From assembly GCA_903909375.1 (NCBI GenBank), contig CAIVVM010000034.1, positions 124,001-188,000 on the forward strand: DNA of 64,000 nucleotides. The letters run 5' to 3'. Within the stretch, counting starts at the first letter, position 1, and every line of letters starts with the position of its first letter. The position numbers and the translations under genes are program-made. This document shows positions 1-64,000 of the stretch, in pieces. Source of the DNA: an uncultured Alphaproteobacteria bacterium. Its GTDB lineage: Bacteria > Pseudomonadota > Alphaproteobacteria > Caulobacterales > Caulobacteraceae. The notes beneath the pieces were generated by a model that searched no databases, was not told the origin of the DNA, and was given only the letters and a program-made list of their open reading frames with translations.

Positions 1-304
1 AGGTGAAGCCGTGGGCGTTCACGATCTCGGCGAAGCGGGCGTTCTCGGACAGAAACCCATACCCGGGATGCACAGCCTGGGCGCCGGTGATCTCGCAGGC
101 CGCGATGATCGCCGGGATATGCAGGTAACTCTTGGACGCAGGCGCCGGGCCGATGCAGACGCTTTCGTCGGCCAGGCGCACCCACATGGCGCTGGCGTCA
201 GCTTCGGAGTGCACGGCCACCGTGGCGATGCCCATTTCCTTGCAGGCCCTATGGACGCGCAAGGCGATCTCGCCCCGGTTGGCGATGAGGATCTTGTCAA
301 ACAT
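1..304 (-). CDS. accC: Biotin carboxylase subunit of acetyl-CoA carboxylase, N-terminal part (cut by window edge)
   Basis: Only the first 101 or so codons are present; the gene runs off the left edge. The translation opens with the biotin-carboxylase N-terminal fold: [14 protein letters not shown], then [17 protein letters not shown] and the [10 protein letters not shown] segment. The enzyme carboxylates biotin on AccB using ATP and bicarbonate, the first step of malonyl-CoA synthesis in the cytoplasm. The start is the ATG at 304, four bases after the accB stop, so the two genes are cotranscribed in the order accB-accC. Identity is secure; the length cannot be judged here. Confidence 0.95.
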
Positions 305-308
305 GGCG

Positions 309-791
309 CTATTCGATGATCGCGAGCGGTTCACCGAATTCCACCGGCTGGGCGTCGTCGATCAGCACCTGCACGATCTTGCCGGCCCGGGGTGCGGGCA
401 CGGGGTTCATGGTCTTCATCGCCTCGATGATGAACAGGGTCTGGCCGGCCTCCACGGTGTCGCCGACCTTCACGAAGGCGGGCGAGCCGGGGTTTGGCTG
501 CAGATAGACGGTGCCGACCATGGGAGATTTGACAGGGTCACCGTTCGAGACGGGCGCGGCCTCGGCGACGGCGGCAGCCGCAGGCGCGGCGGCCGGTGAG
601 GCGGCCACAGGCATCGGCGCGGGCGCGGCGTACTGGACCGCGGCGGCGGTGATGGTCTTGACCACCCGGACCTTCAGGCCACCGTGTTCGACCTCGATCT
701 CCGACAGGCCGGTCTCGGTGAGGATGTCCGCCAGCTTGCGAACCAGACGCGTGTCAATCTGATCGGCGGGCGCCTTTGACGTAGTTGGCAT
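309..791 (-). CDS. accB: Biotin carboxyl carrier protein of acetyl-CoA carboxylase
   Basis: A 160-residue BCCP. Residues 1-46 form the N-terminal domain, 47-80 an Ala/Pro-rich flexible linker, and about 85-160 the biotinyl domain. The biotin acceptor is Lys126 in EAMKTMNP; Thr replaces the second Met of the E. coli motif. It shuttles carboxybiotin between AccC and the carboxyltransferase. It lies between aroQ (29 bp upstream) and accC (4 bp downstream), which suggests an aroQ-accB-accC transcript, a common alphaproteobacterial order. Length and motif fit the family fully. Confidence 0.97.
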
Positions 792-820
792 GGAAACGGC
801 CTCAATCCTTGGCTTGACGT

Positions 821-1258
821 CTAGCGGACCAGGCCCGCGGCGGCCTCAACGGCCAGTTCATAGCTGTTCGCGCCGAAGCCGGAGACCAGCCCCGTTGCGG
901 CGAGCGAGACATAGGTTTCCCGGCGAAACGCTTCGCGCGCCGCCGGATTCGACAGGTGGCACTCCACGACAGGGATGCTCAGCATCTTCAGCGCGTCGAG
1001 GAGCGCGATAGAGGTATGGCCGTAGGCGGCGGGGTTGATCACCAGGGCGCAGGCCGCCTCGCGCGCTTCCTGGATCCAGTCGACCAGGACGCCTTCGTGG
1101 TTGGACTGCCTGAACACGACTTCATGGCCCAGGGACCTGGCGCGGGCCTCGCACAGCACGCGCACGTCCTCCAGGGTCTGATGTCCATAGATTTCCGGCT
1201 CGCGGGTCCCCAACAGGTTGAGGTTAGGGCCGCTCAGCACATAGATCGGTTTGCCCAT
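821..1258 (-). CDS. aroQ: 3-dehydroquinate dehydratase, type II
   Basis: A 145-residue type II dehydroquinase. It catalyses the third step of the shikimate pathway, dehydration of 3-dehydroquinate, and is usually dodecameric and cytoplasmic. Visible catalytic features are [16 protein letters not shown] near the N-terminus with Arg19 and Tyr24, NPAAYGH with His81, and the ECHLSNP loop with the proton-donor His101. Length is normal. It is the first gene of the leftward aroQ-accB-accC group and is divergent from thiS, with 56 bp between the two starts to hold both promoters. Confidence 0.96.
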
Positions 1259-1314
1259 TCGGCTCCGCCGTCGATTCCGATGTCTTGTAACGGGGGAGAC
1301 GTCGCGTCACAAGC

Positions 1315-1536
1315 ATGGCGACCGGAGTGGCGCGCTTGCAGCTGATTGTGAATGGAGAGGATCGGGCCTTTGACGGGGTCGCCGACGTGGCGGCGCTGGT
1401 GAAGGCGCTTGGCCTCGACGTGCGGAAAGTCGCCGTGGAGCTCAATCTGGAGATCGTTCCGCGTTCGACCTATGCCAGAACAAACCTGACGGACGGTGAT
1501 CGGATCGAGATCGTCCATTTCATTGGAGGCGGTTGA
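1315..1536 (+). CDS. thiS: Sulfur carrier protein ThiS
   Basis: A 73-residue ubiquitin-fold protein ending in GG, the C-terminus that is adenylated and thiocarboxylated to donate sulfur to the thiazole ring of thiamine. Other conserved elements are the N-terminal QLIVNGE strand and the [11 protein letters not shown] and [14 protein letters not shown] segments. The ATG at 1315 has only a distant purine run (GGGGGAG, about 16 bases upstream). The thiG start lies one base after its stop, so the two are cotranscribed. No thiF, thiO or thiE gene follows in this window. Confidence 0.93.
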
Positions 1537-1537
1537 G

Positions 1538-2326
1538 ATGGACGGTTCTGCGCAGGCCGACGACACCTGGACAGTGGCGGGCCGGACGTTTCGCTCACGC
1601 CTGATCGTCGGCACCGGCAAGTACAAGGACTATGCCCAGAACGCCGCCGCCGCCGAGGCCGCCGGCGCCGAGATCGTGACGGTGGCGCTGCGTCGCGTGA
1701 ACCTGTCCGACCCCAGTCAGCCGATGCTGGTGGACCATGTGAAGCCGGACCGGTTCACCTTCCTGCCCAACACGGCGGGATGTTTCACGGGCGAGGACGC
1801 GGTGCGGACGCTGAGGCTGGCCCGCGAGGCGGGCGGCTGGGATCTGGTGAAGCTGGAGGTGCTGTCCAACACCAAACACCTGCTGCCCGACATGGAAGAG
1901 ACGCTGCGGGCGCTGAAGCTGCTGATCTCTGACGGGTTCCAGGTGATGGTCTATTGCTCGGACGATCCGGTCTATGCGCAGAAACTGGAAGACGCCGGCG
2001 CGGCGGCGATCATGCCGGCGGCGGCGCCGATTGGCTCCGGGCGGGGCATTCAGAACATGCTCAATCTGGGTCTGATCATCGAGCAGACCAAGGTGCCGGT
2101 GCTGGTGGACGCCGGGGTGGGCACGGCGTCGGACGCGGTGATCTCCATGGAGCTGGGCTGTGACGCGGTGCTGATGAATACGGCCATCGCTGAGGCAAAA
2201 GACCCTATCCGTATGGCGCGGGCGATGAAGCATGCGGTGATCGCGGGCCGCGAGGCTTTCCTCGCGGGGCGCATGGACAAGCGGATGTACGCCGACCCGT
2301 CGTCACCGAGGGCCGGGTTGATCTGA
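1538..2326 (+). CDS. thiG: Thiazole synthase ThiG
   Basis: A 262-residue TIM-barrel enzyme that condenses deoxyxylulose phosphate, dehydroglycine and ThiS thiocarboxylate to form thiazole phosphate. Diagnostic segments are [29 protein letters not shown], the active-site lysine strand VKLEVL, and the phosphate-binding [14 protein letters not shown] chose the ATG at 1538, directly after the thiS stop, rather than an upstream in-frame ATG at 1496 that lies inside thiS, because family members start near the TWTVAGRTF strand. The gene ends next to a REPIN-type repeat cluster. Confidence 0.96.
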
Positions 2327-2397
2327 GGGGGCAAGGTTTCGGGGGGCTCCGCATCCATCGGTGGAGGGTTTGCTTGCCCCTGTCGACGACAACGCTT

Positions 2398-2417
2398 TCC
2401 CTTCTCCCCTTGCGGGA
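2398..2417 (+). repeat. Solitary partial copy of the family A repeat arm
   Basis: These bases repeat the first part of the family A arm (CCCTTCTCCCCTTGCGGGA) in the same orientation as the left arm of the pair at 2459-2618. The match stops before the internal hairpin, so this is a remnant or a truncated insertion. Confidence 0.6.
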
Positions 2418-2458
2418 CCGTTGCATAATTCCAGATAGCGAGAGAGCTCAACGCCACG

Positions 2459-2618
2459 CCCCTTCGCCCCTTGTGGGAGAAGGTGGCCTCGCGAAGCGAG
2501 GTCGGATGAGGGGTCGATAATCCTCTCCGATAAGGCATTGAAATCATTTCGATAGGGCGGCGCGACCCCTCATCCGTCAGGCTGCGCCTGCCACCTTCTC
2601 CCGCAAGGGGAGAAGGGC
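2459..2618. repeat. REPIN-type inverted pair of palindromic repeats (family A)
   Basis: Two arms of about 57 bp face each other across a spacer of about 44 bp. Read in the same direction, both begin CCCTTC, continue with GGGAGAAGGTGGC, and end GGATGAGGGGTCG. Each arm has its own internal hairpin, CCTCGC-GAA-GCGAGG on the left and CAGGC-GCA-GCCTG on the right. The arms match outside the hairpin while the hairpin stems differ but stay paired, the hallmark of REP sequences paired as a REPIN. A third partial arm lies at 2398-2417. Such elements are moved in trans by RAYT transposases; none is encoded here. Confidence 0.85.
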
Positions 2619-2675
2619 ATGGACGGACTTCGTCCATATGAATTCGGTTTCGACCAAACCCAAATCCGGAAAACC

Positions 2676-3320
2676 TCAGCCAGAGCTGCGCCAGAGCAGC
2701 GGGCCTGCCCGCGCCACGGATTTCGGCGGGACTACGGGCGTCGGGCGGGTGAAACTGGCGGCGCCCAGAAGCTCGGATCGTCGGTTGCGCGGTGGCGGCG
2801 TCGCGGCCGGGCGCTTCACGTCGACGAGCGCTGATCCCGGATCGTCGGGCTCCAGCACTCCGGCCTTAACCAGCAGGGTGTCAGCGGCCAGATCGCGGCG
2901 CAGGCGGGCCATGGTGGTTTCCACGGCCTCGTGAACGGTCTCCGCGTCGAGATCTTCGGCTTCGAGAAGTTCGTCCAGGGCATCCAGCGGCTCATCGGAA
3001 TCGGCACGTTCGTACTCGTTCCAGCCGACCCGCTCGGCGGTCGGGCCTGGCGGCTTTGGCGCAGAAGCGCGGGTGGGCGAGGGGGACTGGAGCGCGACGG
3101 CTTCACGGTGCGCGGCCTGGGCCAGTCGGAATTCCAGCGCCATCGTCTGGCGCACGGCGCGTGAGACCCGGTGGAAGGCGAGGCCGATCTGGGCCTGAAC
3201 CTGGATATCCCCGACCTGCAGCATGGCCTCGCCGAGCCGGCGCACCATGACCATGCCAACCTCGGCCAGTTCCGCCAGCACGCGGCCGTGCCGCTCGCGC
3301 ATGTCGCTCTCGATGAACAT
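2676..3320 (-). CDS. Uncharacterised protein with helical N-terminal half and disordered tail
   Basis: About 214 residues; I do not recognise a named family. Residues 1-75 look helical, with alternating charged and hydrophobic residues (RVLAELAEVGMVMVRRLGEAM, then FHRVSRAVRQTMALEFRLAQ). A Pro/Ala-rich linker follows, then an acidic stretch around DEPLDALDELLEAEDLDAETVHEAVE, and a basic, proline-rich C-terminus. It has no signal peptide or membrane segment. The start is uncertain: ATG at 3320 or 3302, or TTG at 3356. It is divergent from the TonB receptor. The shape suggests a cytoplasmic protein-interaction role, but that is inference. Confidence 0.6.
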   Translation of the reverse strand: MFIESDMRERHGRVLAELAEVGMVMVRRLGEAMLQVGDIQVQAQIGLAFHRVSRAVRQTMALEFRLAQAAHREAVALQSPSPTRASAPKPPGPTAERVGWNEYERADSDEPLDALDELLEAEDLDAETVHEAVETTMARLRRDLAADTLLVKAGVLEPDDPGSALVDVKRPAATPPPRNRRSELLGAASFTRPTPVVPPKSVARAGPLLWRSSG

Positions 3321-3456
3321 GAACAGAACAAGAACACGCGACGGATTGCCTGTCAAATGTCTTGAGACGCATTTTTGCCGTCAAACTTGAAACTGTCCTA
3401 CAATCACCGCAGCATACAATCCGGAACGTTGTTTTTTGACTGAGGCGTCATTTCAT

Positions 3457-5475
3457 ATGTCGATCTTGTCTGACGCCGTTTTGGTAACCCTCTGCCTCTG
3501 CCTCACGGGAGCGCCAGCGCTTGCCGCAGAGGAGGCTGTCGTCACCGCGCCGGGTGAGGTGCAGGAGGTGGTTGTCTTCGGGCGCGGCGAGGTCAAGATC
3601 GGCGTGGCCCATGCGGCCAGCGAGGGCACGATCTCGGGCTCCGACATGCTGGTGCGGCCGCTGCTGAAGACGGCGGAACTGCTGGAGGCGGTGCCCGGGC
3701 TGATTGCTGCCCAACACTCCGGATCCGGAAAGGCGAACCAGTATTTTCTGCGCGGGTTCAACCTGGATCACGGGACGGATTTCGCCACCTATATCGACGA
3801 TGTGCAGATGAACCTGCGCACCCATGGGCACGGGCAAGGGTATCTGGACCTGAACGGCCTGATCCCGGAGACCATCACGCGGGAGGACTTTCGCAAGGGG
3901 CCCTATCGGGCTGATGGCGGTGACTTTGCGCTGGCGGGTGCGGCCTATCTGACAACCGTGGAGGCCTACGATCGGCCCTGGGCGGCTACGGAGGCGGGCG
4001 CCTATGGCTATGGCCGGCTGGCGGGCGGGGGAACCCTGACGGATGTTGGCGGGGGGCAGCTGACTCTGGTGGGGGAAGGACGTGTCTACAACGGGCCATG
4101 GCAACAGCCCGAGCGGCTGCGTCACTATGCGGCGTTTACGAAGTACGTGCGTGAGGTGGGCGTTGGCTCCCTCGAGCTTACTGCCCATGGCTATCGCGGA
4201 ACCTGGCGGCCGACCGAACAGGTTCCGGAGCGGATCATTGGATCGCCGGTCTGCCGCGACGTGTTCTGTTCGCCCGATCCGAGCGCCGCCGGAGAGACTA
4301 CCCGCCTGGTGCTGGACGCCAAGGTCAGCGGGCAGGGCTGGAAGGGCAATGTCTATGGCCAGTACTACGACTGGAACATGTATTCGAACCCGACCTACGC
4401 CAACGCAGACCGGTCGAGCGCGCAGATCCATCAGTTTGACCGGCGTGTGGTGTTGGGGTTCCGGGCGGAGGGGAACTGGACGCTCGCGCCGCAACTGGAT
4501 GTGCGGCTGGGCACGGAGAACCGGTATGACGACATCGGCAAGGTGGGGGTAACCGATACCGCCCAACGGGTGTTCGTGTCTTCGCGAGGGCTCTATGCCG
4601 TGAAGGAAGCTTCGGCTGGAGCCTTTGCCGAGGGAACCTGGCGCCCATTTCAGGGTCTACGCCTGATCGGCGGGCTAAGGGGCGACTACTATCATGCCGA
4701 CGTCAGGGCGCGTGACGCCGCCGCAGCGGCGGTCGGTGTCGGCAAGTCGAGCGATGGTCTGCTCTCGCCCAAGGTCAGCGCCGCCTATGCGGTGAACGAC
4801 AGGTTCGAGGTCTATGCGGGATGGGGCCGGGGTTTTCACTCCAACGATGTTCGGGGGGCGTTTGCGACACCGGCGGTGCCGATCCTGGTCAAGGGTACGG
4901 GCAAGGAGCTGGGCGCCCGGTTGCAGAGTGGGCCCTTCACGCTGACGGCCACCTACTGGTGGCTGAGCGTGGGCAGCGAGTTGCGCTTTGTCGGGGATTC
5001 CAATGCGGTGGAGCCCACCGGCGCCAGCCGGCGTCACGGCTATGAAATCGTCGGGTTCTGGCGGCCGATGGCCTGGCTGGCGATAGATGGGAACTACACC
5101 GGCAGTCACGCGCGCTATGACAACGGCGATCATATCCCGAACGCCTTCGAGAGCTCTGCGTCGCTGGGGGTGTCGGCGGTATCTGATGGATGGGAAGCCG
5201 CAATCCGGCTGCGGCATCTGGGGCCTTCACCGTTGCTGGAAGACAATTCGATCCGCGACAGGGGCAGCACCGTGGTCAATGTGCGCGCCGTGAAAAAGTG
5301 GACGCACCTTGAGGTTTACGGCGATCTCCTGAACGTCCTGAACAGCCGGGACAAGGACGTTGCGTATTTCTACGAAGCCTTCGTTCCCGGGTTTGATCCC
5401 GCACCCGTCGAGGGGCGTCTGAGCCGGGTGGTGGAGCCCCGCACGGTGCGCGCGGGTGTCACCTACCGGTTCTGA
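3457..5475 (+). CDS. TonB-dependent outer membrane receptor
   Basis: About 672 residues from the ATG at 3457; an in-frame TTG at 3436 would only lengthen the signal peptide, which reads MSILSDAVLVTLCLCLTGAPALA with cleavage before AEE. The plug domain follows (LLEAVPGLIAAQHSGSGKANQYFLRGFNLDHGTD), then a 22-strand barrel ending in the terminal aromatic residue of TYRF. It imports an unidentified ligand across the outer membrane using TonB-ExbBD energy. No transporter, regulator or binding protein lies alongside, so the substrate cannot be inferred from context. The length is typical of the family. Confidence 0.9.
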   Translation: MSILSDAVLVTLCLCLTGAPALAAEEAVVTAPGEVQEVVVFGRGEVKIGVAHAASEGTISGSDMLVRPLLKTAELLEAVPGLIAAQHSGSGKANQYFLRGFNLDHGTDFATYIDDVQMNLRTHGHGQGYLDLNGLIPETITREDFRKGPYRADGGDFALAGAAYLTTVEAYDRPWAATEAGAYGYGRLAGGGTLTDVGGGQLTLVGEGRVYNGPWQQPERLRHYAAFTKYVREVGVGSLELTAHGYRGTWRPTEQVPERIIGSPVCRDVFCSPDPSAAGETTRLVLDAKVSGQGWKGNVYGQYYDWNMYSNPTYANADRSSAQIHQFDRRVVLGFRAEGNWTLAPQLDVRLGTENRYDDIGKVGVTDTAQRVFVSSRGLYAVKEASAGAFAEGTWRPFQGLRLIGGLRGDYYHADVRARDAAAAAVGVGKSSDGLLSPKVSAAYAVNDRFEVYAGWGRGFHSNDVRGAFATPAVPILVKGTGKELGARLQSGPFTLTATYWWLSVGSELRFVGDSNAVEPTGASRRHGYEIVGFWRPMAWLAIDGNYTGSHARYDNGDHIPNAFESSASLGVSAVSDGWEAAIRLRHLGPSPLLEDNSIRDRGSTVVNVRAVKKWTHLEVYGDLLNVLNSRDKDVAYFYEAFVPGFDPAPVEGRLSRVVEPRTVRAGVTYRF

Positions 5476-5482
5476 CCCAGCG

Positions 5483-6886
5483 CTACCGCGCCATATTCAG
5501 CACCTGGATCTGGGTGAACTCGTTCAGGCCTTCCTGGCCCAGTTCGCTGCCCAGGCCGGAGAACTTGGCGCCGCCGAAGGGCAGGTGGGGTTGCAGGTCG
5601 GCGTGCTTGTTGATCCAGACGGTGCCGCTCTCCATGCCGGCGGCCAACTCCCAGGCCTTGTCGCTGTCAGTGGCCCAGACAGAGCCGCCCAGGCCGTAGT
5701 CCGAGGCGTTGGCGCGCACGACGGCGTCGTCGGCGTCGGCGTATTTGATGATCGGCAGGACGGGGCCAAACTGTTCCTCGTCCACCAGGGCGGAGCCATC
5801 GGTGATGTCGCGCACGATGGTGGGGCGGATGAAATAGCCCTTGTCGCCCTGGCGGTGGCCGCCGGCGATGATGTTGCCGTCGCGGCGTCCGGCTTCGATG
5901 TAGCCCAGCACCTTGTCGAACTGGGCCTTGTTCTGCAGGGGACCGAACTGGGTGCCCTGTTCCAGGCCGTCGCCCACGACGGCGGCGTCGGCAAGCCTGG
6001 CGAGCTCGTCACACATGGCGTCGTAGATGCTCTCGTGGACGTAGACCCGCTTGGCGGCGATGCAGACCTGGCCCGAGTTCTGGAAGGCGGCGTTGAAGAT
6101 CTTGGGCGCCGTGGCGACCGGATCCACGTCGCCCATGACGATGGCCGCGTCATTGCCGCCCAGTTCCAGGGTCACGCGCTTGAGCGCACTGGCGGCGCCG
6201 GCCATGACGCGCTTGCCGGTCTCGGTGGAACCGGTGAAGCTGATCTTGCGGATATCGGGGTGGCTGGTGATGGCGGCGCCCAGGTCGTTGGCGTCGGCGA
6301 TGACGTTGAGCACGCCGGGCGGCAGCAGGTCCTTGACCAGCTCGGCGATCCTCAGCGTGGTCAGGGGCGTGGTCGCGGCGGGCTTCAGGACGATGGTGTT
6401 GCCGGCCAGCAGGGCGGCCGGGACCTTGAAGGCCATCAGGATGATCGGGAAGTTCCAGGGCACGATGGCCCCGATCACGCCCAGCGGCTTGCGGCGGATC
6501 TCGACCTTCGCCTCAGCGGTGTCCTGGACGACCTTGGCCGGCAGATCAAGGCTGGCGAAGTAGCGGAAGAAGGCCGAGGCGCCGAAGATCTCGCCCATGG
6601 CGGCTTCCAGCGGCTTACCCTGTTCCTGGGTCAGCAGGCGGGCCAGTTCCGGAACGTTGGCCTGGATCGCGTCGGCCATGGCGATCAGGGCCGCGCGCCG
6701 GGTGTCGATGGTGGTCTTGCTCCAGGCCGGAAAGGCAGCCTTGGCGGCCGCGACGGCCTGGTCCAGCTGGGCGATGGAGGCCCGTGCGCAGGTGGCGACC
6801 GTGTCTTCGGTCGCGGGGTTGATCACGTCCATCGTGGCGTCGCCGGCCACCAGTTGACCATTGATCAGCAGTTTGAACTCAGCCAT
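5483..6886 (-). CDS. NAD(P)-dependent aldehyde dehydrogenase
   Basis: A 467-residue aldehyde dehydrogenase superfamily protein. The cofactor and active-site segments are all present: IVPWNFPIILM, the FTGSTETGK nucleotide loop, the general base Glu241 in LELGGNDAA, and the nucleophile Cys275 in NSGQVCIAAKR. It oxidises an aldehyde to the acid; the substrate is not evident, though a medium-chain or succinate-semialdehyde-like substrate is common in this branch. It is the last gene of a leftward series, 53 bp after an FAD monooxygenase, and converges with the TonB receptor gene 7 bp away. Intact. Confidence 0.93.
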   Translation of the reverse strand: MAEFKLLINGQLVAGDATMDVINPATEDTVATCARASIAQLDQAVAAAKAAFPAWSKTTIDTRRAALIAMADAIQANVPELARLLTQEQGKPLEAAMGEIFGASAFFRYFASLDLPAKVVQDTAEAKVEIRRKPLGVIGAIVPWNFPIILMAFKVPAALLAGNTIVLKPAATTPLTTLRIAELVKDLLPPGVLNVIADANDLGAAITSHPDIRKISFTGSTETGKRVMAGAASALKRVTLELGGNDAAIVMGDVDPVATAPKIFNAAFQNSGQVCIAAKRVYVHESIYDAMCDELARLADAAVVGDGLEQGTQFGPLQNKAQFDKVLGYIEAGRRDGNIIAGGHRQGDKGYFIRPTIVRDITDGSALVDEEQFGPVLPIIKYADADDAVVRANASDYGLGGSVWATDSDKAWELAAGMESGTVWINKHADLQPHLPFGGAKFSGLGSELGQEGLNEFTQIQVLNMAR

Positions 6887-6939
6887 CGCGCGTCCTCCGG
6901 AAGGGAAGGGCGGAGGCTCGCGCCTTTACGTCACGGCGG

Positions 6940-8433
6940 TCAAGCCGCTTCGGCGCGGACCCGTTCCATGTCGGCCAAATGCGGGATGCCGAGGGTTTCG
7001 AACATCTCGGTGCGTTCCGGGCCGCTCTTCGGCGGGTAGAGCGCGGCGTTGCGGGTCTTGCCCCGGGCCCAGACCCTGACGATGCGGGCGATGTTGGCGG
7101 GACGCTTCAACCAGGCATTGGGATGCTCCAGCATGTGAAAGCCGCGCAGGAAGGCGCGCAGGAGCACCACATCCTCGCGCATGGCGATGGCGACGCCGTC
7201 TTCGAGAAATCCCTTCATCAGCCGGCCGCGAAGGGTGAGAGGTTTGGGCGGCAGCAAGGCTGCCCGCGCGCGCTTGATGGCCGAGCGGTCGGCCTGGCGC
7301 ATGGCGTCATAGTAGGGTCGTAGATCGCGATTGAGGGCGTCGCGGTAGGATTTCAACCGCTGCGCAGGATCGCGACTGGCCAGAAGGCTGTCGGCCAGCA
7401 GATGGGCGCTGACGGCGGCGAACGAGCAGCCGCGTCCATAGAGCGGATTGGTCCGCACAATGCTGTCGCCGACGGGGAAGAAGCCCAGGACGACAGGCTG
7501 GTCCCCGGGCGCCAGTTCGCGCCAGCGGCTTTCCAGCTGGCCCATGCCAAAGACCCGGCTGGTGGGGCGGGTGCGCTCCGGCTCGATCCAGGCGGCCACG
7601 CCGGGCAGGGTGCGACAGATGGCGTCAAACGCCTCGGGCGCCACGATCGCCTTGCGCATCTCCTCCTCGACCTCGGGCACGCAGAGCGTGATGGAGAAGC
7701 AGCCGTTGTCCCCGGGGAAGACGCCGAACTTCAGATAGCCCAGATCGCCGGTGGTTGATCCTGCGCCGCGCGGCGGCTCTGCCGCGCCGGGTTCCAGACG
7801 GTAGTGACGGGTGTAGTAGATGACCCCGCAGGCCTCTGACGCCTCCGGGATCGTCACCCCGGCGGCGGCCAGCAGTTCCGGCGCCTGCGAGTTTCGTCCG
7901 GCCGCATCGACCAGGATGTCGCAGGCGAGTTCACGGCCGTCCTCCAGCCGCACGCCGGTGACCCTTGCGGGTGCGCCGGGTTCGACGATCAGCGACTTGA
8001 CGAAGGTCTCCGGCTGAATCGTGACCCCGGGCAACTGTTCGGCATAGCGCCGCATGACCAGTTCCAGGGTCGTGCGCCGGCTGGTGAGGATGGCCAGATC
8101 CTGGTCGATCGGCTCGGGGCGATAGTTCTGTTTGTGGCGCTCGGTCAGCGAACCTTCGAAGCCGAGTTCGCGACAACCGGCTTCCAGCAGGGCGTCCAGC
8201 AGGGCCGGGTGGCGGTCGCGGGCCAGGGTGCGCAGGCGGGCCAGGAAGGCGTGGCTGTGCCGCAGGTGACTGACACCCCGGCGCTTCCAGTCCTCGAAGG
8301 CCACGTCCGCCCCGCCATCGGGCGGAGATGGATCACGATCCAGCAGCAGGATTTCCCGATCGCCGCCAGCAAGCGCCATGGCGCTCCACAGACCGGCCAT
8401 GCCGGCCCCGATCACAAGTATGCGCTCGCCCAT
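6940..8433 (-). CDS. FAD-dependent oxidoreductase / group A monooxygenase-like protein
   Basis: A 497-residue flavoprotein. The N-terminal dinucleotide-binding loop is VIGAGMAGLWSAMAL, and the C-terminal flavin motif is PVGDSIVRTNPLYGRG, the GD...P pattern of group A hydroxylases and halogenase-like enzymes. The SHLRHSHAFLARLR segment after the first strand recurs in uncharacterised family members. There is no signal peptide. It starts 20 bp after the DsbA-like lipoprotein gene and is followed by an aldehyde dehydrogenase, so all three may share a transcript. The substrate is unknown; an aromatic or lipid substrate is possible but not shown. Confidence 0.85.
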   Translation of the reverse strand: MGERILVIGAGMAGLWSAMALAGGDREILLLDRDPSPPDGGADVAFEDWKRRGVSHLRHSHAFLARLRTLARDRHPALLDALLEAGCRELGFEGSLTERHKQNYRPEPIDQDLAILTSRRTTLELVMRRYAEQLPGVTIQPETFVKSLIVEPGAPARVTGVRLEDGRELACDILVDAAGRNSQAPELLAAAGVTIPEASEACGVIYYTRHYRLEPGAAEPPRGAGSTTGDLGYLKFGVFPGDNGCFSITLCVPEVEEEMRKAIVAPEAFDAICRTLPGVAAWIEPERTRPTSRVFGMGQLESRWRELAPGDQPVVLGFFPVGDSIVRTNPLYGRGCSFAAVSAHLLADSLLASRDPAQRLKSYRDALNRDLRPYYDAMRQADRSAIKRARAALLPPKPLTLRGRLMKGFLEDGVAIAMREDVVLLRAFLRGFHMLEHPNAWLKRPANIARIVRVWARGKTRNAALYPPKSGPERTEMFETLGIPHLADMERVRAEAA

Positions 8434-8453
8434 CCTTGGGTCCCCGTTCCGGT

Positions 8454-9191
8454 TCAGGTTGACGACGATGGCCGCTTCATCGGTCCCGCCCTTGCGGTCT
8501 CGATGGCGGCTTTCAGGGCGTTCAGGTCGGCGCCGTGAATGATCTGGTCCCCGACAACAAAGGCCGGCGTGCCGTCGATGCCAAGCGCGCGGGCCAGATC
8601 ATGCGTCTCCGCGATCTGGCGCTCGATGGCAGGATCATTGGCGGCCGCGCGGGCCCGGGCGGGATCGACCCCGGCGGCCTTGAACACACGATCCACCGTT
8701 TCGGGATTGAGCGGTTTCTGGGCCATCAGGGCTGTGTGGAGCTCCAGACCCTTTGGCCGGGCCGTGGGCGTCAGGACCATCTTCGCCGCAGCAATGGAAT
8801 CCTGCGTCTGGAAGGCGAATTCCTTGAAGATAAACCGCACATCCGGATTGCTCTTGATCAGCTTAACGACTTCCGGTGCGGCCACTTTGCAGTAGCCGCA
8901 ATTGTAGTCGAAGAACTCGACCACCGTGACGGAGCCGCCGGGGTTGAAGACGAGATCGCGTGGGTCACGCTCCAGCTGCTGGCGAAACTTCGCGAGCGCA
9001 TCCTTTGCCGCCGTTTGCTGTTTGAGCTGCTGTTTCTCCTGCAGCTTGGCCGCCATTTCCTCGAGAACCTCGGGATTCGCCAGGAGGTAGCTGCGCACCT
9101 TCGCGCCGAACGCGGCATCCTCCGTGTTCTGGCAACCGGCGACGGCAAGGGCGGCGACCAGCGCCAGGGCGAGAGGAGCAGCGGCTTTCAT
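8454..9191 (-). CDS. DsbA/Com1-family thiol-disulfide oxidoreductase lipoprotein
   Basis: A 245-residue envelope protein starting at the ATG at 9191; the reading frame is open further upstream but without family resemblance. The signal peptide ends in the lipobox LAVAGC, so Cys20 is probably lipidated. A charged coiled-coil segment covers about residues 30-82, then comes a thioredoxin-fold domain with Cys98-Gly-Tyr-Cys101 and the cis-proline loop GIDGTPAF. It probably makes or isomerises disulfides in periplasmic proteins. It lies 31 bp downstream of an M48 periplasmic protease gene, which hints at linked roles in envelope protein quality control. Confidence 0.88.
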   Translation of the reverse strand: MKAAAPLALALVAALAVAGCQNTEDAAFGAKVRSYLLANPEVLEEMAAKLQEKQQLKQQTAAKDALAKFRQQLERDPRDLVFNPGGSVTVVEFFDYNCGYCKVAAPEVVKLIKSNPDVRFIFKEFAFQTQDSIAAAKMVLTPTARPKGLELHTALMAQKPLNPETVDRVFKAAGVDPARARAAANDPAIERQIAETHDLARALGIDGTPAFVVGDQIIHGADLNALKAAIETARAGPMKRPSSST

Positions 9192-9222
9192 GGAGCTCAG
9201 ATAGTCTGACGGGCCGCCGGAC

Positions 9223-10614
9223 TCAATGCGACGCAACGGCAACCAGACCCTCGCGACCAAGGCTACGCATTTCTTCCCGGCTGGGCTCCGAGACCAGGAA
9301 GATGTCGGTGGCGCGCCGCCACTCGGGCGTCCCCTTGTCCAACATCTCACGCGCCCGCATCGCAAACACCCGCGCCTGGCGTTTGTCGCCGACATTGAAG
9401 TTGTATTCGGCGGTGGCGAGACGGGCCAGGCCATCCTTGCCCAGCTTGTCGTAGGCTTCGGCCAACAGGCGCCAGGCGACCGCGTTGTCCTCTTCCTGGG
9501 TCAGGGATTTGCGAAGTTCGGCCACGCCCTCATTCACCTTGGCCTTGTCGTCGAGGGCGATGAGGGTCTGGCCCAGATTGATCCGGAGCAGGGGCGCTTC
9601 CGGTTTCAGGGCGACGGATTTGCGCTGCGGAGCCTCCGCTTCCTGAGTACGGCCGAATTCGAAGAGGATCTGGCCCTTGAGTTCCCAGAGGTAGGGGTTC
9701 TGAGGCTGTTCGTTCAGCAGCACGTCGATCAGCTTGAGGGCGCGATCCGGCTCTTTCAGCTGATAGTAGGCGATGGCGCGGGCGTAGCGGGAGGGATAGT
9801 CCGTGGCCTTCTCGCTGTATTTCGCGATGGCGATCTGCGGATTGAGGAAGGCGTCCAGCTTGGCCTTCATCACCGCGTGTTCAGCGATGGCCTCGGGGCT
9901 GTCGACCTTGCCGTAGTTCGGCTGCTTTTCCACGCGCCGGCGCAAGGCTTCGATGCGATCCGACGAAATCGGGTGGCTGCGGAAGTAGGCGAACCGGCGC
10001 GCCTCGTCGAAGACTTCCTGGTAGCGGAAGTTGTCAAAGAAGTCGGCCAGACCCTTGCCGGAGAGCCCGGCTTTGTCGAGCAGGGTGGCGCCGGCCTGAT
10101 CGGCGCGGCTTTCCTGTTCGCGGCTGTAGCCCAGCGCGCCGATGGTTCCGAACATGCTGGCGCTGCTGGCCAGACCAATGGCGGCTTCCGGCGAGCCTGC
10201 AAGAGCCGCCAGTACGCCCAGACCCATTGTCAGCAGAAACGGACGCATACCGGCGCGGTTGAAGTCATCGGACCGGGCGCTGTGTCCGCCGGCCAGGTGG
10301 CCGACTTCGTGGGCGATGACGCCCTGGAGTTCGTTGGGGTCGTCGGATTCCAGGATCAGACCGGTGTAGAAGCCCATCACCCGCGGTGCGGCGAATGCGT
10401 TGAGTTCCTTGGAGCCGATCAGCAGGATCTCGACGCTCTTTGAGTCGATGCCTGCCGCCTCGAGAATCGGCGCGGAGTCGCGGAAGAGGATCTCCTCGAT
10501 CTCGGTGTCACGGATCAGCGACTGGGCGTTGGCCAGCGAAGGCGCCACCGCCAGACTGACGGCGAGAGCGACGACCGAGGCCATTCGCGAAATCGACCGG
10601 GGCGGAGAGATCAT
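9223..10614 (-). CDS. M48-family periplasmic metalloprotease with TPR repeats (BepA-like)
   Basis: 463 residues. A signal peptide (cleavage after SLANA, about residue 30) precedes an M48 domain with zinc ligands His102 and His106 in HEVGH and the downstream SREQESRADQAG glutamate motif. A hydrophobic segment (GMRPFLLTMGLGVLAALAG) lies between them. TPR-like repeats occupy about residues 250-440 (RYARAIAYYQLKEPDRALKLID, PYLWELKGQILFEFGR and so on). The layout matches BepA/YfgC, which assists or degrades misassembled outer membrane proteins. It lies 47 bp downstream of rne and 31 bp upstream of the DsbA-like lipoprotein gene. All catalytic residues are present. Confidence 0.9.
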   Translation of the reverse strand: MISPPRSISRMASVVALAVSLAVAPSLANAQSLIRDTEIEEILFRDSAPILEAAGIDSKSVEILLIGSKELNAFAAPRVMGFYTGLILESDDPNELQGVIAHEVGHLAGGHSARSDDFNRAGMRPFLLTMGLGVLAALAGSPEAAIGLASSASMFGTIGALGYSREQESRADQAGATLLDKAGLSGKGLADFFDNFRYQEVFDEARRFAYFRSHPISSDRIEALRRRVEKQPNYGKVDSPEAIAEHAVMKAKLDAFLNPQIAIAKYSEKATDYPSRYARAIAYYQLKEPDRALKLIDVLLNEQPQNPYLWELKGQILFEFGRTQEAEAPQRKSVALKPEAPLLRINLGQTLIALDDKAKVNEGVAELRKSLTQEEDNAVAWRLLAEAYDKLGKDGLARLATAEYNFNVGDKRQARVFAMRAREMLDKGTPEWRRATDIFLVSEPSREEMRSLGREGLVAVASH

Positions 10615-10661
10615 GCGTACACTCTGTCCTGATAAGTCCGCCCCGGGACGATGCTAATGCC

Positions 10662-13325
10662 TTAGCCGCGTCTCCACCAGCCCTTGCGCGGCGCCGGCGC
10701 CGGGCCACTGATTTCGTTGGGATCAGGGACCCTTGGCGCGGGCTCGGGTTCCGGCTCCGGTTCCGGCGTCGGAGGCGCAACAGCGGCAGGTTCGGCCGCG
10801 GCTTCAACCTCGACTTCAGTTTCCTGGGCCGGCGCTGCCTTTTTTGCGCGGGAACGCCGGGGCTTGGCGGCCGGCGCCTCGGCGGCCGGGAGTGCGATCT
10901 CTGCAACCGGGTCAGGTTCAGCCTCAACGGCGACCTCGACCGGATCGACAGCCTCGACCACTTCGACCACCTCGACGAAGGCCTCCGTTTCGACAACCGG
11001 GGTCTCGCGATCACGGTCACGACCGCGTCCGCGGCCGCGTCGCGCGCGCTTTGGCTTGTCCTCGGCGGCCGGCAGTTCGACCCAGATATCGTCCTCGCCC
11101 TCGCGGGCGATGACCGGACGGGCAGGGGCGGGTTCAGGGCGCGGCGCCGGTCGGGCGTCACCTGTCGGCGGCGCGACGGGCTTCAGGTCCTCTGACGGGT
11201 CATACCAGACAAAGGGATCATCGCCGTAGGGCACCCAGGGGCGAACCCACGAGAAGTTGTCCTGCGGGCGGAAGTCATCGCGCATACGTCGCCCGCCCCG
11301 GCGGCCGCGACGGCGGCGGCGCGCCGCCTCGTCGTCGCCATCGGCCACGGCGGCCATGTCGCCAGCGGGTCGCGGCCCGCGTTCGGCTTCACCGGATCTC
11401 GGTTCATCACGACGTCCACGGCGACGGCGGCGCCCCCGTCGGCGGCTACCGTCCTCGTCATCATCGCGCGGGCGGTCCTCACGATCGGATCTGACGTGGG
11501 CCGCGTCGTCATCGGTGTCCCCGGCTTCGAGGGCGGCTTCATCCTCCGCGTCACCGTCTTCCTCATCCTCGTCGTCGAAGACCTCATCGTCGAGGTCGTC
11601 TTCTACGGAGGGCTCGAAAGCCTGGATCATCGGTGCGGCCATCGAGGCCGCATGCTCGGGACGCGTCTCCATCGAGGTGCGCTCGATCACGTGCTCGGCG
11701 TGGGCCATGTCGTCTTCGATCACGACGGTCACGAACAGGCCCTGGGCCTGGAACAGGCGCGCCAGATGCGCCCGCTTTTCGTTGAGGATGTAGAGGCCAA
11801 CGGCGCGGGGAACGCGCAGGCAAGCCTCACCGCCGCCCTTCATGGCCTCCAGTTCCATGGCGCGCAGGGCGGAGAGGGCGCTGGACTCCACGGAACGCAC
11901 CCGTCCGGTGCCGGCGCAATGTTCGCAGACATGGGTGGTGCCTTCCAGGACGCCGGACCGGCGACGCTGGCGGCTGATCTCCATCAGGCCGAACGGACTG
12001 ATCTTGCCCATCTGCACGCGGGCGCGGTCGTCCTTGAGGCAGTCTTTCAGCTTCTTCTCGACGGCGCGGTTGTTCTTCGACTCATCCATGTCGATGAAGT
12101 CGATGACGATCAGGCCGGCCAGATCGCGCAGGCGTAGCTGGCGGGCGGCTTCCTCGGCCGCCTCCATGTTGGTCTTGAGCGCGGTGGCCTCGATGTTCCG
12201 CTCGCGGGTCGACTTCCCGGAGTTCACGTCAACGGCGACCAGCGCCTCGGTCTGGTTGATCACCAGGTAGCCGCCTGATCGTAGCGGAACCGTCGGTGAA
12301 TAGATCTGGCTCAGGTGATCCTCGACCCGGTGCTTGACGAACAGCGGGGTCGGCTCGCGGTAGGCCATCACCTTCTTGGCCTGCGAGGGCATCAGCATCC
12401 GCATGAAGTCGCGGGCTTCCTTGTAGGCGCCTTCGCCCTCGACCCAGACCTCGTCGATGTCCTTGTCGTAGAGATCGCGGATCGTGCGCTTCACGAGGTC
12501 TTCTTCCTCGTAGATCAGGGCCGGAGCGATCGAGTGGAGCGTGGTCTCGCGGATGTTTTCCCACAGACGCAGCAGATAGTCGTAGTCGCGCTTGATCTCG
12601 GCCTTGGTGCGCTTGGCGCCGGCCGTCCTGACGATCAGGCCCATACCCTGTGGGACATCCAGGCTGGCCACCACGCCCTTGAGGCGCTTGCGGTCGGTTG
12701 CGGTGTCGATCTTGCGGCTGATGCCGCCGCCGCGCGCGGTGTTTGGCATCAACACGCCGTAGCGTCCGGCGAGCGACAGATAGGTTGTCAGCGCCGCACC
12801 CTTGTTGCCGCGCTCTTCCTTGACGACCTGAACCAGCATGATCTGCCGGCGGCGGATCACTTCCTGGATCTTGTAGCGACGCATCAGCCGCCGACGGCGA
12901 CGTGCGACCTCTTCTTCCATGACGTCGTCATCGTCGTCGCTGGCGTTATGGGGCTCGTCACCATCATCCTCGTCGCCGCCCTCGTTCACCGCATTGCGGG
13001 AACCCCGGCTGCGCGGCTCAGGACGATCCTCGTCGTGATCCTCGGCCTCTTCACGCATCAGCGCTTCGCGGTCGGCCAGAGGGATCTGGTAATAGTCCGG
13101 GTGGATCTCGTTGAAGGCGAGGAAGCCGTGGCGATTGCCGCCATACTCGATGAAGGCCGCCTGCAGGGACGGCTCAACCCGGGTCACCTTGGCGAGGTAG
13201 ATGTTTCCCCGAAGCTGTTTCCGGTTCTGGCTTTCGAAATCAAATTCTTCAACGCGGTTTCCGTCGACCACAACCACACGCGTTTCTTCGGCGTGAGCTG
13301 CATCGATCAACATAGTCTTGGGCAT
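10662..13325 (-). CDS. rne: Ribonuclease E
   Basis: 887 residues, starting at MPKTMLIDAAH (ATG at 13325; an upstream in-frame extension lacks homology). The S1 domain (about 35-230) is split by a charged insertion at about 91-155, rich in Asp/Glu then Arg. Catalytic aspartates are in VAVDVNSGK and LIVIDFIDM, and the zinc-link cysteines are in CEHC. The C-terminal half is disordered: an acidic stretch, Arg-rich RNA-binding patches, Pro/Ala-rich linkers, and a terminal KGWWRRG. That GWW end is the PNPase-binding motif described for Caulobacter RNase E. It cuts single-stranded RNA and scaffolds the degradosome. Confidence 0.97.
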   Translation of the reverse strand: MPKTMLIDAAHAEETRVVVVDGNRVEEFDFESQNRKQLRGNIYLAKVTRVEPSLQAAFIEYGGNRHGFLAFNEIHPDYYQIPLADREALMREEAEDHDEDRPEPRSRGSRNAVNEGGDEDDGDEPHNASDDDDDVMEEEVARRRRRLMRRYKIQEVIRRRQIMLVQVVKEERGNKGAALTTYLSLAGRYGVLMPNTARGGGISRKIDTATDRKRLKGVVASLDVPQGMGLIVRTAGAKRTKAEIKRDYDYLLRLWENIRETTLHSIAPALIYEEEDLVKRTIRDLYDKDIDEVWVEGEGAYKEARDFMRMLMPSQAKKVMAYREPTPLFVKHRVEDHLSQIYSPTVPLRSGGYLVINQTEALVAVDVNSGKSTRERNIEATALKTNMEAAEEAARQLRLRDLAGLIVIDFIDMDESKNNRAVEKKLKDCLKDDRARVQMGKISPFGLMEISRQRRRSGVLEGTTHVCEHCAGTGRVRSVESSALSALRAMELEAMKGGGEACLRVPRAVGLYILNEKRAHLARLFQAQGLFVTVVIEDDMAHAEHVIERTSMETRPEHAASMAAPMIQAFEPSVEDDLDDEVFDDEDEEDGDAEDEAALEAGDTDDDAAHVRSDREDRPRDDDEDGSRRRGRRRRRGRRDEPRSGEAERGPRPAGDMAAVADGDDEAARRRRRGRRGGRRMRDDFRPQDNFSWVRPWVPYGDDPFVWYDPSEDLKPVAPPTGDARPAPRPEPAPARPVIAREGEDDIWVELPAAEDKPKRARRGRGRGRDRDRETPVVETEAFVEVVEVVEAVDPVEVAVEAEPDPVAEIALPAAEAPAAKPRRSRAKKAAPAQETEVEVEAAAEPAAVAPPTPEPEPEPEPAPRVPDPNEISGPAPAPRKGWWRRG

Positions 13326-13742
13326 TAGAAATGTCTCCGCGGCGCGCGGGGGCATGGCCCAGGCGCAGCCGGTGTGTGGGATGAACGCGCGCGTCACTCC
13401 GCAATACGCCGGGATCGACGTATCGGGCGGCCTGGAGGCCGGCGGGGGCTCGAGCTGCGCAGCTCATCGGATGTGTTCCCAGGCGCGTCCCGAAGGGCGC
13501 GGATCGGAGGATGCGTCGTCACCGAGGATTCGGTCCAAGCCGACGCAGGCTTGTTTTTGTCGCTTGGCGTTCGGGCTCAATGCAAGCCTGCGACGCCGCG
13601 CGGGGGTACAATAGCAAGACCATCGGGCAAAAGGAAAGCGTTGCGCGCCGCAAGACCTCGTTAACCCTTTGTCCACGGCGTTACGGACTATATGTCGGTC
13701 AGCCACGCAGTGGCCGAAGAGACGGTGTTTCAGGACTTTGGC
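13326..13742. promoter_or_regulatory. Divergent rne / amiC upstream region with long inverted repeats
   Basis: No gene fits here. Two structured elements are visible: a 14-bp perfect palindrome GAGCTGCGCAGCTC at 13452-13465, and an inverted repeat CGCAGGCTTG (13544-13553) / CAAGCCTGCG (13583-13592) around a 29-base loop. If rne transcription starts to the right of 13592, both lie in its leader. RNase E autoregulates through 5' leader hairpins in E. coli, so this is a candidate for similar control. The direction and the transcription start are not known. The right part must also hold the amiC promoter. Confidence 0.5.
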
Positions 13743-14975
13743 ATGATTGGGCGCTTGAGGGCGATGGTCGGGCAGAAGAGAGGGCGCGCCGCGGCGGCCC
13801 TGCTCGTTGTCGGCATCGGGCTCGCCGCCGTCGCGGCCAGCCAGGCCGCCACCGCGGACGTCAATCTGTTGAAGGTGCGTGTCGGGGGGGATGGCGCCCA
13901 GACCCGCGCCGTGATCGAGCTGGACGGCGTCACAGCGGCCCGGGTGCTGTCGGACGGATCGGCAAACCGACGCGTTGTTTTGCTGCTGAGCGGCGTAAAG
14001 GTCGCGCAAGTCCAGCAGGGCCCCGGCCGTGGGGTGGTCAAGGCCTGGCTGCTGGACACCCATCAGGGCGGCGCTCGTCTGCAGATGGATCTGTCGGCTG
14101 ACGGCAAGGTTTCGAGGCGGTTCCTGTTGCCGCCCGCGGACGGCGTGACCTCCTATCGCTACGTCATCGATGTTGCAGCGGCGCCTGGAGCGGTCATGAC
14201 GGCTTCGGCCGCGCCAAAACCGCCGGCGCCGGCGGTCCGCACCCAGTTTCTGCCCGTGCGCACGCCCGTGCTGCCCGTCAAGTCCACGCCGCTGCCCCTG
14301 AAGAAGGTGGTGGTCATTGACGCCGGGCATGGCGGTCGCGACAGCGGGGCGAGTGGCGCCAAGGGACTGGAGAAGGACCTGAACCTCGCCGCCGCTCAGA
14401 CACTTGCCGACAAGCTTACCCGAACCGGACGCTACAAAGTCGTGATGACCCGGTCATCGGACGTCTATGTCCCGCTCGAGAGCCGGGTCAGGATCGCCCA
14501 GAGGGCGGACGCGGATCTATTCATCTCGATCCATGCTGATTCGGGGCCTGAACCCGGTCTCAAGGGCGCGTCGGTCTACACACTGTCAGACAAGGCCACG
14601 CAGCGCGCCACCCGTTTTGTGAGCAACGACAACTGGTTCATGAAGGCCAGCCTGGCAGGAGACCAGGGTGTGCGTGATATCCTCTTTGACCTGACCCAGC
14701 GCGCCACGCGTAATCGCTCCGCGGTCTTCGCCCAGACCCTGTTGTCGCGGATCGAGGGCAAGGCGCCATTACTGCGCCGCAGCCATCGCGACGCCGGGTT
14801 CATGGTGCTTCTGGCGCCGGATGTTCCAGCTGTGCTGCTGGAGATGGGGTTTGTCTCGAATCCCGAGGACGAAGCGCGACTTCGTGATCCGGTAAGCCGG
14901 TCCAGGTTGATGACGGCGGTAGCGCAGGCTGTCGACGAGCACTTCGGCGAAAGCATCCGGTTGGCTGGCTGGTGA
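13743..14975 (+). CDS. amiC: N-acetylmuramoyl-L-alanine amidase with AMIN domain
   Basis: About 410 residues from the ATG at 13743, which gives a basic N-region and a signal peptide ending near ASQAATA; an ATG at 13692 in the same frame would add 17 residues. An AMIN septal-targeting domain covers about residues 38-145. A Pro-rich linker leads to an Amidase_3 domain from about 195 to the end, with zinc ligands in VVIDAGHGGRDSGA, the EKDLNLA glutamate and FISIHADS. It cleaves septal peptidoglycan during daughter-cell separation. It sits upstream of the class A PBP gene in the same direction, 94 bp away, giving paired cutting and synthetic activities. Confidence 0.93.
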   Translation: MIGRLRAMVGQKRGRAAAALLVVGIGLAAVAASQAATADVNLLKVRVGGDGAQTRAVIELDGVTAARVLSDGSANRRVVLLLSGVKVAQVQQGPGRGVVKAWLLDTHQGGARLQMDLSADGKVSRRFLLPPADGVTSYRYVIDVAAAPGAVMTASAAPKPPAPAVRTQFLPVRTPVLPVKSTPLPLKKVVVIDAGHGGRDSGASGAKGLEKDLNLAAAQTLADKLTRTGRYKVVMTRSSDVYVPLESRVRIAQRADADLFISIHADSGPEPGLKGASVYTLSDKATQRATRFVSNDNWFMKASLAGDQGVRDILFDLTQRATRNRSAVFAQTLLSRIEGKAPLLRRSHRDAGFMVLLAPDVPAVLLEMGFVSNPEDEARLRDPVSRSRLMTAVAQAVDEHFGESIRLAGW

Positions 14976-15069
14976 CGAAGGGCGCGCGCGGGGCCGTTGG
15001 CGCCCGCCGCAACACAGGCTAGACGACACGCTTTGCAAGGGCCTTCGCGCCCCGGGAGCCTGTGCGCCA

Positions 15070-17502
15070 TTGACCCCCCCGGATACATCCGAACGGGCAG
15101 GACCCGCCCGGTGGGTTGGACTGGCCGGCGTCATGGTTCTGAGCTTCGTGGCGGTCGCCGCGCTGGCCACGGGCATCTATTCGGCCTGGCTGTTTCACGA
15201 CATGCCCGATGCGGGTGATCTGGTGGACTATCATCCGCCGACGGCGACCCGGGCCTATGCCTGGGACGGCACCCTGATCGGAGAATTCTCCCGGGAACGT
15301 CGGATATTTGTGTCCTACGACGCGATCCCCGCCCAGACGGCGCAGGCGTTCCTGGCGGCCGAGGACCACGGCTTCTTCAAGCATGGAGGAGTGGACATCG
15401 GTGGCTTTGGCCGGGCTATGGCCAAGAACGTCCTCAATATCGCGCAGGGACGGCGTCTCGAAGGCGGATCCACCATCACCCAGCAGGTGGCCAAGAACAT
15501 CCTCCTGACCAGTGACCAGACCGTTGGACGCAAGCTCAAGGAAGCCATCCTCGCCTCGCAACTGGAAAGCACGCTCTCTAAGGAGCGGATCCTCGAACTC
15601 TACATGAACGAGATCTGGCTGGGATATCGCTCCTTCGGGGTTGGCGCGGCGGCCTACAACTACTTCGGCAAGTCTTTGAGCGAGTTGACCCTTGCCGAGA
15701 GCGCCTATCTGGCGGCGCTGCCCAAAGGACCGGACAACTATCATCCGACGCGGCGCTACGGGCAGGCGGTCGGCCGCCGGAACTGGATTCTCGGTCAGAT
15801 GGCGGACCTGGGCTGGGTCAGCCGCGCCGAAGCAGAGGCGGCGATGCTGGAACCTCTCAAGGTCCAGCCGGCCCCGAGCCGGTCCCAGTACCGCGACGCC
15901 GACTACTTCGTAGAGGAGGTGCGGCGCATCTCGCTCAATATGAAGGAGCTCGGCGACGAGCGGCTGAATGCCGGCGGTTACTACGTACGCACCACCCTGG
16001 ATCCGGCGCTGCAGAGCGCAGCGCGTACGGCGCTGATGAATGGTCTTGAGAGCTACGACCGCCGACATGGCTGGCGCGGTGCGTGGGGCAAGGTGGACAC
16101 GCTGACTGGCTGGGAGACCATAGCCAAGAAGAGGTCGAAGCCAGCAGAGCGGAGAACCTGGCGGCAGGCCGTCGTCACCAGCGTAGCGGGCGGATCTGTG
16201 CAGATTCGCACCATCGAGGGTGTGGTCGGGGCGTTGGCCGGTCAGGATGTGGCGTGGGCCCGGGCAGGGAAGGGCATCGGGGTCGGCGACCTGATCTTCG
16301 TCGCCCCGAATGAGGAGGGCGCCGGATATCGGCTGAAGCAGGTGCCCGCGGTGAACGGCGCTCTGGTGGCCATGGAGCCCTATTCAGGGCGCGTGGTGGC
16401 CATGGTGGGCGGTTACTCGTTCTCGCTCTCAAGTTTCAACAGGGCCACCCAGGCGCTGCGGCAGCCCGGGTCGTCGTTCAAGCCGATTGTCTATGCTGCG
16501 GCCCTCGAGAACGGCTTTACGCCGGCCAGTACGGTTCTGGACGCGCCGATCACGCTCAAGGGCTATGGCGGCCAGAACTGGAGCCCGGAGAACTACAGCC
16601 GCGACTACTACGGCGCGCTCACGCTTCGGAAGGGCCTGGAACTGTCGCGCAACACCATGACGGTTCGGCTGGCCCAGTCGATCGGGATGACCAAGGTCGC
16701 CGATCTGGCCGAACGCATGGGTGAGTCGAAGAAGATGGACAAGGTGCTGGCCATGGCGCTCGGCGCGGGCGAGACCACGGTCTACCGGATGGCAGGGGCC
16801 TATTCGACCTTCGTCAATGGCGGTCGTCTGGTTCAGCCACACCTGATCGAGATGGTTCAGGATCGCAACGGAAAGGTGATCTGGCGAGCCGACCGGCGAG
16901 AATGTGATCGCTGCGACCAGGGCTTCGGCGGGGCCGAGAGTCCGCGAATTCTGCGTACCGGCGATCAGGTCCTGAATCCGGTGACGGCCTATCAGATCAC
17001 ATCGATGCTGCAGGGTGTGGTCCAGCGCGGCACGGCGACGCAGGCCCTGTCGCTGGGCAAGCCGGTGGGCGGCAAGACGGGCACCACCAACGACTATCGC
17101 TCGGCCTGGTTCATGGGCTTTTCGCCCCAGCTGGTCGTTGGCGTCTACATCGGGTTTGATGACAATCGCAGCCTGGGAAACAACGAGACCGGCAGTGTCG
17201 CGGCTGTCCCGATCTTTGTGGATTTCATGGGGGTCGCGCTGAAGGACAAGCCGGCCGAGGAATTCAAGGCGCCGACCGAGGCCAGGTTCGCCATGATCCG
17301 GGGTATTCGCGAAGCTTTCCGACCGGGCACCGAGCCCACCAGTCTGGCAGCGCCTGTGGGCGAGGCGGGTGCGCCCACCGGACCTCAACCCTACAACAAG
17401 GTCTTCCAGAACGGCGTCACCGGCGCACCCAACGCCGCCGCAGCCGTGGCGCCGGCGGCGCCGGCGGCGAAAAAGAAGGACGATCTCTCCGACTTGTTCT
17501 GA
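15070..17502 (+). CDS. mrcA: Class A penicillin-binding protein (PBP1A type)
   Basis: 810 residues from a TTG at 15070 with GGAG 12 bases upstream; the next ATG would remove the cytoplasmic tail. One membrane helix spans about 16-40. The GT51 glycosyltransferase domain has catalytic Glu98 in AEDHGFFKHGG and the GGSTITQQVAKN motif. The transpeptidase domain has nucleophile Ser468 and Lys471 (SSFK), the SRN triad, and Lys669-Thr-Gly. The tail is Ala-rich and lysine-rich. It polymerises and cross-links peptidoglycan. It lies between amiC and prfB; a palindromic element follows the stop. Confidence 0.95.
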   Translation: MTPPDTSERAGPARWVGLAGVMVLSFVAVAALATGIYSAWLFHDMPDAGDLVDYHPPTATRAYAWDGTLIGEFSRERRIFVSYDAIPAQTAQAFLAAEDHGFFKHGGVDIGGFGRAMAKNVLNIAQGRRLEGGSTITQQVAKNILLTSDQTVGRKLKEAILASQLESTLSKERILELYMNEIWLGYRSFGVGAAAYNYFGKSLSELTLAESAYLAALPKGPDNYHPTRRYGQAVGRRNWILGQMADLGWVSRAEAEAAMLEPLKVQPAPSRSQYRDADYFVEEVRRISLNMKELGDERLNAGGYYVRTTLDPALQSAARTALMNGLESYDRRHGWRGAWGKVDTLTGWETIAKKRSKPAERRTWRQAVVTSVAGGSVQIRTIEGVVGALAGQDVAWARAGKGIGVGDLIFVAPNEEGAGYRLKQVPAVNGALVAMEPYSGRVVAMVGGYSFSLSSFNRATQALRQPGSSFKPIVYAAALENGFTPASTVLDAPITLKGYGGQNWSPENYSRDYYGALTLRKGLELSRNTMTVRLAQSIGMTKVADLAERMGESKKMDKVLAMALGAGETTVYRMAGAYSTFVNGGRLVQPHLIEMVQDRNGKVIWRADRRECDRCDQGFGGAESPRILRTGDQVLNPVTAYQITSMLQGVVQRGTATQALSLGKPVGGKTGTTNDYRSAWFMGFSPQLVVGVYIGFDDNRSLGNNETGSVAAVPIFVDFMGVALKDKPAEEFKAPTEARFAMIRGIREAFRPGTEPTSLAAPVGEAGAPTGPQPYNKVFQNGVTGAPNAAAAVAPAAPAAKKKDDLSDLF

Positions 17503-17530
17503 CCGCCAAGCCGGACTACATCCCGCGCCC

Positions 17531-17584
17531 TTAGAGCATGACAGCTTCAACTGGATATCGGCTGAAGCGCCCGTCATGCTCTAA
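17531..17584. repeat. Nested palindromic element between PBP1A and prfB
   Basis: A perfect 12-bp inverted repeat, TTAGAGCATGAC (17531-17542) and GTCATGCTCTAA (17573-17584), encloses a second pair, GCTTCA (17544-17549) and TGAAGC (17563-17568). It lies 28 bp after the PBP stop. The outer AGAGCATGA sequence resembles the ends of palindromes scattered through alphaproteobacterial genomes. It may act as a bidirectional terminator or mRNA-stabilising hairpin. There is no long T-run, so a simple intrinsic terminator is not certain. Confidence 0.7.
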
Positions 17585-17638
17585 ATATCTGAATAGCGAG
17601 CCTTTTTATCCGGAAAGGCTCTATCTGGAGTTACCCCC

Positions 17639-18752
17639 ATGAGATTGGATGTCGAGGCCGCCAAGGCCGACATCGAGCAGTCGATCGACCTGCTCAGGAG
17701 GCGTCTTTGACTGGGATGTCGCGCTTCGTAAACTCGATGAACTGAACGCACGGGTCGAGGATCCGACACTCTGGGACAACGCCGAGGCCGCCCAGGCGCT
17801 GACTCGCGAACGATCACGGCTGGCCGCCCAGGTCGAGGCGGTGATGTCGCTTGAGCGGGACCTGACTGACGCGGTGGGCTACGCCGAGATGGCGGACGAG
17901 GAGGGGGATGAGGCCAGCCTGGAAGAGGCTCGCGCCCAACTGCGCGCCATCAAGGAGCGCGGCGCCCGCGCCGAACTCGAGGCGCTGCTGTCCGGCGAGG
18001 CCGACGGAAACGACGCCTTCGTGGAGATCAACTCCGGCGCCGGCGGCACAGAGTCCAATGACTGGGCCGGGATGCTGCTGCGCATGTACTCCCGCTGGGC
18101 CAACGCCCACGGCATGACGGTCGACTTCCTGGAAGAAACATCAGGCGAACAGGCGGGGATCAAGTCTGTCACCCTGCAGGTGAAGGGCCCCAATGCCTAC
18201 GGCTGGTTGAAGACCGAGGCCGGGGTACATCGGCTGGTGCGGATATCGCCTTACGACAGTGCGGCCAAGCGGCACACCAGCTTTGCATCGGTCTGGGTTT
18301 ATCCGGTGGTTGACGACAACATTGTCATCGAGATCAATCCTTCGGACGTGCGCACCGACACCTATCGTGCGTCCGGCGCCGGTGGGCAGCACATCAACAA
18401 GACCGACAGCGCCGTGCGCCTGACCCACCTGCCGACCGGCATAGCCGTGGCCTGCCAGATGGGCCGTTCCCAGCACCAGAACCGTGAAGAGGCGTGGAAG
18501 ATGCTGCGCGCCCGGCTCTATGAAGCCGAACTGCAGCGGCGCGAGGCGGCCCAGGCGGCCATCGAGGATCAGAAGACCGACATCGGCTGGGGCCACCAGA
18601 TCCGCAGCTACGTCCTGCAGCCCTATCAGATGGTCAAGGACCTGCGCACCGAGGTGGAAACCTCGGATACCGGCGGTGTGCTGGACGGGGATCTGGACCA
18701 GTTCATGGGCGCCGCGCTGGCCCAACGAGTCGGTGCGACGCGCGACGGATAG
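17639..18752 (+). CDS. prfB: Peptide chain release factor 2, expressed by programmed +1 frameshift
   Basis: The first 23 sense codons run from the ATG at 17639 to CTT at 17705-17707 and meet an in-frame TGA at 17708. Skipping one base puts the ribosome in the frame that continues from GAC at 17709 to the stop at 18752, giving 370 residues. The body contains the GGQ peptidyl-hydrolysis motif ([14 protein letters not shown]) and the RF2-type recognition domain. RF2 terminates at UGA and UAA, so low RF2 favours the shift and raises its own synthesis. The gene converges with the bactofilin gene, 4 bp away. Confidence 0.96.
17696..17711 (+). promoter_or_regulatory. prfB: prfB programmed +1 frameshift site
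   Basis: AGGAGG at 17696-17701 acts as an internal Shine-Dalgarno sequence, followed after three bases (CGT) by the slippery CTT-TGA-C at 17705-17711. Spacing and slip codon are as in the classical bacterial prfB site (AGGGGG-TAT-CTT-TGA-C). This explains why the open frame alone appears to lack its N-terminus. Confidence 0.95.
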
Positions 18753-18756
18753 TCGA

Positions 18757-19173
18757 TTATTCGGCTGCGACGCTGATCTGCGGCGCCGACTCCACGACCG
18801 GCTGGGGCACAATCATGAGGCTGCGGCCTTCGAAATGTGCGCCGGCCTCGATGGACAGTTCGGTATGGTTGATATCGCCGTCGACGCGGGCCGTGGACAG
18901 CAACCGCACGTGGCGGGCCGAAATCGTACCGACGACCCGACCCCGGATCTCGACGCTTTCGGCCTGAATCGTACCGGCGACGAGGCCGGTCTCGCCTATG
19001 GTCAGTCGCCCGACCCTGAGATCGCCTTCCAGTGCGCCGTCCAGATGCAGGTCGCCATCCGTAACGAGGTCACCCTTGAGCCTCACGCCTTCGGCCACCA
19101 GCGACGCAACCATCGGCTTGCGGGGCGGCAAATGTTCGACGGGCTCTGCGCCCCTAGTCGCCTTGGAGAACAT
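18757..19173 (-). CDS. bacA: Bactofilin
   Basis: A 138-residue bactofilin (DUF583) with short unstructured ends around a right-handed beta-helix core. The repeated hydrophobic-Gly pattern reads GDLVTDGDLHLDGALEGDL, LTIGETGLVAGTI, VEIRGRVVGTI and HVRLLSTARVDGDI. Bactofilins polymerise without nucleotide into membrane-associated filaments that position cell-wall enzymes; BacA of Caulobacter works at the stalk base. Its start overlaps the end of the upstream M23 peptidase gene by 20 bp, so translation is probably coupled. That pairing is conserved in stalked and budding alphaproteobacteria. Confidence 0.93.
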   Translation of the reverse strand: MFSKATRGAEPVEHLPPRKPMVASLVAEGVRLKGDLVTDGDLHLDGALEGDLRVGRLTIGETGLVAGTIQAESVEIRGRVVGTISARHVRLLSTARVDGDINHTELSIEAGAHFEGRSLMIVPQPVVESAPQISVAAE

Positions 19174-20308
19174 ACTGACCGGCCTTCAGGAAGCGGCCCG
19201 GGTTCTGGGCGCGACCATTTACCCATACCTCATAGTGCAGATGTGTCCCAGTGGATCGACCTGTCGATCCCATGCCCGCAATTCGCTGGCCGACCGAGAC
19301 GCGCTGTCCGGGGCGCACCGCAAAAGAAGACAGGTGGGCATATCGGGTCTTGAGGCCCCGGCCGTGGTCGATTTCAACCACATTGCCGTAGCCTGACCGG
19401 ACGCCGGTGTAGGCGACGGTCCCTGGACCGGTGGAATAGATCGGTGTCGCGTGGGCCCCCGAGAAGTCCAGCCCGGAATGATAGGCCGGTCGGCGCGTGA
19501 ACGGATCGAACCGGACGCCGTAGCCGCTGGTCTGGGTGGCGTTGGTGGTGGGCCGTCCGAAGGGAAGCTCATTGGCGGCTTCCGACAGGGATTGGGCCTC
19601 TGACAGGTCGCGCGCGACCCGCTGGATGCGAACTGCGAAATCTTCGTCCACGTCGAGCACGGCGGCCAGAGCACGCGGGTCCCTGGATTCAATCAGCGGG
19701 CCGCCCAGGGAGCCACCGCGGTCGGCATAGGTCGAAGGCGATAGCCCTGCCATCCGGAAAGCCAGTCGGAGCCGGTCGGCGCGACCCTTTGAGAAGCTGT
19801 CGGCAGCCTCCAGCAGTTGTTCCTGTCCGACCCGGACCATTTCAATTCGCCGCGTGGGCGCTGCATCGGGCTTGGCGAGGGCACGGTCGATGGCCGGCGT
19901 CAGCGCCTCGGCCGCACCGGGAGAGCCCTTCATATCCGTCAGCAGCATGGCGAGGGCCGCATGTCGCTTCTCGATCGCCGTCGCGGCGTCCGCGTTGGAG
20001 CCGGAGGCGGCGTTGAGACGCGCCATCGCGCTGTCCAGTCGCGCCTGCCGGTCGGCGACATAGCGTTCGGACTGGGCTTTCAGAGTGGCGAATTCCCGGT
20101 CGGAGGCTGATGCCGACATCAGGTCTACCAGCATGGCGGCCGTCGAGACGCCCATCCAGAGTGCGCAGCCGGCTACGCCTGCGGCCATGAACATCTGTTT
20201 GCGACTGGTCAGGACAAACGCCCTCATGGCGCCGCCGGAGCGCACATAAAGGTGGCGTTCCGGGAACAGCTCCTCGAGCGAGCGCCGTAGCGTCGTCAGA
20301 CGATCCAT
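19154..20308 (-). CDS. M23 endopeptidase, bactofilin-associated (LmdC-like)
   Basis: About 384 residues from the ATG at 20308; the frame is open for 29 codons upstream but MDRLTTLRRSLEELFPERHLY is the natural start. A short cytoplasmic N-tail precedes one membrane helix at about 38-60. A long helical, coiled-coil-prone periplasmic region runs from about 64 to 190, then the M23 domain, whose zinc site is intact: HSGLDF and GTHLHYEV. It hydrolyses peptidoglycan cross-links. Operon overlap with the downstream bactofilin suggests the cytoplasmic tail or helix is positioned by bactofilin filaments, as proposed for LmdC. Confidence 0.9.
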   Translation of the reverse strand: MDRLTTLRRSLEELFPERHLYVRSGGAMRAFVLTSRKQMFMAAGVAGCALWMGVSTAAMLVDLMSASASDREFATLKAQSERYVADRQARLDSAMARLNAASGSNADAATAIEKRHAALAMLLTDMKGSPGAAEALTPAIDRALAKPDAAPTRRIEMVRVGQEQLLEAADSFSKGRADRLRLAFRMAGLSPSTYADRGGSLGGPLIESRDPRALAAVLDVDEDFAVRIQRVARDLSEAQSLSEAANELPFGRPTTNATQTSGYGVRFDPFTRRPAYHSGLDFSGAHATPIYSTGPGTVAYTGVRSGYGNVVEIDHGRGLKTRYAHLSSFAVRPGQRVSVGQRIAGMGSTGRSTGTHLHYEVWVNGRAQNPGRFLKAGQYVLQGD

Positions 20309-20448
20309 GCTTCCGAAAGACCTCAGGCCCCAAGTCCGGGACCTTATGTGACGACTTTCAGCCTTGAGGCAAGGTTCTTCAGTCATTGTTAACACTGGGT
20401 CGCCGGATTGATCTCAACTGATCATTGTTCATCGAGACCGACCGCCAG

Positions 20449-20910
20449 CTACAGCGCACGCAGTTCGCCCAAAACATCTTCCGCGTGGCCCGGCACCCGT
20501 ACCTTGCGCCAGATCCGGACAAGCTTTCCGTCCTTGATCAGGAACGTCGAGCGGTCGATGCCCATATAGCTGCGGCCATACATGCTCTTCTCGACCCAGG
20601 ACCCGTAGGCGGCAACGGTCTCGCCTTCCGGATCTGAGGCGAGGGTGACCGCCAGTCCGTACTTGGCCTGAAACTTCCGGTGGGACGCCAGGCTGTCCTT
20701 CGAGACGCCCACAACAGCCGCGCCGGCCTTCTGGAAGTCGTCAATCAGCGCCGTAAAGGCCTGGGCTTCCTTGGTGCAGCCGCCGGTGTCGTCCTTGGGA
20801 TAGAAATAGAGAACCAGCGCCTTGCCGACGAAATCGGCCAGCTTCACGGGACCGTCAGGGGTTTCCATGTTGAAGTCCGGCGCAGCCGCGCCCTCGATCA
20901 GGTCAGTCAT
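20449..20910 (-). CDS. bcp: Peroxiredoxin, BCP/PrxQ family, single-cysteine form
   Basis: 153 residues from the ATG at 20910. The thioredoxin-fold peroxidase has the motif YFYPKDDTGGCTKEAQ, placing the peroxidatic cysteine at about residue 45. The whole protein has just this one cysteine: the usual resolving cysteine five residues later is Gln. It therefore should need an external thiol to recycle. It reduces hydrogen peroxide and organic peroxides in the cytoplasm. The gene follows tyrS on the same strand, 44 bp away. A much longer open frame in register upstream (to 21603) is antisense noise over tyrS. Confidence 0.9.
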   Translation of the reverse strand: MTDLIEGAAAPDFNMETPDGPVKLADFVGKALVLYFYPKDDTGGCTKEAQAFTALIDDFQKAGAAVVGVSKDSLASHRKFQAKYGLAVTLASDPEGETVAAYGSWVEKSMYGRSYMGIDRSTFLIKDGKLVRIWRKVRVPGHAEDVLGELRAL

Positions 20911-20954
20911 CTCAAGCTCCTCGTTTTCCGCCTCATGGAGGGGACAGTTGAGTG

Positions 20955-22295
20955 TCAGGTCGGCTTCACCAGGACGATCTTCTTCTTCCCGACCTGAACC
21001 TTGAAGGCCTGCAGATCCGGCAGCAGTTGGTCGTAGGTGTGTTTGTCGTCCGTGGTCATGCGTTGGTCGTTGATGGCGACCCCGCCATTGGCGATCAGTT
21101 TGCGGGCCTCGCCAAGCGAGGCGGCGAGGCCAGCCTCCTTCACCAGCGTCGCCGTGGTACGGGCATCTGGAAACTCGGCCTTGCTGACTTCCACGACAGG
21201 CAGTTCGGCGGAAAGCGTACCCCTCTCGAACACATCCTGTGCGCCGGCTGCTGCCCGGCTTGCTGCATCGGCGCCGTGCAGCATGCGTGTGGCTTCGTTG
21301 GCCAGCACCTTCTTGGCGTCGTTGATCTCGGCGCCGGGCAGGGCCTCCAGTCGGGCGATCTCGTCCAGAGGCAGGTCGGTGAACAGACGCAGGAACCGGC
21401 CAACGTCCGCATCCTCTGTGTTGCGCCAGAACTGCCAGTAGTCGTAGGGGCTGCGCATATCGGCGTTGAGCCAGACGGCCCCCCCGACGGTCTTGCCCAT
21501 CTTCTGGCCCGAGGCCGTGGAGAGCAGGGGCGTGGTCAGGCCGAACGCCGCCTTCTGGTCCACGCGGCGGATCAGTTCCACCCCGTTGACGATGTTGCCC
21601 CACTGGTCGGAACCGCCCATCTGCAACACGCAGCCGTGGCTCCGCGCCAACTCCAGGAAATCCACCGACTGCATCAGCATGTAGTTGAATTCCAGGAAGG
21701 TCATCGGCTGCTCACGCTCGAGCCGGTTCTTCACGCTGTCAAAGGCCAGCATCCGGTTGATCGTGAAATGCACGCCGTAGTCGCGGAGAAACTGGACATA
21801 ACCGAACTTCGATAGCCAGTCGTCGTTGTTGACCATCGCCGCGTCCGTGGGCCCGTCGCCGAAGGTCAGGAACTTCTGGAAGGTTCCCTTGATGGTGGAA
21901 ATGTTGCCCTGGATCTGGGCGTCGGTCAGCAGAGGGCGCTGGCCGTCCTTGTCGGTTGGGTCGCCGACCTTGGTGGTGCCGCCGCCCATCAGCACGATGG
22001 GTTTGTGGCCGGCCTGCTGCAGACGTCGCAGCATCATGATCTGGATCAGATGGCCCACATGCAGGCTGGAGGCCGTGGCGTCGAACCCGATGTAGGCCGT
22101 AACGACGCCGGTCCTGGCCGCCACATCCAGCTCCGCAGGATGGGTGATCTGATGGATGTAGCCCCGCGCCTGCATGGTCTTCAGGAATTCGGACTGGAAG
22201 GCGGCGTCGGACATCGGGCGTATCTCGGGGTCGATCATGGAATGTTCAAGTGGCGCGCGCTCTAGCACGGCGGCGGGCGAAATTTCGAGGGACAT
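20955..22295 (-). CDS. tyrS: Tyrosyl-tRNA synthetase
   Basis: 446 residues. The class I synthetase signatures are HVGH in [11 protein letters not shown] and KMGKT in place of KMSKS, plus the tyrosine pocket segment [14 protein letters not shown]-terminal S4-like RNA-binding domain ends the protein ([18 protein letters not shown]). The start at 22295 is supported by AAGGAG seven bases upstream, although homologues often begin near the internal ATG at 22214; the first 27 residues may thus be an extension. It charges tRNA-Tyr. It is divergent from anmK, a pairing seen in related genomes. Confidence 0.95.
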
Positions 22296-22480
22296 GGCAG
22301 GGCTCCTTGAAGATTGAGGAGGCCGGCGAGGGTGTATGGTGATCTGGCGCCGGCCGGGAGAGGCAGGCGCGAGGGATCGGCGGCCTGCTAACGGGGCAGG
22401 CGGTAATAGCGTCCGGTAAGAGTGGCGGGACCGCGCATGGCAGGCTGGCTACATTGGCGCAGTCGTGGCAGTCAAGCGCC

Positions 22481-23587
22481 ATGCGTGTTCTGGGATTCAT
22501 GACAGGCACTTCGCTGGACGCCGTCGACATGGCGATGCTGGAGACGGATGGCGTCTCGATTCAGGCATTTGGCCCGGCCGGAGAGCGCAAGCTGTCTGAC
22601 GCCACGCGCGACGTGGTGATGGAGGCGACGCGACAGGCGCTTGGCCTGCAGAGGGGATCTCCCGAACCCGCCATCTTCGAGCACGCCGAGGCGATGGTGG
22701 CCGAGGAACATTTCGCAGCCGCCGAGACCTTCCTGATGGACAACGGCCTGTCCTGGCCGGACATCGACCTGATCGGCATGCATGGTCAGACTGTGTTCCA
22801 CGAACGACCCCGCGATGGTGTTCCCGGGCGCACTGTCCAGCTGGGCGACGGGGCATTGCTGGCCCGACTGACCGGGCGACCCGTGGCCTTTGATTTCCGG
22901 AGCGCCGATGTGGCGGCCGGCGGGGAGGGCGCACCCCTGGCGCCGATCTATCACCTGGCTCGCGCGAGGGCTTCCGGGTTGTCCGCGCCGCTTGCGGTGC
23001 TGAACATCGGCGGCGTGGCCAATGTGACCTTCTGGTCGGGAGATGAGGACCTTGTGGCCTTCGACACCGGCCCCGGGAACGGCATGATCGACCTGCTGGT
23101 CCAGGCCCATGGCGCGGGCCGGTTCGACGACGGTGGCAGGTACGCCAGCGTCGGTCGCGTCGATGACGGGGTCCTGCGCGTGCTGCTGGCGCACCCCTAT
23201 TTCCGCGCCAGGCCGCCCAAGTCGCTGGACCGTTATGACTTTTCGCTGGAGCCGTTGGCGGGGCTGAAACTCGAGGATGCTGCGGCGACCCTGGTGGCCT
23301 TCATGGCCGAGGGCGTGAAACTGGCGTTCGAGGCCATCGGCCAGACGCCCACCGAGGTCATCGTCTGCGGTGGCGGGCGCCACAATCCGGAGATCATGAA
23401 GGCGCTGGTGGAGCGGCTGCCGATGCCCGTCAGGACAGCCGAAGATCACGGCTGGCGCGGTGACAGCATTGAGGCGGAGGCCTTCGCGTTTCTGGCTGCG
23501 CGGACGTTTCACGGGCTGCCCATCTCGTTCCCGGGCACGACCGGAGTGGCAGAGCCGATGCTTGGTGGGCGGATCGTGACGCCCTGA
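22481..23587 (+). CDS. anmK: Anhydro-N-acetylmuramic acid kinase
   Basis: About 368 residues from the ATG at 22481 (MRVLGFMTGTSLDAVD); a TTG at 22454 would add nine residues without homology. The ATP-binding loop GFMTGTSLD, the catalytic-aspartate segment LIGMHGQTVFHE, LNIGGVANVT and FDTGPGNGMIDLL are all diagnostic. It phosphorylates and opens 1,6-anhydroMurNAc released by lytic transglycosylases, returning it to the recycling pathway. It joins amiC, the PBP and the M23 peptidase as a further wall-metabolism gene in this part of the chromosome. Confidence 0.95.
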   Translation: MRVLGFMTGTSLDAVDMAMLETDGVSIQAFGPAGERKLSDATRDVVMEATRQALGLQRGSPEPAIFEHAEAMVAEEHFAAAETFLMDNGLSWPDIDLIGMHGQTVFHERPRDGVPGRTVQLGDGALLARLTGRPVAFDFRSADVAAGGEGAPLAPIYHLARARASGLSAPLAVLNIGGVANVTFWSGDEDLVAFDTGPGNGMIDLLVQAHGAGRFDDGGRYASVGRVDDGVLRVLLAHPYFRARPPKSLDRYDFSLEPLAGLKLEDAAATLVAFMAEGVKLAFEAIGQTPTEVIVCGGGRHNPEIMKALVERLPMPVRTAEDHGWRGDSIEAEAFAFLAARTFHGLPISFPGTTGVAEPMLGGRIVTP

Positions 23588-23691
23588 GCCGGTCCCTGCC
23601 GGTCAGTGGAAGGGTGACCCTTCGGCATGCTTGCTATTCAAACGCGTGTTGGGCAGGCTGATCGTCGATAATCTATCGCGGGAGACGCACT

Positions 23692-25482
23692 GTGGCCGAC
23701 GACCTGGGATTTGACCCCAACGCTCTACGGGAGAAGTACCGCGCCGAGCGTGATCGCCGTGTCCGCACCGACGGCAGCGAGCAATATGTCGAGATCGCTG
23801 GCCAGTTCGCCCACTACCTTGCGGACCCTTACGTCGAGCGCATCGAACGCGCGGCGCTGAACGAAGAAGTCGAGGTCGTCGTGGTGGGCGGCGGCTTTGG
23901 CGGGCAGCTGGCGGCAGCGCGGCTGCGTGAAGTCGGGGTCGACGATATCCGCATCATCGAGAAGGGCGGCGACTTCGGCGGCACCTGGTACTGGAACCGC
24001 TATCCCGGCGCGGCCTGCGATATCGAGAGCTACATCTACCTGCCGCTGCTGGAGGAGGTGGGATATGTGCCCGTTGAGAAGTACTCCCGCGCCCCCGAGA
24101 TCCTGCGCCATAGCCGCGCCATCGCCGAGAAGTTCGACCTTTATCGCGGCGCCCTGTTCCAGACCGAAGTCACCGAGATGCGCTGGGATGAGGCGGCGGC
24201 GCGCTGGACCGTCTCCACCAATCGTGGCGATGCGCTGAAGGCTCGGTTCGTGGTCATGGCCAATGGACCGCTGCACCGGCCGAAACTCCCGGGCATTCCT
24301 GGCGTTGAAGGCTTCAAGGGCCACAGCTTCCACACCAGCCGGTGGGACTACGGCTACACCGGTGGTGACAGCAACGGCGGCCTGACCGGGCTGAAGGACA
24401 AGCGCGTCGCGATCATCGGCACAGGCGCCACGGCGGTGCAGTGCGTGCCGCACCTGGGAGAATGGTCCAAGGAACTGTTCGTGTTCCAGCGGACGCCCTC
24501 GTCGATCGACGTGCGCAACAACCGCCCAACTGATCCGGAATGGGCTAAGAGCCTGGAGCCTGGCTGGCAACAACACCGGATGGATAACTTCAATATGCTT
24601 GTCTCCGGCGGCTTCGCCAAGGAAGACCTGGTGCAGGACGGCTGGACGGACATCATCGGCAACATCCTGCTGCTGGCCCGCAAGAAGATGGAAGCTGGCG
24701 AGGCGGTGGAGAACCCTGCCGAGCTGATGCAACTGGCCGACTTCAAGAAGATGGAACAGGTCCGCGCACGGATCGACGCAGTCGTCGAGGATCCCGACAC
24801 TGCCGAGGCGCTAAAGCCCTGGTACAACCAGTTCTGCAAGCGTCCCTGCTTCCACGACGAATATCTGGCCACCTTCAACCGCCCGAACGTCCACCTGATC
24901 GACACGAAAGGTCAGGGCGTGGAGCGGATCACCGAGCACGGCATCGTGGTGGACGGCAAGGAATACGAGGTTGACTGCCTGATCTACGCCACCGGGTTTG
25001 AGGTGGGCACCAGCTTCACACGCCGCTCGGGATATGAGCTTTATGGAGTTGGCGGCCAGAGCCTGACCGAGAAATGGGCTGACGGCGTATCCACGCTTCA
25101 TGGTGTGCTGTCGCGGGGCTTCCCCAACTGCTTCATCGTGTCGAACAGCCAGTCGGGCTTCAGCGCCAATTTCCCCCACATGATCAATGAGCAGTCGAAG
25201 CACATCGCCTATCTCATGACCGAGACTGCGGAGCGTCAGGCCCGGACCATCGAACCATCGGCAGAAGCCGAAGCGGCCTGGGTCGACACCATCGTGCGCC
25301 TGTCGGTCATGCGCGAAGGCTTCCTCAAGGAATGCACCCCCGGCTACTACAACAACGAGGGTCGCCCGGAGATGATCGCCAAGCAGAACGGCTCCTATGG
25401 CGCAGGGCCGGTGGCCTTCGTGAAGGTGCTGGAGGACTGGCGGGCAGAGGGTTCCCTGCAGGGGCTTGAACTTCAGGCCTGA
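23692..25482 (+). CDS. Flavin-containing Baeyer-Villiger monooxygenase
   Basis: 596 residues from a GTG at 23692 with a GGGAGA ribosome-binding site. The FAD loop is [16 protein letters not shown] and the NADPH loop is [12 protein letters not shown]. Between them lies the Baeyer-Villiger fingerprint [12 protein letters not shown], matching FxGxxxHTxxW. An N-terminal extension of about 60 residues before the first Rossmann strand is typical of the cyclopentadecanone and steroid monooxygenase branch. It inserts oxygen next to a ketone to give an ester or lactone, using NADPH and O2. The substrate is not evident. It stands alone, followed by a two-component system. Confidence 0.92.
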
Positions 25483-25605
25483 GGGCCCGCTGCACGGAAA
25501 CTGCATCTGAATGACCCGGCGGCTGCACCCGCAGCGTCGGGCGGTGGGATAGACCGGTGGTGCCGGTGTGGTTGACGCACAGGCTGCAAGCCGGAACATG
25601 TGCCC

Positions 25606-26307
25606 ATGCCGCAAGTCCTCGTGGTCGACGACGACCCCCATATCCGCCAGCTGCTGGTGTTTGCGCTGGAGAAGGCCGGTCTGGGCGCTCGTGAGGCGTC
25701 GGACGGGGAAGCCGCCCTTGTCTCGGTCGCGCAGGCGCGTCCCGATCTGGTGATCCTCGATATCAACATGCCGCGACTGGACGGCCTGGAGGTCTGCCGC
25801 CGGCTGAGGGCGCAGGGCGAACTGCCGATCCTGTTCCTGTCATCGCGCGACGACGAGATCGACCGGATCCTGGGGATCGAGCTGGGCGCCGATGACTATG
25901 TGGTCAAGCCATTCAGTCCGCGCGAGGTCGTGGCGCGGGTTCAGGCGATCCTGCGGCGGGCGCGGGGGCCTGCAACAGCGCCTGTGTCTGCGACGTCGGT
26001 CGTCCACGGAAAGCTGCGGCTCGACCTGGAGAGCTGGATCGCGCACTGGGCTGATCAGGAGATCTCCTTGACGGTCACCGAGTTCGAGATCCTCAAGATT
26101 CTGGCCGGCGCACCCACGCGGGTATTCAGTCGCGACCTGATTATCGACCATCTGCATGGTCCCGGCTTCGCCATCACCGACCGCACCGTCGACAGCCACG
26201 TACGCAATCTTAGAGGCAAATTCGCGGCCCTCGGCGCCCGGGATGTGGTCGAGACGCGGGCCGGCGTCGGCTACCGCCTGGGGCCATGTCAGGGCGCGGC
26301 GGTGTGA
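25606..26307 (+). CDS. OmpR/PhoB-family response regulator
   Basis: 233 residues from the ATG at 25606; a GTG six bases earlier is possible. The receiver domain has acidic residues VVDDD, phosphoacceptor Asp52 in LVILDINMP, the conserved Ser near 79 and Lys101 in VVKPFSP. A winged-helix DNA-binding domain follows (about 135-230), including DRTVDSHVRNLRGKF. It should activate or repress genes when phosphorylated by the adjacent histidine kinase, whose start overlaps it by 22 bp. No operator or target gene can be named from the sequence. Confidence 0.94.
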   Translation: MPQVLVVDDDPHIRQLLVFALEKAGLGAREASDGEAALVSVAQARPDLVILDINMPRLDGLEVCRRLRAQGELPILFLSSRDDEIDRILGIELGADDYVVKPFSPREVVARVQAILRRARGPATAPVSATSVVHGKLRLDLESWIAHWADQEISLTVTEFEILKILAGAPTRVFSRDLIIDHLHGPGFAITDRTVDSHVRNLRGKFAALGARDVVETRAGVGYRLGPCQGAAV

Positions 26308-27881
26308 TTGAACGGCTGAAGGATCTGATTGCAGGTGTCTGGCCGCGGTTGCGGCTGCGGACCATTCTGTTCGGGGTCCTGCTGTTTGCGGCGGCGATGC
26401 CGGCCATCGGCGCCATTTCACTCCGGGTCTACGAGAACACCCTGGTCCGCCAGACTGAGGCGGAACTGGTGGCCCAGGGGGCGGCGCTGGCCGCCGTGGC
26501 CGCGATCAACTGGCCGGGCGCGCCTGCGCCGCTGCCGCGACCCGCGGATCCGCCGGAAGGCTATTTTCGGCCCGAGTTCACCACTATCGACCTCAGTCGC
26601 GATCCGTTGCTGCCGGAGCGTCCTGCGCCCGTTATGACCGGCCGGACGCCTGAGCCCGAGGCGCTGATTGTCGCCAGGGCGATGAACCCGATCATTGAGC
26701 GCACAGTCCGGACAACGGCGGCGGCCGTGGTGATGCTGGATCGCCAGGGGATCGTTGTGTCGGATGCAGATGCGATCGGCGAACTCTCGGCCTTGCCCGA
26801 GGTCCGCGCCGCCCTGGCCGGCCAGCCGCGCACAGTCCTTCGGCGCAGCGGCGACTTTCAGGCGCGCTACCGGTTTGAGTGGCTGAGCAAGGCTTCCGGC
26901 ATTCGTCTGCACCATGCCCGGCCCGTGGTGGTCGGCGACAGGGTTGTGGCGGTGCTGTTGCTGTCGCGCTCGCCGCGGGCGCTGTTTAGAGGCCTCTATG
27001 AGGATCGCGGCAAGTTTGCGCTGGCGGCCGGCGTGATCCTGGGGTTGCTGGTGGTGCTATCCGGTCTGGTGTCGCGTGGTGTAACCCGACCCATCGAGAA
27101 ACTCAGCCGGGCCTCTCGAGAGGTAGCGGCCGGTGGAGGTGAGGTCCCGCGCACGCCGCGCACAGCCGCCGTTGAGGTGCGCGCGCTCTACGAGGACTTC
27201 CGCGCCATGGCCGAGCGGATCGAGCGGCGCAGCGGCTATCTGCGCGACTTCGCTGCCGCCGTCAGCCACGAATTCAAGACGCCGTTGGCGGGGATAAACG
27301 GGGCTGTGGAACTGCTGCAGGATCACTTCGAGACCATGTCCACGGCGGATCGTCGGCGGTTTCTGGACAACATCCAGGGCGACAGTGAGCGGCTGTCGCA
27401 ACTGGTTACCCGGCTGCTGGACCTGGCCCGGGCTGACATGGCGACACCGGCCTCGGGCGTCACCTGCGACATTGCCGAACCCGTTCGCCGGGCCGTGGAC
27501 GGGGAGCGGCGGGACGATTTTCGGGTGACCTTGTCGCTGGCGACTGATCTGCCCCGCGCGGCGACACCTTCCGGGACAGTGGAGAAGGTGATGGTCGTCC
27601 TGCTGCAGAACAGCCGTCAGGCCGGAGCCCGGGAGGCTACGGTGAACGTCAGCGCGGGCGCCGGGGAGATCGAGATCCTCGTCGCCGACGATGGCCCCGG
27701 GGTTCCCGTGGCGGACCGCCAGCGATTGTTCGATCCCTTCTTCACCAGCCGGAGGGCCGAGGGCGGGACTGGTCTGGGTCTGTCCATCGCGCGATCCCTG
27801 CTGGCGGCCGGCCAAGCCCGTATCGAACTGGAGAATTCAGCGAGGGGTGCGGCGTTCCGCGTGCACCTGCCCAAAGCCTAG
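26286..27881 (+). CDS. Sensor histidine kinase (HAMP-HisKA-HATPase)
   Basis: 531 residues. Membrane helices lie at about 25-45 and 243-265 and enclose a periplasmic sensor of roughly 195 residues that contains no motif I recognise. A HAMP segment follows (RGVTRPIEKLSRASREVAAG), then HisKA with phospho-acceptor His328 in AVSHEFKTPL, and an ATPase domain with the N-box VLLQNSRQAG, VADDGPGV and GGTGLGLSIARSLL. It overlaps the response regulator gene, so the two form a cognate pair. The layout resembles CreC-type kinases, but the signal is unknown. Confidence 0.94.
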   Translation: MSGRGGVIERLKDLIAGVWPRLRLRTILFGVLLFAAAMPAIGAISLRVYENTLVRQTEAELVAQGAALAAVAAINWPGAPAPLPRPADPPEGYFRPEFTTIDLSRDPLLPERPAPVMTGRTPEPEALIVARAMNPIIERTVRTTAAAVVMLDRQGIVVSDADAIGELSALPEVRAALAGQPRTVLRRSGDFQARYRFEWLSKASGIRLHHARPVVVGDRVVAVLLLSRSPRALFRGLYEDRGKFALAAGVILGLLVVLSGLVSRGVTRPIEKLSRASREVAAGGGEVPRTPRTAAVEVRALYEDFRAMAERIERRSGYLRDFAAAVSHEFKTPLAGINGAVELLQDHFETMSTADRRRFLDNIQGDSERLSQLVTRLLDLARADMATPASGVTCDIAEPVRRAVDGERRDDFRVTLSLATDLPRAATPSGTVEKVMVVLLQNSRQAGAREATVNVSAGAGEIEILVADDGPGVPVADRQRLFDPFFTSRRAEGGTGLGLSIARSLLAAGQARIELENSARGAAFRVHLPKA

Positions 27882-28252
27882 CTGAGCGTGATGTAGAGTT
27901 CGCTCTCGATCACCCATTGGCCGGTGACCTTGCGCCAGACAGCCAGATAGGTCCCGGTCATGGTTTCGGACGTCCAGATGGCGGTCCAGCGACCTGTCTC
28001 GGCAGCGCGGGCGCCTGCCGCGTCCAGATCGACCCGCTCTGTTTCGCGCACATAGGTTCCGAACGCGGGGTCCGCGAACTGGCTGGCGAACGCCTGGATC
28101 ACGGCATCCGCACCGAGGATCAACCCGCCGTCACCCACGATCAGCTTGACGTCAGGGGTGAAGAATGGCCGGAGGCGCAGGGCCTCATGCGCGGCGATCA
28201 GCTTGTTGGTCAGCTTCCGCCGGGCGCGGATGGCGTCACCGGGATTGATCAT
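27878..28252 (-). CDS. NTF2-like (DUF4440/SnoaL-type) small protein
   Basis: About 124 residues from the ATG at 28252. The fold is suggested by an N-terminal helix (RRKLTNKLIAAHEA), LRPFFTPDVKLIVGDGGLILGADAVIQAF, and the closing strands TETGRWTAIWTS, GTYLAVWRKVTGQWVIESELYI. Such proteins can be enzymes or binding modules; nothing points to a specific one. In-frame starts at 28279 and 28297 exist, but they fall inside a REPIN arm and lack ribosome-binding sites. The 3' end overlaps the convergent kinase gene by four bases. Confidence 0.75.
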   Translation of the reverse strand: MINPGDAIRARRKLTNKLIAAHEALRLRPFFTPDVKLIVGDGGLILGADAVIQAFASQFADPAFGTYVRETERVDLDAAGARAAETGRWTAIWTSETMTGTYLAVWRKVTGQWVIESELYITLS

Positions 28253-28273
28253 CTGTGCACCCACAAAATCGTG

Positions 28274-28423
28274 TGTCATCCCGGTTTCGTGGCACACGAA
28301 GACCGGGACCCATAGACTCCGCCCGGGACAAACGGGTTCTGCGGGGCGGCTGTGCGATGCCTTCCTCCCCCGGTGTCTATGGGTCCCGGTCTTTCTCCTG
28401 CGGAGAAAACCGGGATGACACCT
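28274..28423. repeat. REPIN-type inverted pair of palindromic repeats (family B)
   Basis: Two arms of about 48-52 bp face each other over a GC-rich spacer. Read in the same direction, both share GTGTCATCCCGGTTT, then a variable hairpin, then AGACCGGGACCCATAGAC. The hairpins are TCGTG-GCA-CACGA in the left arm and TTCTCC-GCA-GGAGAA in the right arm. Covarying stems inside constant flanks mark a REP pair. The sequence is unrelated to the family at 2459-2618. It sits upstream of the NTF2-like gene and just after the stop of the alpha/beta hydrolase gene. Confidence 0.85.
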
Positions 28424-28432
28424 GTGGTGTGA

Positions 28433-29083
28433 CTACGCCGGGTTCGCTTCCAGCCGCTTGTCCAGATAGTCGCCGACGCGGCGTTCCACCTCGGGCAGGT
28501 TTTCGATCCAGAAGTGGCTGGCGCCGTCGACCACGTCGTAGTCGATGACGATGCCCTTCTGCGTGCGCAGCTTGGAGACGACGCGTTCCACATCGATGGG
28601 GGGCACGACGCTGTCGTTCTGGCCATGCAGGATGAGGCCGGATGCCGGGCAGGGGGCCAGAAACGAGAAGTCATAGGCGTTGGTCGGCGGGGAGACCGAA
28701 ATGAACCCGTCCGTTTCGGGACGCCGCATCAGCAGTTGCATGCCCACCCAGGCGCCGAAGGAGTAGCCGGCCACCCAGCACTGGGAGGCGGCGGGGTTGG
28801 TGGTCTGGAGCCAGTCCAGAGCGGTGGCCGCGTCGGCCAGTTCGCCGATGCCGCCGTCGAACTCGCCCTGGCTGCGGCCGACGCCCCGGAAGTTGAACCG
28901 CAGGACCGAGAAGCCGCGCTTCATGAACAGGTGGTAGAGCTGGACCGCCACCGGGTTGTTCATCTGGCCCCCCGCCTTGGGGTGCGGGTGCAGGATCAGC
29001 GCCACGGGCGCGGTCTCGCGCTTGCCCTGGGTATAGCGCCCCTCGATCCGCCCGGCCGCACCGGTCAGCACCACCTCTGGCAT
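28433..29083 (-). CDS. Alpha/beta hydrolase
   Basis: 216 residues, cytoplasmic. The nucleophile Ser108 lies in AGYSFGAWVG, the oxyanion region is LILHPHPKAGGQMNNP, the acid is in ILHGQNDSVVP, and the catalytic His is in DGASHFW. The HPHP...GG...N pattern and FNFRGVGRSQGEFDGG identify a small conserved proteobacterial hydrolase subfamily with no settled substrate. The gene is divergent from the suf operon, with its start 158 bp from the rrf2 start. Its stop abuts the family B repeat. Confidence 0.88.
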   Translation of the reverse strand: MPEVVLTGAAGRIEGRYTQGKRETAPVALILHPHPKAGGQMNNPVAVQLYHLFMKRGFSVLRFNFRGVGRSQGEFDGGIGELADAATALDWLQTTNPAASQCWVAGYSFGAWVGMQLLMRRPETDGFISVSPPTNAYDFSFLAPCPASGLILHGQNDSVVPPIDVERVVSKLRTQKGIVIDYDVVDGASHFWIENLPEVERRVGDYLDKRLEANPA

Positions 29084-29111
29084 TCGATTCCTCTTTGTAA
29101 GGCCTGAATAC

Positions 29112-29140
29112 TTGACTGCTGCGCTAGGTCTTCCTAAGTC
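29112..29140 (+). promoter_or_regulatory. Possible promoter of the suf operon
   Basis: TTGACT at 29112-29117 is followed after 17 bases by TAAGTC at 29135-29140, about 100 bases upstream of the rrf2 start. The -35 match is good and the -10 match is weak. Rrf2-family repressors usually bind their own promoter, so this 158-bp gap is where an operator should lie, but I cannot identify one by eye. Confidence 0.25.
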
Positions 29141-29241
29141 CCGGCCTGAACGGTGAGACCCGCGACGGACCCCTGCGCAAGGCGGGGCTCATAGCATAGG
29201 CGCCGCCGGATGCGCGCGAAAACTGCATTGGACCCAACGCC

Positions 29242-29670
29242 ATGCGTCTATCCACGAAAGGCCGCTACGCCGTGATGGCCATGGCGGATCTGGCGCGCCG
29301 CGAAGGCGACGCCGCGCGGGCCGTGGCGCTGGCTGACATCGCCGAGCGTCAGGAGATTTCGCTGAGCTATCTGGAGCAACTGTTCGCTCGATTGCGGCGC
29401 AAGGGTCTGGTCAAGAGTGCGCGGGGACCCGGCGGCGGGTACCGTCTGGCCCGGACGGCCGACGACACCTCGATTGCCGATATCGTGCACGCCGTCGACG
29501 AGCCTCTGCGCGCCACCCGCTGCGAAAAGGTGGGCCCGGGCTGCATGGTGCGCGGTGAGCGCTGCCTGACCCACGACCTCTGGGAGGATCTGGGCGACCG
29601 GATTGAGGACTATCTGGCCTCGGTCTCGCTGGCCGATGTGGTGGGCGGGAAGCTGAGGCGCGCCGCATGA
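29242..29670 (+). CDS. Rrf2-family Fe-S cluster-sensing transcriptional regulator
   Basis: 142 residues. An N-terminal winged helix (MRLSTKGRYAVMAMADLA, then ISLSYLEQLFARLRRKGLVKSARGPGGGYRL) matches IscR. Three cysteines at 94, 101 and 108 are the likely cluster ligands, but their spacing is C-x6-C-x6-C rather than the C-x5-C-x5-C of E. coli IscR. It should repress the suf genes when cluster-loaded. It heads the operon, and its stop overlaps the start of the next gene (ATGA). Confidence 0.92.
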   Translation: MRLSTKGRYAVMAMADLARREGDAARAVALADIAERQEISLSYLEQLFARLRRKGLVKSARGPGGGYRLARTADDTSIADIVHAVDEPLRATRCEKVGPGCMVRGERCLTHDLWEDLGDRIEDYLASVSLADVVGGKLRRAA

Positions 29671-30805
29671 GCCTCTATCTGGATCACAATGCCACGGCCC
29701 GCGTCAGGCCCCAGGCGATCGCGGCCATGACCCGGACGATGGAAAACGTCGGCAATCCGTCGTCGATCCACGCGGCGGGGCGCACGGCGCGTGCGGTGAT
29801 GGAACAGGCCCGGGCCGATGTGGGCGCGCTGATCGCCGCGCCGGAGTCGACGGTGATCTTCACCAGCGGCGGGACGGAAGCCAACGCCATTGCCCTGGAA
29901 AGCGCCGTGGCCGCCGGCGCGCGTCGCCTGATCGTTTCCGCCATCGAACATGACAGCATCCGCGAAACGGCGGGCATTCTGGGCGTTGAGGTCGAGGTCT
30001 TGCCGGTGGATAGCCTTGGCGTCGCCGATCTGGACTGGCTTGGCGAACGGCTGGCCCGTTGGGAAGCGGCAGACGGCAAACCCTTCGTGGCGCTGATGCT
30101 GGCCAACAATGAAACCGGCGTGATCCAGCCCGTGGCCGAAGCGTCGGCGATTGTCCGCGCAGCCGATGGCTGGCTGCATGTCGACGCCATTCAGGCGGCC
30201 GGCAAGATCGCCATGGACAGTCGCGCGCTCGGCGCCGACACGCTCTCGATCTCGGCGCACAAGCTGGGCGGACCGCAGGGCGTGGGTGCGCTGACCTTTG
30301 GGCCGCGCGCCACCCTGTCGCGTCGCCAGCATGGCGGCGGGCAGGAGCGCGGGCGGCGCGGCGGCACGGAGAACCTGCCGGGCATCGCCGGCTTTGGCGC
30401 AGCGGCGGCGGAAGCCCTGGCCGGTCTGGCGGGCTATGGCGCGCAGGCGGCATGGCGCGACGAAGCGGCGGCGCGATTGAAGGCTTCCGGCGGCGTCGTC
30501 ATGGGCGAGGGCGCGCCACGGCTGCCCAATACGCTGTGCATCGCCACGCCTGGCTTCACATCCGACCTGCAGGTGATCGGGCTGGATCTGGCCCAGGTGA
30601 TGATCAGCGCCGGCTCGGCCTGTTCATCGGGCAAGGTCAAGGCCTCGCCAGTCCTGACGGCCATGGGCCAGGGCGAGCTGTCGGCCTGCGTTATCCGCGT
30701 CAGCGGCGGCTGGGACACCACCGAAGCCGACTGGAACACCTTCGCTGACGTCTGGCTGGAGGCGCATGCCCGCCACAGCCAACGCCGCATGAGAAAGTCC
30801 GCGTA

Positions 30806-30806
<1 letters not shown>
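29667..30806 (+). CDS. Cysteine desulfurase, NifS/IscS-like (class I)
   Basis: 379 residues, PLP-dependent. It opens with [12 protein letters not shown]; the PLP lysine is Lys199 in [14 protein letters not shown], and the sulfur-carrying cysteine is Cys319 in the loop [11 protein letters not shown]. It removes sulfur from cysteine as an enzyme-bound persulfide. A second, class II desulfurase (sufS) lies further down the same operon, so the operon encodes two sulfur donors. Start and stop overlap the neighbouring genes by four bases and one base, implying translational coupling. Confidence 0.93.
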
Positions 30807-32274
<1,468 letters not shown>

Positions 32275-32275
<1 letters not shown>

Positions 32276-33021
32276 TGCTCAGCGTTTCCAATCTTCACGC
32301 CACGGTCGATGGCAAGCCGATCCTCAAGGGCCTAACGCTGGATGTGCCCGCTGGCGAGGTACACGCCATCATGGGCCCGAACGGGGCGGGCAAGTCGACG
32401 CTGTCCTATGTGCTGACCGGCCGCCAAGGTTACGACGTCACCGAGGGTGGCGCGACGCTCGACGGCGAGGATCTGCTGGCCCTTGAAGCCAATGAGCGGG
32501 CGGCCAAGGGCGTGTTCCTGTCGTTCCAGTATCCGCTGGAAATCCCGGGCGTTCCGGCCCTGACCTTCATCCGCACGGCGCTCAACGCCCAGAAGAAGTC
32601 GCGCGGCGAGCCCGAGATCACTGCGCCGGCTTTCCTGAAGCTGGCCCGCGAGAAGGCCGCCGCCCTCAAGATCGACTTCGAGATGCTGAAGCGCGCGCTG
32701 AACGTGGGTTTTTCCGGCGGCGAGAAGAAGCGGATGGAAATCTTCCAGATGGCGATGCTGTCGCCGCGCTTCCTGATCCTGGACGAAACTGACTCCGGCC
32801 TCGACATCGACGCTCTGCGGATCGTGTCCGAAGGCGTGAATGCGATGCGCAGCCCCGACCGCGCCATGCTGGTGATCACCCACTATCAGCGCCTGCTGGA
32901 CTACATCAAACCCGACCGCGTGCATGTGCTGGCCGGCGGTCGGATCGTGGCCTCAGGTGGGCCCGAACTGGCGCTGGAACTGGAGCGCGACGGTTATGAC
33001 CGCTACGCGAAGGCGGCATGA
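32275..33021 (+). CDS. sufC: Fe-S cluster assembly ATPase SufC
   Basis: 248 residues from a GTG at 32275 that shares a base with the sufB stop. It is an ABC-type ATPase with Walker A GPNGAGKST, a Q-loop at LSFQYP, the signature FSGGEKKRME, Walker B FLILDETDSGLD and switch VITHYQRLL. It drives conformational change in the SufBC2D complex. The sufD start overlaps its end by four bases (ATGA). Confidence 0.97.
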
Positions 33022-34040
33022 GCGTCGCTGCCGCCATCCGCACGCGGGACGTCGGTGAGCTTCCGTCCCGGCGCGACGAGGACTGGCGCTGGACCGACCT
33101 GCGCGGGCTGATCCGCGTCCTGCCCGACGCCTCCGAGGCCTTCACCGGTACGCTGAGCCCGGGCCCGTTTGACAGGCTGGCGGCCGACCACCACGTGCTG
33201 GTCAACGGCGGAGACGCGCGCATTGACGTGGCTGCGGGCAAGAAGACGCTCGTGGCGCTGCGGCTGGTGTCGCGCGGCGTCGGCGCGCACGCCTCGCGGG
33301 TGACCATCAATCTGGGCGCCGGGGCGCGGCTGCGCCTGCTGGAGAGCTATGAGAGCGATGGAGCCTCTGTTTGCCAGACGGCCCTGACCATCACCCTGGC
33401 CGAGGGGGCGGCGCTTGAGCGGATCGTGCTGGCCCAGGATCACGAGGATGCCGTTTCGGTAAGTCAGGCCGAGGTCCGCCTCTCGCCGACAGCTGATTTT
33501 GGCCAGACGATCGTGGCGTCGGGCGCGCGACGCCAGCGACTGGAGACGCGGGTCGTGCATCCCGGCGGACGCGCCAGCGCGCGGATGGACGGGGTCTATC
33601 TGGTGGCGGACAAGCGCCATACGGACCACACCACGGTCGTGACCCACGAAGGCGTCGACGGCACGACAAGCCAGTTGATCAAGGGCGTGGCCCGCGATCA
33701 GGCCCGCGCAGTCTTCCAGGGCAAGATCATCGTCTCCGAAGGCGCCGATCGGACCGACGCGCGGATGGGACACCACGCCCTGATCCTGTCAGATCGCGCC
33801 GAGGTGGACGCCAAACCCGAACTTGAGATCTACGCCGACGACGTCTCCTGCGCCCACGGCAATACGGTGGGCGCCATGGACGAGGACGCCCTGTTCTATG
33901 CCCGCCAGCGCGGCATTCCCGAGCCGGAGGCCCGCGCCATGCTCACCGAAGCCTTCATCGGCCAGGTCATCGACCGGATCTGGTTTGAGGACGCCCGCAA
34001 GGTCGTCCGCAAATGGGCCGCCGAACGGTTGAGGGTCTGA
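33018..34040 (+). CDS. sufD: Fe-S cluster assembly protein SufD
   Basis: 340 residues, a shorter SufB paralogue with a right-handed beta-helix. LPSRRDEDWRWTDLR marks the N-terminal domain. The C-terminal core reads MGHHALILSDRAEVDAKPELEIYADDVSCAHGNTVG, including the conserved His and Cys used with SufB at the cluster-forming interface, and ends with AMLTEAFIGQVID. It completes the SufBC2D scaffold. Two bases separate it from the sufS start at 34043. Confidence 0.96.
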   Translation: MSVAAAIRTRDVGELPSRRDEDWRWTDLRGLIRVLPDASEAFTGTLSPGPFDRLAADHHVLVNGGDARIDVAAGKKTLVALRLVSRGVGAHASRVTINLGAGARLRLLESYESDGASVCQTALTITLAEGAALERIVLAQDHEDAVSVSQAEVRLSPTADFGQTIVASGARRQRLETRVVHPGGRASARMDGVYLVADKRHTDHTTVVTHEGVDGTTSQLIKGVARDQARAVFQGKIIVSEGADRTDARMGHHALILSDRAEVDAKPELEIYADDVSCAHGNTVGAMDEDALFYARQRGIPEPEARAMLTEAFIGQVIDRIWFEDARKVVRKWAAERLRV

Positions 34041-34042
34041 TC

Positions 34043-35257
34043 ATGGCGTTCGACGTCGAATCGATCCGCAGCCAGTTTCCGATCCTGTCCCGGCAGGTGC
34101 ACGGCAAGCCGCTGATATACCTGGACTCAGCCGCCTCGGCCCAGAAGCCGCGCGCAGTGATCGAAGCTATGACGCGGGCTATGGAGCATTCCTACGCCAA
34201 TGTGCATCGCGGCCTGCACACGCTGGCCAACGAGACGACCGATGCCTATGAGGCCGCCCGGGCCTCTGTGGCGCGGTTCATCGGCGCTGACGTGAACGAG
34301 ATCGTCTTCACCAAGGGGGCCACCGAGGCGATCAATCTGGTGGCCAACGGGCTGGGCGCCACGCTGCAGGCCGGCGACGAAATCCTGATCACCGACATGG
34401 AGCACCACGCCAACATCGTGCCCTGGCATTTCCTGCGCGAGCGGCTGGGCGTGGTGCTGAAATGGGCGCCGGTGACAGATCAGGGCGTTCTGGATGTGGA
34501 GGCCTTTCAGGGCCTGCTGGGTCCCCGGACCCGGGTTGTGGCCCTCAGCCACATGTCGAACGTCCTGGGCACCATCAATCCGGTGAAGACGCTGACCCGG
34601 ATGGCGCATGAGGCCGGCGCGCTGGTGCTGCTGGATGGCTGCCAGGCTGTAGCCCACCAGAGCGTGGACGTTCGCGACCTGGACGCCGACTTCTATGTGT
34701 TCTCCGGCCACAAGCTCTACGGCCCGACCGGGATCGGTGTGCTCTACGGCAAGGCCGAGCGCCTGGCCGTGCTGCCCCCCTACCAGGGCGGCGGAGAGAT
34801 GATCGCTCAGGTTTCCAGGGATGCGATCAGCTATGCCGATCCACCGCATCGGTTCGAGGCGGGAACGCCTGCAATCCTGGAAGCGATCGGGCTTGGCGCC
34901 GCTATAGAGTGGCTCAGCGGGCTCGACCGGGAGGCCATCGCCGAGCATGAGGCCGCGCTCTACGCGCGCGTTCGGGAAGGCCTGAACGGGGCCAACTGGC
35001 TGCGGGTGATCGGAGAGGCTCCGGGGAAGGGGGCCATCCTGACCTTTACCGTCGCCGGTGCGCATGCCCACGACGTGGCCCAGATCCTGGATCGTTACGG
35101 CGTGGCCATCCGCGCCGGGACCCATTGCGCGGAGCCCCTGATGACCCGGTTCGACATCACTTCAAGCGCCCGGGCGTCTTTCGCCCTATATAACACCCCG
35201 GACGAGGCGGACGCCTTTGTGGACGCCCTGACCAAAGCACAGGCCTTTTTCGCGTGA
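34043..35257 (+). CDS. sufS: Cysteine desulfurase SufS (class II)
   Basis: 404 residues from the ATG at 34043; a frame-compatible start at 34013 lies within sufD and is rejected. The PLP lysine is Lys224 in VFSGHKLYGPTGIG, and the catalytic cysteine is Cys362 in RAGTHCAEPLM, the short class II loop. ASAQKPRAVIEAM and YANVHRGLHTLA are typical. SufS normally passes sulfur to SufE; no sufE is in this window. The sufT start overlaps its stop by four bases (GTGA). Confidence 0.96.
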   Translation: MAFDVESIRSQFPILSRQVHGKPLIYLDSAASAQKPRAVIEAMTRAMEHSYANVHRGLHTLANETTDAYEAARASVARFIGADVNEIVFTKGATEAINLVANGLGATLQAGDEILITDMEHHANIVPWHFLRERLGVVLKWAPVTDQGVLDVEAFQGLLGPRTRVVALSHMSNVLGTINPVKTLTRMAHEAGALVLLDGCQAVAHQSVDVRDLDADFYVFSGHKLYGPTGIGVLYGKAERLAVLPPYQGGGEMIAQVSRDAISYADPPHRFEAGTPAILEAIGLGAAIEWLSGLDREAIAEHEAALYARVREGLNGANWLRVIGEAPGKGAILTFTVAGAHAHDVAQILDRYGVAIRAGTHCAEPLMTRFDITSSARASFALYNTPDEADAFVDALTKAQAFFA

Positions 35258-35625
35258 CGAGCCCCATGGATGACGCCACCCCTATCGAATCCAAGTCGCC
35301 GCCACTCGGCCAGGCGGAACTGGATATCCTGACGGACAAGCTGATCGAGAAGCTGAAGTCGGTCTTTGATCCCGAAATCCCGGTCGATATCTATGAGCTG
35401 GGTCTGATCTACAAGGTCGACGTCTCGGACGACAAGGATGTGGCCATCGACATGACCCTGACCGCGCCGGGCTGCCCGGTGGCCGGTGAAATGCCGGGCT
35501 GGGTGGAGGACGCCGTGCGCGAAATTCCGGAAATCCGGTCCTGCAAGGTGGACCTGGTATTCGACCCGCCCTGGGACCCCTCGCGGATGACCGACGAGGC
35601 CAAGCTGCAACTGAACATGTTCTGA
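35254..35625 (+). CDS. sufT: SufT / MIP18-family (DUF59) Fe-S maturation protein
   Basis: 123 residues from a GTG at 35254. The DUF59 core runs KSVFDPEIPVDIYELGLIYKVDV, MTLTAPGCPVAGEMPGWVEDAV and VDLVFDPPWDPSRMTDEAKLQLNMF, with the conserved Cys in APGCP. Proteins of this group help deliver clusters to target enzymes. The position between sufS and sufA in one overlapping series supports that role. Confidence 0.94.
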   Translation: MTSPMDDATPIESKSPPLGQAELDILTDKLIEKLKSVFDPEIPVDIYELGLIYKVDVSDDKDVAIDMTLTAPGCPVAGEMPGWVEDAVREIPEIRSCKVDLVFDPPWDPSRMTDEAKLQLNMF

Positions 35626-36020
35626 TGACACACCTCGACATCACACCTGCCCCCCGCGCGCGCCGCCCAAGGCCCAAGGTGGTAACGCTCAGCGACGCCG
35701 CCGCGACACGGGTCCGCGAGATCATGGACAAGGCCGCAACGCCCTATGTCGGTCTGCGAGTGGGGGTGAAGAACGGGGGCTGCGCGGGCCAGGAGTATGT
35801 TCTGGAGTACGCCGAGGCTGCGGGTCCACTGGACGAAGTCGTCGAGGACAAGGGCGTGACCATCCTGGTCGAACCCAAGGCGGTGTTGTTCCTCATTGGC
35901 ACCGAGATCGACTATGAAGTCTCGAAGCTCTCGTCAAAGTTTGTATTCCGCAATCCCAACGAGACCGATGCGTGTGGTTGTGGAGAAAGTGTAACCATCG
36001 AACCGGCGCGACAGGACTGA
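35625..36020 (+). CDS. sufA: A-type Fe-S carrier protein SufA
   Basis: 131 residues. The HesB/IscA fold is clear from LSDAAATRVREIM, GLRVGVKNGGCAGQEYVLEY and the C-terminal CGCGES. The three conserved cysteines that bind the cluster are in GGC and CGC. It carries nascent clusters from the SufBCD scaffold to apoproteins. An N-terminal extension of about 20 residues is basic and proline-rich. It is the last gene of the overlapping suf series. Confidence 0.95.
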   Translation: MTHLDITPAPRARRPRPKVVTLSDAAATRVREIMDKAATPYVGLRVGVKNGGCAGQEYVLEYAEAAGPLDEVVEDKGVTILVEPKAVLFLIGTEIDYEVSKLSSKFVFRNPNETDACGCGESVTIEPARQD

Positions 36021-36082
36021 CTCAGTCTGGCGGCGCGGGCCGGGCGTGCTATCGTACCCTCGAGAGTGCGGGGGGAGAGCCC

Positions 36083-36370
36083 ATGACTGACGCTGACGAC
36101 ATCGAAATGCGCCGCCTGGCCGTTCGCCGGGCTGACATGAAGCTCGCGTTTCGCAGCCACCTGATGGCGTACGTTGGCGTCAACGGGGGCCTGGTCGCCC
36201 TGAACCTGATCACCTCGCCCGGCTATTTCTGGGCGATCTGGCCGATGCTGGGCTGGGGCATCGGCCTGGGCGCTCACGCCATGAGCGTCTACATGAACGG
36301 CGAAGGCATCCGTGACCGACTGATCGAGGAAGAACTGGAAAAGCTCCGGAAGACCAAGGGCCTCAACTAG
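36083..36370 (+). CDS. Small 2TM-domain membrane protein
   Basis: 95 residues from the ATG at 36083, preceded by a strong GGGGGAGAG. A charged N-terminus leads to two hydrophobic helices, LMAYVGVNGGLVALNLIT and YFWAIWPMLGWGIGLGAHA, and ends in a charged helical tail (EEELEKLRKTKG). This is the 2TM domain seen next to histidine kinases or alone in many bacteria; its function is unknown. It follows the suf operon by 62 bp and could be read through from it. Its stop overlaps the convergent enoyl-CoA hydratase gene. Confidence 0.8.
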   Translation: MTDADDIEMRRLAVRRADMKLAFRSHLMAYVGVNGGLVALNLITSPGYFWAIWPMLGWGIGLGAHAMSVYMNGEGIRDRLIEEELEKLRKTKGLN

Positions 36371-37173
36371 AGGCCTTTGAACTCCGCCGGGCGCCTTTGA
36401 ACAAACGCCATGATCCCCTCTCGGGCGTCACCGGTGCGTGAGGCGTTGCCCTGGGCGTAGGCCTCGGCCTCGATCTGTTCGTGCCAGTTGGCATCGAGGG
36501 AATCCCACACGAGGTTGCGGGTCAGGCCAAGGGACTTGGGGCCATTCGCCAGCGCCTGAGCCAGTTCGAGTGCTTTCGGCAAAAGCTCCGCATCGGGCAC
36601 GCAGCGATTGATCAGACCCCAGTCCAGCGCCGTGGCGGCGGGCAATTTCTCACCCAGCAGCATCAGTTCCATGGCGCGCGCCTTGCCAACCAGGCGCGGC
36701 AGCAACCAGGTTGCGCCACCGTCGGGCACCAGGCCAATGCGGCGGAAGGCCAGCAGGAAGTAGGAGCTCTCGGCGGCCACCACCAGATCGCAGGCCAGCG
36801 CCAGAGAGACGCCTACGCCGGCGGCGACGCCGTTGACCGCAGCGACCAATGGCTTTGGCGAGCGACGCAGTTGCGAGACGAAAGGGTTGTAGACGGTGAG
36901 CAAGCCCTCGTTGGGGCCCTCGCTGGAGCCCCCCGTCACGCGGCCGCTCGCGCCGCCGGACAGATTGGCGCCGGAACAGAAGCCCCGACCTTCGCCGGTG
37001 ATGACAATCGCGCGGACATCCGGCGCGGCGATCGCGGCCCCCAGGGCGGCTGTCAATTCAGCCATCAGGTCGAGCCCGGCTGCATTCAGGGTGGAGGGGT
37101 CGGACAGCGTGATCACGGCAACGCCGTTCTCGGTGGCCGATCTGATCTTCGTGGGGGCCTGAGCGCCGTCCAT
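36367..37173 (-). CDS. Enoyl-CoA hydratase/isomerase family protein
   Basis: 268 residues of the crotonase fold. GRGFCSGANLSGG and the oxyanion segment AAVNGVAAGVGVSLALACDLVVAA are intact. The catalytic-region sequence RRIGLVPDGGATWLLPRLVG has Asp in place of the second hydratase glutamate, as in PaaG-like ring-epoxide isomerases and related isomerases. It may act in phenylacetate-type or fatty acid oxidation, but no paa genes are near. It stands alone between the 2TM gene and a GGDEF gene. Confidence 0.88.
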   Translation of the reverse strand: MDGAQAPTKIRSATENGVAVITLSDPSTLNAAGLDLMAELTAALGAAIAAPDVRAIVITGEGRGFCSGANLSGGASGRVTGGSSEGPNEGLLTVYNPFVSQLRRSPKPLVAAVNGVAAGVGVSLALACDLVVAAESSYFLLAFRRIGLVPDGGATWLLPRLVGKARAMELMLLGEKLPAATALDWGLINRCVPDAELLPKALELAQALANGPKSLGLTRNLVWDSLDANWHEQIEAEAYAQGNASRTGDAREGIMAFVQRRPAEFKGL

Positions 37174-37254
37174 AACATCCTCCGCAAAAATGCCGGAGAT
37201 CAGGAAACGCCGGATACCCCGGCGTCAGCCAAGACAAAACACGCCCTGCGCCCG

Positions 37255-38313
37255 TCAGGCAGCCTGGGATTCGGAATTCTTGTCAGCGAGCGTGGTGCGA
37301 TTGCGGCCATTACGCTTGGAGACGTAGAGCGCGCCATCGGCCCGCTCGATGAGCGCGGCCGGCTGGCCACCGTGCATCGCTTCAGCGATGCCGCTTGAGA
37401 TGGTGATTGCGCCCAATTGCTCATTGGTTGAGCGGCGCCTCAGGATACGTGTAGAGATCTCTTCACGCGCGCGCTCGATCACGCTGAAGGCCGCATAGCG
37501 GTCCTCGCCGGGGAAGATCAGGGCGAATTCCTCACCGCCATAGCGCGCGGCGATTCGGGCGCCTGCAGCCATGCGACCGATGACGCTGGCGACATAGCGG
37601 ATAACCTGGTCACCGGTCTGATGACCCCAGGTATCGTTGAAGTTTTTGAAGTGATCGATATCGATGACCGCCAGGGTGACGATGCCGCACTGCTCGGCGG
37701 CCTCCTGGCAAGCCTTGTCCAGGGCTTGGTCAAAGGCCTTGCGGTTGAATAACATGGTCAGCGCATCGGTCATGGCGTCGCGCCGGACCTGCTCGAGGTT
37801 TTCCCGTAGGCGAGAAAGCTCGCTCGTCGTGTCGGCCAGTTGGCTTTCAAGCACCTGGTTCTCCTCGCGCACCTTCAGGGTGGCGGCGCTGAGGGTCTCG
37901 ACCATGCTGCGGACGTTTTCGGCATCCTTGTCTTCGAGGGAAATCGAGGCGCTGGCCAGTTGCTGACCGTAGGCTTCACTGGTTTCGCGTGCGGTTTCGA
38001 TAGCCCGCGAGACCGTATCAAGCTCGGCGGAGAGGTTCCTGCCGGCGTCCATGATCTCGCCGTTCAGTTTGGCCGAGGGCAGGTGATTGCTGGCGATTTC
38101 CTCACCGACCTGTTCGGTGAACCGGGCGCCGGAATTCAGGACCTGTTCGATCTCCGCCGCAATCTGGCTGTCCTTGGCCGCGACATAGTGCATCCAGAGT
38201 TCGAAGTTGATCGCCGTAGGCCAGACGTTGTTGGCCTCCATGGCTGCAATTGTCTCGCGAGCCCATTCGAAGGCTTTGGGACCACGCAGGATAATGTCAA
38301 TTTCCGTCGCCAT
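37255..38313 (-). CDS. GGDEF-domain protein, probable diguanylate cyclase
   Basis: 352 residues, with no membrane segment. Residues 1-160 are mostly helical, beginning FEWARETIAAMEANNVWPTAINFELWMHYVAAKD, and pass into a coiled coil (NQVLESQLADTTSELSRLRENLEQVRRDAMTDALT), the usual signalling helix before GGDEF. The cyclase domain has FKNFNDTWGHQTGDQVI and an intact GGEEF active site. The inhibitory RxxD site five residues upstream is absent (AGAR there), so product inhibition is not expected. It should make cyclic di-GMP in response to a cytoplasmic cue. Confidence 0.92.
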   Translation of the reverse strand: MATEIDIILRGPKAFEWARETIAAMEANNVWPTAINFELWMHYVAAKDSQIAAEIEQVLNSGARFTEQVGEEIASNHLPSAKLNGEIMDAGRNLSAELDTVSRAIETARETSEAYGQQLASASISLEDKDAENVRSMVETLSAATLKVREENQVLESQLADTTSELSRLRENLEQVRRDAMTDALTMLFNRKAFDQALDKACQEAAEQCGIVTLAVIDIDHFKNFNDTWGHQTGDQVIRYVASVIGRMAAGARIAARYGGEEFALIFPGEDRYAAFSVIERAREEISTRILRRRSTNEQLGAITISSGIAEAMHGGQPAALIERADGALYVSKRNGRNRTTLADKNSESQAA

Positions 38314-38362
38314 GACGAAGACCGTAGCCCGAAGACCACAAACACACGGTTAAGCGCCGGGC

Positions 38363-39949
38363 TCAATCGTCCGACTTGCGGACCGGCGGAGCCCGCATCA
38401 GAAACGCTGGGAGATCGTTGCCAAAGCCGACAACGTTGTCGCCGTCGCCGTCGGAGCGATCCCGGCCCCGGCCCCGGCCCCGGTCAGGCCGCGCCTGTGG
38501 TTCAGCGCGGTTTGGGCTTTCCGAGCGCAGGGGGCGTTGTGGGCGCGGGGCAGGCGAGGGCGTCGGTGCGGCCTCGGCGACCGGGGCGGCAGGCGCATCC
38601 TCTCGACGGGGCCGGCGTGTCCGCTCCGGGCGGGGGCTGCGTTCAGCCGCGGCGGCGGCGGGCGGCGGTTCAGCTGTCGAGGTTGCAATCTCTTCACGCG
38701 GCGGGCGGGCCTCGCGCGGGGCATGGTCCCGGGCAGGACGTTCACGGCCGCGAGCCGGACCCCGGTCACGGCCACCGCTACGGGGCGAACGCGGTTCGTC
38801 CTTGATGCTGGACCAGTCGATGCCTTCCAGCGTGATCTCGACGGGCGCGGTGTTGATAAGCTTCAGCACCTTGTCGAGGTTGCGGCTGTCGGCCGGGGTT
38901 ACGATGGTGAATGCCTGACCCGTCTTGCCCGCGCGCCCCGTGCGACCGATCCGGTGCACGTAATCGTCGGCGTGGTGCGGGACGTCGTAGTTAAACACGT
39001 GGCTGACGTCGGGAATATCCAGCCCGCGTGCGGCGACGTCCGAGGCGCAGAGCAGGCGCAGCGAGCCGTTGCGGAAGCTTTCCAGCGTCTTCATCCGGGT
39101 CTGCTGGTCCAGGTCGCCGTGAATCGGGGCGGCGTCCAGCCCGTGCTTCTTCAGCGACTTGGCCACCACATCGACCTCCGCCTTGCGATTGCAGAAGACG
39201 ATGCCGTTCTTCACGTCGGCGCGGGCGATCAGCTCGCGCAACGCCGTGCGTTTGGCCTTGGGGTCGGCAGAAGGGATGCGCACCAGGTTCTGGGTGATGG
39301 TCTCGGCGGTCGTGGCCGGGCGAGACGCCTCGATCCGGACCGGATCGCGCAGGAATTGCTTGGTCAGGCGCGTGATTTCGGGTGGCATTGTCGCTGAGAA
39401 GAACAGGGTCTGCTTCTTGGCGGGCGTCAGCTTGAAGATGCGTTCCAGGTCGGGGATGAAACCCATGTCCAGCATCCGGTCGGCCTCATCGACCACCATG
39501 ATCTGCACGCCGGTCATCAGGAGCTTGCCGCGTTCGAAATGGTCCAGCAGGCGGCCGGGAGTGGCGATCAGTACGTCGACGCCCCGATCCAGCTTCAACT
39601 CCTGGTCCTTGAACGAGACACCGCCGATCAGCAGGGCCCAGGAGAGCTTCTGGTCCTTGGCGTACTTCTCGAAGGACATCGAGACCTGGTCGGCCAGTTC
39701 GCGGGTGGGGGCGATGACGAGAGCGCGGGGCATGCGCGCCTTCGCGCGGCCGGCGGCCAGGCGGTCGATCATCGGAAGGGTAAAGGCGGCGGTCTTGCCG
39801 GTGCCGGTCTGGGCGATGCCCAGGACGTCGAGGCCCTGAAGCGCCATGGGGATCGCTTCGGCCTGGATCGGCGTTGCGGTGGTGTAGCCGGTCGCGGCGA
39901 CAGCGGCGAGGGTCGCGGGCGAGAGGCCCAGGTCTGAGAATTCGGTCAT
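38363..39949 (-). CDS. rhlE: DEAD-box ATP-dependent RNA helicase (RhlE type)
   Basis: 528 residues. All core motifs are seen: Q-motif FSDLGLSPATLAAVAATGYTTATPIQ, motif I AQTGTGKT, Ia PTRELADQ, II VDEADRMLDMGF, III SATMP, V ARGLDIPDVSHV and VI HRIGRTGRAGKTG. The C-terminal third is a basic, low-complexity tail of Arg, Pro and Ala repeats for RNA binding. RhlE-type helicases remodel ribosome-assembly intermediates and mRNA, and join the degradosome of Caulobacter in the cold. The start is preceded by a 312-bp gene-free stretch that may include its leader. Confidence 0.93.
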   Translation of the reverse strand: MTEFSDLGLSPATLAAVAATGYTTATPIQAEAIPMALQGLDVLGIAQTGTGKTAAFTLPMIDRLAAGRAKARMPRALVIAPTRELADQVSMSFEKYAKDQKLSWALLIGGVSFKDQELKLDRGVDVLIATPGRLLDHFERGKLLMTGVQIMVVDEADRMLDMGFIPDLERIFKLTPAKKQTLFFSATMPPEITRLTKQFLRDPVRIEASRPATTAETITQNLVRIPSADPKAKRTALRELIARADVKNGIVFCNRKAEVDVVAKSLKKHGLDAAPIHGDLDQQTRMKTLESFRNGSLRLLCASDVAARGLDIPDVSHVFNYDVPHHADDYVHRIGRTGRAGKTGQAFTIVTPADSRNLDKVLKLINTAPVEITLEGIDWSSIKDEPRSPRSGGRDRGPARGRERPARDHAPREARPPREEIATSTAEPPPAAAAAERSPRPERTRRPRREDAPAAPVAEAAPTPSPAPRPQRPLRSESPNRAEPQARPDRGRGRGRDRSDGDGDNVVGFGNDLPAFLMRAPPVRKSDD

Positions 39950-40261
39950 CGTCTAACGATTAAGCGGTGTCTCGCCCCCGAAGCCGCCGAAGGGCGGACA
40001 GGCGCGGCGCGACCGCGGCTGCGCCAGCGAACGTCGCCGCGCGGCGGGAACATACGGCGCACGGGCGGCAAGTCAATGGAAGGGGTTGAAATGACGGTGG
40101 CGGCAGGGTCGTTGCGCCTGGCTGGCGGGGGTGCGGACAGGGCGGAGCCGGTAAGGCCGGCGCCAGGCCCCGGCCTGAGCTGGATCGCGGGCGGCTGAAT
40201 GAGCCTTGCAAAGGCTCGATTTTCGGTCGCTGTAGTTCCCAGAACGGCGTTCGGGGAGTCT
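39950..40261. other. Gene-free interval upstream of rhlE and the kinase pseudogene
   Basis: No credible gene is present. A short inverted repeat, AGGCCGG (40154-40160) and CCGGCCT (40170-40176), is the only structure I see. Promoters for rhlE (leftward) and the relic gene (rightward) must lie here. A long untranslated leader for a cold-responsive helicase is possible but not shown. Confidence 0.5.
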
Positions 40262-40946
40262 ATGCAAATTCCATCAGATGCGAGCGGCCTTACGGCGGGG
40301 TGGCTGTCAGACGTACTTGCGGTCGCCCCCGGTGGCCCGTTTGGACCCGTCGCCCAGGTAGAGCGCCAGCGGATCGGCGAGGGTGTGGGCGTCATGTCCG
40401 AGATCTACCGGCTGGCGATCCGCTATGCGCCCGAGGGACGACCGGGTCCGGCCACGCTGGTGGCCAAGGCGCCGGCCGGGACCGCGGAGGCCCGCGGCCT
40501 CGCCAACAGCTACGGCTTCTACGAGAAGGAGGTCGCTTTCTACCTCGATATCGCCCCGACGGTTTCGGTCGCCGCCCCTCGATGCTTCGCCGCCGCGTTC
40601 GATCCGGACTCCAGGGTTTTCGTGCTCCTTATGGAGGACATGGCGGCGGTAACCCCCGGCGATCAGATTGTCGGCCTGCGTGACGCCGGACGTGCGGCGA
40701 AGCCAGGAGATGGATCTGCTGGCCGGCTATCACGCCCGGCTCGTCGGAGAAGGGATCGAGGGGTATGGGTTCGACGAATGTCTGGAGGACTATCGCCGGG
40801 CGCTGCTGATCGGATTTACCTATGCGGTCCAGGCCGGAGGGTTTTCCAATATGGAACACGCGCGCAACGCAGCCCTGATCCACGCCATGGCGACGCGGTG
40901 CGAGGCGGCCTGTCTGGTTCTGGGTCTGGCCTCGATGCTGAACTGA
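40262..40946 (+). pseudogene. Broken aminoglycoside phosphotransferase / EcKinase-like gene, internally deleted
   Basis: The 5' part, from MQIPSDASGLTAGWLSDVL to about VLLMEDMAAVTPGDQIVGL (to about 40678), is a kinase N-lobe in frame with the ATG at 40262. The 3' part, TPDVRRSQEMDLLAGYHARLVGEGIEGYGFDECLEDYRR, is the C-terminal helical end of the same family, but in another frame (ending 40946). The entire central block with the catalytic HGD and metal-binding motifs is missing. The family normally has about 350 residues; here roughly 225 codons remain. An internal deletion joining out-of-frame ends near 40660-40690 is the simplest explanation. Confidence 0.8.
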
Positions 40947-41046
40947 CGCAGGCGCCACTGGACTGACGCTCCGGCAACTGGCGTGACCTGCGGGTTCCGT
41001 ACGCGCGCAGATAACAGCGCGGCGGCCCCCAGGGAGGACTTGCACC

Positions 41047-42237
41047 ATGTCAGACGGCCTGTTCAGCGATCTGCTCGTCATCGATTGCGCCAGTTTTATT
41101 GCGGGGCCTGCGGCGGCGACTGTGCTGGGGGACTACGGCGCGCGGGTGATCAAGATCGAGCCGCCGGGCGTAGGCGACGCCTATCGCAACCTGTTCCGGC
41201 TGCGCGGCACGCCCGACGAGGTGGATTATTTCTGGACGCTGGAGTCGCGCAACAAGGAGAGTCTGGCGCTGGACCTTCGCAGGCCGGAGGCGCAGGCAGT
41301 GCTGCACGCGCTTGTGAAACGTGCGGACGTGTTCATCACCAATTCGCCGTTTCCGGCGCGGGAGCGCATGGGGTTGAGGGTCGAGGATCTGATGCCTCTG
41401 AACCCCCGGCTGATCTATGCCTCGCTGTCACCCTATGGCGAGTTGGGCCCGGAGCGAGACCGGACCGGATTTGACGCCACCGCCTGGTGGGCGCGCTCGG
41501 GGCTGATGGACATGGTGCGCGCCGGCCCGACTACGGAACCGGCGATTTCGATGCCGGGGATGGGCGACCATCCGACGGCCATGGCCATGTACGGGGCGAT
41601 CGTGACGGCGCTCTACAAGCGCCAGATGACCGGGACGGGATCCGAGGTCACCACCTCGCTGCTGGCCAACGGACTTTGGGCCAACGGGTGTCAGGTGCAG
41701 GCGGCGCTCTGTGGCTATGAACTGATGACGCGGCCGCCGCGCGGGGCGCGAGGGGTGCTGAACGAGATGTTCCGCGCTGCTGACGATCGCTATTTCATCC
41801 TGACCAGCACAAATCCGTTCCGGGACTGGCCGCTGCTGGCCAGGGCTGTGGGGCGCGCCGAGTGGCTGGAGGATCCGCTATTTGCAACGCCCGAGGCGCG
41901 GATGGCGAACGGTCCCGAGCTGGTGGCCCGGTTCGATGCGCTGTTCGCCGGTGCGCCCTTCGAACACTGGTCACGGGTCTTGACCGACGGCGACGTGACG
42001 TTTGGCGTGGTATCGCAGATCTATGATCACCTGACCGACGACCAGATCGAGGCCAACGGCCTGTTTCCCGAGATCGAGGGTAGCTATGGGCTGCGCACCG
42101 TCGATAGCCCTTTCCAGATGACCGGCGAGACGAAGGTCGCCCCGCACATGGCGCCGGGGATCGGCGAGCATTCCCGCGCCCTGCTGGAGGAATTCGGATG
42201 CTCCGCCGAGGAGATCGAAGCGGCGCTGGCGGGGTAG
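41047..42237 (+). CDS. Class III (CaiB/BaiF-family) CoA-transferase
   Basis: 396 residues. The N-terminal Rossmann-like part reads LLVIDCASFIAGPAAATVLGDYGARVIKIEPP, followed by NKESLALDLRRPEA and YASLSPYGELGP. The catalytic aspartate is in GFDATAWW, matching the FDLTAQ position of formyl-CoA transferase. Such enzymes move CoA between carboxylic acids through an aspartyl anhydride. The substrates are unknown. It lies just after the kinase pseudogene, whose family is often found beside acyl-CoA genes, and converges with phaZ, 8 bp away. Confidence 0.92.
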   Translation: MSDGLFSDLLVIDCASFIAGPAAATVLGDYGARVIKIEPPGVGDAYRNLFRLRGTPDEVDYFWTLESRNKESLALDLRRPEAQAVLHALVKRADVFITNSPFPARERMGLRVEDLMPLNPRLIYASLSPYGELGPERDRTGFDATAWWARSGLMDMVRAGPTTEPAISMPGMGDHPTAMAMYGAIVTALYKRQMTGTGSEVTTSLLANGLWANGCQVQAALCGYELMTRPPRGARGVLNEMFRAADDRYFILTSTNPFRDWPLLARAVGRAEWLEDPLFATPEARMANGPELVARFDALFAGAPFEHWSRVLTDGDVTFGVVSQIYDHLTDDQIEANGLFPEIEGSYGLRTVDSPFQMTGETKVAPHMAPGIGEHSRALLEEFGCSAEEIEAALAG

Positions 42238-42245
42238 GGGCCGGC

Positions 42246-43118
42246 TCAGGCTGCGGTGGCGAGGGGCTGCTGATCCGCGCCGGCGAGGAAACGGCGGATC
42301 ACGGGGAAGGTCTCGGCCGGGCGGGACACCATGAACAGATGCCCGCCGGGCACTGTCTCCAGCTGCGCATTGGGGATCAGTCGCGCCAGGAACCTGCCGT
42401 TGACCAGTGGCACAATGCGATCGCTCTCGCCCATCAGGACCAGCGTCGGGGTCTTCAGGAAGGGCAGGAAGAAAGCGCTGGTCCAGCCGGCCATGGCCGC
42501 CAGCTGATAGAGATAGCCACGCTGTGACGGCGGCCGCAGCCTGCCGATGTGAGCGTCGGAGTTCATCTCCTCGCCATAGAGGGCTTCGAAGTTCTGTCGC
42601 ATGAACTCCGGGTCAATGTAGCGGCGCGGATTGGCCATCTTGGCCAGGACCTTGGGATCGCCGGGCGCCATGAACACGCCCGCAGCCGTCGCCGCCAGGA
42701 TGAGCTTGCCGACGCGGTCCGGGTGCTGGAAGGCGAACTGCTGGGCCATGCCCCCACCCCAGGACACGCCCATGACATCGACCTTGCCGGTATAGCCCAG
42801 CTTGTCGAGCAGCCGCGTGGTGCGGAGCGCCATGGTCCAGGGGCGGTAGGGGAATCTGGGGCTGGGTGAGCCACCAACGCCTGGCATGTCGAAGGTGATG
42901 ATGTCCTGATCCGGCATCCATTCGGCCAGGGACGCCATGATCTCGATGTTGGCGCCGATACCGTTGAAGAACAGGATCGGGCGCCCCTTCGCCTTACCCT
43001 TCGCAGTCCTGGCTTCCCAGACGGCGACACGCAGGCTGCGACCGGCGATCTTCATGATCTCCATCCGCGGCTCGCGGGCGGATCCGGGGGCGTCCTGGGC
43101 GTTGCCGGAAGCTTTCAC
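42246..43118 (-). CDS. phaZ: Intracellular polyhydroxyalkanoate depolymerase (PhaZ, Pseudomonas type)
   Basis: About 290 residues from a GTG at 43118 preceded by AAAGG; an ATG at 43064 is the alternative. Alpha/beta hydrolase fold with nucleophile Ser119 in VMGVSWGGGMAQQFAFQHP, which matches the GVSWGGALAQ signature of the medium-chain-length PHA depolymerase of Pseudomonas. GRPILFFNGIGANIE holds the oxyanion region, and the acid and base are in LMGESDRIVP and GGHLFM. It mobilises stored PHA. It begins 11 bp after the phaC stop on the same strand, so the two are cotranscribed. No signal peptide. Confidence 0.88.
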   Translation of the reverse strand: MKASGNAQDAPGSAREPRMEIMKIAGRSLRVAVWEARTAKGKAKGRPILFFNGIGANIEIMASLAEWMPDQDIITFDMPGVGGSPSPRFPYRPWTMALRTTRLLDKLGYTGKVDVMGVSWGGGMAQQFAFQHPDRVGKLILAATAAGVFMAPGDPKVLAKMANPRRYIDPEFMRQNFEALYGEEMNSDAHIGRLRPPSQRGYLYQLAAMAGWTSAFFLPFLKTPTLVLMGESDRIVPLVNGRFLARLIPNAQLETVPGGHLFMVSRPAETFPVIRRFLAGADQQPLATAA

Positions 43119-43129
43119 AGGGTGGCCTT

Positions 43130-44818
43130 TCAATCGAATACGTATTCGCCGGGCGCAGCGACGCCGGGCGGGTTCTTCCTGGAGCCCAGATCCTTGGGCG
43201 CCGACTTCAACTCTCCGGAACGGGCCTGCAACCACTGCGCCCAGAAAGGCCACCAGGAACCCGCATGCTCCGAGGCGTCGTTTGCGAGCCATTCGTCGAT
43301 GCTGGTGGGCGGGCGCTTGTCGCTCTTGAAGTACTTGGCCTTGGGGTTGCCCGGCGGGTTCAGCAGCGACTGGATGTGGCCAGCCTGGGACAGGATGAAC
43401 TCCACGTTCGGTGAGCCGATCAACTGGGTCGTGCGGTAACAGGCCTTCCAGGGCGTGATGTGGTCTGTCACGCCGGCGACCACGAAACAGTCCTGGGTGA
43501 CCTTGGTCAGGTCGACCTTGTGGCCGGCCAGCTCGGTAACCCCCGGCGTGGCGAAGGGTTGCGTCTCGTAGACCCGCAGGTAGTCAGAATGCAGGGTCGC
43601 CGTCAGGTTGGTGGAGTCGTTGTTCCAGAACAGGACGTCGAAGGCGGGCGGGTCCTCGCCGTGCAGGTAGTTGTTGATCACATAGTTCCAGACGAGGTCA
43701 TTTGGCCTCAGCCAGGCGAACGTCCGTGACAGCGAGGAGCCTTCCAGCACGCCGGCCTTGGCCGATCGCCGCCGCGCCATTTCTATGCCATGGGCCGACA
43801 CCAGGGCGCCGGTCTCGCTGTCGTCGGGCTGCGGATCCAGCACGCAGACCATCAGGGTCGCTGCGCCAATGCGCGGATCACCTTCTGCAGCCAGCTTGCT
43901 GAGCAGCGTGGCCGCCGTGATTCCGCCGGAACAGGCGCCGGAGATGTTCACAGTCCTTGACCTGGTGATCTGGCAGATCACGTCGATGGCTTCGATCAGG
44001 GCGTCAACATAGTCGGCCAGGCCCCAGTCGCGGTGTTCGGCCGTCGGATTTCGCCAGCTGACCATGAAGGGCTGGATGCCGCTGCTGGTCAGGAAGCGGA
44101 TGATGCTCTTTTCCGGCGACAGGTCGTTCACATAGGCCTTGTTGATCTGCGGCGGGATGATCAGCAGCGGCACGCCGTGCACCTGTTCGGTGGTCGGCGC
44201 GTACTGGATCAGCTCCATCATCTCGGTGCGATGAACCACGGCGCCCCGCGTTGTGGCGATATTCTCGCCGATCTTGAACGGGCGCTTGTCCACCTGGCTG
44301 ACGATGCCGTCGTTCTGGGTGATGTCCTCGTAGGCGTTCTTCAGGCCCTTGATCAGCGAGCCGCCGCCGGTCTCGAACGCCTTCTTCAGCGCCGAGGGAT
44401 TTCCGATCAGGCTGTTGGTGGGCGAAACTGAATCCAGGATCATGTTGGTGACGAAGCTGGCGCGCGCGCGCTCACCGTCATCAAAATCCAGATCGTCCAT
44501 CCAGTGGCCAACCCCCTGACGGACCGCCAGATAGTACTGCATGCCGGCGCGATAGAAGGGGTTGCTGCGGAAGGCGGGGTCCAGAAATCGCTTGTCCTTG
44601 GGGTCAGGGGCCAGTTCGGACTTGTTCTGGACGATCTTGACCACTTCACCGCTGAAGTTTTTCAGGTGTTTGAGGGTCTTGACCGGCCGGCCAGCGGTTT
44701 CGCGCAGCATAACGCCCACAGCGCCCATCAGGTCTTCGCGCGCAAGCCCGATGATCGGATTCATGGCCACGGTATTTTCAGCAGCCCCGCCGCCGAGATC
44801 GATCTTCGGTTTCGCCAT
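43130..44818 (-). CDS. phaC: Poly(3-hydroxyalkanoate) synthase, class II-like
   Basis: 562 residues from the ATG at 44818. The lipase-like box GACSGG places the nucleophile at Cys296, with Asp452 and His453 in VTDHITPWK and the catalytic His481 in AGHIQSLLNPPG. These positions match almost exactly those known for Pseudomonas PhaC1 (Cys296, Asp452, His480), and many segments read as class II: AENTVAMNPIIGL, GVLEGSSLSRTFAWLRPNDLVWNY. It polymerises 3-hydroxyacyl-CoA into storage granules. Most alphaproteobacteria carry class I synthases, so this type is unusual. It heads a leftward phaC-phaZ unit, divergent from a TetR regulator. Confidence 0.94.
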   Translation of the reverse strand: MAKPKIDLGGGAAENTVAMNPIIGLAREDLMGAVGVMLRETAGRPVKTLKHLKNFSGEVVKIVQNKSELAPDPKDKRFLDPAFRSNPFYRAGMQYYLAVRQGVGHWMDDLDFDDGERARASFVTNMILDSVSPTNSLIGNPSALKKAFETGGGSLIKGLKNAYEDITQNDGIVSQVDKRPFKIGENIATTRGAVVHRTEMMELIQYAPTTEQVHGVPLLIIPPQINKAYVNDLSPEKSIIRFLTSSGIQPFMVSWRNPTAEHRDWGLADYVDALIEAIDVICQITRSRTVNISGACSGGITAATLLSKLAAEGDPRIGAATLMVCVLDPQPDDSETGALVSAHGIEMARRRSAKAGVLEGSSLSRTFAWLRPNDLVWNYVINNYLHGEDPPAFDVLFWNNDSTNLTATLHSDYLRVYETQPFATPGVTELAGHKVDLTKVTQDCFVVAGVTDHITPWKACYRTTQLIGSPNVEFILSQAGHIQSLLNPPGNPKAKYFKSDKRPPTSIDEWLANDASEHAGSWWPFWAQWLQARSGELKSAPKDLGSRKNPPGVAAPGEYVFD

Positions 44819-44944
44819 CTTAGCCCTGCGTTGTTCCAATCTTGTCGGTGTGAACGGTTTTGTCCGTTCGCCTTATGCGCCTATACTTAGCGCTTCTTAT
44901 TCGCTGTCAATTGAGGGCGACGCATCGCCATCGGATGGTCGCCC

Positions 44945-45547
44945 CTGAGCACGAAGTCCCGCATTCTCGAAAAGGCGCTCGAACTCTTCAACAAAGAGGG
45001 TGTCGCGGCCCTCTCGGCCGTCGATATCGCGACCGCGCTCGGGATCAGCCCGGGACATCTCTACTATCACTTCAAGGGCCGCGCCGAGATCGTCGCCGCG
45101 TTGGCTGCGGAATACCGGGCCGAAGTCGACATGGTGCTCGACGCGCTGACCGACACCCTGCAGACCGATGGAGCCAGCTTCGAGACCCTCTGGACCTATG
45201 TCCACATCCTCATCGAAGAAGCCTGGGATGCGCGGTTCCTCTACCGCGAGGCTGCTGCCCTGGTGATGCGCAGCCAGGACCTGGCGGCCGTCTTCCGACA
45301 TGTGGCCACCCGGGAACGCACGACCCTGGCGAGGGCGCTGACCGACCTGAGCCGCGACGGCGTGATCTCCGCCTCGCCCGAGGTCATCGATGGCGTTTCG
45401 CGCCTGATGACCACCGGGATCGGCTTCCACGCCATTGAACTGGAGCTCGAGGGAGACGCCGGTCCGCCGCGCGAGCGGATTGCGCGCGCTGCGGCCCAGG
45501 TCATGCTCCTGCCCGCCGCCCTCATCAGGGGCGGGCAAAAGACTTAG
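44945..45547 (+). CDS. TetR-family regulator of the pha cluster (PhaD-like), non-canonical start
   Basis: About 200 residues. The TetR helix-turn-helix is complete at the N-terminus: STKSRILEKALELFNKEG, IATALGISPGHLYYHFKG. Yet the frame has no ATG, GTG or TTG between the TGA at 44912 and this domain. The only plausible start is CTG at 44945, unless one base in the CCCC run at 44942-44945 is extra, which would join an ATG at 44935. The domain resembles PhaD of Pseudomonas, which activates pha genes. It is divergent from phaC and its stop overlaps the convergent phasin gene. Confidence 0.8.
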   Translation: MSTKSRILEKALELFNKEGVAALSAVDIATALGISPGHLYYHFKGRAEIVAALAAEYRAEVDMVLDALTDTLQTDGASFETLWTYVHILIEEAWDARFLYREAAALVMRSQDLAAVFRHVATRERTTLARALTDLSRDGVISASPEVIDGVSRLMTTGIGFHAIELELEGDAGPPRERIARAAAQVMLLPAALIRGGQKT

Positions 45548-46053
45548 GCGGCTTCGACGGGCTCGACCGTCTTGGCCTTGGCGGGCTTCTCCGCCGCGGT
45601 GGCCTTTTCGGCCTTCAGGGCGGCCACTTCCCGGGTCAGTTGCTCGACCTGGGCGGTCAGCTTTTCCATGGCATGACCCAGCGCGCCGATGTTCAGCGGG
45701 GCGAGGGTTTCCGACACGGTCTTGCGGACCTTGCCGATGCGGGCCTCCAGGGCGGCGCGCTGTTCGGCGCGGAAGGCCTTGACCTGATCGGTGGCGTTGC
45801 CGACCAGCGACACAACGCGGTCGCCGCGGGGCGACTTGGCGATGGTTTCACGGACCTTGTCCTCGACTTCCTCACCCTTGGCGACCAGCTGGTCGAAGGC
45901 TTCGTTGGCGCCGGTGGCGAGCTTTTCGACCGCACCCTGCGTCTCGGTGTACATGCGCCCATAGGCGCCGACGCCGGCCAGCCAGATCTTGCGGGCGATG
46001 TCGGTGTCGACGGCGACTTCGACGGTCTCTTTGGTCTTCCTGGCCTTGGCCAT
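45544..46053 (-). CDS. Phasin, PhaI/PhaF type
   Basis: 169 residues. The N-terminal signature ARKIWLAGVGAYGRM is that of the granule-associated PhaI/PhaF family. A long amphipathic helix follows, then a leucine-zipper-like stretch (HAMEKLTAQVEQLTREVAALKAEKA) for oligomerisation, and a short Lys/Ala/Pro tail. It lacks the long AAKP-repeat histone-like tail of PhaF, so it is closer to PhaI with a small extension. It coats PHA granules and helps control their size. It stands opposite the phaD-like gene and completes the pha cluster. Confidence 0.9.
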   Translation of the reverse strand: MAKARKTKETVEVAVDTDIARKIWLAGVGAYGRMYTETQGAVEKLATGANEAFDQLVAKGEEVEDKVRETIAKSPRGDRVVSLVGNATDQVKAFRAEQRAALEARIGKVRKTVSETLAPLNIGALGHAMEKLTAQVEQLTREVAALKAEKATAAEKPAKAKTVEPVEAA

Positions 46054-46261
46054 GATCAGTATCCTTGCAACGTGTGCGGCCCCGGGGAGGAAGCCGATGA
46101 CGTCGCAATAGGCCGACGGTTTAGAAAAAGCATTCTAACCGCCCCGGTGGTTGCGGCGGGTGTGGTCGCCGTCTAGGCCCGACACCACTTTGAGCGCTGC
46201 CAGATGACCGTTGGCGCTGGGGCGCCAGGTCAAGCCCGCTGATGATGGGCGTGGGCCGTGT

Positions 46262-48313
<2,052 letters not shown>

Positions 48314-48387
48314 TGAACCCGCTAGGGTGGGGCGATTCTGGTTCGCCCGGTATCAATCCCCAGACGCAGGTTGGCAATGCAGACCCG

Positions 48388-50313
48388 CTATTTCCGCGCC
48401 TCATGGATCCTGGACAGCAGGTCCGGGGTTCCCTCGATCCGCTCCAGCTTCGGGTAACGCAGGCCCCCGGTGTAATTGATCGAGACGGTGCGGAAATGAT
48501 CGCCGTTCTTGATCAGGAGTTCGATGGGCTTGCCGGATTTGCCTTCGTTGATGGCGGCCTTGATGCGGTCAGCGCTGTAGGCAATGCCGTTCACCGCCAG
48601 TACCCTGGTCGAAACAGTGATGCCGGCCTTGAAAGCGGGCCCATCCCAGAGAACACCGACCACATCGGCGTCCCGGCTCAGGGAGAGGCCCAGGGAATAG
48701 GTCAGGCCCGTAGACCTTGATGCGCCCTCAATGGTCCTGGCGTAGTCGCTGGGGGTTTCGGCATAGACCAGTTTCCAGCCGCCACGTGTCAGGCCGTCCA
48801 GCGGTGCTCTCGGAGCCACGTCCTCGACCCGTGTGGTCAGGAAGGTGGCCCAATCATGAGGCTGTACGGTGTTCAGCGCCGCGACGACATCGTCAAAGGT
48901 ATAGGGATTGGGGACAAACTGTCCGTCCTTGCCGGCGAAGAACAGCCGACCGAAGTCATCCAGGGATTTCTTTCCGCCTGACTTGTCCCGGATGAGCGTG
49001 TCGGCGTCCAGCCAGATGAGCAGGCCCTCCTGGTAGTAGTCTTCCGCGCGTTGCCAGCCGCGCCAGGGCTGTGGCGAGCGCCGCGCGAGAATGGGGTCAA
49101 AGGTGGTGTCTTCAAGCGGCCGCCAGCGCCGCCCGACCTGATTTTCATACTGGGCTGCGGTGAGGGCGATCGAGTCCAGGGTCTCCTGTCGTGACGACAT
49201 GCCGGCGCGGGCGGCCAGGACATCGCCCCAATAGGACGTCAGGCCCTCATAGACCCAGAGCAAAGCGCCGCGCATGGGCACGTTGTAGGTGGGCGTCCAG
49301 AGGTCGGCCGGGCGCCGGTACTTCCCGTTCCAGGAGTGGGTGTACTCGTGCGGCAGCAACCCGCGATCACCCACTGCCTTGTCGAACTCCGTGAAATAGC
49401 CGGTTCCGACGCCGTTCTCGCTGGATCGGTGATGCTCAAGGCCGATGTCGCCCAGCCGGTCCGTGATCGCGACCAGGAATTCATAACGGTCGAAATTGCG
49501 TACGCCGAACAGCTTGTCGGCCTGGTGAACGAGCGCCTTGTGTTTGTCGATGACCTTGGCGTCGGCCTCGAGTTCGGCCGCCGTATCGGCCACCACATTC
49601 AGCCGAACCGGATACCTGGCCCCTGGGTCGAGATCGTACTGCTTGAAATAGCGCCCCGCGAACATCGGGGAGTCGACAAGGGTTTCGAGAGGAACCGGCT
49701 TGAATCGCGCGATGTCGCCCTCGCGAGACGCGATATCGAGGGCCACGCCATAGCCCCAGCCTGGCGGCAGTTTGACGCTGGGCTCCACCATGATCCGCCG
49801 GGTGTAGTAACCCGCTGGATAGAGCACCACCATGCCCCACTGCAGGTTCAGCATCTCCGGCGTCACCACCACCCGGCCCTGGTTCGGCGCCGTCGGCGAC
49901 AGGAACTGGAACTCCAGCTCAAGCGCTTCCGCGCCCGGCGGCACATCAATCTGGAAGGCGAAAACACTGATCGGATCACGCTGCCAGGGGACGACCTTGC
50001 CATTGGCACGGATCGTCAGACCGGCAAGCTTGTCGATGGAGCCGAAGTCGTAGTGCTTGCCCGGTAGCCACTCCGGGTAAAGCAGCGTCAGTTTGCCAGG
50101 ACGGCTCACGGGCAGGGTCTGCCTGACCCGCCAGATGCGGCGATCCGTGTCGCTGGCGTCAACCTCCAGCCGGATCGTGCCGGGATAGGCCATGTCGCGG
50201 GGCGCCGCGATGGCGGCCGGCATCGGATAGGGCTGGGGTCCGGGCGATGGCTCGGCCATCAGAGGCGTAGCGATGGCGAATGTCGCCGCGAATGCGAGGA
50301 GCGCTGATCTCAA
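48388..50313 (-). CDS. M61-family metallopeptidase with PDZ domain
   Basis: About 641 residues from a TTG at 50313, which places a signal peptide directly at the start (LRSALLAFAATFAIATPLMA); the frame is open to 50409. An N-terminal beta domain precedes the catalytic domain with zinc site LLPHEYTHSWNGKYR and the downstream glutamate in WVYEGLTSYWGD, both family marks of glycyl aminopeptidases. A C-terminal PDZ domain reads LGLSLSRDADVVGVLWDGPAFKAGI. It is periplasmic and probably trims peptides. It lies 74 bp upstream of parE, after the glnA terminator. Confidence 0.91.
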   Translation of the reverse strand: MRSALLAFAATFAIATPLMAEPSPGPQPYPMPAAIAAPRDMAYPGTIRLEVDASDTDRRIWRVRQTLPVSRPGKLTLLYPEWLPGKHYDFGSIDKLAGLTIRANGKVVPWQRDPISVFAFQIDVPPGAEALELEFQFLSPTAPNQGRVVVTPEMLNLQWGMVVLYPAGYYTRRIMVEPSVKLPPGWGYGVALDIASREGDIARFKPVPLETLVDSPMFAGRYFKQYDLDPGARYPVRLNVVADTAAELEADAKVIDKHKALVHQADKLFGVRNFDRYEFLVAITDRLGDIGLEHHRSSENGVGTGYFTEFDKAVGDRGLLPHEYTHSWNGKYRRPADLWTPTYNVPMRGALLWVYEGLTSYWGDVLAARAGMSSRQETLDSIALTAAQYENQVGRRWRPLEDTTFDPILARRSPQPWRGWQRAEDYYQEGLLIWLDADTLIRDKSGGKKSLDDFGRLFFAGKDGQFVPNPYTFDDVVAALNTVQPHDWATFLTTRVEDVAPRAPLDGLTRGGWKLVYAETPSDYARTIEGASRSTGLTYSLGLSLSRDADVVGVLWDGPAFKAGITVSTRVLAVNGIAYSADRIKAAINEGKSGKPIELLIKNGDHFRTVSINYTGGLRYPKLERIEGTPDLLSRIHEARK

Positions 50314-50412
50314 GTCTGGAACCTGAAGCTGGTACGTGAGGTGGTCGGATAATGGCGGGGGCCAAGTCTGGCGGAGGTCGAACCTAGTCAGCCGCCGGAG
50401 CGCCCGCAACGC

Positions 50413-50441
50413 AAAAGGGCCGCAGATTGCTCTGCGGCCCT
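50413..50441 (-). terminator. Intrinsic terminator of the glnB-glnA transcript
   Basis: On the minus strand, an 11-bp perfect stem AGGGCCGCAGA / TCTGCGGCCCT with a 4-base loop (50416-50441) is followed by TTTT at 50416-50413. It starts 23 bp after the glnA stop. A second small hairpin (GATCAGC / GCTGATC) overlaps the glnA stop. This should separate glnA from the M61 peptidase gene. Confidence 0.88.
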
Positions 50442-50463
50442 GGTCGCGATCAGCCTTCGCTGA

Positions 50464-51873
50464 TCAGCACTTGTAGTACATGTCAAACTCGACCGGGTGC
50501 GGATGGAGGGCGAGGCGCATGACCTCTTCCATCTTCAACTCGATGTAGGCGTCGATGAAGTCGTCGCTCATCACGCCGCCGGCCTTCAGGAACCCGCGGT
50601 CCTTGTCCAGGTTTTCCAGAGCTTCCTTCAGCGAACCGCAGACTTCCGGGATCTTCTTCTGCTCGCGCGGGGGGAGATCATAGAGGTTCTTGTCGGCCGG
50701 AGCGCCCGGATCGATCTGGTTTACGATGCCGTCGATGCCGGCCATCAGCAGGGCGGTGAAGGTCAGGTAGGGGTTGCCCATCGGGTCGGGGAAACGGGCT
50801 TCCAGGCGCTTGCCCTTCGGGCTGTCCACGTGCGGGATGCGGATCGAGGCCGAGCGATTGCGGGCCGAATAGGCCAGCTTCACCGGGGCTTCGTAGCCGG
50901 GCACCAGGCGCTTGTACGAGTTCGTCGTCGAGTTCGAGAAGGCGTTGATGGCCTTGGCGTGCTTGATGATGCCGCCGATGTACCAGAGGCACATCTGGCT
51001 GAGGCCGGCGTACTTGTCGCCCGCGAACAGCGGCTTGCCGTCGCCCCAGATCGACTGGTGCACGTGCATGCCCGAGCCGTTGTCGCCGAACATCGGCTTT
51101 GCCATGAAGGTGGCCGTCTTGCCGTAAGCGTGGGCCACGTTGTGGATCACGTACTTGTAGAGCTGGAGGCGGTCGGCCATGACGATCATGGTGTCGAACT
51201 TCAGGCCAAGCTCGTGCTGGGCGGGCGCCACCTCGTGGTGATGCTTTTCCGGCTTCATGCCCAGCTCGCCCATGACGGCCAGCATCTCGCCGCGCAGGTC
51301 CTGAGCGGAGTCGACGGGGTTGACGGGGAAGTAGCCGCCCTTGGGGCCGGGGCGATGGCCCATGTTGCCTTCATCGTACGACTTGCCCGAGTTGATGGGC
51401 AGTTCGCTGGCATCGAAGGAATAGCTCGTGTTGTGCGGGGCGGTGTTCCACTTCACGTCGTCGAAGATGAAGAACTCGGCTTCGGGGCCGAAGAACACGG
51501 TGTCGCCGATGCCCGAGGCCTTGACGAAGTTCAGCGCGGACTTGGCGATCGAGCGCGGGTCGCGGTCGTAGGGGGTCCCGGTGTCGGGGTTCACCACGTC
51601 GCAGAACAGCGCGAGCGTGGTCTGCTGGTAGAAGGGGTCGATGATCGCCGAGTCCAGGTCCGGACGCAGCTTCATGTCGCTTTCGTTGATGGCTTTCCAG
51701 CCGGCGATGGACGAGCCGTCGAACATGGTGCCGTCGTTCAGAAAATCGTCATCCACCAGGTCGATGTCGAACGTGACATGCTGCATCTTGCCGCGGATAT
51801 CGGTGAAGCGGACGTCGACATATTTGACGTCCTTCTCCTTGATCATGTTCAGAATATCTTTGGCTGAGGCCAT
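50464..51873 (-). CDS. glnA: Glutamine synthetase type I
   Basis: 469 residues from the ATG at 51873; the frame extends upstream only by overlap. Metal-binding and ATP segments are present: [45 protein letters not shown]. The adenylylation site is Tyr398 in NLYDLPP, so activity should be controlled by GlnE. It condenses glutamate and ammonia into glutamine as a dodecamer. It lies 37 bp downstream of glnB and is terminated by the hairpin at 50413-50441. Confidence 0.97.
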
Positions 51874-51910
51874 GGCTTTAAGTCCCTTCTGCGTGTCTCG
51901 GTTGTCTGGA

Positions 51911-52318
<408 letters not shown>

Positions 52319-52488
52319 CTATCACAAGCAGGCTTTGGTTGCCTGCCGTCGCGGCGACTTGCGAAACTACGGTGTCGCTGCATTTTTGGGCGTCATAGGT
52401 TCAAAAAACAGGCAGTTCAGGAATCGGGGCTTGAGGGCACGTTTGGCCTGAAAGTCTGCGACAAGCCAGCGTTGGAGGCGCTTGCAGC

Positions 52489-54027
52489 ATGAGTGATCGC
52501 ACCCCAGTCCTCATCGGAGCGGGCCAATTCACCTATCGCGGCGATCCCGCCACGTCGCCTTCGCCGACGGCCCTGCTGAAGATTGCGGCGGAACGGGCGG
52601 CCGCTGATGCGGGTTTGGGCGCCCGGGCGCTGGCGGCGATCGATACGCTGGCAGTGGCCGGTTACACGATCGACTCGCCCGGTTCAAAACGCGGGATGAT
52701 CCCGCACTCGACCAACCCGCCCGCCAGTCTGTCCAAGGTGCTGGGCGCCCGGCCGCGCTGGAGCGCCTACTCGGAAATGGGCGGGAATACCCCGCAGTAC
52801 CTGATCAATGTGCTGGCCGAGCGGATCGCGCGGGGCGAGGCGGACCTGGCCCTGACGGTAGGATGCGAGTTTCTCGGCTCGGCCATGAAGCGGATGGGCA
52901 AGGGCCTGTCGTTTGACGACTGGAAGGTCGAGGAAGACGAAAACCTTGAACTGCCGGAACGCGTCGGCGATCCGCGCCCCGGAAACTCCGCCTATGAGGC
53001 GCGGCACGGCCTGAGCCGGCCGATCAACATCTATCCGCTATTCGAAAACGCGCTGCGCGCCCGCGACGGTCGATCCGTGCCGGACCATCAGGCGCGGCTG
53101 GGCCGCCTTTTCGAGGGCTTCACGCAGGTTGCGGCGGCAAATCCCGAAGCCTGGTTCCCGGTGGCGCGCACGGCGGAGGAACTGGTGACCGTTTCCGAGC
53201 GAAACCGGATGATCGGCTTTCCCTATCCTAAGCTGCTGAACGCCATCATGGAGGTGGACCAATCTGCCGGAGTCCTTATCGCCAGCGTCGCCAAGGCGCG
53301 TGAACTGGGCGTGCCCGAAAGCCAATGGGTCTATCTGCACGGCTGCGCCGACGCCGCCGACCTCTGGTACCCCCTGGATCGTCAGGATTTTCACTCCAGT
53401 CCCGCCATGCGGCTGACCGGCAAACGGGCTTTCGAGATGGCCGGCGTCGGTCTGGATCGCATCGACCTCATGGATCTTTATTCCTGTTTCCCGGTGGCGG
53501 TAGAGATCGGCGCGGAGGAACTGGGCGTTTCGCTGGACGACCCGCGAGGCCTGACCGTCACCGGCGGGCTGCCCTATGCCGGGGGGCCGGGTAACAACTA
53601 CGTCATGCACTCCATCGCCGTGATGCTGCAAAGGCTGCGGGCCAGGCCCGGCGCTTACGGACTGATCACCGGCAACGGCTGGTACCTGACCAAGCAGTCT
53701 ACGGGCATCTACTCCACAACCCGTCCCGACAAACCGTTCGAGCGGCAGGATCCAAAGATCCTGCAGCGGGAAATTGATGCGCTGCCCCATCCCGATGTCA
53801 TTGAGATGCCGCAAGGCCCTGCCACCATCGAGACCTACACTGTCATCCACAAGCGGGAGGGACCGTTCATGGGGATCATCGTGGGACGTGACGCCAATGG
53901 TCGCCGTTTCGTCGCCAATTCCCCCGGCGACACCGCCACCCTGATGGATCTGGAGCAGGGTGAGCAGGTCGGCCGCCCCGGCACAGTCACCCAGAACGGT
54001 ACCCTCAACCTCTTCACCCCGGATTGA
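52489..54027 (+). CDS. Thiolase-like protein (SCP2-type) with C-terminal extra domain
   Basis: 512 residues. The core is of the thiolase fold: TPVLIGAGQFTYRG at the start, DLALTVGCEFLGSAMKRM with a cysteine near the classical nucleophile position, and DRIDLMDLYSCFPVAVEIGAEELG. The usual C-terminal catalytic Cys-x-Gly motif is not evident, and a final domain (from about 420, GPATIETYTVIHKREGPFMGIIVGRD) resembles the extra domain of the mycobacterial thiolase-like protein TLP1. It may act on acyl-CoA or be a non-condensing relative. The next gene starts 4 bp later. Confidence 0.85.
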   Translation: MSDRTPVLIGAGQFTYRGDPATSPSPTALLKIAAERAAADAGLGARALAAIDTLAVAGYTIDSPGSKRGMIPHSTNPPASLSKVLGARPRWSAYSEMGGNTPQYLINVLAERIARGEADLALTVGCEFLGSAMKRMGKGLSFDDWKVEEDENLELPERVGDPRPGNSAYEARHGLSRPINIYPLFENALRARDGRSVPDHQARLGRLFEGFTQVAAANPEAWFPVARTAEELVTVSERNRMIGFPYPKLLNAIMEVDQSAGVLIASVAKARELGVPESQWVYLHGCADAADLWYPLDRQDFHSSPAMRLTGKRAFEMAGVGLDRIDLMDLYSCFPVAVEIGAEELGVSLDDPRGLTVTGGLPYAGGPGNNYVMHSIAVMLQRLRARPGAYGLITGNGWYLTKQSTGIYSTTRPDKPFERQDPKILQREIDALPHPDVIEMPQGPATIETYTVIHKREGPFMGIIVGRDANGRRFVANSPGDTATLMDLEQGEQVGRPGTVTQNGTLNLFTPD

Positions 54028-54031
54028 ACCC

Positions 54032-54601
54032 ATGCCGCGCCTCTATCTGATCCGACACGGCAAGCCGTCTGCCACCTGGGGCGGCCATGATGACGACCCT
54101 GGACTGGATGCGACCGGTCAGGCCCAGGCCGATGCCGCCCGTGACTGGTTGCTGAGCCGTCCTGAGGATGAGCGGCCCACGCAGGTGGTCAGTTCTCCCC
54201 TTCGTCGCTGTCAGGAGACGGCGGCCCCGACCGCGCAGGCTCTTGGGGTTTCGCTTGAGATTGACCCCCGTGTCGGTGAGATCCCGACTCCCGGCGCGCT
54301 GAGCGCCGAGGCCCGCCCGGGGTGGCTCCAGAAGGCCTTTCAGGGCACCTGGGCCGGAATCGAGGGCGATCTGGACTATGACGCCTGGCGTGCCGACATC
54401 GTCGCGTCGCTGGTGGCGCGCGGCAACACGGCGGTGTTCTCACACTATGTGGCGATCAATGGCGCTGTATCGAAGCTGCTGGGCGATGATCGGGTGCTGG
54501 CATTCCGGCCGGATCATACCTCGATCACCATCCTGGAAACCGATGGGGAAACCCTGACCCTCATCGCCAGGGGCGGCGAGGCTTCGACGAGTGTCCTTTG
54601 A
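54032..54601 (+). CDS. Histidine phosphatase superfamily protein
   Basis: 189 residues from the ATG at 54032. The phosphoglycerate mutase-like core has the catalytic LIRHGKPS, then SSPLRRCQETA, and a second His in AVFSHYVAING. The substrate is unknown; RHG proteins of this size act on small phosphates or proteins. It sits between the thiolase-like gene (4 bp upstream) and nnrD (overlap of four bases), so the three are probably one transcript. Confidence 0.88.
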   Translation: MPRLYLIRHGKPSATWGGHDDDPGLDATGQAQADAARDWLLSRPEDERPTQVVSSPLRRCQETAAPTAQALGVSLEIDPRVGEIPTPGALSAEARPGWLQKAFQGTWAGIEGDLDYDAWRADIVASLVARGNTAVFSHYVAINGAVSKLLGDDRVLAFRPDHTSITILETDGETLTLIARGGEASTSVL

Positions 54602-56043
54602 GCTCTAGCGCCATCCTGACGGTCGCCGAGTTCGCGGCGGCGGATCGCGCGGCGATCATGGCCGGGACCCCTGGCCTGACCTTGATGGAGCGGGCCGGTA
54701 CGGCGGTGGCTGATGCTGTCGTGCATCGGTTCCGACCGCAGCCGGTTACGGTGCTTTGCGGGCCCGGCAACAATGGCGGCGACGGATATGTCGTGGCGCG
54801 CCTGTTGAAAGAGCGGGGATGGCCGGTGACGGTGCGCGCCATCGCACCCCCTTCTGCCGCCGACGCGAAGGCTGCAGCGGACCTCTGGACCGGCGAGGTC
54901 GGCGGGACGGTGGACTTTGAGCCAACCGGCCTGATCATCGACGCCATGTTCGGCGCCGGATTGTCCCGTCCGCTGGACGGCGCTGCCCTGGCGATCGCCG
55001 AGGGTCTGGCCGGGACGACGACAGAGGTCGTCGCCATAGATGTGCCCAGCGGCGTGCCCGGTGATACCGGCCAGCCTGCGGGGATCGCGATCTGCGCGAC
55101 CCTTACCGTCACTTTTCACGCGCACAAGGCCGCCCATGTGCTTGAGCCAGGGTGTGAACTGTGCGGCGAGATCGTGGTGGCCGATATCGGCCTGGCGCCG
55201 ATCGCTTCACTGACCAACCGGAATGGTCCGGAACTTTGGCTGCCCCAGTTCCCCTGGCCGACCGCGGCCTCGCATAAACATGCGCGGGGTCGTCTGATCG
55301 TGGTCAGTGGCGATGCCTGGAACAGCGGGGCCGCGCGTCTGGCGGCGCGGGCCGGGCTGCGGATCGGCGCTGGCCTGGTGACCATCTTCGCGCCGCCTGA
55401 AGCCCTGGCGGTCAATGCCGCGCACCTTGAGGCGGTGATGCTCAAGGGGTTCGACAGCGATCTAGAACTGGAAATGGCCGCCAACAAGGTCGACGCCGCC
55501 GTCATTGGCCCGGCGGCGGGCATCACCGAGACCACGCTTCTGAATGTGCTGGCGCTGGCGCGGACTGGTGCGGCCCTGGTGATCGATGCGGACGCGATCA
55601 CAGTATTCCGAGGCGACACCGGCGAGCTCTTCTCGATTCTGGATCGGGACGACGTGCTCACCCCCCATCCCGGGGAGTTCGAGCGCCTGTTTCCGGGCGC
55701 GCTGAAAAAGGCGCCGGAGCGGATCACTGCAGCCCGATTGGCGGCGCGGAAGGCTGGATGCGTGGTCCTGCTGAAAGGCCCCGACACCGTGATCGCTGCG
55801 CCGGACGGACGGGTTGCGGTCAACACCAACGGCTCGCCCTGGCTGGCCACTGCCGGCTCCGGTGACGTCCTGGCCGGCTACATTGGTGGCCTTGTGTCTC
55901 AAGGTATGGAAAGCTTCGAGGCCGCCTGCGCCGCGGCATGGATCCACGCCGAGGCTGCAGAACTGCATGGCCCTGGCCTGATCTCCGAGGATCTGCCCGG
56001 ACTGACGCCTGCGGTGCTACGCCGGTTGTTTGACGAGCGTTAG
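54598..56043 (+). CDS. nnrD: Bifunctional NAD(P)HX epimerase / ADP-dependent dehydratase
   Basis: 481 residues from a TTG at 54598 that overlaps the phosphatase stop. The N-terminal YjeF_N epimerase domain (about 1-210) contains TLMERAGTAVAD and VLCGPGNNGGDGYVVARLL. The C-terminal kinase-like dehydratase domain (about 225-478) has VLTPHPGEFERLFPG and NTNGSPWLATAGSGDVLAGYI. Together they repair hydrated NADH and NADPH. In many alphaproteobacteria this gene sits directly beside glnB-glnA; here two genes lie between and the directions are opposed. Confidence 0.95.
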   Translation: MSSSAILTVAEFAAADRAAIMAGTPGLTLMERAGTAVADAVVHRFRPQPVTVLCGPGNNGGDGYVVARLLKERGWPVTVRAIAPPSAADAKAAADLWTGEVGGTVDFEPTGLIIDAMFGAGLSRPLDGAALAIAEGLAGTTTEVVAIDVPSGVPGDTGQPAGIAICATLTVTFHAHKAAHVLEPGCELCGEIVVADIGLAPIASLTNRNGPELWLPQFPWPTAASHKHARGRLIVVSGDAWNSGAARLAARAGLRIGAGLVTIFAPPEALAVNAAHLEAVMLKGFDSDLELEMAANKVDAAVIGPAAGITETTLLNVLALARTGAALVIDADAITVFRGDTGELFSILDRDDVLTPHPGEFERLFPGALKKAPERITAARLAARKAGCVVLLKGPDTVIAAPDGRVAVNTNGSPWLATAGSGDVLAGYIGGLVSQGMESFEAACAAAWIHAEAAELHGPGLISEDLPGLTPAVLRRLFDER

Positions 56044-56879
56044 GACGGAGCGTCGAAGAGTTTCGTCGTCACGCCCCGCGCCATGCTCTCCAGGATATCT
56101 TTCGCCAGTTGGTCCAGCGTTGAGCCTTCCCGATAGTCGCCAGATCCTGAGAGCCGGGCGCGGCCATCGACGATCAGCTTGTGCGCCGCCCCGGCGGTCG
56201 CCTCCTGAGTGGGGTCATGGATCGCCACGGCATGGCCGCCGTGGTCAGTGACCACCCGCATGACCGGGATGTCGGTGAGCCCGTCGCCGAAGAAGGCGAT
56301 GCGCTCGAAGGGTACTGGCCGATCCCGTTCGGCCTGCACCCGGTTGATGGCGTCGGAGTCCCACTCGTCCAGGGTCCACTTGTTGATCCGGAACAGGAAC
56401 TGGGTCTTGCCCGTGTAGTTGATGGCAAGCGCGATGCCGATCGCGTCCTGGTCCTCGTCGAACATGAAGGCTGACGCGTAGATCCGTTCGAACCATCGGG
56501 CGATCGGCGAGCCCTCGATGAGCTCGCGATTCCCCGAGGAGATGATGAAGTGTCGCAGGTCCAGGCCCAGCGCTTCTGCGCGCTCGTTCTGTCGGGCGAA
56601 CCAGGCTTCGACGCCCGGGAACAGCGGAAGCTGCGCACCGCGGTTTCGCCAGCTCTCCAGGCTGAGCTCAAGCCCGCGCTCTCGCGCCTTTTCCAGCATC
56701 AGGTGCATGTAGGCCAGGATGGCGTCGCCGCGCTGACGTTCAGCCAGGGCCTGGGTTTCGCGCCAGAAGTCGGCGTGCGCCATTCCCAATTCGTCGGGGA
56801 TGAACGCGTGTTCCTGCATATTGCCGGGCGCAAGGGTGCCGTCGAAATCATAGGCAAAGACGGCAAGGGGGCGGGTCAT
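56040..56879 (-). CDS. HAD-superfamily phosphatase
   Basis: 279 residues. The nucleophile motif is YDFDGTLAP (Asp11, Asp13), motif II is FIISSGNRELIEG, and motif IV is FFGDGLTDIPVM. A cap of about 70 helical residues (QEHAFIPDELGMAHADFWRETQALAERQRGD) lies between motifs I and II. It has no signal peptide, so it acts in the cytoplasm on a phosphorylated metabolite I cannot name. Its stop overlaps nnrD by four bases. It is conserved in related genomes. Confidence 0.87.
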   Translation of the reverse strand: MTRPLAVFAYDFDGTLAPGNMQEHAFIPDELGMAHADFWRETQALAERQRGDAILAYMHLMLEKARERGLELSLESWRNRGAQLPLFPGVEAWFARQNERAEALGLDLRHFIISSGNRELIEGSPIARWFERIYASAFMFDEDQDAIGIALAINYTGKTQFLFRINKWTLDEWDSDAINRVQAERDRPVPFERIAFFGDGLTDIPVMRVVTDHGGHAVAIHDPTQEATAGAAHKLIVDGRARLSGSGDYREGSTLDQLAKDILESMARGVTTKLFDAPS

Positions 56880-57235
56880 TGGCCAAGCCCTACCGTGGTG
56901 CGCTGTCTATGGAAACGCCCGCGCAAGGGTCGCCCCGGCCCCGCGACGGGATGCGGGGGCCGGGGCGGACGGTGACGGTTGTCGGGGAACAGGACCGTCA
57001 CCGCGTATCTGTCCGGGTGTCTTGGGAGATCCCCGGACTTTGTGAATACGCATGAACAGATGCGTTGGATGCACGCAGTTGCACCTTAGGGTGGAGATTT
57101 TTTGTTTGCTACCTTGATTGTCCACTTTGGACGGCGATGCATCGGACCGAGGTCCGCGGTCCTGATCGCGACGCTCCTGGCAACCCAATCCACGTCAGCG
57201 GGTTCTCAAGTCTCATCAGACGAGAGGACCCCGCC
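56880..57235. other. Gene-free interval with three consecutive inverted repeats
   Basis: No gene is credible in this 356-bp divergent region. In sequence it carries CGGTGACGGT / ACCGTCACCG (56970-56979 and 56994-57003), GTCCGGG / CCCGGAC (57011-57017 and 57032-57038) and ACGCAT / ATGCGT (57048-57053 and 57060-57065). Together they could be a structured leader of the small gene at 57236 or of the HAD gene, or an unannotated small RNA. The strand and function are not known. Confidence 0.5.
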
Positions 57236-57460
57236 ATGGGCCACAAGCCCGCCGAACCAAGCCTATCGCCTGCCGAAGCCGCGGTTGAGGCCGTCTCGGC
57301 GCCGACCCGCCCGATCATACCAACGCCGGAGGGCGAGGTGCACGACCATCTTGCCAAGCGGGAAGCAGAGGTCGAAGACCGGCAGGAGGCCCTGCTGGAT
57401 GAGGCGCTTGAAGAGACCTTTCCGGGGTCTGACCCGATCAGCCCAAAGCACATAAACTGA
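57236..57460 (+). CDS. Small conserved acidic protein
   Basis: 74 residues from the ATG at 57236, preceded by AGAGGA. A longer frame upstream lacks support. The C-terminus reads EALLDEALEETFPGSDPISPKHIN, and LDEAxEETFPxSDP is a motif I recognise from many small alphaproteobacterial proteins of unknown role. The rest is rich in Ala, Glu and Pro and likely disordered. No membrane segment or signal is present. Its stop is 6 bp from the convergent ABC-F gene end. Confidence 0.7.
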   Translation: MGHKPAEPSLSPAEAAVEAVSAPTRPIIPTPEGEVHDHLAKREAEVEDRQEALLDEALEETFPGSDPISPKHIN

Positions 57461-57466
57461 GGTGGA

Positions 57467-59341
57467 TCAGCCCCTTAGAGTTTCGTAGGCTTCCTGAGCG
57501 GCGATCCACTCTTGTTCGGCAGCCTCCAGGGCGGCTTGCGCCACATTCCTGCGCCGACCCAGCTCCGCAGCCTTTGACGGATCGCTGGCGAAGGTTCCAG
57601 GGTCTGTCAGGCTGCGGTCGATCGCTTCAAGGAGCTCGTTGGCCTTTGCCAGGGCCGCTTCAGCGGTTTCCGCACGGCGACGCGCAGATCCGGTGGGAAC
57701 CTTTGCCTTGGGCGGCGCCGGCGCCGGTGCGACAGGCTCCGGTTCTGCCTTGACCTGGGTCGGACTACGGCCCGCCTGTCTGGCGCGATCCAGCACAAAC
57801 GCCGCATAGTCGGCCATGTCGCCGTCGAAGGGTTCGATCCCGCCGTCGGCGGCCAGCCACAGACGGTCGGCTACGAGTTCCATGAGCGATCGGTCGTGAG
57901 TGATCAGGATCACCGCGCCCTCATAGTCATTCAGGGCGTCCAGCAACGCGCGGCGACTGTCGATATCCAGATGGTTGGTTGGCTCGTCCAGGATCAGGAG
58001 ATGCGGAGCTTCCATGGCCACCAGGTTCAGAAGCAGGCGCGCGCGCTCACCCCCTGATAGATTGGCGACCGTGGTTTCCACCTTGTCGTAGGTGAGCCCG
58101 AACTGCGCCAGGCGGGACCGGCGTTTGGCTTCACTTTCCTCCGGCAACGCCCGTCGGATGATCTCCAGGGGTGTGTCGGTCGGGTCCATGGCCTCGATCT
58201 GGTGCTGGTGGAACCAACCCACCCGCAGCCGCGAACTGCGATGCAGTTTTCCGGACTGGACGGTCAGGGCGCCTGCGACCAGTTTCGCGAAGGTCGATTT
58301 TCCGGCGCCGTTGACGCCCAGAAGGCCGATCCGATCATCGATGTCGAGACGCAGGTCGAGCCGACGCAGGATCGGCGGGCCGCCATAACCGACTGTGGCG
58401 CCCTCCAGGCGGAGAAGCGGCGGGGGCAGGGGGCGTTCAGGCGAGGGCAGCACGAAGGGCGCGACCCGCTCCTCGATCACCGCCGAAACCGGCGGCAATT
58501 TGGCGATCATTTTCAGCCGCGACTGGGCCTGGGTGGCCTTGGATGCCTTGGCGCGGAAACGGTCCACGAAGGATTGAAGATGCTCGCGGCGCGCCTCGAT
58601 CTTGACCCGGGAGGCTTCCTGCAGGCGCATTTTCTCCGAGAGCTGATGCTCGAAGTTGTCATACCCGCCAGGATAGAGGTCGAGCTTGCCGTCCTTCAGA
58701 TGCAGGATGTGGTCGACCGAGTTGTTGAGCAGTTCGCGGTCGTGGCTGATGACAATTGCGGTGTGCGGATATTTCTTCAGCCGCGCCTCAAGCCAGAGCG
58801 CGCCTTCCAGATCAAGATAGTTGGTCGGTTCGTCCAGCAGCAGCAGGTCCGGCGCCGCGAAAAGGCTGGCCGCCAGCGCTACCCGCATCCGCCAGCCGCC
58901 GGAGAATTCAGACATGGGCCGGGCAAGGTCGGCCTGGGAGAACCCCAGACCCGCCAGGATTTCGGAAGCGCGTGACGGAGCCCGGTCGGCGTCAATGTCG
59001 ATCAGGCGGTCGTAAATGTCGCCCAGGTCTTCAGGTGGCGCGGTCTCAAGGCGGGCCAGCAGGTCGGCGCGTTCGACGTCAGCTTCCAGTACCGTGTCCA
59101 GCAGGGTGACGGGAGTGGCCGGATGTTCCTGGTCTACCGATCCGATCCGGGCGGCCTTGGGCATCCCGATCTCGCCGGACCCCGCGGTCAACTGACCCAG
59201 AATCACCTTGAACAGAGTGGATTTGCCCACGCCATTGCGGCCAACGAGACCAACCTTGGCGTCGCGGGGCAGGGTGACAGACGCCTGGTCGAAGAAGCGA
59301 CGTCCCCAGGCGTCGAGGACAAGGTCGTTGATCTGGAGCAT
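57467..59341 (-). CDS. ABC-F family ATPase (YheS/Uup type)
   Basis: 624 residues with two ABC domains and no membrane segment. Domain 1 (about 1-235) has Walker [10 protein letters not shown], signature [10 protein letters not shown] and [15 protein letters not shown]. Domain 2 (about 310-525) has [21 protein letters not shown] and [14 protein letters not shown] charged linker lies between ([24 protein letters not shown]), and a C-terminal coiled coil (about 555-624) ends the protein. ABC-F proteins bind the ribosome and help stalled complexes. It is divergent from ndk. Confidence 0.92.
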
Positions 59342-59496
59342 GGGGTTTCCGTTCGGCGGGGGCTAATAGCAGACGTTTCGCTCCACGTCATGAGCATGCG
59401 GTGGCTTGCCTCAGAGCCGATCTTGGCGATATAGACGCCGCCACCGCGCGGAAGCCTTTCCGCGAACTCCCCCAATCCAGAGCCCCCTCGGAGCCC

Positions 59497-59916
59497 ATGA
59501 CCGAACGCACCTTCTCGATCATCAAGCCGGACGCCACGCGGCGCAACCTGACTGGCAAGGTCAACACGGTGATCGAGGACGCCGGACTGCGCATAGTCGC
59601 CCAGCGCCGCATCCGGATGTCCAGGGCCCAGGCCGAAAAGTTCTATGAGGTCCACAAGGAACGCCCGTTCTTTGGTGAACTGGTGGAATTCATGATGTCC
59701 GCACCGGTCGTGGTGCAGGTTCTCGAAGGCGAGAACGCCGTGGCCCGCTATCGGGAAGTCATGGGCGCCACCAACCCCGCTCAGGCGGCCGAGGGCACGA
59801 TCCGCAAGCTTTATGCGGAAAGCGTCGGCGAGAACTCCGTGCACGGCTCGGACAGTCTCGAAAACGCAAAACTTGAAATGGTACAGTTCTTCACCGAGGC
59901 CGATATCGTCGGCTGA
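59497..59916 (+). CDS. ndk: Nucleoside-diphosphate kinase
   Basis: 139 residues from the ATG at 59497. [30 protein letters not shown] and the catalytic His116 in [12 protein letters not shown] are all standard. It transfers phosphate from ATP to other nucleoside diphosphates through phosphohistidine. The length is normal. The frame is open upstream to 59401 but without family resemblance. Promoters for ndk and the divergent ABC-F gene lie in 59342-59496. Confidence 0.97.
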
Positions 59917-59986
59917 TCTAACGCAACCATACCGGCGCCCGGGGGTTATCTCCGGCGCCGGAACACCCCAACCGAACAAGAGATAG

Positions 59987-60346
59987 ATGCGCGAAAACAA
60001 AGTCCTTCCGGGATTCTCCGAACGACTGGCCGCACAGGCCGAGGCCCGCAAGGCCCTGCTCGAGAAGTTCAAGCCCAAGCCCACCGTCGTCGCTGAGGTC
60101 CTGGAGACCCGTGAAGCCAGAAAGGCCCGCGAACTTGAGGAAGTCCGCGCAAAACGGGCCGCCGAGAAGGAAGCTGCGCGCCTCGCCAAGGAACAGGCGG
60201 AAGCTGAAGCCCGCGCTGCGATCGAGAACGACGAGGAGCTGATGAACCAGCTCCGCCGCGAAGAAAGAAAAGCCCGCAAGGCGCAGGCCAAGGTCGAGGC
60301 TCGTCAGAAGCGCGAGATGAAGTCGCAGATGCGCCGGACCGGCTGA
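59987..60346 (+). CDS. DUF6481-like charged helical protein
   Basis: 119 residues, about half of them charged: Lys, Arg and Glu with Ala, forming one long continuous helix. It begins MRENKVLPGFSERLAAQAEARKALLEKFKPKP and ends with RKAQAKVEARQKREMKSQMRRTG. I recognise the LAAQAEARKALLEKFK start from DUF6481, a family of unknown role in alphaproteobacteria. No cysteine or membrane segment. It follows ndk by 70 bp on the same strand and converges with the nitrile hydratase operon. Confidence 0.7.
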   Translation: MRENKVLPGFSERLAAQAEARKALLEKFKPKPTVVAEVLETREARKARELEEVRAKRAAEKEAARLAKEQAEAEARAAIENDEELMNQLRREERKARKAQAKVEARQKREMKSQMRRTG

Positions 60347-60370
60347 CACCGGCGCCGGCGGTTGCTGGCT

Positions 60371-60706
60371 CTAGAGTGTCACCGGCTGGCCATGTGGCGT
60401 GCGCTGGTAGGCGGCCAGCCAACCCTGCTTGCGAGCATGGAGCTCATCGGCGCGCGCCATTCCATGATCGCCGACGAGGGATTCAAGCGCCGCGACCCAA
60501 TGCTGGTAGTAGCGAGCACCGTCGTCTGAGGGATCTTCCGCCAGTTCGCTGGAAAGCGCCTGGGCCCATTCAGTCCATGTGAACGCGCCGACCTCATGCA
60601 GCTTTATGGTCAGGGCGAAGGCCTGAGCCTGCCAGGGTTCGGCGAAGACGGGGCCTTCCGCGTCCCGCGGCAACCGGGGCAGGTCGAGGATTTCAGGCGG
60701 GTGCAA
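60371..60706 (-). CDS. Nitrile hydratase accessory protein
   Basis: About 111 residues from a TTG at 60706 ([38 protein letters not shown]), overlapping nthB by 14 bp. The segment PVFAEPWQAQAFALTIKLHEVGAFTWTEWAQAL is diagnostic of the beta-subunit-like accessory family that carries the alpha subunit during metal insertion and cysteine oxidation. YYQHWVAALESLV matches the beta N-terminal helix. It lacks any histidine-rich stretch. The upstream continuation of the frame lies over nthB and is not coding. Confidence 0.87.
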   Translation of the reverse strand: MHPPEILDLPRLPRDAEGPVFAEPWQAQAFALTIKLHEVGAFTWTEWAQALSSELAEDPSDDGARYYQHWVAALESLVGDHGMARADELHARKQGWLAAYQRTPHGQPVTL

Positions 60707-61346
60707 GGTAGCTCTCCCAAAGATCCAGCCGGATGGTGTCGATGGCCGAGGCATCCGCACCCCAGAGTTCGCGCGCCTCGAACCTGACCAGATAGAGAGG
60801 CTGCGCCGCCTCACCCTGGCCATGGGCGTTGCTGTCAGGAAACACATGCGCGCCGTGACAGCGCTCCACGACGCCAATGCGACCCCTCACATAGCGAGGC
60901 AGGCGCGTATGACCCGTGGGATTGATGTTCGCCGCCCGTACGCGGTCACCGGGTACAAATTCGGGCCGGGTCGTCGCTTCGCGCTCATAGGACCCGGCCC
61001 GGCTGAGTACGCCTGGCACTGCGGCGGCGGCAAGCAGGGGAGTGGCTCTCGCGCGACCGGGATCTGGCTGGCCGCGCGCCAGTTCATCCGGCGTCACCAA
61101 TCCATGCTTGAGCAGCAGGGCGCAGAGCCCCGTGAGCCACTTCTCGTAGTAACTCATCCGCAGATAGTCCGGCCCCGGGATCAGCTCGCGCTGGTGGCGA
61201 CCCGCGTCGATATTGGACCGCGTGGGGGAGGCCATGGTCATGGCGTGAACCCGGGCTTCCCAGGAATGGTGGAACACCGGCGCATCGGTCTCCGGCGCTA
61301 TCGGACCCAGGCCATGCATTCCGCCCATGTCATGCGCGCCGTTCAT
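60693..61346 (-). CDS. nthB: Nitrile hydratase beta subunit
   Basis: 217 residues. [19 protein letters not shown] is the hallmark N-terminus; [41 protein letters not shown] and the C-terminal SH3-like [29 protein letters not shown] follow. It forms the active heterodimer with the alpha subunit, adding arginines that contact the oxidised cysteine ligands. Its start overlaps the nthA stop by four bases, and its end overlaps the accessory gene. Intact. Confidence 0.94.
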
Positions 61347-61966
61347 ATGAGCGTGGTCCCGATCATGCTGTCGCGACTGACCAGCGCGGCGAGTTCATCC
61401 TCGGTGAGGTTCCCGGTTCCGGCCGGACGTTCCGGGATCACCAGGTAACGGACCTCGGCCGTCGAATCCCAGACGCGGATCTCTGTGTCGTCGGGGAGCA
61501 CGGTCCCGAACTCCGCAAGCACCCCACGGGGATCGATGACGGCGCGTGATCTATAGGGGGCCGACTTGTACCAGACCGGCGGCAACCCCAACACCGGCCA
61601 AGGATAACAGGAACACAGCGTGCAGACGACGAGATTGTGGACCCTGGGGCCGTTCTCGACCGCCACCATGTGCTCGCCTTGCCGCCCGTTGAAATCCAGT
61701 TCTGCGATGGCCGCAGTGGCGTCGTTCATCAATCGGGCGCGGTAGTCGGGGTCTGTCCAGGCGCGGGCGACGACGCGGGCGCCGTTACGCGGCCCAACCC
61801 GGTTTTCATAGTAGTCGACGATCGCGTCGAGCGCGGCGGAATCCACCAGGCCCTTTTCGACGAGCACCGATTCCAGTGCCTTCACCCGAAGCTCTATGTC
61901 CGAGGGAGGGTCCTGACCATGGTGGTGGTCGTGGTCGTGGTGATGGTCGTGGTGGTCATGCGCCAT
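61343..61966 (-). CDS. nthA: Nitrile hydratase alpha subunit, cobalt type, with His-rich N-terminus
   Basis: 207 residues from the ATG at 61966. The metal site is VCTLCSC (Cys115, Cys118, Cys120), with Thr between the first two cysteines as in cobalt enzymes; iron enzymes have Ser. [15 protein letters not shown] and [13 protein letters not shown] follow as expected. The first 16 residues hold ten histidines alternating with aspartates, a stretch absent from standard alpha subunits and suited to binding cobalt or nickel. The enzyme hydrates nitriles to amides in the cytoplasm. It heads an overlapping alpha-beta-accessory operon. Confidence 0.94.
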
Positions 61967-62060
61967 GTCGTGAATTTGACCCAAGCCGGATCGAAGGTGA
62001 AGAGCGGACGTGACGCTTTGCCGGTTCGCTGCAATGATCGCCGCCGGCAAGGAGGTCGCC

Positions 62061-62699
62061 ATGGACGGACCGCACCTGATCTACTTCTCCGATCCGATGT
62101 GCTCGTGGTGCTACGGGTTCTCGCCCGTGATCGAGGATATCCGGCGAGGCTACGGCAACGCGCTCCCGGTTCGCGTGGTGATGGGTGGGCTGAGGCCGGG
62201 CACGACAACGCCCATGAAGCCGGAAGCCCGACGTGAGATCGTTGGTCACTGGACACACGTGACCGAGGCCGCTGGCGTACCCTTTGATCCGGCGATCCTG
62301 GATCGGGACGGCTTCATCTACGACACGGACCCGGCCGCCCGCGCCGTGGTGGTGGCCCGGCGCCACGGCCAGGACGTCGCCATTCGTTACCTAGCCGCCG
62401 CCCAGAGGGCTTTCTACGCGGAAAACCGTGACATCACGACGCCGCAGGTGCTGGGCGAACTGGCCAGTGATCTTGGCCTCGACCCGGAGGCGTTCCTCGC
62501 GGCCTGGGCGGCCGAGGACGCCAAGCAGGAAACCTGGGGCGACTACGCCCTATCCCAAAGAGCCGGGGTGACCGGCTTTCCTACTCTGGTCGGCGGACCC
62601 AATGATCAGGGCGTCTACGGGGTCGTGACCCGGGGCTATGCCTCGGGCGATCAGGTGATGGGCGTGATCCGGTCCTGGATTTCCAGCATCGCGGCGTGA
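62061..62699 (+). CDS. DsbA-family cytoplasmic thiol oxidoreductase
   Basis: 212 residues from the ATG at 62061, preceded by AAGGAGG six bases upstream; an in-frame start at 62010 is less likely. [18 protein letters not shown] holds the redox pair Cys14-Ser-Trp-Cys17. An inserted helical domain follows and the cis-proline loop is [11 protein letters not shown]. It has no signal peptide, so it is cytoplasmic, like FrnE-type proteins. It is divergent from the nitrile hydratase operon with 94 bp between the starts, which suggests shared control. Confidence 0.88.
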
Positions 62700-62712
62700 C
62701 GCCGGGCCGATC

Positions 62713-63987
62713 TCAGCGGCTTGGCTTGCCTGTTTCGCTGTTCATCGGCGGCGGGGGAGACTTTCCATAGTCCATGATCAGCCGGGTCAGCAGGTAGAGG
62801 CGCGGCGTAAGGGACTTCAGATCGAGATACTCCTTGTCGGAATGAAATCCGCCGCCCACAGGCCCCAGCCCATCCAGCGCCGGGACGCCGGCATCCGCCG
62901 CCAGCGCAGACTGCGATGCGCCGCCATTTCCGCCCCGACCGAGTTTGAGCCCGAGGCCCGCGTAGATCGCCTCGGCACGATCGGCCAGCGCGTCCGTTGA
63001 GGCGTTGTTCTGCAGGGGCGGGAAGGAAGTTTCGCGTCGGATCGTCACCTTTGTGTCGGGGATCAGAGGCGCGCGGGCGCCGGCCTCCAGCGCCTGGGCG
63101 ACCTGTTCGGCCTGCGCCTTCTCACGCACACGCACGTTGATGGCGGCCGAGGCGTCTTCGGGAATGATGTTGTACCGCGATCCGGCGGACATCAGCGTCA
63201 GATTGACGGTCATGCCGTCGCCCGTTTTCGGAAAGGGCGCCACAGCCTGCAACTGGTGCATCAGTTCGTCGGCGGCGTTGCGGCCATCCTGCGGCGCTAC
63301 CCCTGCATGGGCGGCGCGGCCCTTCACGTCGATGTAGAAGGTGTTGGAGCCCTTGCGCCAGACTGTGATCACGTCCGGGGCGTCACCCGGCTCGAGGTTG
63401 AGTTCGACGTCTGCATCCTTGAGCAGCCGCGAGATCAGGGCGCGCGTGCCTGGCGACCCACGTTCCTCGGATGTCTCGATAAGGTAGGTGATGGTCTTGA
63501 AGTCCCTGAACCCGGCGTCCTTCAGGATCTGGAGCGCAAACACGGCCTGAACCACGCCGCCTTTCTCGTCGGAGACGCCCGGGCCATAGGCGCGATCACC
63601 GTCAATCCGGAATGGCCACCGCGAGACCGTGCCGGGCTCGAAGACCGTGTCGAGGTGCCCGATCAGCAGGACTCGCCCCTTGCCGCTGCCCGTGAAGGTC
63701 GCCACCAGATTGTCAGGAAGCCCGGGGATCTCCGCCGGGACCATCTCGATCGCGGCGCCCATGGCTCTCAGGCGTTCCGCGAGAAGGGCCGCGACCTTTC
63801 GACCGCCCGCAACATCGCCGGTGCCGCTGTCGATGTTGACGACGGTCTCAAGCAGCTTGAGCTGGTCGTCTCGCACGGCCTCGGCGGCGGCCAGGATCCT
63901 GCTGTCGGCCTTGACGGGCTTTGGAGCCGCCACGACGGGCGTAGTGGCGGCAAGGATGAGCGCCGTCATAACTGCTGTTCGCATCAT
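62713..63987 (-). CDS. M20-family metallopeptidase (glutamate carboxypeptidase-like), secreted
   Basis: 424 residues; either of the first two ATGs could be the start. The signal peptide is MMRTAVMTALILAATTPVVAA. The catalytic domain has the zinc-binding LIGHLDTVF and ETSEERGSPG (base and metal ligands), with GPGVSDEKGG between. The dimerisation domain contains VKGRAAHAGVAP. It resembles carboxypeptidase G2 and other periplasmic amino-acyl hydrolases. It converges with the DsbA-family gene, 13 bp away, and starts close to the right edge of the window. Confidence 0.92.
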   Translation of the reverse strand: MMRTAVMTALILAATTPVVAAPKPVKADSRILAAAEAVRDDQLKLLETVVNIDSGTGDVAGGRKVAALLAERLRAMGAAIEMVPAEIPGLPDNLVATFTGSGKGRVLLIGHLDTVFEPGTVSRWPFRIDGDRAYGPGVSDEKGGVVQAVFALQILKDAGFRDFKTITYLIETSEERGSPGTRALISRLLKDADVELNLEPGDAPDVITVWRKGSNTFYIDVKGRAAHAGVAPQDGRNAADELMHQLQAVAPFPKTGDGMTVNLTLMSAGSRYNIIPEDASAAINVRVREKAQAEQVAQALEAGARAPLIPDTKVTIRRETSFPPLQNNASTDALADRAEAIYAGLGLKLGRGGNGGASQSALAADAGVPALDGLGPVGGGFHSDKEYLDLKSLTPRLYLLTRLIMDYGKSPPPPMNSETGKPSR

Positions 63988-64000
63988 TGAATGGCTCCGG

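Follow-up and report, generated by a model that had tools for sequence, protein, structure and literature searches.

A class II-like polyhydroxyalkanoate module beside a class I synthase in a Caulobacteraceae genome

Introduction

A gene cluster resembling the medium-chain-length (mcl) polyhydroxyalkanoate (PHA) genes of Pseudomonas, found in a 64,000-nucleotide stretch of Caulobacteraceae DNA (the window), raises the question of where such a locus comes from and what it makes. Excerpts of PMC5944434 and PMC8231600 treat class II PHA synthases mainly as a trait of Pseudomonas and some Burkholderiales, and two PCR surveys, as excerpted, put their alphaproteobacterial phaC fragments in class I (PMC4326521, PMC5944434). 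We consider it probable (about 0.78) that this is a compact module for PHA storage from a distinct class II branch of PHA synthases that is alphaproteobacterial almost throughout. The module stands alongside class I PhaC and PhaB, which the genome has separately; its presence is patchy, and its genes seem to be exchanged as a unit.

Results

Organization of the locus

The preliminary description had placed a four-gene PHA cluster at 42246-46053, and the window sequence and its open reading frames confirmed four open genes there, for PhaZ, PhaC, a TetR-family regulator and a phasin (Table 1). The TetR gene is divergent from phaC, and phaZ lies 3' of phaC on the same strand; neither phaJ nor phaG was found within the four-gene cluster. 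The best-fitting start of the TetR gene is the CTG at 44945. Among ten relatives searched for the start pattern, GTG was found in two (L061, L200), with no match in the other eight. A palindrome in the phaC/TetR intergenic region, GAACGG-N6-CCGTTC, was considered as an operator. It is absent upstream of phaC in the 29 relatives' loci examined (L009 and L064 being one gene, and the TetR gene lying elsewhere in several) and was therefore rejected as a shared site.

Table 1. Features of the PHA locus (window coordinates).
Feature	Position	Strand	Remarks
phaZ, intracellular PHA depolymerase	42246..43064	-	alpha/beta hydrolase, GVSWGG; 272 aa from ATG at 43064
phaC, class II-lineage PHA synthase	43130..44818	-	562 aa; Cys296, Asp452, His481; assigned by profiles, trees and alignments
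phaC/TetR divergent intergenic region	44819..44944	.	presumed promoters and regulator site
phaD-like TetR-family regulator	44945..45547	+	200 aa, apparent CTG start
phasin, PhaI/PhaF type	45544..46053	-	169 aa; convergent with the TetR gene, whose end it overlaps

Class affinity of PhaC

The window PhaC scored 684.4 bits against the class II model TIGR01839, with a match covering residues 11-561 of 562, and 483.9 bits against the class I model TIGR01838; neither cut-off (855.4 and 622.65, respectively) was reached. Among the matches listed, all four window proteins fell below the NCBIfam cut-offs.

Cys296 and Asp452 of the window PhaC had been put forward earlier as numbered as in Pseudomonas PhaC1. 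The numbering is correct but uninformative on class: in our alignment the columns of Cys296, Asp452 and His481 are invariant in 16/16 Pseudomonas-type rows, in 106/106 class II-like rows (our own grouping of loci, which counts both L009 and L064, a single gene, and also L159, which its close relative L158 links to the Bradyrhizobium-like branch) and likewise in 16/16 class I rows (picked by score and motif; 14 of them alphaproteobacterial), and we therefore dropped it as a class mark. The Gln481 column does separate the groups, with Gln in all 106 class II-like and all 16 Pseudomonas-type rows and Ala in all 16 class I rows. At the eight columns that distinguish Pseudomonas-type from class I rows, the window PhaC carries the class II residue in six, the class I residue in one and neither in one. 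Position 417 is Tyr, as in 16/16 class I rows, and Phe in the Pseudomonas-type rows; position 325 is Cys, and Ser in 16/16 Pseudomonas-type rows. The protein has Ala479 and keeps Gln483 and Leu486; the last of these columns (484 in PMC4636328) is Leu in 6/6 Pseudomonas-type rows and Ile in PhaC2 of Cupriavidus pinatubonensis JMP134, as well as in three Burkholderiaceae rows (L168, L208, L209).

Two further residue readings were rejected. One took His409 for a residue of the class II tunnel, after a Tyr-to-His difference that an excerpt of PMC6403647 describes and that we could assign to this column only by guesswork; 14/16 class I rows have His here, and 45 of the 106 class II-like rows have Met. 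The other read E130D as pointing to an scl preference, but Asp also stands in 12/12 Pseudomonas-type synthases of 560 aa.

In both phylogenetic trees (the second with 7 long-branch rows dropped, 12 rows thinned out and 3 added) the window PhaC lies outside class I, with support of 93/93 and 90/86, respectively; a position inside class I, which the preliminary description had named as refuting its view, was found in neither. The protein belongs to a clade of 40 rows (support 100/99* in the first tree) that in both trees is almost wholly alphaproteobacterial and distinct from Pseudomonas PhaC1 and PhaC2. The first tree groups this clade with Pseudomonas class II at 92/81, and sisterhood of the two is only moderately supported. 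We do not claim it firmly, because an approximately unbiased (AU) test did not reject the rival grouping of the clade with class I (p 0.073) and the deepest forks of the second tree are unresolved. The class II affinity proposed at the outset is supported by the profile scores, the coverage of the class II N-terminus, the six of eight discriminating columns, and the neighbouring phaZ, PhaD-like TetR and PF05597 phasin genes.

The neighbouring genes and the Pseudomonas cluster

PhaZ, which carries the GVSWGG motif noted earlier, scored 241.2 bits on the mcl-PHA depolymerase model TIGR02240, narrowly below its cut-off of 250.6. When the genome was scanned with this model the window PhaZ came first (240.7 bits; next match 65.9), and it shares 43-45% identity with the PhaZ proteins from four Pseudomonas-type clusters. 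The likeness of the regulator to PhaD also held: its domains, TetR_N and PF13972, are the same pair as in Pseudomonas-type PhaD, which as a query against the genome found the window TetR first (E 9.5e-23, 33% identity over residues 3-192; next 2.2e-6), and the window TetR in turn matched one open reading frame in each of four Pseudomonas-type regions. In an excerpt of PMC9049629, PhaD activates phaC and phasin transcription in Pseudomonas putida. The phasin, described beforehand as resembling PhaI/F, passed Pfam PF05597 (51.9 bits against a gathering cut-off of 28.8) and fell below the NCBIfam TIGR01837 cut-off (49.1 vs 94.7); BLASTP matched it to phasins in three of the four Pseudomonas-type regions examined (E 2e-6 to 8e-4), with no match in the fourth.

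The window thus shares the gene kinds of the Pseudomonas mcl cluster (phaC1-phaZ-phaC2-phaD and phaI-phaF), namely a class II synthase homologue with PhaZ directly 3', a TetR with the Pfam pair of PhaD and a PF05597 phasin, as would be expected had a Pseudomonas pha cluster recently been transferred into this lineage. The details, however, make such a transfer exceedingly improbable. The window PhaC is just 47-48% identical to Pseudomonas-type PhaC, scores below the class II cut-off, carries Cys325 and Tyr417, and falls in both trees in its own clade, which is nested within no Pseudomonas donor. There is one class II synthase, whereas Pseudomonas has two flanking phaZ (about 3 kb apart in 14/16 Pseudomonas-type genomes). 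Gene order differs as well: the TetR gene is divergent from phaC, whereas phaD stands last in the Pseudomonas operon, and a single phasin gene convergent with the TetR gene takes the place of phaI-phaF. In the best 80 of a larger number of named loci, finally, PhaC is 52-85% identical to the window's, and 78 of the 80 have alphaproteobacterial titles. Among them are two carriers whose titles do not call them MAGs, Caulobacter sp. SLTY and Aquidulcibacter paucihalophilus TH1-2. An ancient transfer had been suggested earlier; as a transfer from Pseudomonas it is not borne out, and exchange within the family is indicated instead.

Distribution of the module

Gene order is conserved in these named loci. 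In 79 of the 80, phaZ lies 3' of phaC on the same strand, and the remaining one ends inside phaC. Counted by eye, a TetR match is present in 29 (22 divergent upstream, 7 downstream) and a phasin match in 27; at E 1e-3 neither gene had a match in the Sphingomonadales loci. PhaC and PhaZ identities are correlated (Spearman 0.90, 93 clusters). The scored members of the window PhaC's clade fall below both curated cut-offs, class I and class II, and in public records proteins of neighbouring branches that are likewise placed carry the name 'alpha/beta fold hydrolase', as on plasmids of Bradyrhizobium and Pukyongiella. The plasmid clusters of Bradyrhizobium, Paraburkholderia, Pukyongiella and Tsukamurella also have one class II-like synthase with phaZ close 3'. 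Unlike the window cluster they have a MaoC hydratase beside phaC, and their PhaC proteins, 42-48% identical to the window's, sit on other tree branches.

A class II profile scan of 249 genomes of the family, the source genome included, found 18 carriers among the best-scoring matches listed (646.6-700.9 bits; other matches at most 448), a count in which contig-edge fragments would be missed. Across the phylum, 16/397 genomes exceeded the TIGR01839 cut-off among the matches listed, all in one family (f168).

History of the module within the family

The class II PhaC is 84-85% identical to its counterparts in three genomes of another genus (g228) vs 72-78% to those in four genomes of its own genus, whereas the class I PhaC of the same genome is 71-73% identical to the g228 genomes vs 78-79% to own-genus genomes. 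The two histories conflict in the family (AU p 1.5e-42), which suggests exchange between genera. For all four module genes, with one genome per genus examined, identity follows the order g228 > g229 and g1. The branch is patchily kept, and the four genes seem to have moved or been exchanged between Caulobacteraceae genera as a unit.

An old duplication followed by many losses would account for the discordance with no transfer at all, and the sparse presence of the module (18/249, among the matches listed) could equally come from losses. We regard this history as rather unlikely: among the 15 carriers compared, a pair of full-length class II-like copies was never seen (three do show an additional PhaC_N match, short and unclassified), and the same identity order recurs in all four genes, one genome per genus. 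We therefore infer transfer, not hidden duplication and loss.

Close to the module, both here and in one genome of the same genus, are two SUF genes, although they are arranged differently. An old location common to both is therefore conceivable, which counts against transfer.

A second PHA system in the same genome

PhaC_N matches two proteins of the genome, the window PhaC and a class I PhaC on another contig that scored 768.6 bits on TIGR01838 (cut-off 622.65). PhaB is present above its cut-off, and there are six MaoC-domain matches and one Phasin_2 match. The class I PhaC has the superfamily and the catalytic residues of the window PhaC; it is 39% identical to it, exceeds the class I cut-off, and the 16 kb of its locus that were searched gave no match to PhaZ. 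The preliminary description had set class II apart as an exception among Alphaproteobacteria, which usually carry class I phaC with phaA and phaB; this has to be amended, for the organism has a class I PhaC and PhaB as well, and the cluster is therefore no replacement of the usual alphaproteobacterial system.

Discussion

Judged from its gene content, the four-gene module would operate alongside class I PhaC and PhaB, which the cell has separately. PhaC would polymerise (R)-3-hydroxyacyl-CoA, most likely of C6 and longer or as a mixture of scl and mcl units, with monomers probably supplied from beta-oxidation by MaoC-type hydratases. The phasin would coat the granule and PhaZ return the monomers, and the PhaD-like TetR may sense an acyl-CoA-related signal and control the divergent phaC-phaZ unit, possibly also the phasin gene.

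An mcl product is plausible from the sequence of PhaC, and Trinickia caryophylli, which has class II-like synthases, is reported in an excerpt of PMC8231600 to make mcl monomers. According to an excerpt of PMC6403647, the Caulobacter class I PhaC itself accepts various chain lengths, so that longer monomers would not require a second synthase. It is possible, though we would not favour it, that the synthase descends from class II and yet makes scl-PHA (mainly 3-hydroxybutyrate), the module then being a second PHB system, controlled by fatty acids. The precedent is JMP134, where, as excerpts of PMC4636328 describe, a single class II-grouped synthase, PhaC2, occurs with phaZ, a phasin and a class I synthase in the same cell, is active on 3HB-CoA, not 3HO-CoA, and makes scl-PHA only; its transcript stood 240-fold above phaC1 on octanoate. 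Class II grouping thus need not mean an mcl product. Cys325, Ala479 and Tyr417 of the window PhaC point the same way, and the genome's PhaB could supply 3HB-CoA. On the other side, the window PhaC keeps Leu486, as in Pseudomonas-type rows, where JMP134 PhaC2 has Ile; the window PhaZ is nearest TIGR02240; and a class I synthase is already in the genome. The residue readings are, moreover, weak guides, because in Yarrowia a Pseudomonas synthase variant changed at 130, 325, 477 and 481 failed to accept shorter monomers (excerpt of PMC6545009). The JMP134 cluster also differs in content, its five genes including fadE and phaJ and, in the excerpted description, no regulator, whereas the window has a TetR gene; the scl-only specificity is measured for JMP134, whereas the window enzyme is known from sequence.

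Among the titles and abstract openings listed from open-licence PubMed Central, none describes this alphaproteobacterial class II lineage. Excerpts of PMC4636328 mention, besides the single-synthase Cupriavidus cluster, closer homologues whose function is unconfirmed, those of PMC8231600 describe a 'group C' of class II-like synthases in Burkholderiales, and those of PMC5944434 suggest an alphaproteobacterial phaC as a possible origin of Pseudomonas class II. The earlier surmise of an under-recognised class II lineage with one synthase is upheld, and the lineage is wider than the searchable literature suggests. More tentatively, and with some doubt, it might be a deep lineage that runs parallel to Pseudomonas class II, is alphaproteobacterial almost throughout and escapes the present curated models, making a natural mixed scl/mcl polyester (Cys325 for Ser325) under its own PhaD, its four-gene cassette travelling between genera while class I PHB is kept for other conditions.

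Should the polymer prove mcl or mixed, candidate producers would include many Caulobacterales and Sphingomonadales, and position 325, already a target of engineering, would offer natural variants for tests of chain-length control. The dual-synthase genomes offer a direct way to ask why cells keep two polymer systems.

Gene content of the module and its host genome

The genome of the window (3.69 Mb in 74 contigs, listed as 99.97% complete with 0.08% contamination) contains two PhaC_N matches. One is the window PhaC; the other, on contig C40, belongs to class I and scores 768.6 bits on the class I model (cut-off 622.65 bits). PhaB on contig C20 exceeds its own cut-off (376.1 versus 302.1 bits), and the single Phasin_2 match lies on contig C53. 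Six MaoC-domain proteins were matched, candidates that could supply (R)-3-hydroxyacyl-CoA. The nearest named relatives of the window PhaC come from uncultured Caulobacterales bacteria (85% and 83% identity); identities to a Caulobacteraceae bacterium, a Phenylobacterium MAG and Caulobacter sp. SLTY are 81%, 78% and 72%. These titles put the genome close to Caulobacteraceae, and from them its family (f1) is taken to be Caulobacteraceae. Elsewhere in the window, the ecdysteroid kinase-like gene seems broken by eye: a C-terminal-looking stretch, which gave no Pfam match, lies in a different frame, and the middle is apparently absent.

Features of the module and of other genes in the window
Feature	Position	Strand	Remarks
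Flavin monooxygenase-like ORF	23692-25482		596 aa; Baeyer-Villiger type by eye; then response regulator and sensor kinase pair
Presumed SUF-type iron-sulfur assembly gene run	29667-35257		by eye
Ecdysteroid kinase-like gene	40199-40946		PF02958, 24.1 bits, profile positions 5-98 of 294
CoA-transferase family III gene	41047-42237		after the ecdysteroid kinase-like gene
phaZ	42246-43064	-	open gene
phaC	43130-44818	-	open gene, 562 residues; Cys296, Asp452, His481
TetR gene	44945-45547	+	open gene
Phasin gene	45544-46053	-	open gene

In 79 of 80 named loci, phaZ lies 3' of phaC on the same strand; in the 80th the contig stops within phaC. PhaC and PhaZ identities covary (Spearman 0.90 over 93 clusters; the p-value has little meaning as the sequences are related). 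TetR (29/80) and phasin (27/80) matches occur chiefly in loci titled Caulobacterales or near them, others including Tepidicaulis and a Kordiimonadaceae MAG; the Sphingomonadales loci among the 80 gave neither match at E 1e-3. On a Tsukamurella plasmid (L185, 1-7575), a class II-like phaC, which forms a long branch in the 79-row tree, is accompanied by genes for MaoC, PhaZ and a long-chain fatty-acid CoA ligase, and the phaC-phaZ pairing therefore extends to Actinomycetota.

With a Pseudomonas-type PhaD as query, the window TetR protein was the top match in its genome (E 9.5e-23; next 2.2e-6). Pseudomonas putida PhaD is described as an activator of phaC1ZC2D and phaIF, stronger on octanoate than on glucose (PMC9049629). 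No ATG, GTG or TTG lies in frame ahead of the helix-turn-helix of the window regulator, and position 44945 holds a CTG at the codon where two relatives (loci L061 and L200) carry GTG. Such a CTG start might mean weak translation of the PhaD-like regulator.

Class assignment of the window PhaC

The window PhaC scored 684.4 bits on the class II and 483.9 bits on the class I NCBIfam model, below the curated cut-offs of both (855.4 and 622.65 bits). Three further members of its clade (616.8, 663.8 and 685.2 bits) and a Bradyrhizobium plasmid protein (674.4 bits) likewise fall below both; for comparison, a Paraburkholderia protein scored 777.6 and a Pseudomonas-type protein 1039.7 bits. In genome scans, class II scores fell into distinct groups. 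None of 40 genomes (its own and 39 relatives) passed the class II cut-off, and the matches listed lay at 653.6-735.4 or at most 430.8 bits, except for a contig-edge fragment (467.9). Scores above 540 bits were found, among the matches listed, in 10 of 289 genomes of the class, its own included (next 489.5). Among the matches listed for 397 genomes of the phylum, 16 exceeded the cut-off, all from family f168 (1023.6-1080.3 bits), and 17 others scored 601-700 bits, all from the window's class or nearer (next 471.7). We infer that f168 is Pseudomonadaceae, because L167, a protein from Pseudomonas mandelii, falls within its rows in the tree described below and because two copies ∼3 kb apart are present in 14 of the 16 genomes.

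In a tree of 79 rows with a class III outgroup, class I formed a clade (93/93) and the window PhaC fell within a 40-row clade (100/99), which grouped with proteins of the Pseudomonas type and of Paraburkholderia and Bradyrhizobium (92/81); support for one group of all class II-like rows was 91/77. Forcing the window's clade together with class I cost 15.2 log units, with rejection not reached (AU p 0.073). A second tree of 63 rows, from which most long branches had been taken out, retained the window's clade (95/99) and class I (90/86) and left the deepest forks without resolution. On the trees and the AU result, we place the window PhaC outside class I and outside Pseudomonas; its clade is probably, though not provenly, sister to class II.

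One of the 40 clade rows, L108, is titled Acidobacteria bacterium and nests with Caulobacterales. Like L108, L121 (contig titled Candidatus Sulfopaludibacter) has Hyphomonadaceae-like phaC, phaZ, TetR and phasin matches; both are likely mislabelled or mixed MAGs.

History within the family

The family scan covered 249 genomes of 90% completeness or more, the window's own genome among them. Among the matches listed, a full-length class II-like match occurred in 18 genomes: three in the window's genus g1, three in g228, eight in g229 and four in g437. Gene histories were compared in 15 genomes picked for carrying both synthases. The class I tree recovered all four genera as clades; in the class II tree, by contrast, the window PhaC grouped with g228 and g437 (100/100), and the four remaining g1 members fell with g229 (100/100). 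The class II PhaC of the window shares 84-85% identity with g228 and 72-78% with its own genus; for the class I PhaC of the same genome, the figures are 71-73% and 78-79%. A single g1 clade for class II was rejected (AU p 1.5e-42), as was the class II grouping imposed on class I (p 0.007; that grouping was chosen post hoc, which favours rejection). In a comparison with one genome per genus, all four module genes match g228 more closely than they match g229 or g1.

Flanks of 12 loci were compared with window ORFs of at least 150 aa from 30 kb on, and two gave matches outside the module: a same-genus locus, with two SUF-like genes near the module in a different arrangement, and a Henriciella locus, with a gyrase-B-like gene (43-52%) and a GGDEF gene (30%). 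Duplication with loss is a possible source of the discordant class II history; exchange of the module between genera is the simplest reading of these comparisons.

Residues and predicted polymer

At eight class-discriminating columns (90% each in 16 Pseudomonas-type versus 16 class I rows), the window PhaC has six class II letters, one class I letter (Tyr417) and one other; of the 848 cells that the 106 class II-like rows contribute, 548 have the class II letter and 64 the class I letter. Position 481 (Gln) is described as an engineered site of Pseudomonas PhaC1 (PMC3815930). This column holds Gln in 106/106 class II-like and Ala in 16/16 class I rows. At the Ser325 column, Cys is present in the window PhaC and 91/106 class II-like rows, and Ser in 16/16 Pseudomonas-type rows. 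Ser325-to-Cys changes increase 3-hydroxybutyrate use. S325T is a published change at position 325. In Yarrowia, a synthase variant altered at 130, 325, 477 and 481 is described as not accepting shorter monomers (PMC6545009), which counts against inferring chain length from these positions.

We predict a medium-chain-length or mixed polymer, with a probability of about 0.6. A polymer of short-chain-length monomers only is less probable but credible: the class II-grouped PhaC2 of Cupriavidus pinatubonensis JMP134, also the sole synthase of its cluster, is reported to use 3-hydroxybutyryl-CoA and not 3-hydroxyoctanoyl-CoA (PMC4636328). However, that report singles out position 484, where class II synthases mostly have Leu and JMP134 PhaC2 has Ile; the window PhaC has Leu at this position and three Burkholderiaceae relatives have Ile. 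Trinickia caryophylli, a bearer of class II-like synthases, is a reported producer of medium-chain-length monomers (PMC8231600). Most likely, the module provides a second storage cycle for fatty-acid-derived monomers alongside the class I PHB system.
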